Source: Mycobacterium sp.
Lineage (GTDB): Bacteria > Actinomycetota > Actinomycetes > Mycobacteriales > Mycobacteriaceae
Direction of reading: 5' to 3'
DNA: 33,906 nucleotides
Assembly: GCA_025965975.1 (NCBI GenBank)
Contig: JAOPVX010000221.1
Location: 1 to 33,906, forward strand
Part shown: piece after piece, positions 1 through 33,906 of the stretch
Numbering within the stretch: the first letter of the stretch is position 1
Layout of the letters: each line of letters opens with the position of its first letter
Notes under the pieces: generated by a model
The model's input: only the letters and a program-made list of their open reading frames with translations
Databases searched by the model: none
Told to the model about the DNA's origin: nothing
Made by a program: the position numbers and the translations under genes

Positions 1-1313
<1,313 letters not shown>

Positions 1314-1318
1314 GGGCT

Positions 1319-1350
1319 ACCGATGAGCGCTTGCGTGAAGAGGAGATAGC
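1319..1350 (+). repeat. Dispersed repeat copy carrying the guaB3 ribosome-binding site
   Basis: The segment containing CGATGAGCGCTTGCGTGAAG matches, in inverse orientation and with about two differences over 25 bases, the 32-bp unit that occurs three times in tandem at 31760-31855. It supplies the GAGGAG at 1340-1345 that precedes guaB3. It also encodes an eight-codon mini-ORF, MSACVKRR, at 1323-1349, closed by TAG. The match is read directly from sequence; any function is inference. Confidence 0.7.
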
Positions 1351-1356
1351 ACGGTC

Positions 1357-2493
1357 ATGCGCGACATGGTCGAAATCGGCATGGGCCGCACTGCCCGCCG
1401 CACCTACGAACTCGACGACATCACTATCGTGCCGTCTCGCCGTACCCGGTCGTCGCAGGACGTGTCGACGGCCTGGCAGATGGACGCCTACCGGTTCGAG
1501 ATCCCGGTGGTGAGCCATCCGACCGATGCGCTGGTGTCACCGGAGTTCGCCATCGAGCTGGGCCGACTTGGCGGCCTTGGCGTGCTCAACGGCGAAGGGC
1601 TGATCGGCCGGCACGCCGATGTCGAGTCCAAGATCCTCCAGGTCATCGAGGCCGCCGAAAAGGAGCCCGAGCCCTCGGCGGCCATCCGCTTGCTGCAGCA
1701 GCTGCATTCGGCGCCGCTTGACCCGGATCTGCTTGGCGCCGCGGTGGCGCGGATTCGCGAGGCCGGGGTGACGACGGCGGTGCGGGTCAGTCCGCAGAAC
1801 GCGCAGTCGTTGACGCCGTCGCTGGTTGCCGCCGGCATCGATCTGCTGGTCATCCAGGGCACCATCATTTCGGCCGAGCGGGTTGCGCAGGACGGCGAGC
1901 CGTTGAACCTCAAGACGTTCATCTCCGAGCTCGACGTGCCGGTGGTGGCCGGCGGCGTGCTCGACCACCGCACGGCGCTGCACCTGATGCGCACCGGTGC
2001 GGCCGGCGTCATCGTCGGCTACGGCTCGACCAGCGGCGTCACCACCAGCGACGAGGTGTTGGGTATCAGCGTGCCGATGGCCACCGCGATCGCCGACGCC
2101 GCCGCCGCCCGGCGCGAGTATCTCGACGAGACCGGCGGTCGTTATGTCCACGTGCTGGCCGACGGCGACATCCACACGTCTGGCGACCTGGCCAAGGCCA
2201 TCGCATGCGGGGCAGACGCGATGGTGCTCGGCACCCCGCTGGCGTCGGCGGCCGAAGCGCTTGGCGACGGCTGGTTCTGGCCGGCAGCGGCGGCCCACCC
2301 GTCGCTGCCGCGCGGTGCGTTGATGCAGGTGGCGTTCGGCGAGCGGCCGTCGCTGAAGCAGGTGCTTACCGGCCCGTCGGACGACCCGTTCGGCTCGCTG
2401 AACCTGGTCGGCGGCCTGCGCCGGTCGATGGCCAAGGCGGGTTACTGTGACCTCAAGGAGTTCCAGAAGGTTGGCCTGACCGTCGGAAGCTGA
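1357..2493 (+). CDS. guaB3: GuaB3 family IMP dehydrogenase-related protein
   Basis: An IMPDH-fold TIM-barrel protein of 378 residues without CBS domains, close to recalled mycobacterial GuaB3 (start region VEIGMGRTARRTYELDDI). Where GuaB2 has the catalytic-Cys loop GPGSICTT, this protein reads GYGSTSGVTTSDEV, with no Cys at that place, so classical IMPDH chemistry is doubtful here. The DGD and LGTPLAS segments of the phosphate-binding site are retained. The start at 1357 is preceded by GAGGAG at 1340-1345; an in-frame ATG at 1366 would give 375 residues, the length I recall for the M. tuberculosis protein. It is probably cotranscribed with guaB2. Its precise reaction is unsettled; a GMP-reductase-like or regulatory role is possible. 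Confidence 0.95.
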   Translation: MRDMVEIGMGRTARRTYELDDITIVPSRRTRSSQDVSTAWQMDAYRFEIPVVSHPTDALVSPEFAIELGRLGGLGVLNGEGLIGRHADVESKILQVIEAAEKEPEPSAAIRLLQQLHSAPLDPDLLGAAVARIREAGVTTAVRVSPQNAQSLTPSLVAAGIDLLVIQGTIISAERVAQDGEPLNLKTFISELDVPVVAGGVLDHRTALHLMRTGAAGVIVGYGSTSGVTTSDEVLGISVPMATAIADAAAARREYLDETGGRYVHVLADGDIHTSGDLAKAIACGADAMVLGTPLASAAEALGDGWFWPAAAAHPSLPRGALMQVAFGERPSLKQVLTGPSDDPFGSLNLVGGLRRSMAKAGYCDLKEFQKVGLTVGS

Positions 2494-2556
2494 CTTCTTT
2501 ACAAGTTAGGCGCTCCTGTCTAGAAAGCGGCCTCTCGGCAAGTCCATACTGATCGG

Positions 2557-4290
2557 ATGAAACCTGACTATGACGTTCTGATCATTGGTTCGGGGTTCGG
2601 GGGGAGTGTCACCGCGCTTCGGCTCACCGAGAAGGGCTATCGCGTCGGGGTGCTCGAGGCCGGCCGGCGGTTCAATGACGAAGACTTCGCCAAGACCTCG
2701 TGGAATCTGCGCAAGTTCTTGTGGGCACCGAAGTTCGGCATGTACGGCATTCAGCGGATCCACCTGCTGCGCAACGTGATGATCCTGGCGGGCGCCGGGG
2801 TCGGCGGGGGGTCGCTGAACTACGCCAACACCCTGTATGTGCCGCCGGAACCGTTCTTCGCCGACGGGCAGTGGTCACACATCACCGACTGGCGCGCCGA
2901 GTTGATGCCGCACTACGACCAGGCCCAGCGGATGCTCGGGGTGGTCAAGAACCCGACGTTCACCGACGCTGACCGCATCGTCAAGGAGGTCGCCGACGAG
3001 ATGGGCGTTGGCGACACGTTCGGGCCGACACCGGTCGGGGTGTTCTTCGGACCGGATGGTGAGAAGACGCCGGGCAAGACCGTGCCCGACCCGTACTTCG
3101 GCGGCGCCGGGCCCGCACGCACGGGCTGTATTGAATGTGGCTCATGCATGACGGGCTGCCGCTACGGTGCCAAGAACACATTGCTGAAGAACTACCTCGG
3201 TTTGGCGGAAAAGGCTGGGGCAGAAGTAATTCCGATGACCACAGTGACCGGCTTCGAGCACCGGTCCGACGGGCTGTGGAAGATCCGCACCAGCCGGACC
3301 GGCTTGCTGCCGCGCAAGAGGCGCTCGTACACCGCCTCGCACGTCGTGCTGGCCGCTGGCACGTGGGGGACCCAGAAACTGCTGTTCAAGATGCGTGACA
3401 GGGGGAACCTGCCCAAGCTTTCGGACAAGCTGGGCGTGCTGACCCGAACCAATTCGGAGTCGATCGTCGGTGCTGGCCGCTTCGTGGTGTCCCGCGACCT
3501 CGACCTCACGCACGGCGTCGCGATCACCTCGTCGATCCATCCGAGTTCCGACACGCATGTCGAGCCGGTGCGGTACGGCAAGGGGTCCAATGCGATGGGG
3601 CTGTTGCAGACCCTGATGACCGACGGCGCCGGGCCGCAGGGCACCGACGTTCCGCGGTGGCGGCAGTTCTTCCGCAACGCCGCCGCCGATCCGCGCGCCA
3701 CGCTTCGCATGCTCAACGTCAGGCACTGGAGTGAGCGGACGGTGATCGCGCTGGTGATGCAGCATCTGGACAACTCGATCACGACGTTCACCGAACGCAC
3801 GAAGCTGGGATTCCGTCGGATGACGAGCAAGCAGGGCCACGGCGAGCCGAACCCGACCTGGATTCCGGTGGGCAATGAGGTCACCCGCAGGATCGCCAAG
3901 AAGATCGACGGCGTCGCCGGTGGCACCTGGGGCGAGTTGTTCAACATCCCGCTCACCGCGCACTTCCTCGGCGGGGCGGCGATCGGCGACACCCCGGAGC
4001 ACGGCGTGATCGACCCCTACCAGCGGGTGTACGGATATCCGACGCTCTCGGTGATGGACGGCGCGGCGATCTCGGCGAATCTTGGTGTGAATCCCTCGCT
4101 TTCGATCACCGCGCAGGCCGAGCGGGCAGCGTCGCTATGGCCCAACAAGGGTCAGGTGGACCAGCGCCCGGTGCAGGGCGAGCCGTACAAGCGGCTCGCG
4201 CCGATCCCGCCGGAGCATCCCGTCGTGCCTGCCGATGCACCGGCGGCGCTGCGCCACCTCCCCAGCGAGCCGGTTAGCTCGGCGGGCTGA
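2557..4290 (+). CDS. choD: ChoD, GMC-family putative cholesterol oxidase
   Basis: FAD-dependent GMC oxidoreductase of 577 residues, near-identical in length and sequence to recalled Rv3409c. The N-terminal dinucleotide-binding motif is IIGSGFGGS (residues 9-17), followed by the GMC signature AGAGVGGGSLNYAN around residues 79-91. The C-terminal part has HFLGGAAIGDTPEHGV and the FAD-binding VMDGAAISANLGVNPS segment. A four-cysteine cluster C-x2-C-x2-C-x3-C (Cys191, 194, 197, 201) resembles an iron-sulfur ligand set. Members are annotated as cholesterol oxidase, but ChoD is not established as the main sterol-oxidising enzyme in mycobacteria, so the substrate is uncertain. It lies 63 bp after guaB3 on the same strand, the same neighbourhood as in M. 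tuberculosis. Confidence 0.93.
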   Translation: MKPDYDVLIIGSGFGGSVTALRLTEKGYRVGVLEAGRRFNDEDFAKTSWNLRKFLWAPKFGMYGIQRIHLLRNVMILAGAGVGGGSLNYANTLYVPPEPFFADGQWSHITDWRAELMPHYDQAQRMLGVVKNPTFTDADRIVKEVADEMGVGDTFGPTPVGVFFGPDGEKTPGKTVPDPYFGGAGPARTGCIECGSCMTGCRYGAKNTLLKNYLGLAEKAGAEVIPMTTVTGFEHRSDGLWKIRTSRTGLLPRKRRSYTASHVVLAAGTWGTQKLLFKMRDRGNLPKLSDKLGVLTRTNSESIVGAGRFVVSRDLDLTHGVAITSSIHPSSDTHVEPVRYGKGSNAMGLLQTLMTDGAGPQGTDVPRWRQFFRNAAADPRATLRMLNVRHWSERTVIALVMQHLDNSITTFTERTKLGFRRMTSKQGHGEPNPTWIPVGNEVTRRIAKKIDGVAGGTWGELFNIPLTAHFLGGAAIGDTPEHGVIDPYQRVYGYPTLSVMDGAAISANLGVNPSLSITAQAERAASLWPNKGQVDQRPVQGEPYKRLAPIPPEHPVVPADAPAALRHLPSEPVSSAG

Positions 4291-4399
4291 CAGGAGCCCT
4301 ACGCAAAGATTCACCCGCGGTTCTGTTACTTGTCGGCTGCGCACAGGTAGGAATGAATCTCACTGTCATGTCGTAACTTGCGATGAAAGCGAGATTCCG

Positions 4400-4798
4400 T
4401 TGACCATTGCGCGTATCGGCCGCCGGGTGCCGTTGACATTCGGCGTCATCGCCATAGCGGCTGGAATGCTGTCGGTGGCGTGTAGCTCGAACGGCACAAC
4501 GGCGCCCACCACGACGACCACGACGACGACCAGTTCGGCCGCCAGTAGCGGCGGCGGTGGTGGCCATCACGAGAAACACGACTCGACTGGCGGTGGCGCC
4601 GGCCCCGCTGACACTGGCGCCACCGACACCGTTGCTCCCAGCACCGTCACCAACACCGAGACAGACATTCAGACCACGGTCCAGACGCCGATCGCGACGG
4701 CTACCCAGACCGTCACCGCGACTCCGACCTACCAACCGCGTGATGTGAACCCACCTAACGACAACCGGAATCAGTTCGGGTCCCAGCAAGGTCACTGA
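4400..4798 (+). CDS. Small Thr-rich secreted lipoprotein, function unknown
   Basis: Unrecognised protein of 132 residues if started at TTG 4400. The N-terminus MTIARIGRRVPLTFG leads into a hydrophobic stretch and ends in LSVAC, a plausible lipobox with Cys28 as the lipidated residue. Behind it lies a low-complexity linker: a run of Thr (about residues 33-43), then Ser/Gly and a GGGGGHHEKHD patch, then a Thr/Val-rich tail ending QFGSQQGH. No catalytic domain is visible. TTG is chosen because it gives a complete signal peptide, and a possible -10 (TAACTT, 4374-4379) with a purine-rich GAAAGCGAG lies just upstream. A six-codon mini-ORF (ATG 4383 to TGA 4403) overlaps the start. Probably anchored outside the cytoplasmic membrane. 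The start codon is the weakest part of the call. Confidence 0.65.
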   Translation: MTIARIGRRVPLTFGVIAIAAGMLSVACSSNGTTAPTTTTTTTTSSAASSGGGGGHHEKHDSTGGGAGPADTGATDTVAPSTVTNTETDIQTTVQTPIATATQTVTATPTYQPRDVNPPNDNRNQFGSQQGH

Positions 4799-4850
4799 TA
4801 CGCGACCGTTTCTGCATTGCCTAGCGATCGAACCCGTCGGCGCGGCTGGT

Positions 4851-4856
4851 TAGACT
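4851..4856 (+). promoter_or_regulatory. Candidate -10 box for phoY
   Basis: TAGACT fits the mycobacterial TANNNT -10 consensus. Transcription would start near 4863 and give a leader of about 64 nt before the phoU gene, which has its own GGAGGG ribosome-binding site at 4915-4920. No convincing -35 is seen. Confidence 0.4.
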
Positions 4857-4926
4857 AGGTGGCGCGGGAGTACCTGATTGACGCCGGCTGTAAGGCCGAC
4901 GGGTACCGAAGAGCGGAGGGCAAACC

Positions 4927-5586
4927 ATGCGGACGACGTTCTATGAGGAGTTATCCGCGCTTTCCGCGCGGGTCGGTGACATGTGCGGGCTGGCCGCGGA
5001 CGCGATGGAGCACGCCACGCAAGCGCTACTTGGGGCGGACCTTTCCGTCGCCGAACAAGTCATCGCCGACCACGAGCACATCGCGGCGATGAGCCTGCGG
5101 GCCGAGGGCAGTGCGCTCAAACTGCTCGCACTGCAACAGCCGGTCGCCGGCGACCTGAGGACGATCGTGAGCTCGATCCACGTCGGCGCCGATATCGAGC
5201 GGATGGGCGCGCTTGCCGTGCACGTCGCCCGCATCGCGCGGCTGCGGCATCCCGAATGCGCGTTGCCCGACGAGGTTCGCGCCTGCTTCGCTGAAATGGG
5301 CACCTTGGCAGTCCAACTGGCCCGAACGGCGCGGGAGGTGCTGGTGTCGGGCGATCCCGACCGGGCCGCACGCCTTCGCGATGCGGACGATGCTGTCGAC
5401 GCCGTGCATCGCCACCTCTTCACGCTGCTGATCGACCACAAATGGCAGGACGGGGTCCTTTCCGCGGTCGACGTCGCGCTGCTGGGCCGGTTCTACGAAC
5501 GCTTCGCCGACCACGCCGTCCAGATCGGCAGGCGGGTGGTGTTCGAGACAACCGGCGGACTGCCCGATCACAAACAGATGGCGTAG
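4927..5586 (+). CDS. phoY: PhoU/PhoY phosphate-uptake regulator
   Basis: A 219-residue PhoU family protein, the usual length for mycobacterial PhoY1/PhoY2. PhoU proteins link the Pst phosphate transporter to the SenX3-RegX3 two-component system and keep the phosphate-starvation response off when phosphate is ample; in mycobacteria loss of PhoY raises RegX3 output. Two PhoU three-helix repeats are visible: residues about 10-95, including [27 protein letters not shown], and about 110-205, including [22 protein letters not shown]; both carry the acidic metal-site residues. GGAGGG at 4915-4920 is spaced six bases from ATG 4927, fixing the start. No pst genes adjoin it, so it is a stand-alone copy. 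Which paralogue (phoY1 or phoY2) it corresponds to cannot be decided from this window. Confidence 0.93.
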
Positions 5587-5667
5587 CCAAGGGTGATGTC
5601 GTCGTCAGCCATCCAAACGGTCGATCATTCGGCGGCATCGACACCGAAACCGTGTGGCCAGCCTGCC

Positions 5668-5683
5668 GTCGCCTAGCGGCGAC
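5668..5683. terminator. Small hairpin between convergent phoY and CMD-like genes
   Basis: A perfect six-base-pair stem GTCGCC/GGCGAC with loop TAGC lies in the 122-bp gap between two convergent genes. There is no U-tract on either side, so an intrinsic terminator of the enterobacterial kind is not indicated, but GC hairpins without U-tracts are usual in mycobacterial 3' ends. Confidence 0.35.
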
Positions 5684-5708
5684 AAGCAGTCCGACGCATT
5701 TGACCTGT

Positions 5709-6023
5709 CTACAGGAGCGTGTCGGCGGCGATCATCGACGCCGAGATCGCAGCGGGGAATCCGCCGTAGAACGCACAGTGGGTGATCAGCGCCGATATCT
5801 CGTCGATGGTCACGCCGTTGTCGCGGGCGCGTCGAAGATGGGCGGGCAGCTCCTCCGGGCGGTAGAGGACCGTCAATGCAGCCAGCGTCGCGATGCTGCG
5901 GTCGCGGGGGCTGAGCCGCGCATCCGTCCAGACATCGGAGTACAGCGGGCCGTTGATCAGATCCGTCAGTTCGGGCGTGAAGGCTCGGGCAGCCTCGCGG
6001 GGCGAGTCCGGATAGTTCGTCAT
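5709..6023 (-). CDS. Carboxymuconolactone decarboxylase family protein
   Basis: A 104-residue all-helical protein of the CMD/AhpD superfamily. The signature region runs from about residue 41 to 95: RDRSIATLAALTVLYRPEEL, then HLRRARDNGVTIDEISALI, and THCAFYGGFPAAISA. It has a single Cys in the HCAFYGG segment and no CxxC pair, so it resembles the decarboxylase branch rather than AhpD-type alkylhydroperoxidases. The start ATG at 6023 has AGGGA about nine bases upstream. It diverges from the reductase operon starting at 6102 with a 78-bp gap between them, and may belong to the same accessory catabolic function. The substrate cannot be inferred from the sequence. Confidence 0.85.
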   Translation of the reverse strand: MTNYPDSPREAARAFTPELTDLINGPLYSDVWTDARLSPRDRSIATLAALTVLYRPEELPAHLRRARDNGVTIDEISALITHCAFYGGFPAAISASMIAADTLL

Positions 6024-6089
6024 ACGTCATCCCTACCAGGGCGGACGTCGGCGTTCTCGTAAACCGTTGCGACAAAACATTGAGTGCTT

Positions 6090-6095
6090 TATGGT
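6090..6095 (+). promoter_or_regulatory. -10 box for a leaderless transcript
   Basis: TATGGT fits TANNNT and lies exactly six bases before GTG 6102. A possible -35, TTGCGA at 6067-6072, is spaced 17 bp upstream. No Shine-Dalgarno sequence precedes the GTG, which supports leaderless initiation of the reductase operon. Confidence 0.5.
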
Positions 6096-6101
6096 CTCGC
6101 C

Positions 6102-7208
6102 GTGCAGACATACAAGGTGGCGGTGTGGGCCACCGGCGGTGTCGGGAGGTTCGCGATCCGTACGGTCGTCGACCGGCCGACCCTCGAGCTGGTAGGTGCC
6201 TGGGTCCATTCGGCACACAAGGACGGTGAGGACGTCGGCACGTTGGCCGGGATCGCTCCGGTCGGTGTTCGCGCCAGCCGCGACGAGGCGGCCGTGCTGA
6301 ACGGCGACGCGGACTGCGTCGTCTACGCGGCTCCTGCCGGCTCGCGACCGAAAGAGGCGCTGGCCGACCTCTGCCGCATCCTGGCTGCGGGCAAGAACGT
6401 CGTCACCACATCGCTTCCCGGCCTGGTATACGAACGCGGGTCGCTGTCGGAACGCCATCTCGACGCGATTCGCCAAGCGGCGCACGCCGGTTCGAGTTCG
6501 ATCTTCTCCTCGGGCGTTGAACCGGGATTCGGCTGCGACCTGTTCCCGATCGCGCTCATGACCATGTCGCACAAGGTGTACTCCGTTCGCGGCATCGAGA
6601 TCACCAACTACTCCCGGTATCCGGTCGAGTTCGACATGCGCGAGTTGTTCGGGTTCGGCCAGCCGCTGGACTATCAGGGCGGCCTGAAAAGCCCGGGCGT
6701 GTTGACGTGGGGCTGGGGCGCCGCGGTGACCATGGTCGCCGATGCGCTCGGTGTGCAGCTCGCGGAGATAAGGGAATCGTGCGAGTTTCTGCCGACGCCG
6801 CGGCGGCTCGAAACCGCCTGCGGTGTCATCGAAGCGGGCACCGTCGGTGCGACCTACGCGAAATGCATCGGCGTGGTCGACGGCCAGGAAGTGATCGCCA
6901 TCGAGCACGTCGACCGAATGGCCGACGACCTCGCCCCTGACTGGCCGACGAGCCGCTCGGGCAAAACGGACGGCACATGGCGGGTCATCGTCGACGGCGA
7001 ACCAAGCTTCGACGCCGAATTCGAAGTCGGCTTCCGCCAGGACGAGAACTCCAGCGACCAAGGCCTGCTCGCCACGGGCATGCGCGCTGTCAACGCCATC
7101 CCGTGGGTGTGCGATGCCGAGCCGGGCATCGTCGACGCGTTGCATCTGCCATTGACCTCACCGCTGGGCGCACTGCACCCGCATCGCGACGGCGTACCGG
7201 CGTTCTGA
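6102..7208 (+). CDS. Dihydrodipicolinate-reductase-like NAD(P)H-dependent oxidoreductase
   Basis: A 368-residue member of the family variously annotated as dihydrodipicolinate reductase N-terminal domain protein or NAD(P)H-dependent amine dehydrogenase (2,4-diaminopentanoate dehydrogenase-like). The N-terminal Rossmann motif is KVAVWATGGVGRFAIR at about residues 5-20, followed by DCVVYAAPAGSRPKEAL and a conserved GVEPGFGCDLFPIAL segment near the middle. A second, diverged member of the family lies at 8083-9150 in the same operon. The start is set at GTG 6102 because the family begins two to four residues before the Rossmann strand; GTG 6084 is in frame but would add six residues upstream of the predicted transcript start. 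It is first in a four-gene operon with an SDR and a TetR regulator. Cofactor binding is clear; substrate is unknown. It is not a lysine-pathway DapB, which is shorter and has a different C-terminal domain. Confidence 0.82.
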   Translation: MQTYKVAVWATGGVGRFAIRTVVDRPTLELVGAWVHSAHKDGEDVGTLAGIAPVGVRASRDEAAVLNGDADCVVYAAPAGSRPKEALADLCRILAAGKNVVTTSLPGLVYERGSLSERHLDAIRQAAHAGSSSIFSSGVEPGFGCDLFPIALMTMSHKVYSVRGIEITNYSRYPVEFDMRELFGFGQPLDYQGGLKSPGVLTWGWGAAVTMVADALGVQLAEIRESCEFLPTPRRLETACGVIEAGTVGATYAKCIGVVDGQEVIAIEHVDRMADDLAPDWPTSRSGKTDGTWRVIVDGEPSFDAEFEVGFRQDENSSDQGLLATGMRAVNAIPWVCDAEPGIVDALHLPLTSPLGALHPHRDGVPAF

Positions 7209-7209
7209 C

Positions 7210-8073
7210 ATGGGCACACTCGACGGCAAGATCGCGATCGTCACCGGCACCAGCAGGGGCGTTGGCGTCGGCATCGCGCACGAACTGCTGCGCGCCGGCG
7301 CCACGGTCATCGGCTGCTCGCGGTCCCAGCTCGATGCGCTTCCCGGGGTGGAGGCGGAACCGGACTGGGCGCGTCGGTCCGCGCAAATGACATGCGACCA
7401 AGGCGATTACCGCGCCATCGACGCGTTGGTATCGCAGGTGGCGGCGACATACGGCCGCATCGACATCCTCGTCAACAACGCTGGTGGCACGGTGCCCGCC
7501 CCGAACGTCGAGGACGTGCCCGCACTCGTCCAGAAGATTCAGGGCGCACCGCGCAGCGACGACGACTATGAGCGCACGGTGCTGTTTCACTCCTTCGCGA
7601 TCCAGATGAACCTGATCAGCCCGCTGTGGTTCGCCATTCGGGTGTATCGGCAGATGCGCGTCCAAGAGGGCGCCGGGTCGATCGTCAACATCTCCAGCGG
7701 CGCAGGTCATCCCGCCGGTGCGCCGACGCTGGTGTCCTACGGCGCCGCCAAGGCGGGTCTGAACCACATGACCCGATCGCTGGCCCAGGAGTGGGGTCCA
7801 CGCGTCCGCGTCAACTGCCTGGCCCTCGGCCCGACCATGACCGACAACTTCCGTAGCTTCGTGCTGCCCAAGGACGACCCAGACGGTGCCGAGTACTTCC
7901 GCAACGTTCCACTCAAACGCGCGGGCGAGCCCGCCGAAGTCGGCCGGGCATGCGTGTTCTTGTGCAGTGGCGCGGCCGATTTCATCAACGGCACCACGAT
8001 CGAGATCGATGGCGGAATGCTGCCCGGCGTGCTGTACGAAGCCGGCCTGAAAACCATCACCGACCTGCTCTAG
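7210..8073 (+). CDS. Short-chain dehydrogenase/reductase
   Basis: Classical SDR of 287 residues, oxidising or reducing an alcohol/ketone with NAD(P). Cofactor motif TGTSRGVGVG at 12-21, structural NNAG at 89-92, catalytic Ser162 or Ser163 in VNISSG, Tyr177 and Lys181 in YGAAK, and the C-terminal NGTTIEIDGGM. Asp/Arg determinants after strand 2 are not typical enough to decide NAD from NADP. There is an extra segment of about 25 residues (100-125) between NNAG and the substrate-side helix. Its ATG lies one base after the stop of the upstream reductase, showing tight coupling. It sits between two paralogous reductases, so the three enzymes probably act on one substrate series. Confidence 0.9.
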   Translation: MGTLDGKIAIVTGTSRGVGVGIAHELLRAGATVIGCSRSQLDALPGVEAEPDWARRSAQMTCDQGDYRAIDALVSQVAATYGRIDILVNNAGGTVPAPNVEDVPALVQKIQGAPRSDDDYERTVLFHSFAIQMNLISPLWFAIRVYRQMRVQEGAGSIVNISSGAGHPAGAPTLVSYGAAKAGLNHMTRSLAQEWGPRVRVNCLALGPTMTDNFRSFVLPKDDPDGAEYFRNVPLKRAGEPAEVGRACVFLCSGAADFINGTTIEIDGGMLPGVLYEAGLKTITDLL

Positions 8074-8082
8074 GGGACACGA

Positions 8083-9150
8083 GTGCGACGAGTCATCCAG
8101 TTCTCCACCGGCAATGTGGGCCGCCACGCGCTGCGCACGATCATCGGGCGCCCCGATCTCGAACTCGTCGGCGTGCACGCCAACGGCGCACAGAAGGTGG
8201 GACGAGACGCCGCCGAGCTCTGTGGTCTCGATGAACCCAGCGGCGTGGTGGCCACCGACGACATCGACGCGCTGGTCGCCCTGCACGCCGACTGTGTGGT
8301 GTACACCTCGCAGGCCGAGACCCGTCCCGCAAAGGCGCTCGACCAGATATCCCGATTCCTTGCTGCGGGCACCAATGTTGTTGGCACCTCGATGGTCTGG
8401 CTGGTCGCGCCTGAGCATGCCGACGCCTGGCTGCGCGATCCGCTGGACCGGGCATGCAAGGCCGGAGACACCTCGCTGTACATCAACGGCATCGACCCCG
8501 GGTTCTCCGGCGACACCCTGGTGTACACCGCGTTGAGTTTGTCGGCACGTGCCACCGCGATCACCGTGCAGGAGATCTTGGACTACGGTAGCTACGACGA
8601 CGCCGAATTCACCGGCGTCAGCATGGGATTCGGAACCACACCCGATCACACGCCGATCATGTTCCAGCCCGGTGTACTGACATCCCTGTGGGGCGGGCAG
8701 GTCAGAAGCCTCGCCGACGGCCTCGGCGTCGAGCTCGACGCCGTTCGTGAACGGCACGAAACCTGGGTCACGCCAGAACCGATCGAGTGCACGATGATGA
8801 CCGTGCCCCCTGGGCGCGTGGCCGCCGTCCGATTCGCGGTCCAGGGTGTGCACGACGGCCTGCCTGTCATCACCATGGAACACGTCAACCGGCTCACCGA
8901 TGCCGCCGCCCCCCACTGGCCCTATCCGCCCGACGGACGCTCCGGCGTCCACCGCGTCACCCTCGCGGGCGACCCGGGCGTCGAGATCAACGCACACGTC
9001 GGCCTGGCCGGCATCGACCACAACCAGGGCGGCGTGATCGCCACCGCGGCCCGCGCCGTCAACATGATCGAGCCGGTGTGCACCGCGGTAAGCGGCCTGC
9101 TCGCAGCGCGCGATCTGCCCGCCGCACACATCCGCGGTGTGATGTGGTGA
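8083..9150 (+). CDS. Second dihydrodipicolinate-reductase-like oxidoreductase
   Basis: A 355-residue paralogue of the gene at 6102-7208, with the same architecture: Rossmann motif RVIQFSTGNVGRHALR at residues 3-18, DCVVYTSQAETRPAKAL, a GIDPGFSGDTLVYTAL segment matching GVEPGFGCDLFPIAL of the first copy, and a C-terminal VNMIEPVC. Identity to the first copy is only partial, so this is an old duplication or a two-component enzyme set, not a recent repeat. GTG 8083 is preceded by AGGGGAC overlapping the SDR stop codon. Substrate unknown; family members are widespread and multi-copy in mycobacteria, usually near lipid, sterol or xenobiotic catabolism genes. Confidence 0.82.
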   Translation: MRRVIQFSTGNVGRHALRTIIGRPDLELVGVHANGAQKVGRDAAELCGLDEPSGVVATDDIDALVALHADCVVYTSQAETRPAKALDQISRFLAAGTNVVGTSMVWLVAPEHADAWLRDPLDRACKAGDTSLYINGIDPGFSGDTLVYTALSLSARATAITVQEILDYGSYDDAEFTGVSMGFGTTPDHTPIMFQPGVLTSLWGGQVRSLADGLGVELDAVRERHETWVTPEPIECTMMTVPPGRVAAVRFAVQGVHDGLPVITMEHVNRLTDAAAPHWPYPPDGRSGVHRVTLAGDPGVEINAHVGLAGIDHNQGGVIATAARAVNMIEPVCTAVSGLLAARDLPAAHIRGVMW

Positions 9151-9160
9151 TCTGGATGCC

Positions 9161-9778
9161 ATGGCACCCCTAGTCGCGCCTCGACGACCCGCCAACGGCA
9201 GCCAGGTGCGCGCCGACCGCACCCGTGCCCTGGTGATCGACGAGACGATCCGCTGCATTCTCGAGGAGGGGTTCGCCGCCGCCAGTGCCAAGCACATCAC
9301 CGAACGGGCCGGCGTGACCTGGGGTGTGGTGCAGTACCACTTCGGGGACCGCGACGGATTGCTGATGGCCGTCGTCGACAAGGGTTTCGCCGAGCTGCAG
9401 GCGGCGCTGCGCGAATTGCCGGCTGGCGCCGAGAACGCCCGCGACCGAACGGAATTCATTGTCACCGCGGCGTGGGATGCGTTTTCCAGCCCCACCTCGA
9501 TGGCCGCACTTGAGATCCTGATCGCCACCCGCTCCATGCGCGACAGCGGCGCCACCCAACACCTCGGCGACCTCGCAACTACGTTCGCCAAGCTGGGCAA
9601 GCACATCGGCGAGGGTTTGAACGCCCGGCACGCCGCAGCGATCGGCAACCTGATCTGGACGACGTTGCGCGGCCTTGTCGTCGCCCAGCTCGTGGTCCCC
9701 GATCCGCTGGATACCGGCAGAGAGCGGCGCGCTCTTATCGACATGATCGCCGTCTACGTCGAAAGCGCGCGAGCGTGA
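9161..9778 (+). CDS. TetR family transcriptional regulator
   Basis: A 205-residue TetR-type repressor. The N-terminal helix-turn-helix occupies about residues 26-70, with SAKHITERAGVTWGVVQYHF (43-61) as recognition region followed by GDRDGLLMAVVDKGF. The remaining helices form an unrecognised ligand-binding domain. It is the last gene of the reductase-SDR-reductase operon, 10 bp after the preceding stop, and most likely regulates that operon in response to a pathway metabolite. It ends 7 bp before the convergent GH65 stop. Confidence 0.9.
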   Translation: MAPLVAPRRPANGSQVRADRTRALVIDETIRCILEEGFAAASAKHITERAGVTWGVVQYHFGDRDGLLMAVVDKGFAELQAALRELPAGAENARDRTEFIVTAAWDAFSSPTSMAALEILIATRSMRDSGATQHLGDLATTFAKLGKHIGEGLNARHAAAIGNLIWTTLRGLVVAQLVVPDPLDTGRERRALIDMIAVYVESARA

Positions 9779-9785
9779 ACGCTCC

Positions 9786-12140
9786 TCAGTTCACCCGACG
9801 GCGCATCGGATGGCGGCCCGGGGGCTGCGGCGGGGGTGGAAGCATCGGGTGGCGTTGGCGGATTGCGATGGTCGACGGGCTTTGCGAGCTGAGCTTTACT
9901 TCTTTGCCGGCGTGGCGGATGGTCAACCCGGTAACGGCTCCGTCGCGGACCGTATAGGTGACATCGGCGTGATTGACGTCCACCGTCAACCGGAACTCTC
10001 TCCAGCGCAAGCGGAATCGGAGCCGCGAGATACCGTCAGGCAGGTGGGGGTCGAGCGACAGCACGCCCTCGTCGTCGCGCAGGCCGCCGAAGCCGGCTAC
10101 CAGCGCTGTCCACGATCCGGCCAGTGAGGCCATGTGCAGCCCGTCGCGAGTGTTGTGCTGAAGGTCCCGCAGGTCGATCAGCGCCGCCTCGTAGGCGTAG
10201 TCGTGGGCCAGCTCGAGGTGACCGACCTCGGCACACATCACCGCCTGGGTGCAGGCCGACAACGACGAGTCGCGCGTGGTGCGCCGCTCGTAGTAGTCGA
10301 CATTGCGCGCCTTCTGCTCTGGCGTGAAGGCGTGGCTCTGCCAGTGCATCGCCAGCACCAGGTCCGCTTGCTTGAGTACCTGCGCCGGGTACAGCCGCAC
10401 GTAGGGCTGATGTAGCAACAACGGGTAGGTGGTGTTGGCCGAAAAGTTCCACTCCGCAAAGGTTGTGAAGCCGTCGCACTGGGGGTGGACGCCCAGCTCG
10501 TGGTCGAAGGGGATGTGCACGGCGTCGGCCGCGTCTCGCCAGGCGGCGGTCTCCTCGGTAGTGACTCCCATCGCGTGCGCCGCCTCGGCGTGGCGCGCAC
10601 AGGCTTCGGCCGCCGTGCGCAGATTGTGTGCCGCCATCAGGTTGGTGAAGATGTTGTCGCGCACCACCGCGGTGTACTCGTCGGGACCGGTCACGCCGTC
10701 GACGTGCCAAACGCCGTGCCGGTCGTGATGCCCGAGGGATAGCCAGAGCCGGGCGGTCTCGACCAGCACCTTCAGGCCGCAGTCCGCCTCCAACGAGTTG
10801 TCGCCCGTCACGGTGCGGTACCGCTCGAACGCCATAGCGATGTCAGCGTTGATGTGCCATGCGGCGGTGCCGGCCGGCCAGTACGCCGAGCACTCCTGGC
10901 CGCGGATCGTCCGCCAGGGGAAGGTCGCGCCTTCGAGGTCAAGCTGCGCCGCGCGCTCTTTGGCGACGTCGAGCGTCGACGCGCGCCACCGCAGCGCGTC
11001 CGCGGCGGCATGAGGTGTGGTGTAGGTGAGGAGCGGAAGGACGAAACCTTCGGTGTCCCAGAATGCGTGCCCGTCGTATCCGGTGCCGGTGAGTCCCTTG
11101 CCCGCGATCGCGCGACGCTCGGCGCGCGCGCTTGCCTGCAGCACGTGGAAGAGCCCGAACCGCACTGCCTGCTGGGAGTCGGGGTCGCCCTCGACCTCGA
11201 CGTCGGCGCAGTCCCAGAAGTCGTCCAGATAGGTGCGCTGCGACTCCAACAAGCCGGTCCAGCCGGTGTAGCGGGCGCCGCTGACAGCGGCCGCGGCCTG
11301 ATCCCGCAGGGCGGGGCGGGAGCGCAGGCTCGACCATCCATAGGCGAGGTACTTGACGATGCGCAGCCTCTGACCCGGCCGCAGCCCACAGATGACCGTG
11401 GTGCGGGCCCAGTCCTCGCCAGCCTCGGTAGCGACCTCGAGCCGCCCTGGCACCTCGACCTCGTGGTCCATCGCGGCAGCCATCATCAGCTTGCTGGCCC
11501 GCGTCCGGTGCACGAGAAGCGCTCCGCGGTCGCTCTTTTCGTAGTGGACGGACTGCAATGCGTTGTTGAGCACCGCAGAGACCCGCGGATCGGCCGACGT
11601 CGGCGGCTGGTCCTCGTTGGTGACGAGCTCCGACTGGACGGTGACGCGGACGAACTCGTCGAGCGCCTCGACCACGTACTCGATGGCGGCAACGCCGCGC
11701 TGCGCCAGCGACACGAGTCGGGTCGATACCATCTTTACTTGCTTGCCCGCGGGCGATCTCCACTGCACGTTGCGGGTCAGCGTGCCTGCCCGCATGTCGA
11801 GAACTCGCTCGTGCTCGAGCAATTCGCCGTAGCGGACGTCGAACGGCTCGTCATCGACCAGCAGGCGCAGCAGCTTGCCGTTTGTGACGTCGACCACTGT
11901 TTGGCCGGCCTCCGGATATCCGTAGCCCGCCTCCGCGTACGGCAGGGGACGGATTTCGTAGAACGAGTTGAGGTAAGTGCCCGGAAGCCCGTGCGGCTCA
12001 CCCTCGTCGAGGTTGCCGCGTAGGCCAATATGCCCATTCGAGAGCGCGAACAGGGACTCGGACTGTGCCAGCAGGTTGAGATCAAGCGACGTCTCGCGCA
12101 CGTGCCAAGGCTCGACGGGGAAGGCATCGTCGATGATCAT
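9786..12140 (-). CDS. Glycoside hydrolase family 65 disaccharide phosphorylase
   Basis: A 784-residue GH65 protein, the same length and sequence type as recalled Rv3401. GH65 enzymes phosphorolyse alpha-linked glucose disaccharides (trehalose, maltose, kojibiose and relatives) with inversion, releasing beta-glucose-1-phosphate. The N-terminal beta-sandwich spans about 1-270, the (alpha/alpha)6 barrel about 320-700, then a C-terminal beta-sheet domain. Signature segments include [15 protein letters not shown] (352-366), a probable substrate and phosphate-binding region, and [13 protein letters not shown], where Glu488 is the predicted general acid. The ATG overlaps the stop of the upstream HAD gene by four bases (ATGA at 12137-12140), so the two are translationally coupled. 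The exact disaccharide cannot be told from sequence; trehalose or maltose are the leading options. Confidence 0.93.
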
Positions 12141-12952
12141 CGCGGCAGTAGCTCCGCGAGATCGGTCACCACGATGTCGGCACCGTCGCGCCGCAATTCA
12201 GCTGCCTGACCCACCCGATCGACTCCGACCACGAAACCGAAGTTTCCCGCGCGTCCCGCCGCAACGCCGGACAGTGCGTCTTCGAAGACGGCGGCATCGC
12301 CCGGGTCAACGTCTAGTAGTGCTGCCGCCCGCAGGAACGAGTCAGGGGCCGGCTTGCCGGGGATGTTCTCTTCTCGCATGACCACTCCGTCAACCCGGTG
12401 CTGCACGAACCTGTCGAGGCCGGTGATTTCGAGTACGTCGCGGGTGTTCGCACTGGACGAGACCACCGCGATGCCGAGCCCCGCGGCGGCGACGGCCTCG
12501 AGATAGCGGCGCGACCCCTCGAACACCTTCACACCGTCCTCGCGCATTGTCCGCACGAACATCTCGTTCTTGCGGTTACCCAGCCCGAACACCGTTTCGG
12601 CGCCGGGGCCGTCGCCGGGGTCACCCTCGGGCAGTTCGATTCCGCGACTGGCTAGGAAGGAACGGACCCCGTCCTCGCGTTTCCTGCCATCGACGTATTT
12701 CAGGTAGTCCGCGCCCGGATCGAACGGGACGAACTCCTCGCCCGTCCGTTCGGCGAGCTCCCGAAGGTATGCGTCGAACATGGCGGCCCAGGCCCTCTTG
12801 TGCACGCTGGCCGTGTCCGTCAGGACCCCGTCGAGGTCGAACAGGCAGGCGCGCGTTTGTTCCGGCAGACCGAGCACGGCGAAACCTCGCTTCCCGTCAC
12901 CGAAGAGTTCGGGTCGTTCTACTTCACCATGCTCACTATCCGTCGCGGGCAC
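12137..12952 (-). CDS. HAD-family beta-phosphoglucomutase-like protein
   Basis: A 271-residue HAD phosphatase/phosphomutase corresponding to recalled Rv3400. The nucleophile motif FDLDGVLTD has Asp39 and Asp41, with an inserted cap domain (about 50-125), motif [10 protein letters not shown] and motif [15 protein letters not shown], then [20 protein letters not shown] carrying the metal-binding acidic residues. Beta-phosphoglucomutases turn beta-glucose-1-phosphate into glucose-6-phosphate, which is just what the coupled GH65 phosphorylase would produce. The start GTG 12952 is tentative; GTG 12877, immediately before [16 protein letters not shown], is an alternative giving 246 residues. Two direct repeats (12959-12991) lie immediately upstream of the start. 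Confidence 0.9.
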
Positions 12953-12958
12953 ACTTGG

Positions 12959-12991
12959 TGGCCAATGAACTTCTTACTGGCCAATGAATTT
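12959..12991. repeat. Pair of 14-bp direct repeats upstream of the HAD-GH65 operon
   Basis: TGGCCAATGAACTT (12959-12972) and TGGCCAATGAATTT (12978-12991) differ at one position and have a 19-bp period. They lie within 40 bp of the HAD start. Each contains the palindrome TGGCCA. They could be an operator for the disaccharide operon; no regulator gene is adjacent. Confidence 0.45.
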
Positions 12992-13092
12992 CCTGCAGTG
13001 CCGGCGGGCGCGGTTCCTGATCAAACGGGCGCAGCCGTTCGCCGACCAGGCGCCGACAGCTTGATAGCCACGCGAGCAGCAAATCGGTGCTC

Positions 13093-13098
13093 TATATT
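13093..13098 (+). promoter_or_regulatory. Candidate -10 box for the dispanin-DUF2752 pair
   Basis: TATATT is a strong TANNNT match in otherwise GC-rich DNA. Transcription would start near 13105, giving a leader of about 56 nt whose first part is the hairpin at 13109-13135. No good -35 is spaced correctly. Confidence 0.45.
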
Positions 13099-13108
13099 GG
13101 CCTGGTTT

Positions 13109-13135
13109 GGCGCTGTGCTGACAAACCACAGCGCC
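13109..13135 (+). other. 5' leader hairpin upstream of the dispanin-like gene
   Basis: A perfect nine-base inverted repeat, GGCGCTGTG and CACAGCGCC, flanks a nine-base loop. It starts about four bases after the predicted transcript start and ends 25 bases before GTG 13161, leaving the AAGGA at 13151-13155 free. It may stabilise the mRNA 5' end or be a regulator-binding dyad; no U-tract follows, so it is not an obvious terminator. Confidence 0.45.
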
Positions 13136-13160
13136 TCTTGGTTCTAGACAAAGGACTCAC

Positions 13161-13481
13161 GTGACCTATCCGCCACCGCGACGGCCGCCGTCCCAACCGC
13201 CGCCGGAAGGCGCGCCGCAAGGCGGCTATCCCGCGCAACAGCCCGACAGCAACCTGGTGTGGGGCATTCTGTGCGCGGTGCTGTGCTGTCTGCCGTTTGG
13301 CGTGGTATCGATCATCTACTCCAGCAAGGTTTCCGGATTGTGGTCGCAGGGGCGTTACCCCGAGGCGCAGGCCGCAGCCGACAACGCCAAGAAGTGGGCG
13401 ATCTGGGGTGCAGTCGCCGGCGTCATGGTTGGCATCATTTACGGCGTCATCGTGTTCACTTCGAGCTCTTCGTTCATGTAA
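13161..13481 (+). CDS. CD225/dispanin-like small membrane protein
   Basis: A 106-residue protein with a Pro/Gln-rich cytosolic N-terminus (residues 1-29) and two hydrophobic segments, about 33-54 (VWGILCAVLCCLPFGVVSII) and 80-102. The segment between them, YSSKVSGLWSQGRYPEAQAAADNAKKW, is the typical dispanin loop that shares its pattern with IFITM-type proteins. Bacterial members are common in actinobacteria and their role is unknown. GTG 13161 has AAGGA six bases upstream. Its stop overlaps the next start by one base (TAATG), so it is cotranslated with the DUF2752 gene. Confidence 0.88.
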   Translation: MTYPPPRRPPSQPPPEGAPQGGYPAQQPDSNLVWGILCAVLCCLPFGVVSIIYSSKVSGLWSQGRYPEAQAAADNAKKWAIWGAVAGVMVGIIYGVIVFTSSSSFM

Positions 13482-13891
13482 TGCAGGATGCGCGCCGGCT
13501 CGTCGCCCCACTGGGGGTCGCCGCCGTGGCGGCGAGCGGGTGCGTGTGTATCTGGCTGGCGAACCCCACGGTGCCCGGTGGAAACCTCCCGGTGTGCCCC
13601 ACCAAGGCGTTGTTCGGCATCGACTGTCCTGGCTGCGGCAGCCTTCGGATGATCTACTCGCTGCTGCACCTCGACTTCGAGGCTGCCGTGCGATACAACG
13701 CTCTTGGCCTGGTGGCGGTGTTACTGCTGGTGTGGGCCTTCGCGGCGTGGACATACGGCAGGCTGGTGGGGCGGCGCATTGGCAGCTGGCAGCATCTGAG
13801 GTGGTCTGCGCCGACCGCCCTGGCGCTGACGTTAGTGTGGTTTGTGGTGCGTAACTTGGGTTTTGGACCGTTTCCTGCGCTGCATGTCTGA
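13481..13891 (+). CDS. DUF2752 family membrane protein
   Basis: A 136-residue protein with three hydrophobic segments (about residues 9-24, 65-85 and 105-122). Between the first and second lies the DUF2752 signature CPTKALFGIDCPGCGSLRMI followed by a D-F-x-A-A-x-x-x-N pattern; the CPGCG cysteines suggest metal or redox chemistry, but no function is established for the family. Its ATG overlaps the dispanin stop by one base. The pair DUF2752 plus dispanin recurs in actinobacteria. guaA begins 49 bp downstream but has its own promoter. Confidence 0.88.
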   Translation: MQDARRLVAPLGVAAVAASGCVCIWLANPTVPGGNLPVCPTKALFGIDCPGCGSLRMIYSLLHLDFEAAVRYNALGLVAVLLLVWAFAAWTYGRLVGRRIGSWQHLRWSAPTALALTLVWFVVRNLGFGPFPALHV

Positions 13892-13928
13892 ACTGCTTAC
13901 GTCGAGACACACGTTTTGGCCAGCCAAC

Positions 13929-13934
13929 TAGACT
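13929..13934 (+). promoter_or_regulatory. -10 box for a leaderless guaA transcript
   Basis: TAGACT fits TANNNT and lies exactly six bases before GTG 13941. No Shine-Dalgarno sequence precedes the GTG, which points to leaderless translation of guaA. Confidence 0.55.
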
Positions 13935-13940
13935 CAACCT

Positions 13941-15500
13941 GTGGAATCAGCATCGCCCCGCCCCGTCTTGGTGGTCGACTTCGGCGCGCAATACGCGCAG
14001 TTGATCGCCCGCCGTGTCCGCGAGGCCAGGGTGTATTCCGAGGTCATCCCGCACACCGCGAGCGTCGAGGAGATCAAGGCCAAGGATCCGCAGGCCATCG
14101 TCCTTTCGGGCGGGCCGGCCAGTGTCTACGCCGACGGTGCCCCGCAGCTGGACCCCGCGCTGTTCGACCTCGGCGTGCCGGTGTTCGGCATCTGTTACGG
14201 CTTTCAGGCGATGGCCCAGGCGCTCGGCGGCACGGTCGCCCGCACCGGAACCAGCGAGTACGGCCGCACCGAGCTGAATGTGACTGGGGGACAGCTTCAT
14301 TCCGATCTTCCGACGACCCAGCCGGTGTGGATGAGCCACGGCGACGCGGTCACCGGCGCCCCTGACGGGTTCGACGTAGTGGCCGTCAGCGCGGGTGCAC
14401 CGGTGGCGGCGTTCGAGGATCGGGCCCGCCGGCTGGCGGGGGTGCAGTATCACCCCGAGGTGCTGCATTCCCCGCACGGGCAGCAGGTGCTGAGCCGGTT
14501 CCTGCACGAGTTCGCCGGGATCGGCGCCACGTGGACGCCCGCGAATATCGCCGACGCGCTGGTCGAGCAGGTCCGCAGCCAGATCGGTGACGGGCGGGCG
14601 ATCTGCGGGCTGTCCGGCGGCGTTGACTCCGCAGTGGCGGCGGCACTGGTGCAGCGCGCCATCGGTGACCGGTTGACCTGCGTGTTCGTCGACCACGGGC
14701 TGCTGCGCGCGGGTGAGCGAGCGCAGGTGCAGCGCGATTTCGTCGCCGCCACCGGCGCCAAGCTGGTCACCGTCGACGTCGCTGACCGGTTCCTCGAGGC
14801 GCTCTCAGGGGTGACCAACCCGGAAGGCAAGCGCAAGGTCATCGGCCGCGAGTTCATCCGCGCGTTCGAGGCCGCAGTCCGAGACACGTTGGGTGCCAGT
14901 GACTCTGAGGTCGAGTTCCTGGTGCAGGGAACGCTGTATCCCGACGTGGTGGAGTCCGGCGGCGGAACGGGCACCGCCAACATCAAGAGCCACCACAACG
15001 TGGGCGGGCTGCCAGGGGACCTGAAGTTCAAACTCGTCGAGCCGTTGCGGCTGCTGTTCAAGGATGAGGTGCGCGCGGTGGGCCGGGAACTCGGCCTGCC
15101 CGAGGAAATCGTTGCGCGCCAACCGTTTCCGGGCCCCGGTCTGGGTATCCGGATCGTCGGCGAGGTCACCGCCGCCCGCCTTGACACGCTGCGGCGGGCC
15201 GACGCGATCGCCCGCGAGGAGCTGACGGCGGCGGGGCTGGACAGCCAGATCTGGCAGTGCCCGGTGGTGCTGCTGGCCGACATCCGGTCGGTGGGTGTGC
15301 AGGGCGACGGGCGCACCTACGGCCACCCGATCGTGCTGCGTCCGGTGTCGAGTGAGGACGCGATGACCGCCGACTGGACCCGGGTGCCCTACGAAGTCCT
15401 CGAACGCATCTCCACCCGCATCACCAATGAAGTGCCCGAGGTCAACCGGGTCGTGCTGGATGTCACAAGCAAGCCGCCCGGCACCATCGAATGGGAGTAA
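13941..15500 (+). CDS. guaA: GMP synthase (glutamine-hydrolysing)
   Basis: Converts XMP to GMP with ATP and glutamine, completing the pathway begun by guaB2. The 519-residue protein has a class I glutamine amidotransferase domain (about 9-200) with triad Cys85 in GICYGFQ, His171 and Glu173 in VQYHPEV. The PP-loop ATP pyrophosphatase motif [13 protein letters not shown] starts at 224, and the C-terminal dimerisation domain ends in the conserved KPPGTIEWE. Length and all motifs are normal. The GTG start at 13941 agrees with the -10 box six bases upstream and with the start of conserved sequence [19 protein letters not shown]. It converges with the small MerR-tail fragment, one base apart. Confidence 0.98.
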
Positions 15501-15501
15501 G

Positions 15502-15801
15502 TCATCCCTCGGCGTCGGGTGCCTTCTCGACGTAATCGGCGAGGATGCGGCTGACCAACTCCTCGATCGTGGTCTCGATCGACGAGGCGAGCGTCGCGGT
15601 GACCGACGCCACCGCCTGAGTTCGGAACCGCACCAGCATGGTGATCAACTCGGCGACCTCGGTGTCGTCCGGTAGCGATACGCCGGGTTTGATCCGGTCC
15701 TGGACATGCTCGGCGCCCGCCTGCACCAGGATCGAGCTGATCTGGTCGATCAGTGGCAGCACCTGTTCGTGGATGTCGATGAGCTTGTCGATGGATAGCC
15801 C
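15502..15801 (-). pseudogene. Detached C-terminal part of the MerR regulator
   Basis: Directly after the TAA that ends the MerR gene, the same frame stays open for 99 codons to a stop at 15502. The first codons read GLSIDKLIDIHEQVLPLID, protein-like sequence with no start codon until GTG 15762; from there an 86-residue product could be made. The rest (SSILVQAGAEHVQDRI, then a helical MLVRFRTQAVASVTATLAS stretch) looks like a helical effector-domain tail. I infer that the TAA at 15802-15804 replaced a sense codon (TAC or TAT is one base away) and that this was once the C-terminus of the MerR protein. Alternatively it is a separate small gene started at GTG 15762; no good ribosome-binding site supports that. 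Confidence 0.6.
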
Positions 15802-16434
15802 TTACCCGCGGATGTCGTTGAAAGCTTCGATCAGCTTGGGCCGCACCACGGTGGCGTCGCCGTCGTCCTCGATGCGGATCAGCCCGGACCCGACGAGCCG
15901 GTCGAACGCGGCCTCATCGGCGATCAGCAGGCGCGCGTCCGCGACCGTCATCGACTGCGGCTTCTCCGCCGCCCACGTGCCTGCGATCGCCGACTCCAGC
16001 CCCAGCACCGAGCCCAGATCCTTACCCTGCTCCCATGCGCTGAGCATCTCGTGAACGTGGGCGATGTTGTACCCGCGATCCAGCATCGAGGTGATAAGCC
16101 GCAGCCTGGTGAGATGCGTGTCGTTGAAAAGAGCCAGCCGGCCAACGCGCAGCGGCGGATGAAGTAGCCCACGGTCGCGGTACACGCGGATGTTGCGGGT
16201 CGTCGTGCCCGCCAGCCGAGCCAGGTCGTCGATGCGATACTCACCCGACGAGGCCACCCCGTGTGGGTGACGTACCGCGGCGTCGAACAGCTGAGACACC
16301 GCCGTCTCGATAACGTCGCGGGAGCCACGCCGCACTCGTCGCGGCGCGCGCCGCAGTCCGTTCAGGATCGTCGAAATCGCACCGGCCTGCTGCCGGGGCG
16401 GCCTGCGCGGCGGCGTGTCAGGCCTGCCGCTCAT
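15802..16434 (-). CDS. MerR family transcriptional regulator, probably truncated
   Basis: A 210-residue protein with a basic N-terminal arm (1-40) and a MerR winged helix-turn-helix at about 66-135: EYRIDDLARLAGTTTRNIRVY, DRGLLHPPLRVGRLALFN, then LTRLRLITSMLDRGYNIAHV. A variable effector region follows and the frame stops at AFNDIRG. The open frame continues beyond the stop with regulator-like sequence, so the C-terminus has probably been lost. ATG 16434 overlaps the upstream stop by four bases (ATGA at 16431-16434). DNA binding is likely intact; dimerisation or ligand response may not be. The 34-bp dyad at 17195-17228 is a possible target. Confidence 0.8.
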   Translation of the reverse strand: MSGRPDTPPRRPPRQQAGAISTILNGLRRAPRRVRRGSRDVIETAVSQLFDAAVRHPHGVASSGEYRIDDLARLAGTTTRNIRVYRDRGLLHPPLRVGRLALFNDTHLTRLRLITSMLDRGYNIAHVHEMLSAWEQGKDLGSVLGLESAIAGTWAAEKPQSMTVADARLLIADEAAFDRLVGSGLIRIEDDGDATVVRPKLIEAFNDIRG

Positions 16435-17180
16435 GTGCGTATGCGAGCACCGATGCCGGCGTGTGCGTCGCGCGCGACCGCGTCGTAATCGGCGAACCGC
16501 AAGTCCCGCATCTGTCGAAGATGCTGCGTCGCAAACCCTGGGTACATCGCCGCGTTGAACCCATCCGCGGGCAGATACCAGCTCCTGCACCCCGACATCC
16601 ACGTGGTCTTGGCCAGGCGTTTCTGGATGCGCTCGTTGTAGCGCCGCGGTACGTCGGCGCGCACGTCGAGATAGCGCAGGTTCTCGGCGAGGATGGTGGT
16701 GATGCCACGCGCCAGCCCGCCGTCACGGACGAGCCAGTCCCAGCCGGAACGGACATCGTCTGCGGCGCTAGGGAATCGATGGCGTGGTGCCAGCCGATAG
16801 TCGACGCTGAACACCGGCAGTCCCGTCAGGCGGGAGAGCCACGAGGTCAGCCGGCGATGGGTGCGCGGCGAGCACAAGGCGTAGCCGCTGCCGTGGACGA
16901 AATAGATTGCGGTGTCAGCCCGATCGCGCGGCACCCCGGCGCCGTAGACCCATTCACCGACGACGCGGCGGCCGTCGGACGTCCTGGTGTCGACGGGGTC
17001 GACGTGAGTGCCGGCAAGCGGCGGCCCGAAGGTGTCCATGATGCGGGCCACGATCCGGCGGGAAAGCCACACTCCCCATGCCTGCCCTGATGGAAGCACG
17101 GCGCTGATCTGCCGAAGGGTCAGGCTGCTGACTGCTGCCGCACTGCGGGACCGTAGCGAACCCCGCTCGTCATTGAGCAC
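16431..17180 (-). pseudogene. Chimeric remnant: alpha/beta hydrolase N-terminus joined to flavin monooxygenase C-terminus
   Basis: An uninterrupted 249-codon frame with two unrelated halves. Residues 1 to about 153 are the N-terminal half of a hormone-sensitive-lipase-type hydrolase (Lip family): the oxyanion-hole motif HGSGY (96-100), then FSVDYRLAPRHRFPSA and DDVRSGWDWLV. The frame leaves the hydrolase just before the expected GDSAGG nucleophile, so catalytic Ser, Asp and His are all absent. From about residue 158, TTILAENLRYLDV, RRYNERIQKRLA, TWMSGCRSWYL and GFNAAMYPGFATQ match the C-terminal tail of FAD-dependent monooxygenases, without the Rossmann motifs. A deletion joining two neighbouring genes in frame explains this. 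lip and monooxygenase genes are neighbours in mycobacterial mymA-type operons. Enzyme activity is very unlikely. Confidence 0.75.
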
Positions 17181-17194
17181 GGCTGGAGTACACC

Positions 17195-17228
17195 ATCAAT
17201 GATGACATTCAACAATGTCACCATCGAT
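17195..17228. promoter_or_regulatory. 34-bp dyad, candidate operator upstream of the MerR cluster
   Basis: Two 15-base arms flank the loop CAAC and pair at 13 of 15 positions; the core is TGACATTCAACAATGTCA (17203-17220). It ends 14 bases from the GTG 17180 start of the minus-strand cluster and lies about 75 bases upstream of the imuA' control region. Binding by the MerR protein of the cluster is inferred from position and symmetry only. Confidence 0.5.
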
Positions 17229-17296
17229 CAATGGAACCGTTTTCGCGTATCTTGGCCCGCTTGACGGTGTCGGTGGGTGGGTGTTTACTCGGAATG

Positions 17297-17312
17297 TCGA
17301 ACATACATTCGA
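17297..17312. promoter_or_regulatory. LexA box (SOS box) of imuA'-imuB
   Basis: TCGAACATACATTCGA matches the mycobacterial LexA consensus TCGAAC-N4-GTTCGA with one mismatch. It lies 36 bp before the imuA' start, where LexA would block transcription until RecA-stimulated cleavage after DNA damage. Confidence 0.85.
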
Positions 17313-17348
17313 ATGTGGAGTGATTCTGATGGTGCAGGAGGTGCTGCT

Positions 17349-18044
17349 GTGACGTCAGCTATGAGCATGGAACAGCGCCCGATTGACCGCGCTGAGCAGG
17401 TAGAACACCTGCGTCGTAAGATCGCGGCGGTGTCCGGCAAGGTCGGCGGCGGGCGCAGGGGCCCAGCACCGTCGATCGACCCGCTGCCGGACTCGGAATC
17501 TTTGCTGCCGCTGCCCGAATCGCTGGCCGAACTTCTGCCGACGTCGTTGCCGCGCGGGACGGTGGCGGTGCTGTCGGGCGCCCGGTCGCTGCCGCTGAGC
17601 ATGGTGGCGGCGGTGACGGCGGAGGGCGGGCACGCCGCGATCGTCGGCCAGCCCGACGTCGGCTTGCTGGCCGCCGTCGAAATGGGAGCGGATCTGAGCA
17701 GGATCGCGGTCATCCCCGAACCCGGTGCCGATCCGGTCGAGGTGGCCGCCGTGCTGATGGATGGCATGGACCTGGTGGTGCTCGGCCTGGGTGGGCGGTC
17801 GGTGCCTGCCGGCCGGGCGCGGGCGGTGGTGGCCAGGGCTCGGCAGAAGGGCTGCACCCTGCTGGTCACCGGTGGTGACTGGCAAGGGGCGTCCACCCGG
17901 CTGGACGCCAGGGTCTGCGGCTATGAGGTCACCGGTGCGGGGGATGGTGCGCCCACTCCCGGATGCGGGCGGATCGGCCGGGTGCGGTTGGCCATGCGGG
18001 CCCGAGGACGGTCCTTTGGCACCGTTCGTGCGGTAGGCGGATGA
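17349..18044 (+). CDS. imuA': ImuA', mutasome accessory protein
   Basis: A 231-residue RecA-fold-like protein, partner of ImuB and DnaE2 in damage-induced mutagenic translesion synthesis. Recognised by [61 protein letters not shown] and the C-terminal [23 protein letters not shown] 17349 is chosen over upstream GTGs because AGGAGG (17336-17341) is spaced seven bases from it. The LexA box at 17297-17312 indicates SOS control. The stop TGA is directly followed by the GTG of imuB, so the pair is cotranslated. Confidence 0.93.
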
Positions 18045-19778
18045 GTGTCTTCCGGTTCCGCCTCGGGGTCTTCGGCTCTCCCCCTGCCCTTCGGGCGGGA
18101 GGGCCCCCGGCTTGCCAGGGGAGTGCCCGCACGCTCGAGTGGCTCGTCGCGAGTGCTGGCCGTCTGGTGCATGGACTGGCCGGCGGTCGCTGCGACCGCC
18201 GCGGCCGGTCTTCCTTCGACGGCGCCGGTAGCGGTCACGCTGGCCAACAGGGTCATCGCCTGTTCGGCGTCGGCCCGTGCGGCCGGGGTGCGGCGAGGGC
18301 TGCGCCGCCGGGAATCGCAGGCGCGGTGTCCGGAGCTGCATGTTGTCACCGCCGATCCCGCCCGCGATGCCCGCCATTTCGAAGATGTGACGGCCGCGGT
18401 CGACGACTTGGTGCCGCGGACCGAGGTGCTGCGCCCCGGTCTACTGGTGCTGCCGGTGCGCGGCGCGGCCCGCTACTTCGGGTCCGAACAGGCCGCCGCT
18501 GAGCGGCTGGTCGACGCGGTGGCCGCGGCCGGGGCCGAATGCCAGGTCGGCATCGCCGACCAGCTGTCCACCGCCGTCTTCGCCGCCCGGGTGGGACGGA
18601 TCGTCGAGCCCGGCAAGGACGCACTGTTTCTGTCCGCTCTGTCGATCCGCCAACTGGCGACCGAGCCGAGCCTGGCCGCGCCTGGCCGCGAGGATCTAGC
18701 AGACCTATTGTGGCGCATGGGGATCCGCAACATCGGGCAGTTCGCCGCATTGTCCCGCAGCGATGTGGCCTCCCGGTTCGGCGCCGACGCCGTTGCCGCG
18801 CACCGGTTCGCCCGCGGCGAACCCACCCGTGGGCCGTCGGGGCGTGAACCACCGCAGGAACTCGACGCGGTGATGAACTGCGACCCGCCGATCGACCGTG
18901 TCGATGCCGCCGCGTTCGCCGGCCGGTCGCTGGCCAGCATCCTGCACCGCAGCCTCGAGGCCTCGGGAGTCGGATGCACCCGGCTGGCCATCCATGCCGT
19001 CACCGCCAACGGCGAAGAGCTGGAACGGGTTTGGCGTTGCGCCGAACCGCTGACCGAGGACGCCACCGCTGACCGGGTGCGTTGGCAGCTCGACGGCTGG
19101 CTGAACAGGCGCAATCCCAACGACCGGCCGACCGCCCCGGTGACCCTGATCCGACTGCGGCCGGTGGAGATGGTTTCGGCCGAGGCGCTGCAGCTGCCAT
19201 TGTGGGGTGGCATCGGTGAGGAGGACCGGCTGCGGGCCCGCCGCGCGCTGGTACGGGTTCAGGGGCTGCTCGGGCCGGAGGCGGTGCAGGTGCCGGTGCT
19301 CAGCGGCGGCCGGGGGCCTGCCGAACGCATCACGTTCACACCGCTGGGCGACGAGCCGGTGCCGCGGGCCGATCCGGGGCAGCCATGGCCCGGTCAGCTC
19401 CCGGAGCCGTCGCCGACCGTGCTGCTCGACGACCCGGTCGAGTTGCTCGACGCCGACGGCAACCCGGTGCGGGTTACCGGCCGCGGGCTGCTCTCCGCCG
19501 ATCCGTCGCGGCTGGCCGCACCTGGCTCCACCGATCCCCGGGTGGGCCCCCAGCTTGCGAGGGGAGTGCCCCCAGCGCTCCTGCCCGCCGGTGACGGCAG
19601 GGTGTCCTGGTGGGCCGGGCCATGGCCGGTCGACGAGCGGTGGTGGGACCCCGACCAGGCCAAGGCCGGACGCACTGCGCGGGCGCAGGTGCTGCTCGAC
19701 GGTGGCGACGAGCGCTCGCAAGCCTTGCTGCTGTGCTATCGGCAGCGGCGATGGTACGTGGAGGGGATCTACGAGTAG
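18045..19778 (+). CDS. imuB: ImuB, Y-family polymerase-like mutasome hub
   Basis: A 577-residue Y-family-polymerase homologue that, by family knowledge, lacks polymerase catalytic residues and links DnaE2 to the sliding clamp. Conserved sequence starts at RVLAVWCMDWPAVAA (36-50). The little-finger domain is followed by the beta-clamp-binding motif QLPLWG at 383-388 (DNA 19191-19208). It is about 50 residues longer than the M. tuberculosis protein as I recall it. Two extra stretches, GPRLARGVP near residue 20 and GPQLARGVP at 501-509, are encoded by two copies of one GC-rich repeat in the same frame. GTG 18045 adjoins the imuA' stop with AGGCGG upstream; a start at GTG 18153 would exclude the first repeat. 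SOS-regulated with imuA'. Confidence 0.93.
   Translation: MSSGSASGSSALPLPFGREGPRLARGVPARSSGSSRVLAVWCMDWPAVAATAAAGLPSTAPVAVTLANRVIACSASARAAGVRRGLRRRESQARCPELHVVTADPARDARHFEDVTAAVDDLVPRTEVLRPGLLVLPVRGAARYFGSEQAAAERLVDAVAAAGAECQVGIADQLSTAVFAARVGRIVEPGKDALFLSALSIRQLATEPSLAAPGREDLADLLWRMGIRNIGQFAALSRSDVASRFGADAVAAHRFARGEPTRGPSGREPPQELDAVMNCDPPIDRVDAAAFAGRSLASILHRSLEASGVGCTRLAIHAVTANGEELERVWRCAEPLTEDATADRVRWQLDGWLNRRNPNDRPTAPVTLIRLRPVEMVSAEALQLPLWGGIGEEDRLRARRALVRVQGLLGPEAVQVPVLSGGRGPAERITFTPLGDEPVPRADPGQPWPGQLPEPSPTVLLDDPVELLDADGNPVRVTGRGLLSADPSRLAAPGSTDPRVGPQLARGVPPALLPAGDGRVSWWAGPWPVDERWWDPDQAKAGRTARAQVLLDGGDERSQALLLCYRQRRWYVEGIYE
18096..18128. repeat. GC-rich palindromic repeat, copy 1, in the imuB N-terminal leader
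   Basis: A 33-bp element whose core reads GGGCCCCCGGCTTGCCAGGG, continuing to GAGTGCCC. It matches copy 2 (19539-19571) at 30 of 33 positions and is translated in the same frame. A second hairpin (CCTGCCC, loop TTC, GGGCGGG, one wobble pair) lies immediately upstream at about 18083-18099. Confidence 0.75.
19539..19571. repeat. GC-rich palindromic repeat, copy 2, near the imuB 3' end
   Basis: The second copy of the 33-bp element, with core GGGCCCCCAGCTTGCGAGGG and three differences from copy 1. Outer GGGC and GCCC arms and inner CCCC and GGGG arms make an imperfect palindrome. It is read as GPQLARGVP within the ImuB C-terminal region, where I recall no such sequence in M. tuberculosis ImuB. 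Confidence 0.75.
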
Positions 19779-19785
19779 GCAGCTC

Positions 19786-19811
19786 AGTTGTGCACAATCG
19801 AATTGTGCGCT
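19786..19811. promoter_or_regulatory. Candidate OhrR operator
   Basis: A perfect palindrome TTGTGCACAA (19788-19797) is followed by a second half-site AATTGTGC (19801-19808). This AT-rich TTGTGC repeat arrangement resembles known OhrR operators and overlaps the ohrR start region, so autoregulation of ohrR-ohr is likely. Two possible -10 boxes lie in or next to it: CACAAT (19793-19798) and TACAGT (19811-19816). Confidence 0.6.
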
Positions 19812-20269
19812 ACAGTTTTGACTTGGCCACATTGAGCCTTGACCGCCAGCTCTGCTTCGCCCTGTATTCGGCATCTCGGGCGATGACGGCCGCGTACCGG
19901 CCGATCCTGACCGAGCTGAACCTCACCTACCCGCAGTACCTGGTGCTGCTGGTGCTGTGGGAGGAGGGCCGCATCACCGTCGGCGGGCTCGGCGAGCGAC
20001 TGCAGCTCGACTCCGGGACGCTGTCGCCGCTGTTGAAGCGCCTGGAAGCCAACGGGTTTGTCCGCCGCGAGAGATCGTCAGACGACGAACGCCTGGTCGA
20101 CGTGACGCTCACGCCGGCAGGCCGCCGCCTCGAGCGCAAGGCCCAGTGCATCCCGGAACAGCTGTTCAGCTCGACCGGACTGACCGAGAAAGAAGCCGCG
20201 GACCTGCGCGATGCGGTCCGTCACCTCACCGATGCGCTGAACGCATCGCTACGAAAGGAATCCGCATGA
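19805..20269 (+). CDS. ohrR: OhrR, MarR-family organic peroxide sensor
   Basis: A 154-residue MarR-family repressor of ohr. The reactive cysteine is Cys17 in LDRQLCFALYSASRA, the hallmark of OhrR, and a second cysteine at 115 (KAQCIPEQL) places it in the two-Cys class. The winged helix-turn-helix covers about 55-105: GRITVGGLGERL, LDSGTLSPLLKRLEANGFV, RRERSSDDERLVDVTLT. GTG 19805 is the chosen start; TTG 19823, six bases after TACAGT and nearer the family's usual start, is a real alternative (148 residues, leaderless). The stop overlaps the ohr ATG by four bases. Organic hydroperoxides oxidise the Cys and release the operator. Confidence 0.9.
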   Translation: MRYSFDLATLSLDRQLCFALYSASRAMTAAYRPILTELNLTYPQYLVLLVLWEEGRITVGGLGERLQLDSGTLSPLLKRLEANGFVRRERSSDDERLVDVTLTPAGRRLERKAQCIPEQLFSSTGLTEKEAADLRDAVRHLTDALNASLRKESA

Positions 20270-20688
20270 AGACCCTCTACACCGCCGAGGCGTTGGCCAC
20301 CGGGGAAGGCCGCGACGGTCACGGCCGCAGCTCCGACGGCAGGCTCGACCTCGACCTTGCCATTCCGAAGGAGATGGGTGGCACCGGCAACGGCACCAAC
20401 CCCGAGCAGCTGTTCGCCGTCGGCTACGCCGCCTGCTTCCACTCCGCGCTGCGGCTGGTCGGCCGACAGCAGAAGGCCGATGTCTCGGATTCGGCTGTCG
20501 GAGCGCGGGTTTCGATCGGTCAGATCGACAACGGCGGCTTCGGCCTTGCGGTGGAACTCGAGGTCACGTTGCCCAACATGGACCACGACGCCGCGCAGGC
20601 GCTGACCGAGCAGGCCCACCAGGTGTGCCCCTACTCGAATGCCACCCGCGGCAACATCGACGTCACGCTCGTCGTCACCGACGACTGA
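20266..20688 (+). CDS. ohr: Ohr, organic hydroperoxide resistance protein
   Basis: A 140-residue OsmC/Ohr-family thiol peroxidase that reduces organic hydroperoxides, usually with lipoyl-dependent reductants. The catalytic cysteines are Cys57 in YAACFHSAL and Cys121 in VCPYSNATRGN, and the active-site Arg21 and Glu47 are in their expected places. The N-terminal LYTAEALATGEGRDGHGRSSDGRLDLDLAIP is typical of Ohr rather than OsmC. AAGGAA at 20255-20260 precedes ATG 20266, which overlaps the ohrR stop (ATGA), giving a coupled regulator-enzyme operon. Confidence 0.96.
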   Translation: MKTLYTAEALATGEGRDGHGRSSDGRLDLDLAIPKEMGGTGNGTNPEQLFAVGYAACFHSALRLVGRQQKADVSDSAVGARVSIGQIDNGGFGLAVELEVTLPNMDHDAAQALTEQAHQVCPYSNATRGNIDVTLVVTDD

Positions 20689-20739
20689 ATCCCCCAGGCT
20701 GCGGGCGATCGCGATTTCACCGCAGTCTCGACGCCTGCA
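20689..20739. terminator. Intergenic region between convergent ohr and iunH with a shared 3' motif
   Basis: This 51-bp gap contains CGCAGTCTCGACGCCT at 20721-20736. A near-identical motif (GCAATCTCGACGCCT, 30670-30684) occupies the same place and orientation relative to the minus-strand gene in the dnaE2/flavoprotein gap. No full stem is obvious here, so a terminator role rests on position and recurrence only. Confidence 0.35.
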
Positions 20740-21828
20740 TCACCCCAGTCGCTGCGCGAACGGCCCGACCCTGGCGATGAACCGGTCGAAGAACACGCCA
20801 GGATCGACCTCGACGCCGACGAGCGCGTTGGGTTCTCGGCCCCAGTGACCATTCCAGTCGGCGACCGTCATGCCGCGGGTCAGCGTGCCGGTGAGCTCGA
20901 CATCGATCGCGGCGGGCCGGTACTGCACCAGATCGGGATCCAGTGCGACGGCGGCGGCGAGCGGGTCGTGCAGATGCGCGAGGTAGCCCTCACCCTGGTC
21001 GAAGTGGAATTCGAAGTAGAACCGCATCGCGTCCTCGAGCACGCGGATCAGCGGGTTGGACGCCACCGACCGGGTACCGCGGTCGTCGAGCACGCTCATC
21101 GGGACCGATGAGGATTCCGCGGCCGTCGCGAGCCGGCTCAGAATGGTCGGTGTCATCGCGACGTTTTCGGACAGGTTGAGTCCCAACACGATTGGGATGT
21201 GCTTTGGTGGTTCGAGTCCCCACGCAGCGCCCCAAACGGAGAAAACCTCGGCCGCGGCCTCGGGATCGACGCTGATGTTCCACTCCGCCACCGGCGTGGT
21301 GTTGCCGCGGTAGTCGAACGCGCCGCCCATGATCACCAGCCGCCGTAACAGCGTGGGCAGTGCCGGCTCGATGCGCAGGGCCAGCGCCACGTTGGTCAAC
21401 GGTCCGGTGGCGATGGCCACCAATTCGCCGGGGTAGGTGTGGGCAGTGCGCACCCACGCCTCGGCGGCGTCGTGGGCGGTGACCTGACGGTCAGTCGACG
21501 GCAACTGCGCATAACCCAAGCCCTCGGGTCCGTGGGTGTCCTCGGCGGTCCGCAGTGGAGTCCTGACCGGCCGCTCGGAGCCCTTCGACACCGGCACGCC
21601 GGTGATTTGACACAACTCCAGCAGCTCCAGGTTGTTCCGGCAAACTTGTTGCACCGGAACGTTTCCCGCGGTCGACGCGATGCCGACCACCTCTACATCG
21701 TCACTGGCGAACAAGTACACCAGCGCCATCGCGTCGTCGACGCCCGTATCGACGTCGACGAACACGGGCAGCGGGGCTCCCGGCCCCTCACCCCCCACGG
21801 TCACCTCGCCAACGATAGGGCTGTCCAC
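20740..21828 (-). CDS. iunH: Inosine-uridine nucleoside hydrolase family protein
   Basis: A 362-residue nucleoside hydrolase, cleaving the N-glycosidic bond of ribonucleosides for base salvage. The Ca2+/ribose-binding motif VDVDTGVDDAMAL lies at about 23-35, followed by GIASTAGNVPVQQVCRNN, HGPEGLG, ATGPLTNVALAL and the WNISVDPEAA region, with a late acidic/His segment around LAHLHDPLAAAVALDP. It corresponds to Rv3393 by recall, but the C-terminus is longer. GTG 21828 directly adjoins the stop of the upstream reductase gene, so they are cotranscribed; a GTG some residues further in (before TVGGEGPG) would also be usable. Base specificity cannot be judged. Confidence 0.9.
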   Translation of the reverse strand: MDSPIVGEVTVGGEGPGAPLPVFVDVDTGVDDAMALVYLFASDDVEVVGIASTAGNVPVQQVCRNNLELLELCQITGVPVSKGSERPVRTPLRTAEDTHGPEGLGYAQLPSTDRQVTAHDAAEAWVRTAHTYPGELVAIATGPLTNVALALRIEPALPTLLRRLVIMGGAFDYRGNTTPVAEWNISVDPEAAAEVFSVWGAAWGLEPPKHIPIVLGLNLSENVAMTPTILSRLATAAESSSVPMSVLDDRGTRSVASNPLIRVLEDAMRFYFEFHFDQGEGYLAHLHDPLAAAVALDPDLVQYRPAAIDVELTGTLTRGMTVADWNGHWGREPNALVGVEVDPGVFFDRFIARVGPFAQRLG

Positions 21829-23847
21829 CTACCAGTGCACGCCGGGCACCAGCCGCACCGCGCGCTTGATCGGTCGCGGAATACGCAGCGTCGGCACCGC
21901 CCGAGCCGGTCGCTTCGGTCGTCGCTCCGGTGACTGGCTCGCCAGCGGCTCGACGGGCGCCACGCCGCGGGCGGCCGCGGAATCCGGAAACCCGAGGTAG
22001 AGCTGGTGCAGGACACGACGGGCCAGCTTCGGCGTGAAGTAGGTGCCGACATCCGCCAATGTGCCCATCGGGGTGTCGATGCGCACCGGCTTCTCGACCA
22101 GTCCGCGTACCACCATGGCCGCGGCGTGCTCGGCGCTGATGGGTGGCAGGGGATTGAGTCGACGCGACGGCGCGATCATCGGCGTCTGCACCAGGGGCAT
22201 ATGAATGGTGGTGAAGGTGATGTGGTCGGACAGCGTCTCGGTGGATACCACTTCGGCGAACGCATCCAGTGCAGCCTTGGTGGGCAGATACGAGCTGTAC
22301 TTGGGGCTGCTCGCCTGCACGCCGGCGCTTGACACGTTCACCACGTGTCCGAACCGGCGCTCACGCCAGTGCGGCAGCAGGGCGAGCACCATGCGCACCG
22401 CGCCGAAGTAGTTCACCGCCATCACCCGCTCGTAGTCGTGGAAGCGGTCGGTCGATGCGATCACCGAGCGGCGGATGGACCTGCCCGCGTTGTTGACCAG
22501 ATAGTCGACGTGACCGAACCGGCCCAGGATGTCTTTGATCGTGTGTTCCACCGACGTGGAGTCGGTGACGTCACAGGTGAATGCGTGCGCCTTGCCGCCC
22601 GCCGCTCGGATCTCGGCAACCAGGTCGTCGAGCGCTTCGGCGTTGCGCGCCAACGCGAAAACTGTCGCTCCGCGTTCGGCAACCGCAATCGACGATGCGC
22701 GCCCGATGCCGCTGGAGGCACCCGTGATGATCACGTGCCGGCCCACCAGCGGTCCGGCCGGGTCGTCGCGACGGGCCCGGTTGGGATCCAGATGCTCGGC
22801 CCAGTAGCGCCAGAGTTGCGGGGCGTACGAGGCGAACTCAGGAACCGTTATCCCGGTGCCGCGCAATGCTTGTTGGGCGTTGTCGGAGGTGAATGTGGGC
22901 GCGAGGTCGATAACGTCGATGATCTCGCCGGGTATGCCCAGCTGGGTGACCGCCATGTTGCGCAGTACCTTGGCGCGCCCGGTGGCCCGCAGGAACGGCG
23001 TCGCCGTCGACCTCGGCAGCGAACCGCGCAGGGACGGCAGCCCTGCCGCTTGGGCAACTCCGCGGTAGATGCCGCGCAGCCCAATCGTTTTTGGCGCGGT
23101 GAGGTGGAAGGTCTGACCGTCGCGGCCGTCGGCGTGCATCAGCGCAACCAATGCTTCCACGACGTAGTCGACCGGGACGATGTTGTTGCGGCCAGCGTCG
23201 GGCAGCACCATCGGCGTGAAGGACGGCAGCTTTCTCAGCTTCGCGAGAATCCCGAAGAAGTAATAGGGGCCGTCCACCTTGTCCATCTCGCCCGTGCGGG
23301 AGTCGCCGACCACGACGGCCGGCCGGTACACCCGGTACCGCAGCCCCTGCGCGGATCGCACCAGCAACTCGGCCTCGAACTTCGTCTGGTGATACGGCGT
23401 CGGCAGATCCTGGGCGACGTCGAAGTCGTCCTCGGTATAGGTGCCGCGGTACGTGCCTGCCACCGCGATCGACGACACATGGTGCAGCGTCGCGTCGAGC
23501 CGACGCGCCAGGGCGATCACGGCCCTGGTGCCCTCCACGTTGGCGGCGCGCTGCTCGTCCTCGCCCGCGGTCATGTCGTAGATCGCAGCACAGTGCACGA
23601 CGTGCTCGATGGCGCCCAGCTCGGCGATGGTCTCGTCGGTAAGGCCGAGATCAGGGGTCGTCAGGTCGCCGACCAGGGGTTTGACCCGCTCGCCCCAGTC
23701 CAGCGCCAGCCGCTCGAACCTCGCCAACGATTCTCGTCGCACCAGCACCCACACCTCGGCGTCTTGGCTGCTGGCCAGAATCTGCGATACCACTCGGCGG
23801 CCGATAAACCCGGTACCGCCGGTAACGACATAGCGCATGCGAGCCAT
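21829..23847 (-). CDS. acrA1: Fused two-domain SDR fatty acyl reductase (AcrA1-like)
   Basis: A 672-residue protein with two SDR domains, as in Rv3391. The N-terminal extended SDR (about 1-350) starts MRYVVTGGTGFIGRRV, with a YHQTKFEAELL active-site YxxxK, and resembles male-sterility/acyl reductase domains. The C-terminal classical SDR (about 360-620) has VIITGASSGIGRA, NNAG, VNVSSAG and SYLPTKAAL as its YxxxK. Such fusions reduce fatty acyl-CoA to aldehyde or alcohol in mycobacterial lipid and wax ester metabolism. ATG 23847 is chosen because GAGGGG lies five bases upstream; GTG 23853 would be too close to it. It diverges from htdY and leads into iunH. Confidence 0.9.
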   Translation of the reverse strand: MARMRYVVTGGTGFIGRRVVSQILASSQDAEVWVLVRRESLARFERLALDWGERVKPLVGDLTTPDLGLTDETIAELGAIEHVVHCAAIYDMTAGEDEQRAANVEGTRAVIALARRLDATLHHVSSIAVAGTYRGTYTEDDFDVAQDLPTPYHQTKFEAELLVRSAQGLRYRVYRPAVVVGDSRTGEMDKVDGPYYFFGILAKLRKLPSFTPMVLPDAGRNNIVPVDYVVEALVALMHADGRDGQTFHLTAPKTIGLRGIYRGVAQAAGLPSLRGSLPRSTATPFLRATGRAKVLRNMAVTQLGIPGEIIDVIDLAPTFTSDNAQQALRGTGITVPEFASYAPQLWRYWAEHLDPNRARRDDPAGPLVGRHVIITGASSGIGRASSIAVAERGATVFALARNAEALDDLVAEIRAAGGKAHAFTCDVTDSTSVEHTIKDILGRFGHVDYLVNNAGRSIRRSVIASTDRFHDYERVMAVNYFGAVRMVLALLPHWRERRFGHVVNVSSAGVQASSPKYSSYLPTKAALDAFAEVVSTETLSDHITFTTIHMPLVQTPMIAPSRRLNPLPPISAEHAAAMVVRGLVEKPVRIDTPMGTLADVGTYFTPKLARRVLHQLYLGFPDSAAARGVAPVEPLASQSPERRPKRPARAVPTLRIPRPIKRAVRLVPGVHW

Positions 23848-23940
23848 GGTCACCCCTCGTCAGGCAAAGGTCAAGCTGGGCCCCGCGCTTGCGTCGGGAG
23901 GTGTGACGCGGTCGGTCACGTGCCGGTCAGGCGCGACAGA

Positions 23941-23946
23941 TATCGT
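23941..23946 (+). promoter_or_regulatory. Candidate -10 box for htdY
   Basis: TATCGT fits TANNNT. A transcript start near 23953 would leave a short leader of about 22 nt holding the AAAGGGA ribosome-binding site at 23961-23967. Confidence 0.4.
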
Positions 23947-23974
23947 CCGATTCAGAGACGAAAGGGAAGCATCA

Positions 23975-24844
23975 ATGCCGATCGACCCGAACGCCATAGG
24001 CGCGACGACCGAACCCTCAGTATTCGAATGGACCGACCGCGACACCCTGCTGTATGCGCTGGGCGTCGGCGCCGGCCTCGACGACCTGGCCTTCACCACC
24101 GAGAACAGTCACGACACCCCGCAGCAGGTGCTGCCCACCTACGCCGTCATCGCCTGCCTCCCGTTCGCGGCCGCCGCCAAGATCGGATCGTTCAACTTCG
24201 CGATGCTGCTGCACGGATCTCAGGGGATCCGGCTTTTCAAGCCGTTGCCGCCATCCGGCAAGCTCAGCGTCGTCGCTGAGGTCGCCGACATCCAGGACAA
24301 GGGTGAGGGAAAGAACGCGATCGTCATGCTGAAGGCGACGGGCAGGGACCCCGACACGTCGGAGGTCGTCGCCGAAACGTTCACGACCGCGGTCATCCGC
24401 GGCGAGGGCGGCTTCGGCGGACAGCCGGGGCAGCGACCGGTGGCGCCGGAGATTCCCGAGCGGGAGCCCGACGCGAGAATCGCACTGCCGACCCGCCAGG
24501 ACCAGGCGCTCATCTACCGGCTGTCGGGCGACCGCAACCCGCTGCACAGCGACCCGTGGTTCGCGCAGAACCTGGCCGGCTTCCCGAAGCCAATCCTGCA
24601 TGGGCTCTGCACATATGGGGTCGCCGGCCGCGCGGTGGTGAGCGAGCTCGGCGGCGGTGACGCCACCAAAGTCAGTGCCGTCGACGCGCGGTTCACCTCG
24701 CCGGTGTTCCCCGGCGAGACGCTGACCACATCGATCTGGCGCACCGAGCCTGGGCGCGCGGTGTTCCGCACCGAGGCGTCCAATCCGGACGGATCCGACG
24801 CCCGAATTGTGCTCGAGGACGGCGCCGCCGAATACACCGACTGA
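23975..24844 (+). CDS. htdY: HtdY, MaoC-like (3R)-hydroxyacyl dehydratase
   Basis: A 289-residue double-hotdog protein matching recalled Rv3389c. It hydrates or dehydrates (3R)-hydroxyacyl/enoyl-CoA thioesters in fatty acid metabolism. The N-terminal hotdog (about 1-150) is followed by a C-terminal MaoC domain containing the hydratase-2 motif YRLSGDRNPLHSDPWFA with Asp186, Asn188 and His191, then FPKPILHGLCTYG, the usual overhang segment. ATG 23975 has AAAGGGA (23961-23967) seven bases upstream. It is transcribed away from acrA1, which fits shared control of acyl lipid genes. Confidence 0.94.
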   Translation: MPIDPNAIGATTEPSVFEWTDRDTLLYALGVGAGLDDLAFTTENSHDTPQQVLPTYAVIACLPFAAAAKIGSFNFAMLLHGSQGIRLFKPLPPSGKLSVVAEVADIQDKGEGKNAIVMLKATGRDPDTSEVVAETFTTAVIRGEGGFGGQPGQRPVAPEIPEREPDARIALPTRQDQALIYRLSGDRNPLHSDPWFAQNLAGFPKPILHGLCTYGVAGRAVVSELGGGDATKVSAVDARFTSPVFPGETLTTSIWRTEPGRAVFRTEASNPDGSDARIVLEDGAAEYTD

Positions 24845-24953
24845 GCGCGCGCACGGCTCATCGCCGAATTGGCCTATCCGGCCGCTCCAACTTGACAGGA
24901 TGTGAGGCAGACACGTCCGCACGGTGCGGTGCGAGATGGGCGGTGAGCTGGCT

Positions 24954-25841
24954 ATGAAGTTGGTCGTTGGGTATCTGGCCACGCCGGGTGGTGCAGACGC
25001 GATGGCACTGGGTGCCCGTCTGGCCCTGACGCTCGGTGCCCAGGTCGAGGCGTGCATCATCCTGCCGCCCGACCGGGCGCTCCCGACGCTCACCGGTACG
25101 CGTGACTACGAGGCGAAGCTGGGCGAGCAGGCGGAGAAGTGGCTCGCCGAAGCGCTCGCATCGGTGCCCGAGAACATCGCCGCTTACAGCCATGTGACCT
25201 TCCATGACTCGTTCGCTGATGGGCTGATCCGGGAGACCGCGCGACTCGAGGCCGACGCCATCGTGGTCGGCGGATCCGGTGGTGGCCTGGCGGGCAGTTA
25301 CTCGCTGGGCTCCGTCGTCAACGAGTTGTTGCACTCTGCGCCCGTGCCCGTGGCGGTCGCCCCGCGCGGCACCCGTGAATCGAAGGTCGATCGGGTCAGG
25401 GAGGTCACCTGCGCGATCGGGCAACGGCACGGCGCGGATCTGTTGCTGGAGAAGGCGGTTCGGTTCAGCAAGGCTGCGGGAACGCCGCTGCGGTTGGTTT
25501 CGCTGGTGGCGCTGGATCCGGTGTTCGGCGCGCTACGCGGCGACGACGAAGCGGTCCGCGAGCGTGCGCTGGCGCACGCCAGGCAGGTCTTGGAAACCGC
25601 CAAAAATTCGCTGCCGGAAGGCTTTCCGGTGACGGCGACAGCCGTCGATGGGCCGACCGTCGAGGAGGCGGTGCGCAAGCTGGAGTGGCACGACGGGGAC
25701 CTGATAATGGTCGGGTCGAGCCGGCTCAGCGCACCCAAGCGCCTGTTCCTCGGCTCGACTGCGGCGAAGATGCTGCGCGTGCTTGACGTTCCGATGATGG
25801 TCGTGCCCCGTGACCAACTCGGCGCTGCGGATCTGCCCTGA
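24954..25841 (+). CDS. Two-domain universal stress protein
   Basis: A 295-residue protein with two tandem UspA domains (about 1-145 and 152-290). Domain 1 has VVGGSGGGLAGSYSLGSVVNELL and domain 2 VGSSRLSAPKRLFLGSTAAKML, both of the G-x2-G-x9-G(S/T) ATP-binding type. ATG 24954 (KLVVGYLATPGG) begins exactly at the first Usp strand; in-frame starts at 24936 and 24924 would add 6-10 residues. TTGACA at 24892-24897 is a good -35, but no TANNNT is correctly spaced. Mycobacteria carry many such genes, often induced by hypoxia or stationary phase; no DosR box was found here. Confidence 0.9.
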   Translation: MKLVVGYLATPGGADAMALGARLALTLGAQVEACIILPPDRALPTLTGTRDYEAKLGEQAEKWLAEALASVPENIAAYSHVTFHDSFADGLIRETARLEADAIVVGGSGGGLAGSYSLGSVVNELLHSAPVPVAVAPRGTRESKVDRVREVTCAIGQRHGADLLLEKAVRFSKAAGTPLRLVSLVALDPVFGALRGDDEAVRERALAHARQVLETAKNSLPEGFPVTATAVDGPTVEEAVRKLEWHDGDLIMVGSSRLSAPKRLFLGSTAAKMLRVLDVPMMVVPRDQLGAADLP

Positions 25842-25867
25842 AACTTCGACCGACGGTAGGGTCAGGC

Positions 25868-26344
25868 TCAGCGTCGCGTCACGGTGCGGTCAAGCGTGGC
25901 CAACGACTCCTCGATGAAATCCTCACCGAAAACCGGCACGCCGACGTTGTCGCGGAAGTCCTGCGCCGTCTCACTCCAGTCGTAGGTGAGGGTGACGTCG
26001 GTATCCGCACCGGCGGGTGCAAGGTCGTAGCGCCACCACCAGCCACCGGGACTGTGCCTGCCCGAATCGTCCAGTTGGCCAGGGAGCCAGGCGATGGTCC
26101 GGTTCTGGTCGAACTCGGTGACCAGGTTGTGCATGACGTAGTGCCCGCCGGCCTCCTTGAGGAACATGTTGACCGCGAACATCTGGCCGCGCGCCCTGAC
26201 CGGGCTGGTGTCGATGGCGTCGCGGACCCAATCGCCGGGCTCGGTGTCCTTGTGACGGGTCGGGTCGGTGAGTACTGCGAAGATGTCCGCAGGGGTGGCG
26301 CCGATGGTGCGGGTGACGACGTAACGCTCCTTCGTTGCGCTCAT
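25868..26344 (-). CDS. SRPBCC (START/polyketide cyclase-like) family protein
   Basis: A 158-residue helix-grip protein of the SRPBCC superfamily. The N-terminal strand and helix read RYVVTRTIGATPADIFAVLTDPTRH, and a late WWWRYDLAPAG with VTLTYDWSE forms the edge of the hydrophobic cavity. The C-terminal long helix ends SLATLDRTVTRR. Such proteins bind small hydrophobic ligands or act as cyclases. The ATG overlaps the stop of the upstream DUF899 gene by one base (TGATG), so they are coupled and probably function together. The ligand is unknown. Confidence 0.88.
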   Translation of the reverse strand: MSATKERYVVTRTIGATPADIFAVLTDPTRHKDTEPGDWVRDAIDTSPVRARGQMFAVNMFLKEAGGHYVMHNLVTEFDQNRTIAWLPGQLDDSGRHSPGGWWWRYDLAPAGADTDVTLTYDWSETAQDFRDNVGVPVFGEDFIEESLATLDRTVTRR

Positions 26345-27060
26345 CACCGGCCACCGCCGTTCGCGCCGTAAATCCGTGCGATGTCGGGGGAGTCGAGCCA
26401 GTTCGAATACGTCGGTGACTTCGGCCAGCCTTCGGGGGAGTCCTGCCATTCCTCCTGCCTGCCCCAGGGCAGGAGGTCGATCAGCGCGAAGCTGTGGCTG
26501 AGTTGTTCGGTGCCACGACCGTCGGTGTGCCAGGTGCGGTACACCGTGTCGCCGTCACGCAGGAAGACGTTGACTGCGAAGCCCGCCCCCCTGGGCGCAC
26601 CAACGTCGGCGCCGAACGAACTCTCCGACGACGAATACCAGTCCATCTTGTTGCCGACCCTTTCCTTGTAGGCCAGGGCCTCGTCGATAGTGCCGTTCGT
26701 GACGATGACGAACCGGGCGTCGTAGTTGTCCAGAAAGTCCAACCGGGTGAACTGCGACGTGTATCCGGTGCAGCCGCCGCACTGCCACTGCGCACCCTCC
26801 GACCACATGTGGTTGTAGACGATCAGCTGCGCGCGCCCGTCGAAGACGTCGGCCAGCCGGACGGGGCCATCCGCGCCGATCAGCGTGTAGTCCGGCAGTT
26901 GAACCATGGGCAGTCGGCGGCGTTGCGCGGCGATGGCGTCCAGTTCGCGGGTGGCGGCCTTCTCTCGGCGCCGCAGTTCGTCGAGTGCGGCGCGCCAGGT
27001 GTCGTGGTCGACCACCGGGGGTAGCGCGGTGGCGGTCTGCTTGGCGGTCTGCTCGGTCAC
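26344..27060 (-). CDS. DUF899 family thioredoxin-fold protein
   Basis: A 238-residue DUF899 protein. After an N-terminal helical region (WRAALDELRRREKAATRELDAIAAQRRRLP) comes a thioredoxin-like fold with YNHMWSEGAQWQCGGCTGYTSQF, whose CGGC pair stands in the redox position. The remainder includes FAVNVFLRDGDTVYRTWHTDGRG and a DLLPWGRQEEWQDSPEGWP tail. GTG 27060 is fixed by GGAGGA spaced four or five bases upstream; the frame is open further upstream without a better start. It forms a two-gene operon with the SRPBCC protein. A dithiol oxidoreductase role is inferred from the fold only. Confidence 0.88.
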   Translation of the reverse strand: MTEQTAKQTATALPPVVDHDTWRAALDELRRREKAATRELDAIAAQRRRLPMVQLPDYTLIGADGPVRLADVFDGRAQLIVYNHMWSEGAQWQCGGCTGYTSQFTRLDFLDNYDARFVIVTNGTIDEALAYKERVGNKMDWYSSSESSFGADVGAPRGAGFAVNVFLRDGDTVYRTWHTDGRGTEQLSHSFALIDLLPWGRQEEWQDSPEGWPKSPTYSNWLDSPDIARIYGANGGGR

Positions 27061-27300
27061 GAGTTCCTCCAGAGGTATGGGGTGTATCTGCTCTGCAGTA
27101 TTGACCGGGTCCTTGAGCGAAAGTAATCGCCGGGTTGGTTGGTCTTCGTGCCGTTCCAGTCGAGCAACGTCAAGCCGTCGTCGCACTGCCCTGGACGACG
27201 ACGTATCCGGTGTTCGGGAGCGGCTGACTCTCGACGAGGTCGAGCACTCCTAGTACGTGGCGCCAAGCGGTTGGGCGGGGGCCGGCGTCCTGACTAGAAT
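27061..27300. other. Intergenic region between DUF899 and dnaE2
   Basis: About 240 bp between two divergent genes. Nothing gene-like was found beyond the promoter regions; a TACTTT near 27120-27126 on the minus strand could be the -10 of the DUF899 operon. Confidence 0.4.
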
Positions 27301-27316
27301 TCGAACGTGCGTTCGA
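27301..27316. promoter_or_regulatory. LexA box (SOS box) of dnaE2
   Basis: TCGAACGTGCGTTCGA is a perfect match to TCGAAC-N4-GTTCGA. It ends one base before the predicted -10 (27318-27323) and 13 bases before the dnaE2 start, so LexA bound here would occlude the promoter. Confidence 0.93.
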
Positions 27317-27317
27317 T

Positions 27318-27323
27318 TAATCT
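27318..27323 (+). promoter_or_regulatory. -10 box for a leaderless dnaE2 transcript
   Basis: TAATCT fits TANNNT and is exactly six bases from ATG 27330; no Shine-Dalgarno sequence lies between. The LexA box covers the upstream spacer. Confidence 0.55.
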
Positions 27324-27329
27324 GGATGG

Positions 27330-30300
27330 ATGGGTTGGCACAACGGACCGCCGAGTTGGGGCGAGATGGAGCGGGTGCTCAATGGCAAGCCGCGACGGGC
27401 CGGTGCGCCCCTTACTTGGCCGAACGGTGACGGCGGTGACAGCCCGGCCTGGTCGCGCAAGCGCGGGAGTTATCAACCGGTCGACGTTGAGCGGCCTGTC
27501 TCCGCAGTCCGGTATGCCGAGTTGCACGCGCATTCGGCATACAGCTTCCTCGACGGCGCCAGCACGCCCGAGGAACTCGTCGAGGAGGCCGCCCGGCTCG
27601 ATCTGCGGGCCATCGCGCTCACCGACCACGACGGGCTCTACGGGGTGGTGCGGTTCGCGGAGGCCGCCAAGGAACTGGACATGCAGACGGTGTTCGGTGC
27701 GGAGCTGTCACTCGGCGGTGGCGACCGCACCGAGGATCCCGATCCGCCCGGACCCCACCTGCTGGTGCTGGCCCGCGGGCCGGAGGGCTATCGGCGGCTG
27801 TCGCGACAGCTGGCGACCGCTCATCTGGCAGGGGGCGAGAAGGGCAAGCTGCGCTATGACTATGACGCGCTGACCGAGGCCGCAGGCGGGCACTGGCACA
27901 TCCTGACCGGCTGCCGCAAAGGCCATGTGCGCCAGGCGCTTTCCACCGGCGGCCCCGAAGCCGCCAGCAATGCGCTGGCCGACCTGGTGGACCGGTTCGG
28001 CGCCGACCGGGTCAGCGTCGAGCTGACCCATCACGGCCATCCTCTCGACGACGAGCGCAACGCCGCGTTGGCCGAGCTGGCACCGAAGTTCGGCCTGGGT
28101 CTCGTCGCGACCACCGCCGCCCACTTCGCCGAACCATCTCGGGGCCGGCTGGCCATGGCCATGGGCGCCATCCGGGCCAGGCACTCGATGGATGAGGCGG
28201 CCGGTTACCTTGCGCCGCTGGGCGGCTCGCACCTGCGGTCGGGGGAGGAGATGGCGCGGGTGTTCGCGCATTGCCCTGAAGTGGTGGCGGCCGCGGCCGA
28301 CCTCGGCGAGCAGTGCGCGTTCGGGCTGACGCTGATCGCCCCGCAGCTGCCGCCGTTCGACGTCCCGGACGGGCACACCGAGGACAGCTGGCTGCGGCAT
28401 CTGGTCATGGCGGGCGCCCGCAACCGCTATGGCCCGCCGGAGCGGGCGCCACGGGCGTACGCGCAGATCGAACACGAGCTGAAAATTATTGAGCAGCTGA
28501 CCTTTCCGGGTTACTTCCTGGTGGTGCACGACATCACCCGGTTCTGCCGGGACAACGGCATCCTGGCCCAGGGCCGCGGCTCGGCGGCCAACTCGGCGGT
28601 CTGCTACGCGCTTGGCGTCACCAACGTCGACCCGATCGCCAACGAGCTGCTGTTCGAGCGGTTCCTGTCCCCGGCGCGTGACGGGCCGCCGGACATCGAC
28701 ATCGACATCGAATCCGACTTGCGCGAGAACGCGATCCAGTACGTCTACGACCGCTACGGCCGTGACTACGCCGCCCAGGTCGCCAATGTGATCACCTACC
28801 GCGGCCGCAGCGCGGTGCGCGACATGGCCCGCGCGCTTGGGTTCTCCCAGGGCCAGCAGGACGCGTGGAGCAAGCAGATCAGCCGGTGGAACGGGTTGGA
28901 GGATTCGCCTGACATCGAGGACATTCCCGAATCGGTGATCGACCTGGCCATGCAGATCCACAACCTGCCCCGGCACATGGGCATCCACTCCGGCGGCATG
29001 GTGATCTGTGACCGCCCGATCGCCGATGTATGCCCGGTGGAATGGGCGCGGATGGAGAACCGCAGCGTCCTGCAATGGGACAAAGACGACTGTGCGGCCA
29101 TCGGTTTGGTGAAGTTCGACCTGCTGGGGCTTGGCATGCTCTCGGCGTTGCACTACGCCATCGACCTGGTTGCCGAGCACGAGGGCATCGAGGTGGACCT
29201 GGCTAGGTTGGACCTCTCCGAGCCTGCGGTGTACGAGATGCTGCAGCGCGCCGACTCCGTTGGGGTGTTCCAGGTGGAGTCGCGCGCACAGATGGCCACC
29301 CTGCCGCGGCTGAAGCCACGGGTGTTCTACGACCTGGTGGTCGAGGTCGCACTGATCCGGCCAGGGCCGATCCAGGGCGGGTCGGTGCATCCCTACATCA
29401 AGCGGCGCAACGGCGTCGAACCTGTCACCTACGACCACCCGTCGATGGCGTCCGCGCTGCGGAAGACGTTGGGGGTGCCGCTGTTTCAGGAGCAGCTCAT
29501 GCAGCTCGCGGTCGACTGCGCCGGCTTCTCCGCCGCCGAGGCCGACCAGCTGCGCCGGGCGATGGGGTCCAAGCGCTCCACGGAGCGGATGCGACGATTG
29601 CGTGGCCGGTTCTATGACGGCATGCGCGAGCGGCACGGTATCACCGGCGAGGTGGCCGACCGGATCTACGAGAAGCTGGAGGCGTTCGCCAATTTCGGTT
29701 TCCCGGAAAGCCATTCGCTGTCGTTTGCGTCGCTGGTGTTCTACTCGTCGTGGTTTAAGCTGCACCACCCGGCGGCTTTTTGCGCCGCGTTGCTGCGGGC
29801 GCAGCCGATGGGCTTCTACTCGCCGCAGTCACTGGTGGCCGACGCCCGACGGCACGGCGTCGCCGTGCACGGCGCATGCGTAAACGCCAGCCTCGCGTAC
29901 GCCACGCTGGAAAACGCCGGGCGACAAGTGCGGCTGGGCCTTGGCAGTGTCCGGCACATCGGCGACGAGCTGGCCGAGCAGATGGTCGAGGAACGAAAGG
30001 CCAACGGGCCGTTCGCATCCCTGCTCGATCTGACCGGGCGGCTGCAGCTGTCCGTACCGCAGACCGAGGCGCTGGCCACCGCCGGGGCGCTTGGCTGCTT
30101 CGGGATCACCCGCCGCGAAGGGTTGTGGGCGGCCGGCGCGGCCGCCACCCAGCGACCGGACCGGCTGCCTGGTGTGGGGTCGTCGTCGCACATCCCGTCG
30201 CTGCCCGGCATGACCGAACTGGAGCTGGCAGCTGCGGACGTGTGGGCCACGGGCGTTTCACCGGACAGCTACCCCACTCAGTTCCTGCGGGAGGACCTCG

Positions 30301-30623
30301 ACGCCATCGGCGTGGTGCCCGCCGACCAGCTGCTGGCGGTGCCCGATGGAACCCGCGTGCTGGTGGCCGGGGCGGTGACGCATCGACAGCGGCCCGCGAC
30401 CGCGCAGGGTGTCACGTTCATCAATCTCGAGGACGAAACCGGGATGGTCAACGTCCTGTGTTCGCCAGGTGTGTGGGCGCGGCACCGCAGGCTGGCGCAG
30501 TCGGCGTCGGCGCTGTTGATCCGCGGTCAGGTGCAGAACGCGAGCGGTGCTGTCACCGTCGTCGCTGATCGGATGGGCAAGCTCAACATGGCCGTCAACT
30601 CCCGCAGCCGCGATTTCCGCTGA
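27330..30623 (+). CDS. dnaE2: DnaE2, error-prone C-family DNA polymerase
   Basis: A 1097-residue alpha subunit-type polymerase responsible for damage-induced mutagenesis with ImuA' and ImuB. The N-terminal PHP domain starts YAELHAHSAYSFLDGASTPEEL (split here by domain: residues about 61-82) and has LTDHDGLYG. The catalytic aspartates are in PDIDIDIE (454-461). SGGMVICDRPIADV, RLKPRVFYDLVVEVALIRPGP, and the fingers segment GVPLFQEQLMQLAVDCAGF follow, then an OB-fold (VAGAVTHRQRPATAQGVTFI) and a C-terminus ending NSRSRDFR. Length and motifs agree with mycobacterial DnaE2, not DnaE1, which is longer. ATG 27330 matches the recalled N-terminus (MGW...NGPPSW). Its LexA box is perfect. Confidence 0.97.
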   Translation: MGWHNGPPSWGEMERVLNGKPRRAGAPLTWPNGDGGDSPAWSRKRGSYQPVDVERPVSAVRYAELHAHSAYSFLDGASTPEELVEEAARLDLRAIALTDHDGLYGVVRFAEAAKELDMQTVFGAELSLGGGDRTEDPDPPGPHLLVLARGPEGYRRLSRQLATAHLAGGEKGKLRYDYDALTEAAGGHWHILTGCRKGHVRQALSTGGPEAASNALADLVDRFGADRVSVELTHHGHPLDDERNAALAELAPKFGLGLVATTAAHFAEPSRGRLAMAMGAIRARHSMDEAAGYLAPLGGSHLRSGEEMARVFAHCPEVVAAAADLGEQCAFGLTLIAPQLPPFDVPDGHTEDSWLRHLVMAGARNRYGPPERAPRAYAQIEHELKIIEQLTFPGYFLVVHDITRFCRDNGILAQGRGSAANSAVCYALGVTNVDPIANELLFERFLSPARDGPPDIDIDIESDLRENAIQYVYDRYGRDYAAQVANVITYRGRSAVRDMARALGFSQGQQDAWSKQISRWNGLEDSPDIEDIPESVIDLAMQIHNLPRHMGIHSGGMVICDRPIADVCPVEWARMENRSVLQWDKDDCAAIGLVKFDLLGLGMLSALHYAIDLVAEHEGIEVDLARLDLSEPAVYEMLQRADSVGVFQVESRAQMATLPRLKPRVFYDLVVEVALIRPGPIQGGSVHPYIKRRNGVEPVTYDHPSMASALRKTLGVPLFQEQLMQLAVDCAGFSAAEADQLRRAMGSKRSTERMRRLRGRFYDGMRERHGITGEVADRIYEKLEAFANFGFPESHSLSFASLVFYSSWFKLHHPAAFCAALLRAQPMGFYSPQSLVADARRHGVAVHGACVNASLAYATLENAGRQVRLGLGSVRHIGDELAEQMVEERKANGPFASLLDLTGRLQLSVPQTEALATAGALGCFGITRREGLWAAGAAATQRPDRLPGVGSSSHIPSLPGMTELELAAADVWATGVSPDSYPTQFLREDLDAIGVVPADQLLAVPDGTRVLVAGAVTHRQRPATAQGVTFINLEDETGMVNVLCSPGVWARHRRLAQSASALLIRGQVQNASGAVTVVADRMGKLNMAVNSRSRDFR

Positions 30624-30676
30624 AGATTGCACACAGGGCTGTGCTGCTCGCCTCACCACAGCCCTGGCTGCAATCT
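30624..30676. terminator. Large hairpin between convergent dnaE2 and flavoprotein genes
   Basis: AGATTGC (30624-30630) pairs with GCAATCT (30670-30676), and CAGGGCTGTG (30634-30643) with CACAGCCCTG (30657-30666), separated by a three-by-three internal loop and closed by a 13-base loop. It begins at the base after the dnaE2 stop and ends 6 bases before the opposing stop. Seventeen perfect pairs on either strand suit a bidirectional terminator, though no U-tract is present. Confidence 0.75.
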
Positions 30677-30682
30677 CGACGC

Positions 30683-31099
30683 CTAGCCTCCGGTCGGTGT
30701 CGTCCAGACCTTGTCGATCGCGACCTTCAGCCGGGTGCTGAAGCCGGCGAGAAACTCTTGGCTCATCCCCGTGCTGGCCGCGTACTCGGCGTACTTGGCC
30801 TGATACTGCTCGTCCGCGGTCGGATCCGCATCGACCGCGTCGATCCTCGCCTCGCCGCCGACGGCGACGATTCCGCTGCCTTTGCCGTCGGAATCCAGGT
30901 TCAGGCTGACCCGCGGGTGGGCCTTGATGTGCGCGACCTTCGCGGCGTTCGGCATCGAATAGACCGTGAGTTCTTTGCCGTCGAAGACGAACCACACCAG
31001 GCGAGGCACGGGCTGGCCGGACTTAGCCACGGTGGCCAGCCACCCGTAACGGTCGGATTCGAGCCTGCCGGAAACCTCTTGCGTCAGTTCGATTGTCAT
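30683..31099 (-). CDS. Pyridoxamine-5'-phosphate-oxidase-fold flavin/F420-binding protein (Rv3369-like)
   Basis: A 138-residue split-barrel protein of the PPOX family. RYGWLATVAKSGQPVPRLVWFVFDG, then LTVYSMPNAAKVAHIKAHPRVSL and GIVAVGGEARID are characteristic of the class that binds F420 or FMN, and RLKVAIDKVWTTPTG closes the domain. It corresponds to recalled Rv3369. ATG 31099 is preceded by TACATT seven bases away on the minus strand with no Shine-Dalgarno sequence, indicating leaderless translation. It diverges by 23 bp from the nitroreductase gene; both may act in flavin-dependent redox chemistry. Substrate unknown. Confidence 0.88.
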   Translation of the reverse strand: MTIELTQEVSGRLESDRYGWLATVAKSGQPVPRLVWFVFDGKELTVYSMPNAAKVAHIKAHPRVSLNLDSDGKGSGIVAVGGEARIDAVDADPTADEQYQAKYAEYAASTGMSQEFLAGFSTRLKVAIDKVWTTPTGG

Positions 31100-31106
31100 G
31101 GAGTCG

Positions 31107-31116
31107 AATGTAGTCT
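31107..31116. promoter_or_regulatory. Overlapping divergent -10 boxes
   Basis: AATGTAGTCT contains TAGTCT on the plus strand (31111-31116), six bases from ATG 31123, and TACATT on the minus strand (31112-31107), seven bases from ATG 31099. The two boxes share the TA at 31111-31112. Both genes would be leaderless. Confidence 0.55.
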
Positions 31117-31122
31117 CGCGAA

Positions 31123-31764
31123 ATGACCTTGAATCTGTCCGTCGATGACGTCCTGACCACCACCCGCTCGGTGCGCAAGCGGCTGGATCTGGACAAGCCG
31201 GTGCCGCGTGAGGTGCTGCTGGAATGTCTCGAGTTGGCGCTCCAGGCGCCGACGGGCTCCAACGCCCAGGGTTGGCAATGGGTGTTGGTCGAAGACGCCG
31301 AGAAGAGGAAGGCGCTGGCCGACATCTACCGCACCAATGCGACACCGTATCTCGAACTGCCCAAGCCCGAGTACGGGGATGCGCGCGACGAGCAGCGGCC
31401 CCGGGTGTACGACTCCGCGAAATATCTCAACGAGCACCTTCACGAAGTCCCCGTGATGTTGATTCCTTGCCTTGAGGGACGTCCGGACGGCGCGCCCGCC
31501 CCAATGAGTGCGTCATTCTGGGGATCGCTCCTGCCTGCGGTGTGGAGTTTCATGCTGGCCCTGCGGTCCCGCGGGCTTGGATCGGCGTGGACAACACTGC
31601 ATCTGCTCGGCGACGGCGAGAAGCAGGCCGCTGAGCTGCTCGGCATCCCGCACGACAAGTACAGCCAGGGCGGGCTTTTCCCGATCGCCTACACCAAGGG
31701 CACCGAGTTCCAGCCTGCCAAGCGGCTGCCCGCCGAGCAGGTCGCACACTGGAACAGCTGGTGA
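31123..31764 (+). CDS. Nitroreductase family protein (Rv3368c-like)
   Basis: A 213-residue FMN-dependent nitroreductase-fold protein. The N-terminal TTTRSVRKRLDLDKPVPREVL carries the Arg-Ser-x-Arg FMN phosphate ligands, ALQAPTGSNAQGWQWV the second FMN segment, and LALRSRGLGSAWTT with LGIPHDKYSQGGLFPIAYTKG the C-terminal FMN-binding part. It matches recalled Rv3368c along its length. ATG 31123 is six bases after TAGTCT, so probably leaderless. The physiological electron acceptor is unknown. Its stop codon lies inside the first tandem repeat unit at 31760-31855. Confidence 0.93.
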   Translation: MTLNLSVDDVLTTTRSVRKRLDLDKPVPREVLLECLELALQAPTGSNAQGWQWVLVEDAEKRKALADIYRTNATPYLELPKPEYGDARDEQRPRVYDSAKYLNEHLHEVPVMLIPCLEGRPDGAPAPMSASFWGSLLPAVWSFMLALRSRGLGSAWTTLHLLGDGEKQAAELLGIPHDKYSQGGLFPIAYTKGTEFQPAKRLPAEQVAHWNSW

Positions 31765-31855
31765 TTCTCTTCGCGCAAGCGCTCATCGGAAGGTGATTCT
31801 CTTCGCGCAAGCGCTCATCGGAAGGTGATTCTCTTCGCGCAAGCGCTCATCGGAA
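31760..31855. repeat. Three tandem copies of a 32-bp unit between convergent genes
   Basis: Units at 31760-31791, 31792-31823 and 31824-31855 are identical; a fourth begins with GGTGA and breaks off. The core is CTCTTCGCGCAAGCGCTCAT. On the minus strand each unit holds an ATG that opens MSACAKRITFR and closes with a TGA overlapping the next ATG, so two complete mini-ORFs are chained head to tail. The array fills the space between the nitroreductase stop and the spoU stop. There are no spacers, so it is not CRISPR. A relative with inverse orientation is at 1319-1350. Confidence 0.9.
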
Positions 31856-31861
31856 GGTGAG

Positions 31862-32326
31862 TCACACGGCGCCGGTGAAGTCGTGCTGGCGCCATGCCTC
31901 ATAGACGGCGATGGTCGCGGCGTTGGACAGGTTCAGAGACCGCCGGCCCGCCAACATCGGAATGCGCACCTGCGCACTGATGTGCGGGTCGGCGAGTGTC
32001 GCTGCATCGAGGCCGGTGGGCTCCGGACCGAACATCAACACGTCACCCGGCCGGTAGCTGATATCGGCAAACGACGTCGTGGCATGCGTGGTGAACGCGT
32101 AGACCCGCGTTGGCGCCAGGGCCTCCCAGGCGGCGGGCAGGTCGCGGTGGACGCTGACCGACGCCAGGTCGTGGTAGTCCAGGCCTGCGCGGCGCAATTT
32201 GGGTTCGGACAGGTCGAATCCCAGCGGCTCGACCAGATGCAATTCGCATCCGGTCGCGGCGACCAGCCGGATCGCATTGCCGGTGTTGGGCGCGATGCGC
32301 GGCGAGTAGAACATCAGCCGAAACAT
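31862..32326 (-). CDS. spoU: SpoU/TrmL-type tRNA 2'-O-methyltransferase
   Basis: A 154-residue SPOUT-class RNA methyltransferase of the TrmL type, which uses S-adenosylmethionine to methylate a ribose in tRNA, classically nucleotide 34. The three motifs are present: NTGNAIRLVAATGCELHLVEP, VLMFGPEPTGLDAA, and IPMLAGRRSLNLSNAATIAVYEAWRQ, which form the knot that binds the cofactor. ATG 32326 (FRLMFYSPRIAPNTGNA) agrees with the recalled Rv3366 start; GTG 32341 would add five residues. No strong ribosome-binding site is seen for either. The tandem repeat array lies immediately 3' to the gene. Actual target tRNA is inferred from the family. Confidence 0.93.
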   Translation of the reverse strand: MFRLMFYSPRIAPNTGNAIRLVAATGCELHLVEPLGFDLSEPKLRRAGLDYHDLASVSVHRDLPAAWEALAPTRVYAFTTHATTSFADISYRPGDVLMFGPEPTGLDAATLADPHISAQVRIPMLAGRRSLNLSNAATIAVYEAWRQHDFTGAV

Positions 32327-32549
32327 TCCACGATTCAACACGTCGGCGGTGCCGACGATTGAGCCCGGTTCGAATCAGCCAGGGCGTCCAGCCATTTGCT
32401 CGCGCAGCACAAAACGGCTCGTCAGCGCGGTTGTGAACTCTGTCTGTTCAGTAAGAATTGTGGAACCAGCAGCACATGGCTGTCATACTCGACCAATTGC
32501 CAGGCGTAGAACGCCCGCCCATCAGAGGGTGAAATCAGCAGGAAGCCTT
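32327..32549. other. Intergenic region between spoU and the sensor kinase
   Basis: About 220 bp between two divergent genes. It is somewhat less GC-rich than its surroundings. No perfect TANNNT was found at a useful distance; TTGTGA (32431) with TAAGAA (32452) has a 15-bp spacer and is a weak promoter candidate for the kinase. No RNA gene was seen. Confidence 0.3.
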
Positions 32550-32612
32550 ATGAACGACGCTCCATTACTGAATTGCGGACAGCCCGCCGATAGCAGCGGC
32601 GGGCGCCGATGA
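32550..32612 (+). CDS. Short upstream ORF overlapping the sensor kinase start
   Basis: A 20-codon frame (begins MNDAPLLNCGQ) with AGGAAG at 32540-32545, four bases from ATG. Its stop codon overlaps the kinase ATG by four bases (ATGA at 32609-32612), whereas the kinase start itself has only a weak GGCGGG. Translation of the short frame would therefore feed ribosomes to the kinase. The product has no recognisable domain. It could also be a chance frame; conservation in other mycobacteria would decide. Confidence 0.4.
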   Translation: MNDAPLLNCGQPADSSGGRR

Positions 32613-33906
32613 CCGCGTTCTCGCAGCTGAAGCAGTCGGACGGCACGCTCGTCGATTTCGAACCGAACGCGCAGCAGCCACCGGCGGCCAAGCGACCATC
32701 GCGATGGTCGATCGCGAATTGGCCGGTTCGCTGGAAAGTGTTCGCGATCGTGTTGGTGCCGCTGGTTCTGGCCGGGACGTTCGGCGGGTTGCGCATCTAC
32801 TCGAGCGCGACGCAGGCGGCCGATTTGCGGCGCGCGGCCGACCGGGCCGAAATGGTGCCCGCGATCGAGAGCTACATGGCCTCGCTCGACGCGGCAATGC
32901 TGGCGAGTTCGACCGGTGGTGACACTCAGACGACGCTGACCAAGTTCGATGCCAGCCGGCAGGAATTGCAGCGACGGCTGGCCGGCACTGACATCGCGCC
33001 GGATGTCGGCAAGGGCCTCAACACGATGATCGGCGCCGGCCAGGCGCTGATGGACAAGGTCACGTCGAACAACATTGGGCTTCGCGACCGGGTGACCAAC
33101 TATGCGCCGATCCTGTTGACCGCCGAGGACGCGGTCAACGGCTCCGTGCGCGTCGACGATGAACGCATCCGCGCCGAGACGCTCGGGCTCAGCCGCGCGA
33201 TCGGTGCCCGCGGCCAGATGATGATGCAGCAGCTGCTGGTGAACCTCGGTGGAGAGCTGCCCGAGCCCCAGTTGCGCACCTCGATGATCACCCTCGCCGG
33301 TACCGAGCCGTCGACCTTGTTCGGAATGAGCGAGGTGCTCGGCGTCGGCTCGCCCGCGGCGCAGAAGCTGCAGGCCGAGATGGTCAAGCGGATGGCGATC
33401 CTGTCCGACCCGACCGCCGTCCTGGTCAACAACCCCGACCTGAGCGCATCAATTCAGGCCACCAACCAGATCGCGGGCAAGATCATCGCCGACACGTCCA
33501 CCGCGGTGACCGGCGCGGTGGAGGGCCAGGCTTCGGCTCAGCGCACCGCCGCGATCCGAGACTCCGCGATCGTCATCGGCGCGATCCTGCTTGCGCTGCT
33601 GCTGGTCATCCTGGTGGCGCGTTCGCTGGTGCGTCCGCTGCGCCGGCTGCGCGACAGCGCGCTGCGGGTGGCGCACGACGACCTGTCCCGCGAGATCGAG
33701 CGAGTCCGCGGGGGTGCGGAGCCCGGCCCTGTCCAGCCGATCCCCGTGCACACCTCCGAAGAGGTCGGTCAGGTCGCGCACGCCGTCGACGAGCTGCACG
33801 AGCGGGCCGTCCTGCTGGCCGGTGAGCAGTCCCGGCTGCAGCTGCAGGTGAGCGACATGTTCGAGACGCTGTCGCGGCGCAGCCGGTCGCTGGTGGACCA
33901 GCAGCT
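32609..33906 (+). CDS. Conservon-type sensor histidine kinase-like protein, 3' end missing
   Basis: 432 codons are present and the frame runs out of the window. It resembles recalled Rv3365c, which heads a conserved actinobacterial cluster (kinase, roadblock protein, DUF742 protein, GTPase). After a cytosolic lead of about 38 residues, a first transmembrane segment (WKVFAIVLVPLVLAGTFGG) is followed by an extracytoplasmic helical domain of about 245 residues of the nitrate/nitrite-sensing type. The second transmembrane segment (AIVIGAILLALLLVILVA) lies at about 316-333, then HAMP (RSLVRPLRRLRDSALRVA). FETLSRRSRSLVDQQL at the window edge is the start of the kinase helices; the ATPase domain is outside. 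No periplasmic ligand can be named. Confidence 0.85.
   Translation, partial: MTAFSQLKQSDGTLVDFEPNAQQPPAAKRPSRWSIANWPVRWKVFAIVLVPLVLAGTFGGLRIYSSATQAADLRRAADRAEMVPAIESYMASLDAAMLASSTGGDTQTTLTKFDASRQELQRRLAGTDIAPDVGKGLNTMIGAGQALMDKVTSNNIGLRDRVTNYAPILLTAEDAVNGSVRVDDERIRAETLGLSRAIGARGQMMMQQLLVNLGGELPEPQLRTSMITLAGTEPSTLFGMSEVLGVGSPAAQKLQAEMVKRMAILSDPTAVLVNNPDLSASIQATNQIAGKIIADTSTAVTGAVEGQASAQRTAAIRDSAIVIGAILLALLLVILVARSLVRPLRRLRDSALRVAHDDLSREIERVRGGAEPGPVQPIPVHTSEEVGQVAHAVDELHERAVLLAGEQSRLQLQVSDMFETLSRRSRSLVDQQ

Follow-up and report, generated by a model that had tools for sequence, protein, structure and literature searches.

In-frame palindromic elements are chiefly known from the Rickettsiales, whose genomes typically decay and are under weak selection. 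Short hairpin modules that occur singly or in tandem make up the REP and BIME repeats, REPs being by name extragenic. The Rickettsia palindromic elements (RPEs) and the WPEs of Wolbachia are described as small dispersed palindromes that lie between genes as well as in frame within conserved protein genes, where a peptide is added and the gene is left unbroken (PMC2229807, PMC3767692, PMC10969869). One report presents MIRUs as small mycobacterial repeats that insert at start codons with little harm and whose own open reading frame is coupled to the next gene (PMC12548453). ERIC, YPAL/RU-2, RU-3, and Correia elements, bacterial repeats that have open frames joined to other ORFs, are described as MITEs of about 100-200 bp that are mainly intergenic (PMC2229807), and Myt-1 and Myt-8 were reported to be stem-loop families, i.e., structured short repeats of M. 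tuberculosis (PMC2267715).

We analyzed a stretch of 33,906 nucleotides from Mycobacterium sp. (hereafter, the window), in which the imuB gene (18045-19778; 577 aa), identified by ORF translation, Pfam, and 80 related loci, carries two inserts; the gene and both inserts, with their parts, lie on the plus strand. The Pfam search placed the IMS domain (PF00817) of this ImuB at residues 56-179 (E 1.4e-13). The initial annotation had pointed to a pair of 33-bp repeats in this gene, at 18096-18128 and 19539-19571, and realignment and translation confirmed that the two are identical at 30/33 positions and encode GPxLARGVP peptides in the imuB frame, namely GPRLARGVP (copy 1) and GPQLARGVP (copy 2); the aligner lengthened the match to 36 nt (89%). 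The additional hairpin claimed upstream of copy 1 was also located, as CCCCCTGCCCTTCGGGCGGG immediately 5' of the copy. The 33-bp unit itself is a real repeat but proved to be merely one portion of a larger modular element. Insert 1, which was delimited by DNA and protein alignment, comprises 84 nt or 28 codons (18066-18149), follows imuB codon 7, and is a long form of subtype B; it contains the hairpin CCCCCTG-CCC-TTC-GGG-CGGG (18080-18099) and a 21-bp module GGGCCCCCGGCTTGCCAGGGG (18101-18121) followed by AGTGCCCGCA. Insert 2, delimited in the same way with boundaries uncertain by a few bases, comprises 63 nt or 21 codons (19526-19588) close to the ImuB C-terminus and is a long form of subtype A lacking the left hairpin; its module GGGCCCCCAGCTTGCGAGGGG (19544-19564) leads to the right end AGTGCCCCCAGCGCTCCTGCCCGCCGG. 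Both modules were placed by the module pattern and the copy alignment. Both inserts are missing in Mycobacterium sp. OAS707 and ACS1612, whose imuB loci are 89% identical to the window in the best segment. Because the two imuB copies belong to different subtypes, with different ends and with no left hairpin in copy 2, they do not represent a simple local duplication. We consider it very probable (roughly 0.85) that the imuB repeats are two members of a modular palindromic element family dispersed in mycobacteria. When the window's ImuB was modelled with AlphaFold2, the model was weak (mean pLDDT 53.7), with both inserts in coil of pLDDT <50, inside low-confidence segments at residues 1-34 and 485-517. 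We regard the element as selfish or nearly neutral and not as a functional part of ImuB.

The draft genome to which the window belongs comprises 7.44 Mb in 449 contigs (93.4% complete, 4.6% estimated contamination). A 61-base query including copy 1 produced 23 matches in this genome, the best of which, apart from the query itself, had an E value of 1e-14. With up to three mismatches allowed, the hairpin pattern matched 28 times versus 0 for the reversed control, and the module pattern matched 39 times versus 7 in the control, with 24/39 at two mismatches or fewer. Inside the window, the module pattern occurred three times versus 0.09 expected, and 0/100 shuffles reached three. The third of these occurrences, at 23878-23898 on the plus strand, between oppositely oriented genes, has two mismatches and may be a degenerate module; as a weak relative of the element, it is plausible. 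The existence of further genomic copies was borne out by a tabulated set of 34 pattern-defined copies, consisting of the 28 hairpin matches and 6 module-only matches with at most one mismatch. Matches of the module pattern at two to three mismatches, such as C162, C301, C310, C47:108765, C105:24944, C411, and that at 23878, were left out of this set, and C162, C301, and C310 among them look like real elements.

Alignment of the copies gave a layout of a 20-nt hairpin, an optional 21-bp module that can be tandem, a conserved GGTGCCCCC, and variable ends. On the plus strand, the left segment is about TCCCCGGTCGT in subtype A and about GTCGGYTCT in subtype B, and the GC-rich hairpin reads CCCCCTGCCC-TTC-GGGCGGG, with a TTC loop, followed by a variable base and GG. 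The hairpin leads directly to TGCCCCCA (TGCCCCC) in the short form, and the long form has the 21-bp module GGGCCCCC(A/C)GCTTGCG(A/T)GGGG and then AGTGCCCCCA. At least two kinds of right end were seen, AGCGCTCCTGCCCGCCGGA in subtype A and CACGC..GCTCGTC in subtype B, and many copies are truncated or worn. Two modules stand in tandem in C363, and an array in C426 is translated as THASGGP repeats. Insert lengths measured for 9/34 copies were 84, 63, 45, 51, 51, 30, 111, 30, and 21 nt, all multiples of three. When one short and one long copy were translated, none of the six frames had a stop codon of its own. The sense strand bears GGGAGGTG, which resembles a ribosome-binding site with a GTG after it.

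Judged against the RPE and WPE accounts, the mycobacterial element is likewise dispersed, both between genes and in frame within genes, but it differs in that its hosts are not Rickettsiales and that its inserts range from 21 to 111 nt as measured (one tandem array is longer) versus about 100-150 bp. It differs as well in being GC-rich, in using at least five frames, in being concentrated at protein ends, and in having a 21-bp tandem module. With Myt-1 and Myt-8, compared by description, it shares the character of structured short repeats in a mycobacterium. The family appears to behave like RPEs and is set beside RPEs and MIRUs by description, not by descent. In the best reading, it is a mycobacterial analogue of the Rickettsia palindromic elements that persists at sites where a short Gly/Pro-rich peptide is the outcome.

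The element is found beyond the window's genome. The hairpin 20-mer, with at most one mismatch, was present in 36/396 genomes of the genus, including that of the window, which had the highest count (16), and the controls gave 0; at two mismatches or fewer, it was present in 21/40 named genomes from the ImuB-locus set of 80, with three single control matches in three other genomes. A covariance model built from 16 short copies of the window's genome detected, at E <=0.01, 22 copies in that genome and 1 to 9 in each of 14 relatives (15/15 genomes), the relatives having been hand-picked, 13 of them for pattern matches, with <=150 candidates scored per genome. When 121 genomes sampled from the family were searched with stricter filters and few candidates scored, matches (E <=1e-4) were obtained in 3 genomes, all of the window's genus, i.e., in 1/31 genera. 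In relatives, the element lies inside open frames of an ECH-family protein, a GT87 protein (L207, and similarly L208), a glutamate-synthase-like protein, a UvrD-like helicase, an MMPL protein, and a short-chain dehydrogenase, and the Pfam GT87 and MMPL domains extend across the insert. In the open-licence PMC literature, we found no report of this family or of any mycobacterial in-frame palindromic family, and no occurrence of three element core strings.

Concerning how such copies spread, mobilization in trans by a transposase (a RAYT or some other), as for a MITE or REP-like element, would be compatible with the main reading, and we place this possibility somewhat below even odds. Like REP and BIME, the element has short hairpin modules, single or tandem. 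Its size, palindrome, and dispersion are in keeping with this explanation, and the genome contains three matches to PF01797 (Y1_Tnp). However, none of the three, one of which is a short fragment, is flanked by element cores: no Y1_Tnp gene has an element core within 1.5 kb on either side, bar one chance 7-mer, and no RAYT linkage was found. The ORF after one of these matches is, we presume, TnpB-like. Inspection of the copy and locus alignments by eye revealed no clear terminal inverted repeat or target duplication, one short copy had no match in plasmid and phage collections, and we found no transposase or donor for the element. In comparison with ERIC, YPAL/RU-2, RU-3, and Correia repeats as described above, the mycobacterial element differs in that most tabulated copies are genic, as well as in the lack of a terminal inverted repeat recognisable by eye.

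The contexts of the 34 copies were derived from codon scores and translations, the decisive evidence being alignment with OAS707 and ACS1612 (three composite protein queries) together with translations of host starts and ends, and the tally labels were entered by hand from the alignments. The codon score was rejected as a context call when used alone: it placed many copies "between co-directional genes," and comparison with relatives showed several of these to be fused to gene ends. We found 25 copies in frame in protein genes, 1 that breaks the frame, 2 at stop/start junctions, and 6 between genes, of which that in C238 was compared with relatives and the other five were judged from context calls. 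In-frame fusion is therefore the commonest state (25/34), in agreement with the initial annotation, which had proposed a palindromic element colonising coding genes in frame. A near-start position, roughly within the first 16 codons, is occupied by 11 of the 25 fused copies, in ImuB, an acyl-CoA synthetase, transglutaminase-like, monooxygenase-like, and MurG-like proteins, an Mg-chelatase-like ATPase, a membrane protein, an NDH-like protein, a metallo-hydrolase, an uncharacterised protein, and a GDSL-like protein. Six lie near the end (the C345 protein, AroK-, FolP-, PgsA-, and CarA-like proteins, and a lipoprotein), and eight are internal (ImuB site 2, pirin, acyl-CoA dehydrogenase, prolyl oligopeptidase, a thioesterase, ADH, and the C236 and C47 proteins). 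Pfam supported the hosts with pirin, acyl-CoA dehydrogenase, S9 peptidase, ADH, 4HBT_3, Pyr_redox_2, AAA, AMP-binding, transglutaminase, Glyco_transf_28, shikimate kinase, pterin-binding, glutamine amidotransferase, FAD-binding, and Lactamase_B domains; pieces of the PgsA-, GDSL-, and C236-type host proteins had no match in the Pfam search, and these identities, as well as the finer host gene names, are our assumption by recognition. In pirin, POP, and 4HBT_3, the domain continues from one side of the insert to the other. When the starts and ends of the hosts were translated, their start and stop codons proved to be kept with a peptide added, and the host proteins probably carry the element as an extra peptide.

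An orthologue was compared for 24/25 fused copies, and the flanks were orthologous in relatives at those 24. Sites empty in OAS707/ACS1612 include those of pirin, acyl-CoA dehydrogenase, prolyl oligopeptidase, thioesterase, and the NDH-like, Mg-chelatase-like, FolP-, AroK-, PgsA-, MurG-like, transglutaminase, GDSL-like, and lipoprotein genes, among others. Within the limits of sequence comparison, the copies are shown to have arisen by insertion, mostly into protein genes and in frame. The ADH of C134 has no close orthologue in OAS707/ACS1612, and its fusion rests on Pfam; the copy at C47:172202 lies within a variable proline-rich stretch; and in CarA, an element piece replaces the end and the spacer, the ends differing by more than a clean insert. 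The sole in-gene copy that breaks its host frame (by comparison with OAS707) is a 31-nt insert at C270:2599-2629 (L026), in a gene that we take to be SRPBCC-like, and is either a real disruption or a sequencing error. The frame was kept in 25/26 in-gene copies (p 2e-11 versus one third), and 17/25 fused copies lie near a protein end (p 2e-8 versus a rough null of one sixth). The shared reading frame noted for the two ImuB copies is true of that pair but is no general rule, as it is one of five frames in use (antisense, 11, 6, and 3 copies; sense, 3 and 2), with 20/25 fused copies antisense to the host gene (p 0.004).

The covariation of the hairpin was evaluated in 83 matches from 88 sources (82 distinct rows) in 15 genomes, 60/66 model-found places in relatives having been retrieved. 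In this alignment, which was fitted to the structure and in which related copies were counted more than once, there were 30 double-changed stem cells versus 5.9+-1.9 in shuffles and <=8 in slid-partner controls, and the stem covariation score was 0.148 versus 0.050. The upper-stem changes were G-C to A-U and C-G to G-C. Pairs changed on both sides (3 versus 2.2 in shuffles; 177/500 reach it) and further pair types (9 versus 7.4; 60/500 reach it) were not clearly above the shuffles, and the 16 short copies of the window's genome alone had no covariation. Folding energy was rejected as a sign of structure, being ordinary for composition (z -1.73 to +0.36 versus shuffles). Rfam covariance models had a sole sub-threshold match in window positions 17900-19800, at 18181-18221, outside both copies.

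Such covariation is what would be expected of a functional operon element, in which the hairpin would influence translation, stability, or coupling from within mRNA, close to starts and stops, selection would place it there in a MIRU-like niche, and the peptide fusion would be a by-product. An orientation bias is also seen in copies codon-scored between co-directional genes, with the same tendency as in the fused copies (34/38 overall; 8/9 in the window's genome and 26/29 in relatives), and two copies, C342:16609 and C342:27205, lie precisely at the junction of a stop codon and the following start. Nevertheless, we regard this explanation as distinctly unlikely: 8/25 fusions are internal, 6/34 copies are module-only, folding energies are ordinary, and OAS707 seems to have lost the MurG hairpin with the gene still open. 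The niche near starts is shared with MIRUs, which were compared by description, not by sequence; the mycobacterial element, unlike MIRUs, which keep their own ORF, usually leaves the host start in place and is fused into the protein, and the junction location typical of MIRUs applies to 2/34 copies.

To return to the RPE-like reading, insertion would be random or weakly targeted and then filtered by selection, which may retain copies just past a start codon, just before a stop, or in tolerant loops. A copy with no stop of its own in six frames (as in the two copies checked) and a length divisible by three would add a Gly/Pro/Arg-rich peptide with no truncation, and gain or repetition of the 21-bp module, equal to 7 codons, would leave the frame unchanged. 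The antisense bias may stem from selection against the ribosome-binding-like sequence within mRNA. A bolder proposal, which we hold tentatively and consider doubtful, is that being translated is itself the way of life of this mobile palindromic element. On this view, it would favor insertion sites immediately inside translation starts and stops, frequently those with RTGA start/stop overlaps, would remain open whichever frame is read, and would spread through the essential genes of free-living actinobacteria by a transposition route yet to be described, altering many proteins at once in the form of N- and C-terminal tags. A family of large-genome mycobacteria whose tabulated copies are mostly genic, with normally indispensable genes included, would show that the colonisation of proteins needs no reduced endosymbiont genome. 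The element may also cause mycobacterial gene starts and ends to be misannotated.

ImuB was compared across 80 related loci chosen from 444 candidates, and each of the two insert sites was empty in 79/79 readable orthologues, site 1 being unreadable in L106 (truncated) and site 2 in L061. Neither of the two outcomes that the initial annotation had named as refuting, a lack of further genomic copies or the conservation of both peptides in distant ImuB, was observed. That the repeats are normal ImuB sequence, or arose by local duplication inside imuB and look repetitive by chance, would agree with both stretches being in frame in an intact imuB and with site 2 being a loop of variable length, which in M. 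komossense (L072) is longer and of a sequence different from the insert; this is nonetheless very improbable, given that the inserts are missing in all readable orthologues, that dozens of copies lie elsewhere, and that the ends of the imuB copies differ. An assembly or contamination artefact, for which a draft in 449 contigs with 4.6% contamination might speak, is barely credible, since flanks differ among copies and are orthologous in relatives at 24/25 fused sites, one copy is shared with OAS707, and the same family occurs in other independent assemblies. In a DNA search of the 80 loci, M. tusciae (L046) and a MAG (L039) proved to have a related hairpin (two differences) at a third place in ImuB, where an in-frame stretch RDVGPRPKGRGRSREEQTI lies in the last loop at about 3990-4050 and is absent from the other rows shown, and imuB seems to have been struck at three places in separate lineages. 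Weak hairpin or module matches at four mismatches in the ImuB loci L044, L062, L087, and L101 were taken as chance.

The shared copy, at C341:39598, is common to the window's genome and OAS707 and absent in ACS1612. MurG in OAS707 contains an element relic without the hairpin, and the acyl-CoA synthetase of OAS707 contains a probable relic; the frames of all three genes are open in OAS707, and both relic sites are empty in ACS1612. The copy, relic, and empty states across the three genomes suggest that insertion occurred along the lineage and that decay is possible with the gene staying open; old copies may generally decay or drop the hairpin in this way. These natural insertions, whether empty, filled, or decayed, provide material for asking which short peptides protein ends tolerate.

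Several minor observations were made in these alignments. At C162:3555-3600 (L120), the GTG start of an OppA-like lipoprotein may come from a module copy, relatives using their own ATG, and at C301:4636-4665 (L121), in a gene presumed to be LigD-like, a 21-nt in-frame insert resembles a decayed module and is absent in both relatives. In ACS1612 (L150), short tandem repeats directly precede the orthologue of the C286 host gene, at the position that the element occupies in the window's genome. With one difference allowed, the motif GA(T/C)GAGCGCTTGCG stands alone at window position 1322 (1317-1342) and also forms the outer end of several relatives' elements (L225, L230, L234, L243, L206, and L209), and is possibly another mini-repeat, one that joins with the hairpin. 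Elsewhere in the window, at 31760-31872, three 32-bp units (GGTGATTCTCTTCGCGCAAGCGCTCATCGGAA) are arranged in tandem, and their reverse strand translates as CCGATGAGCGCTTGCGCGAAG.
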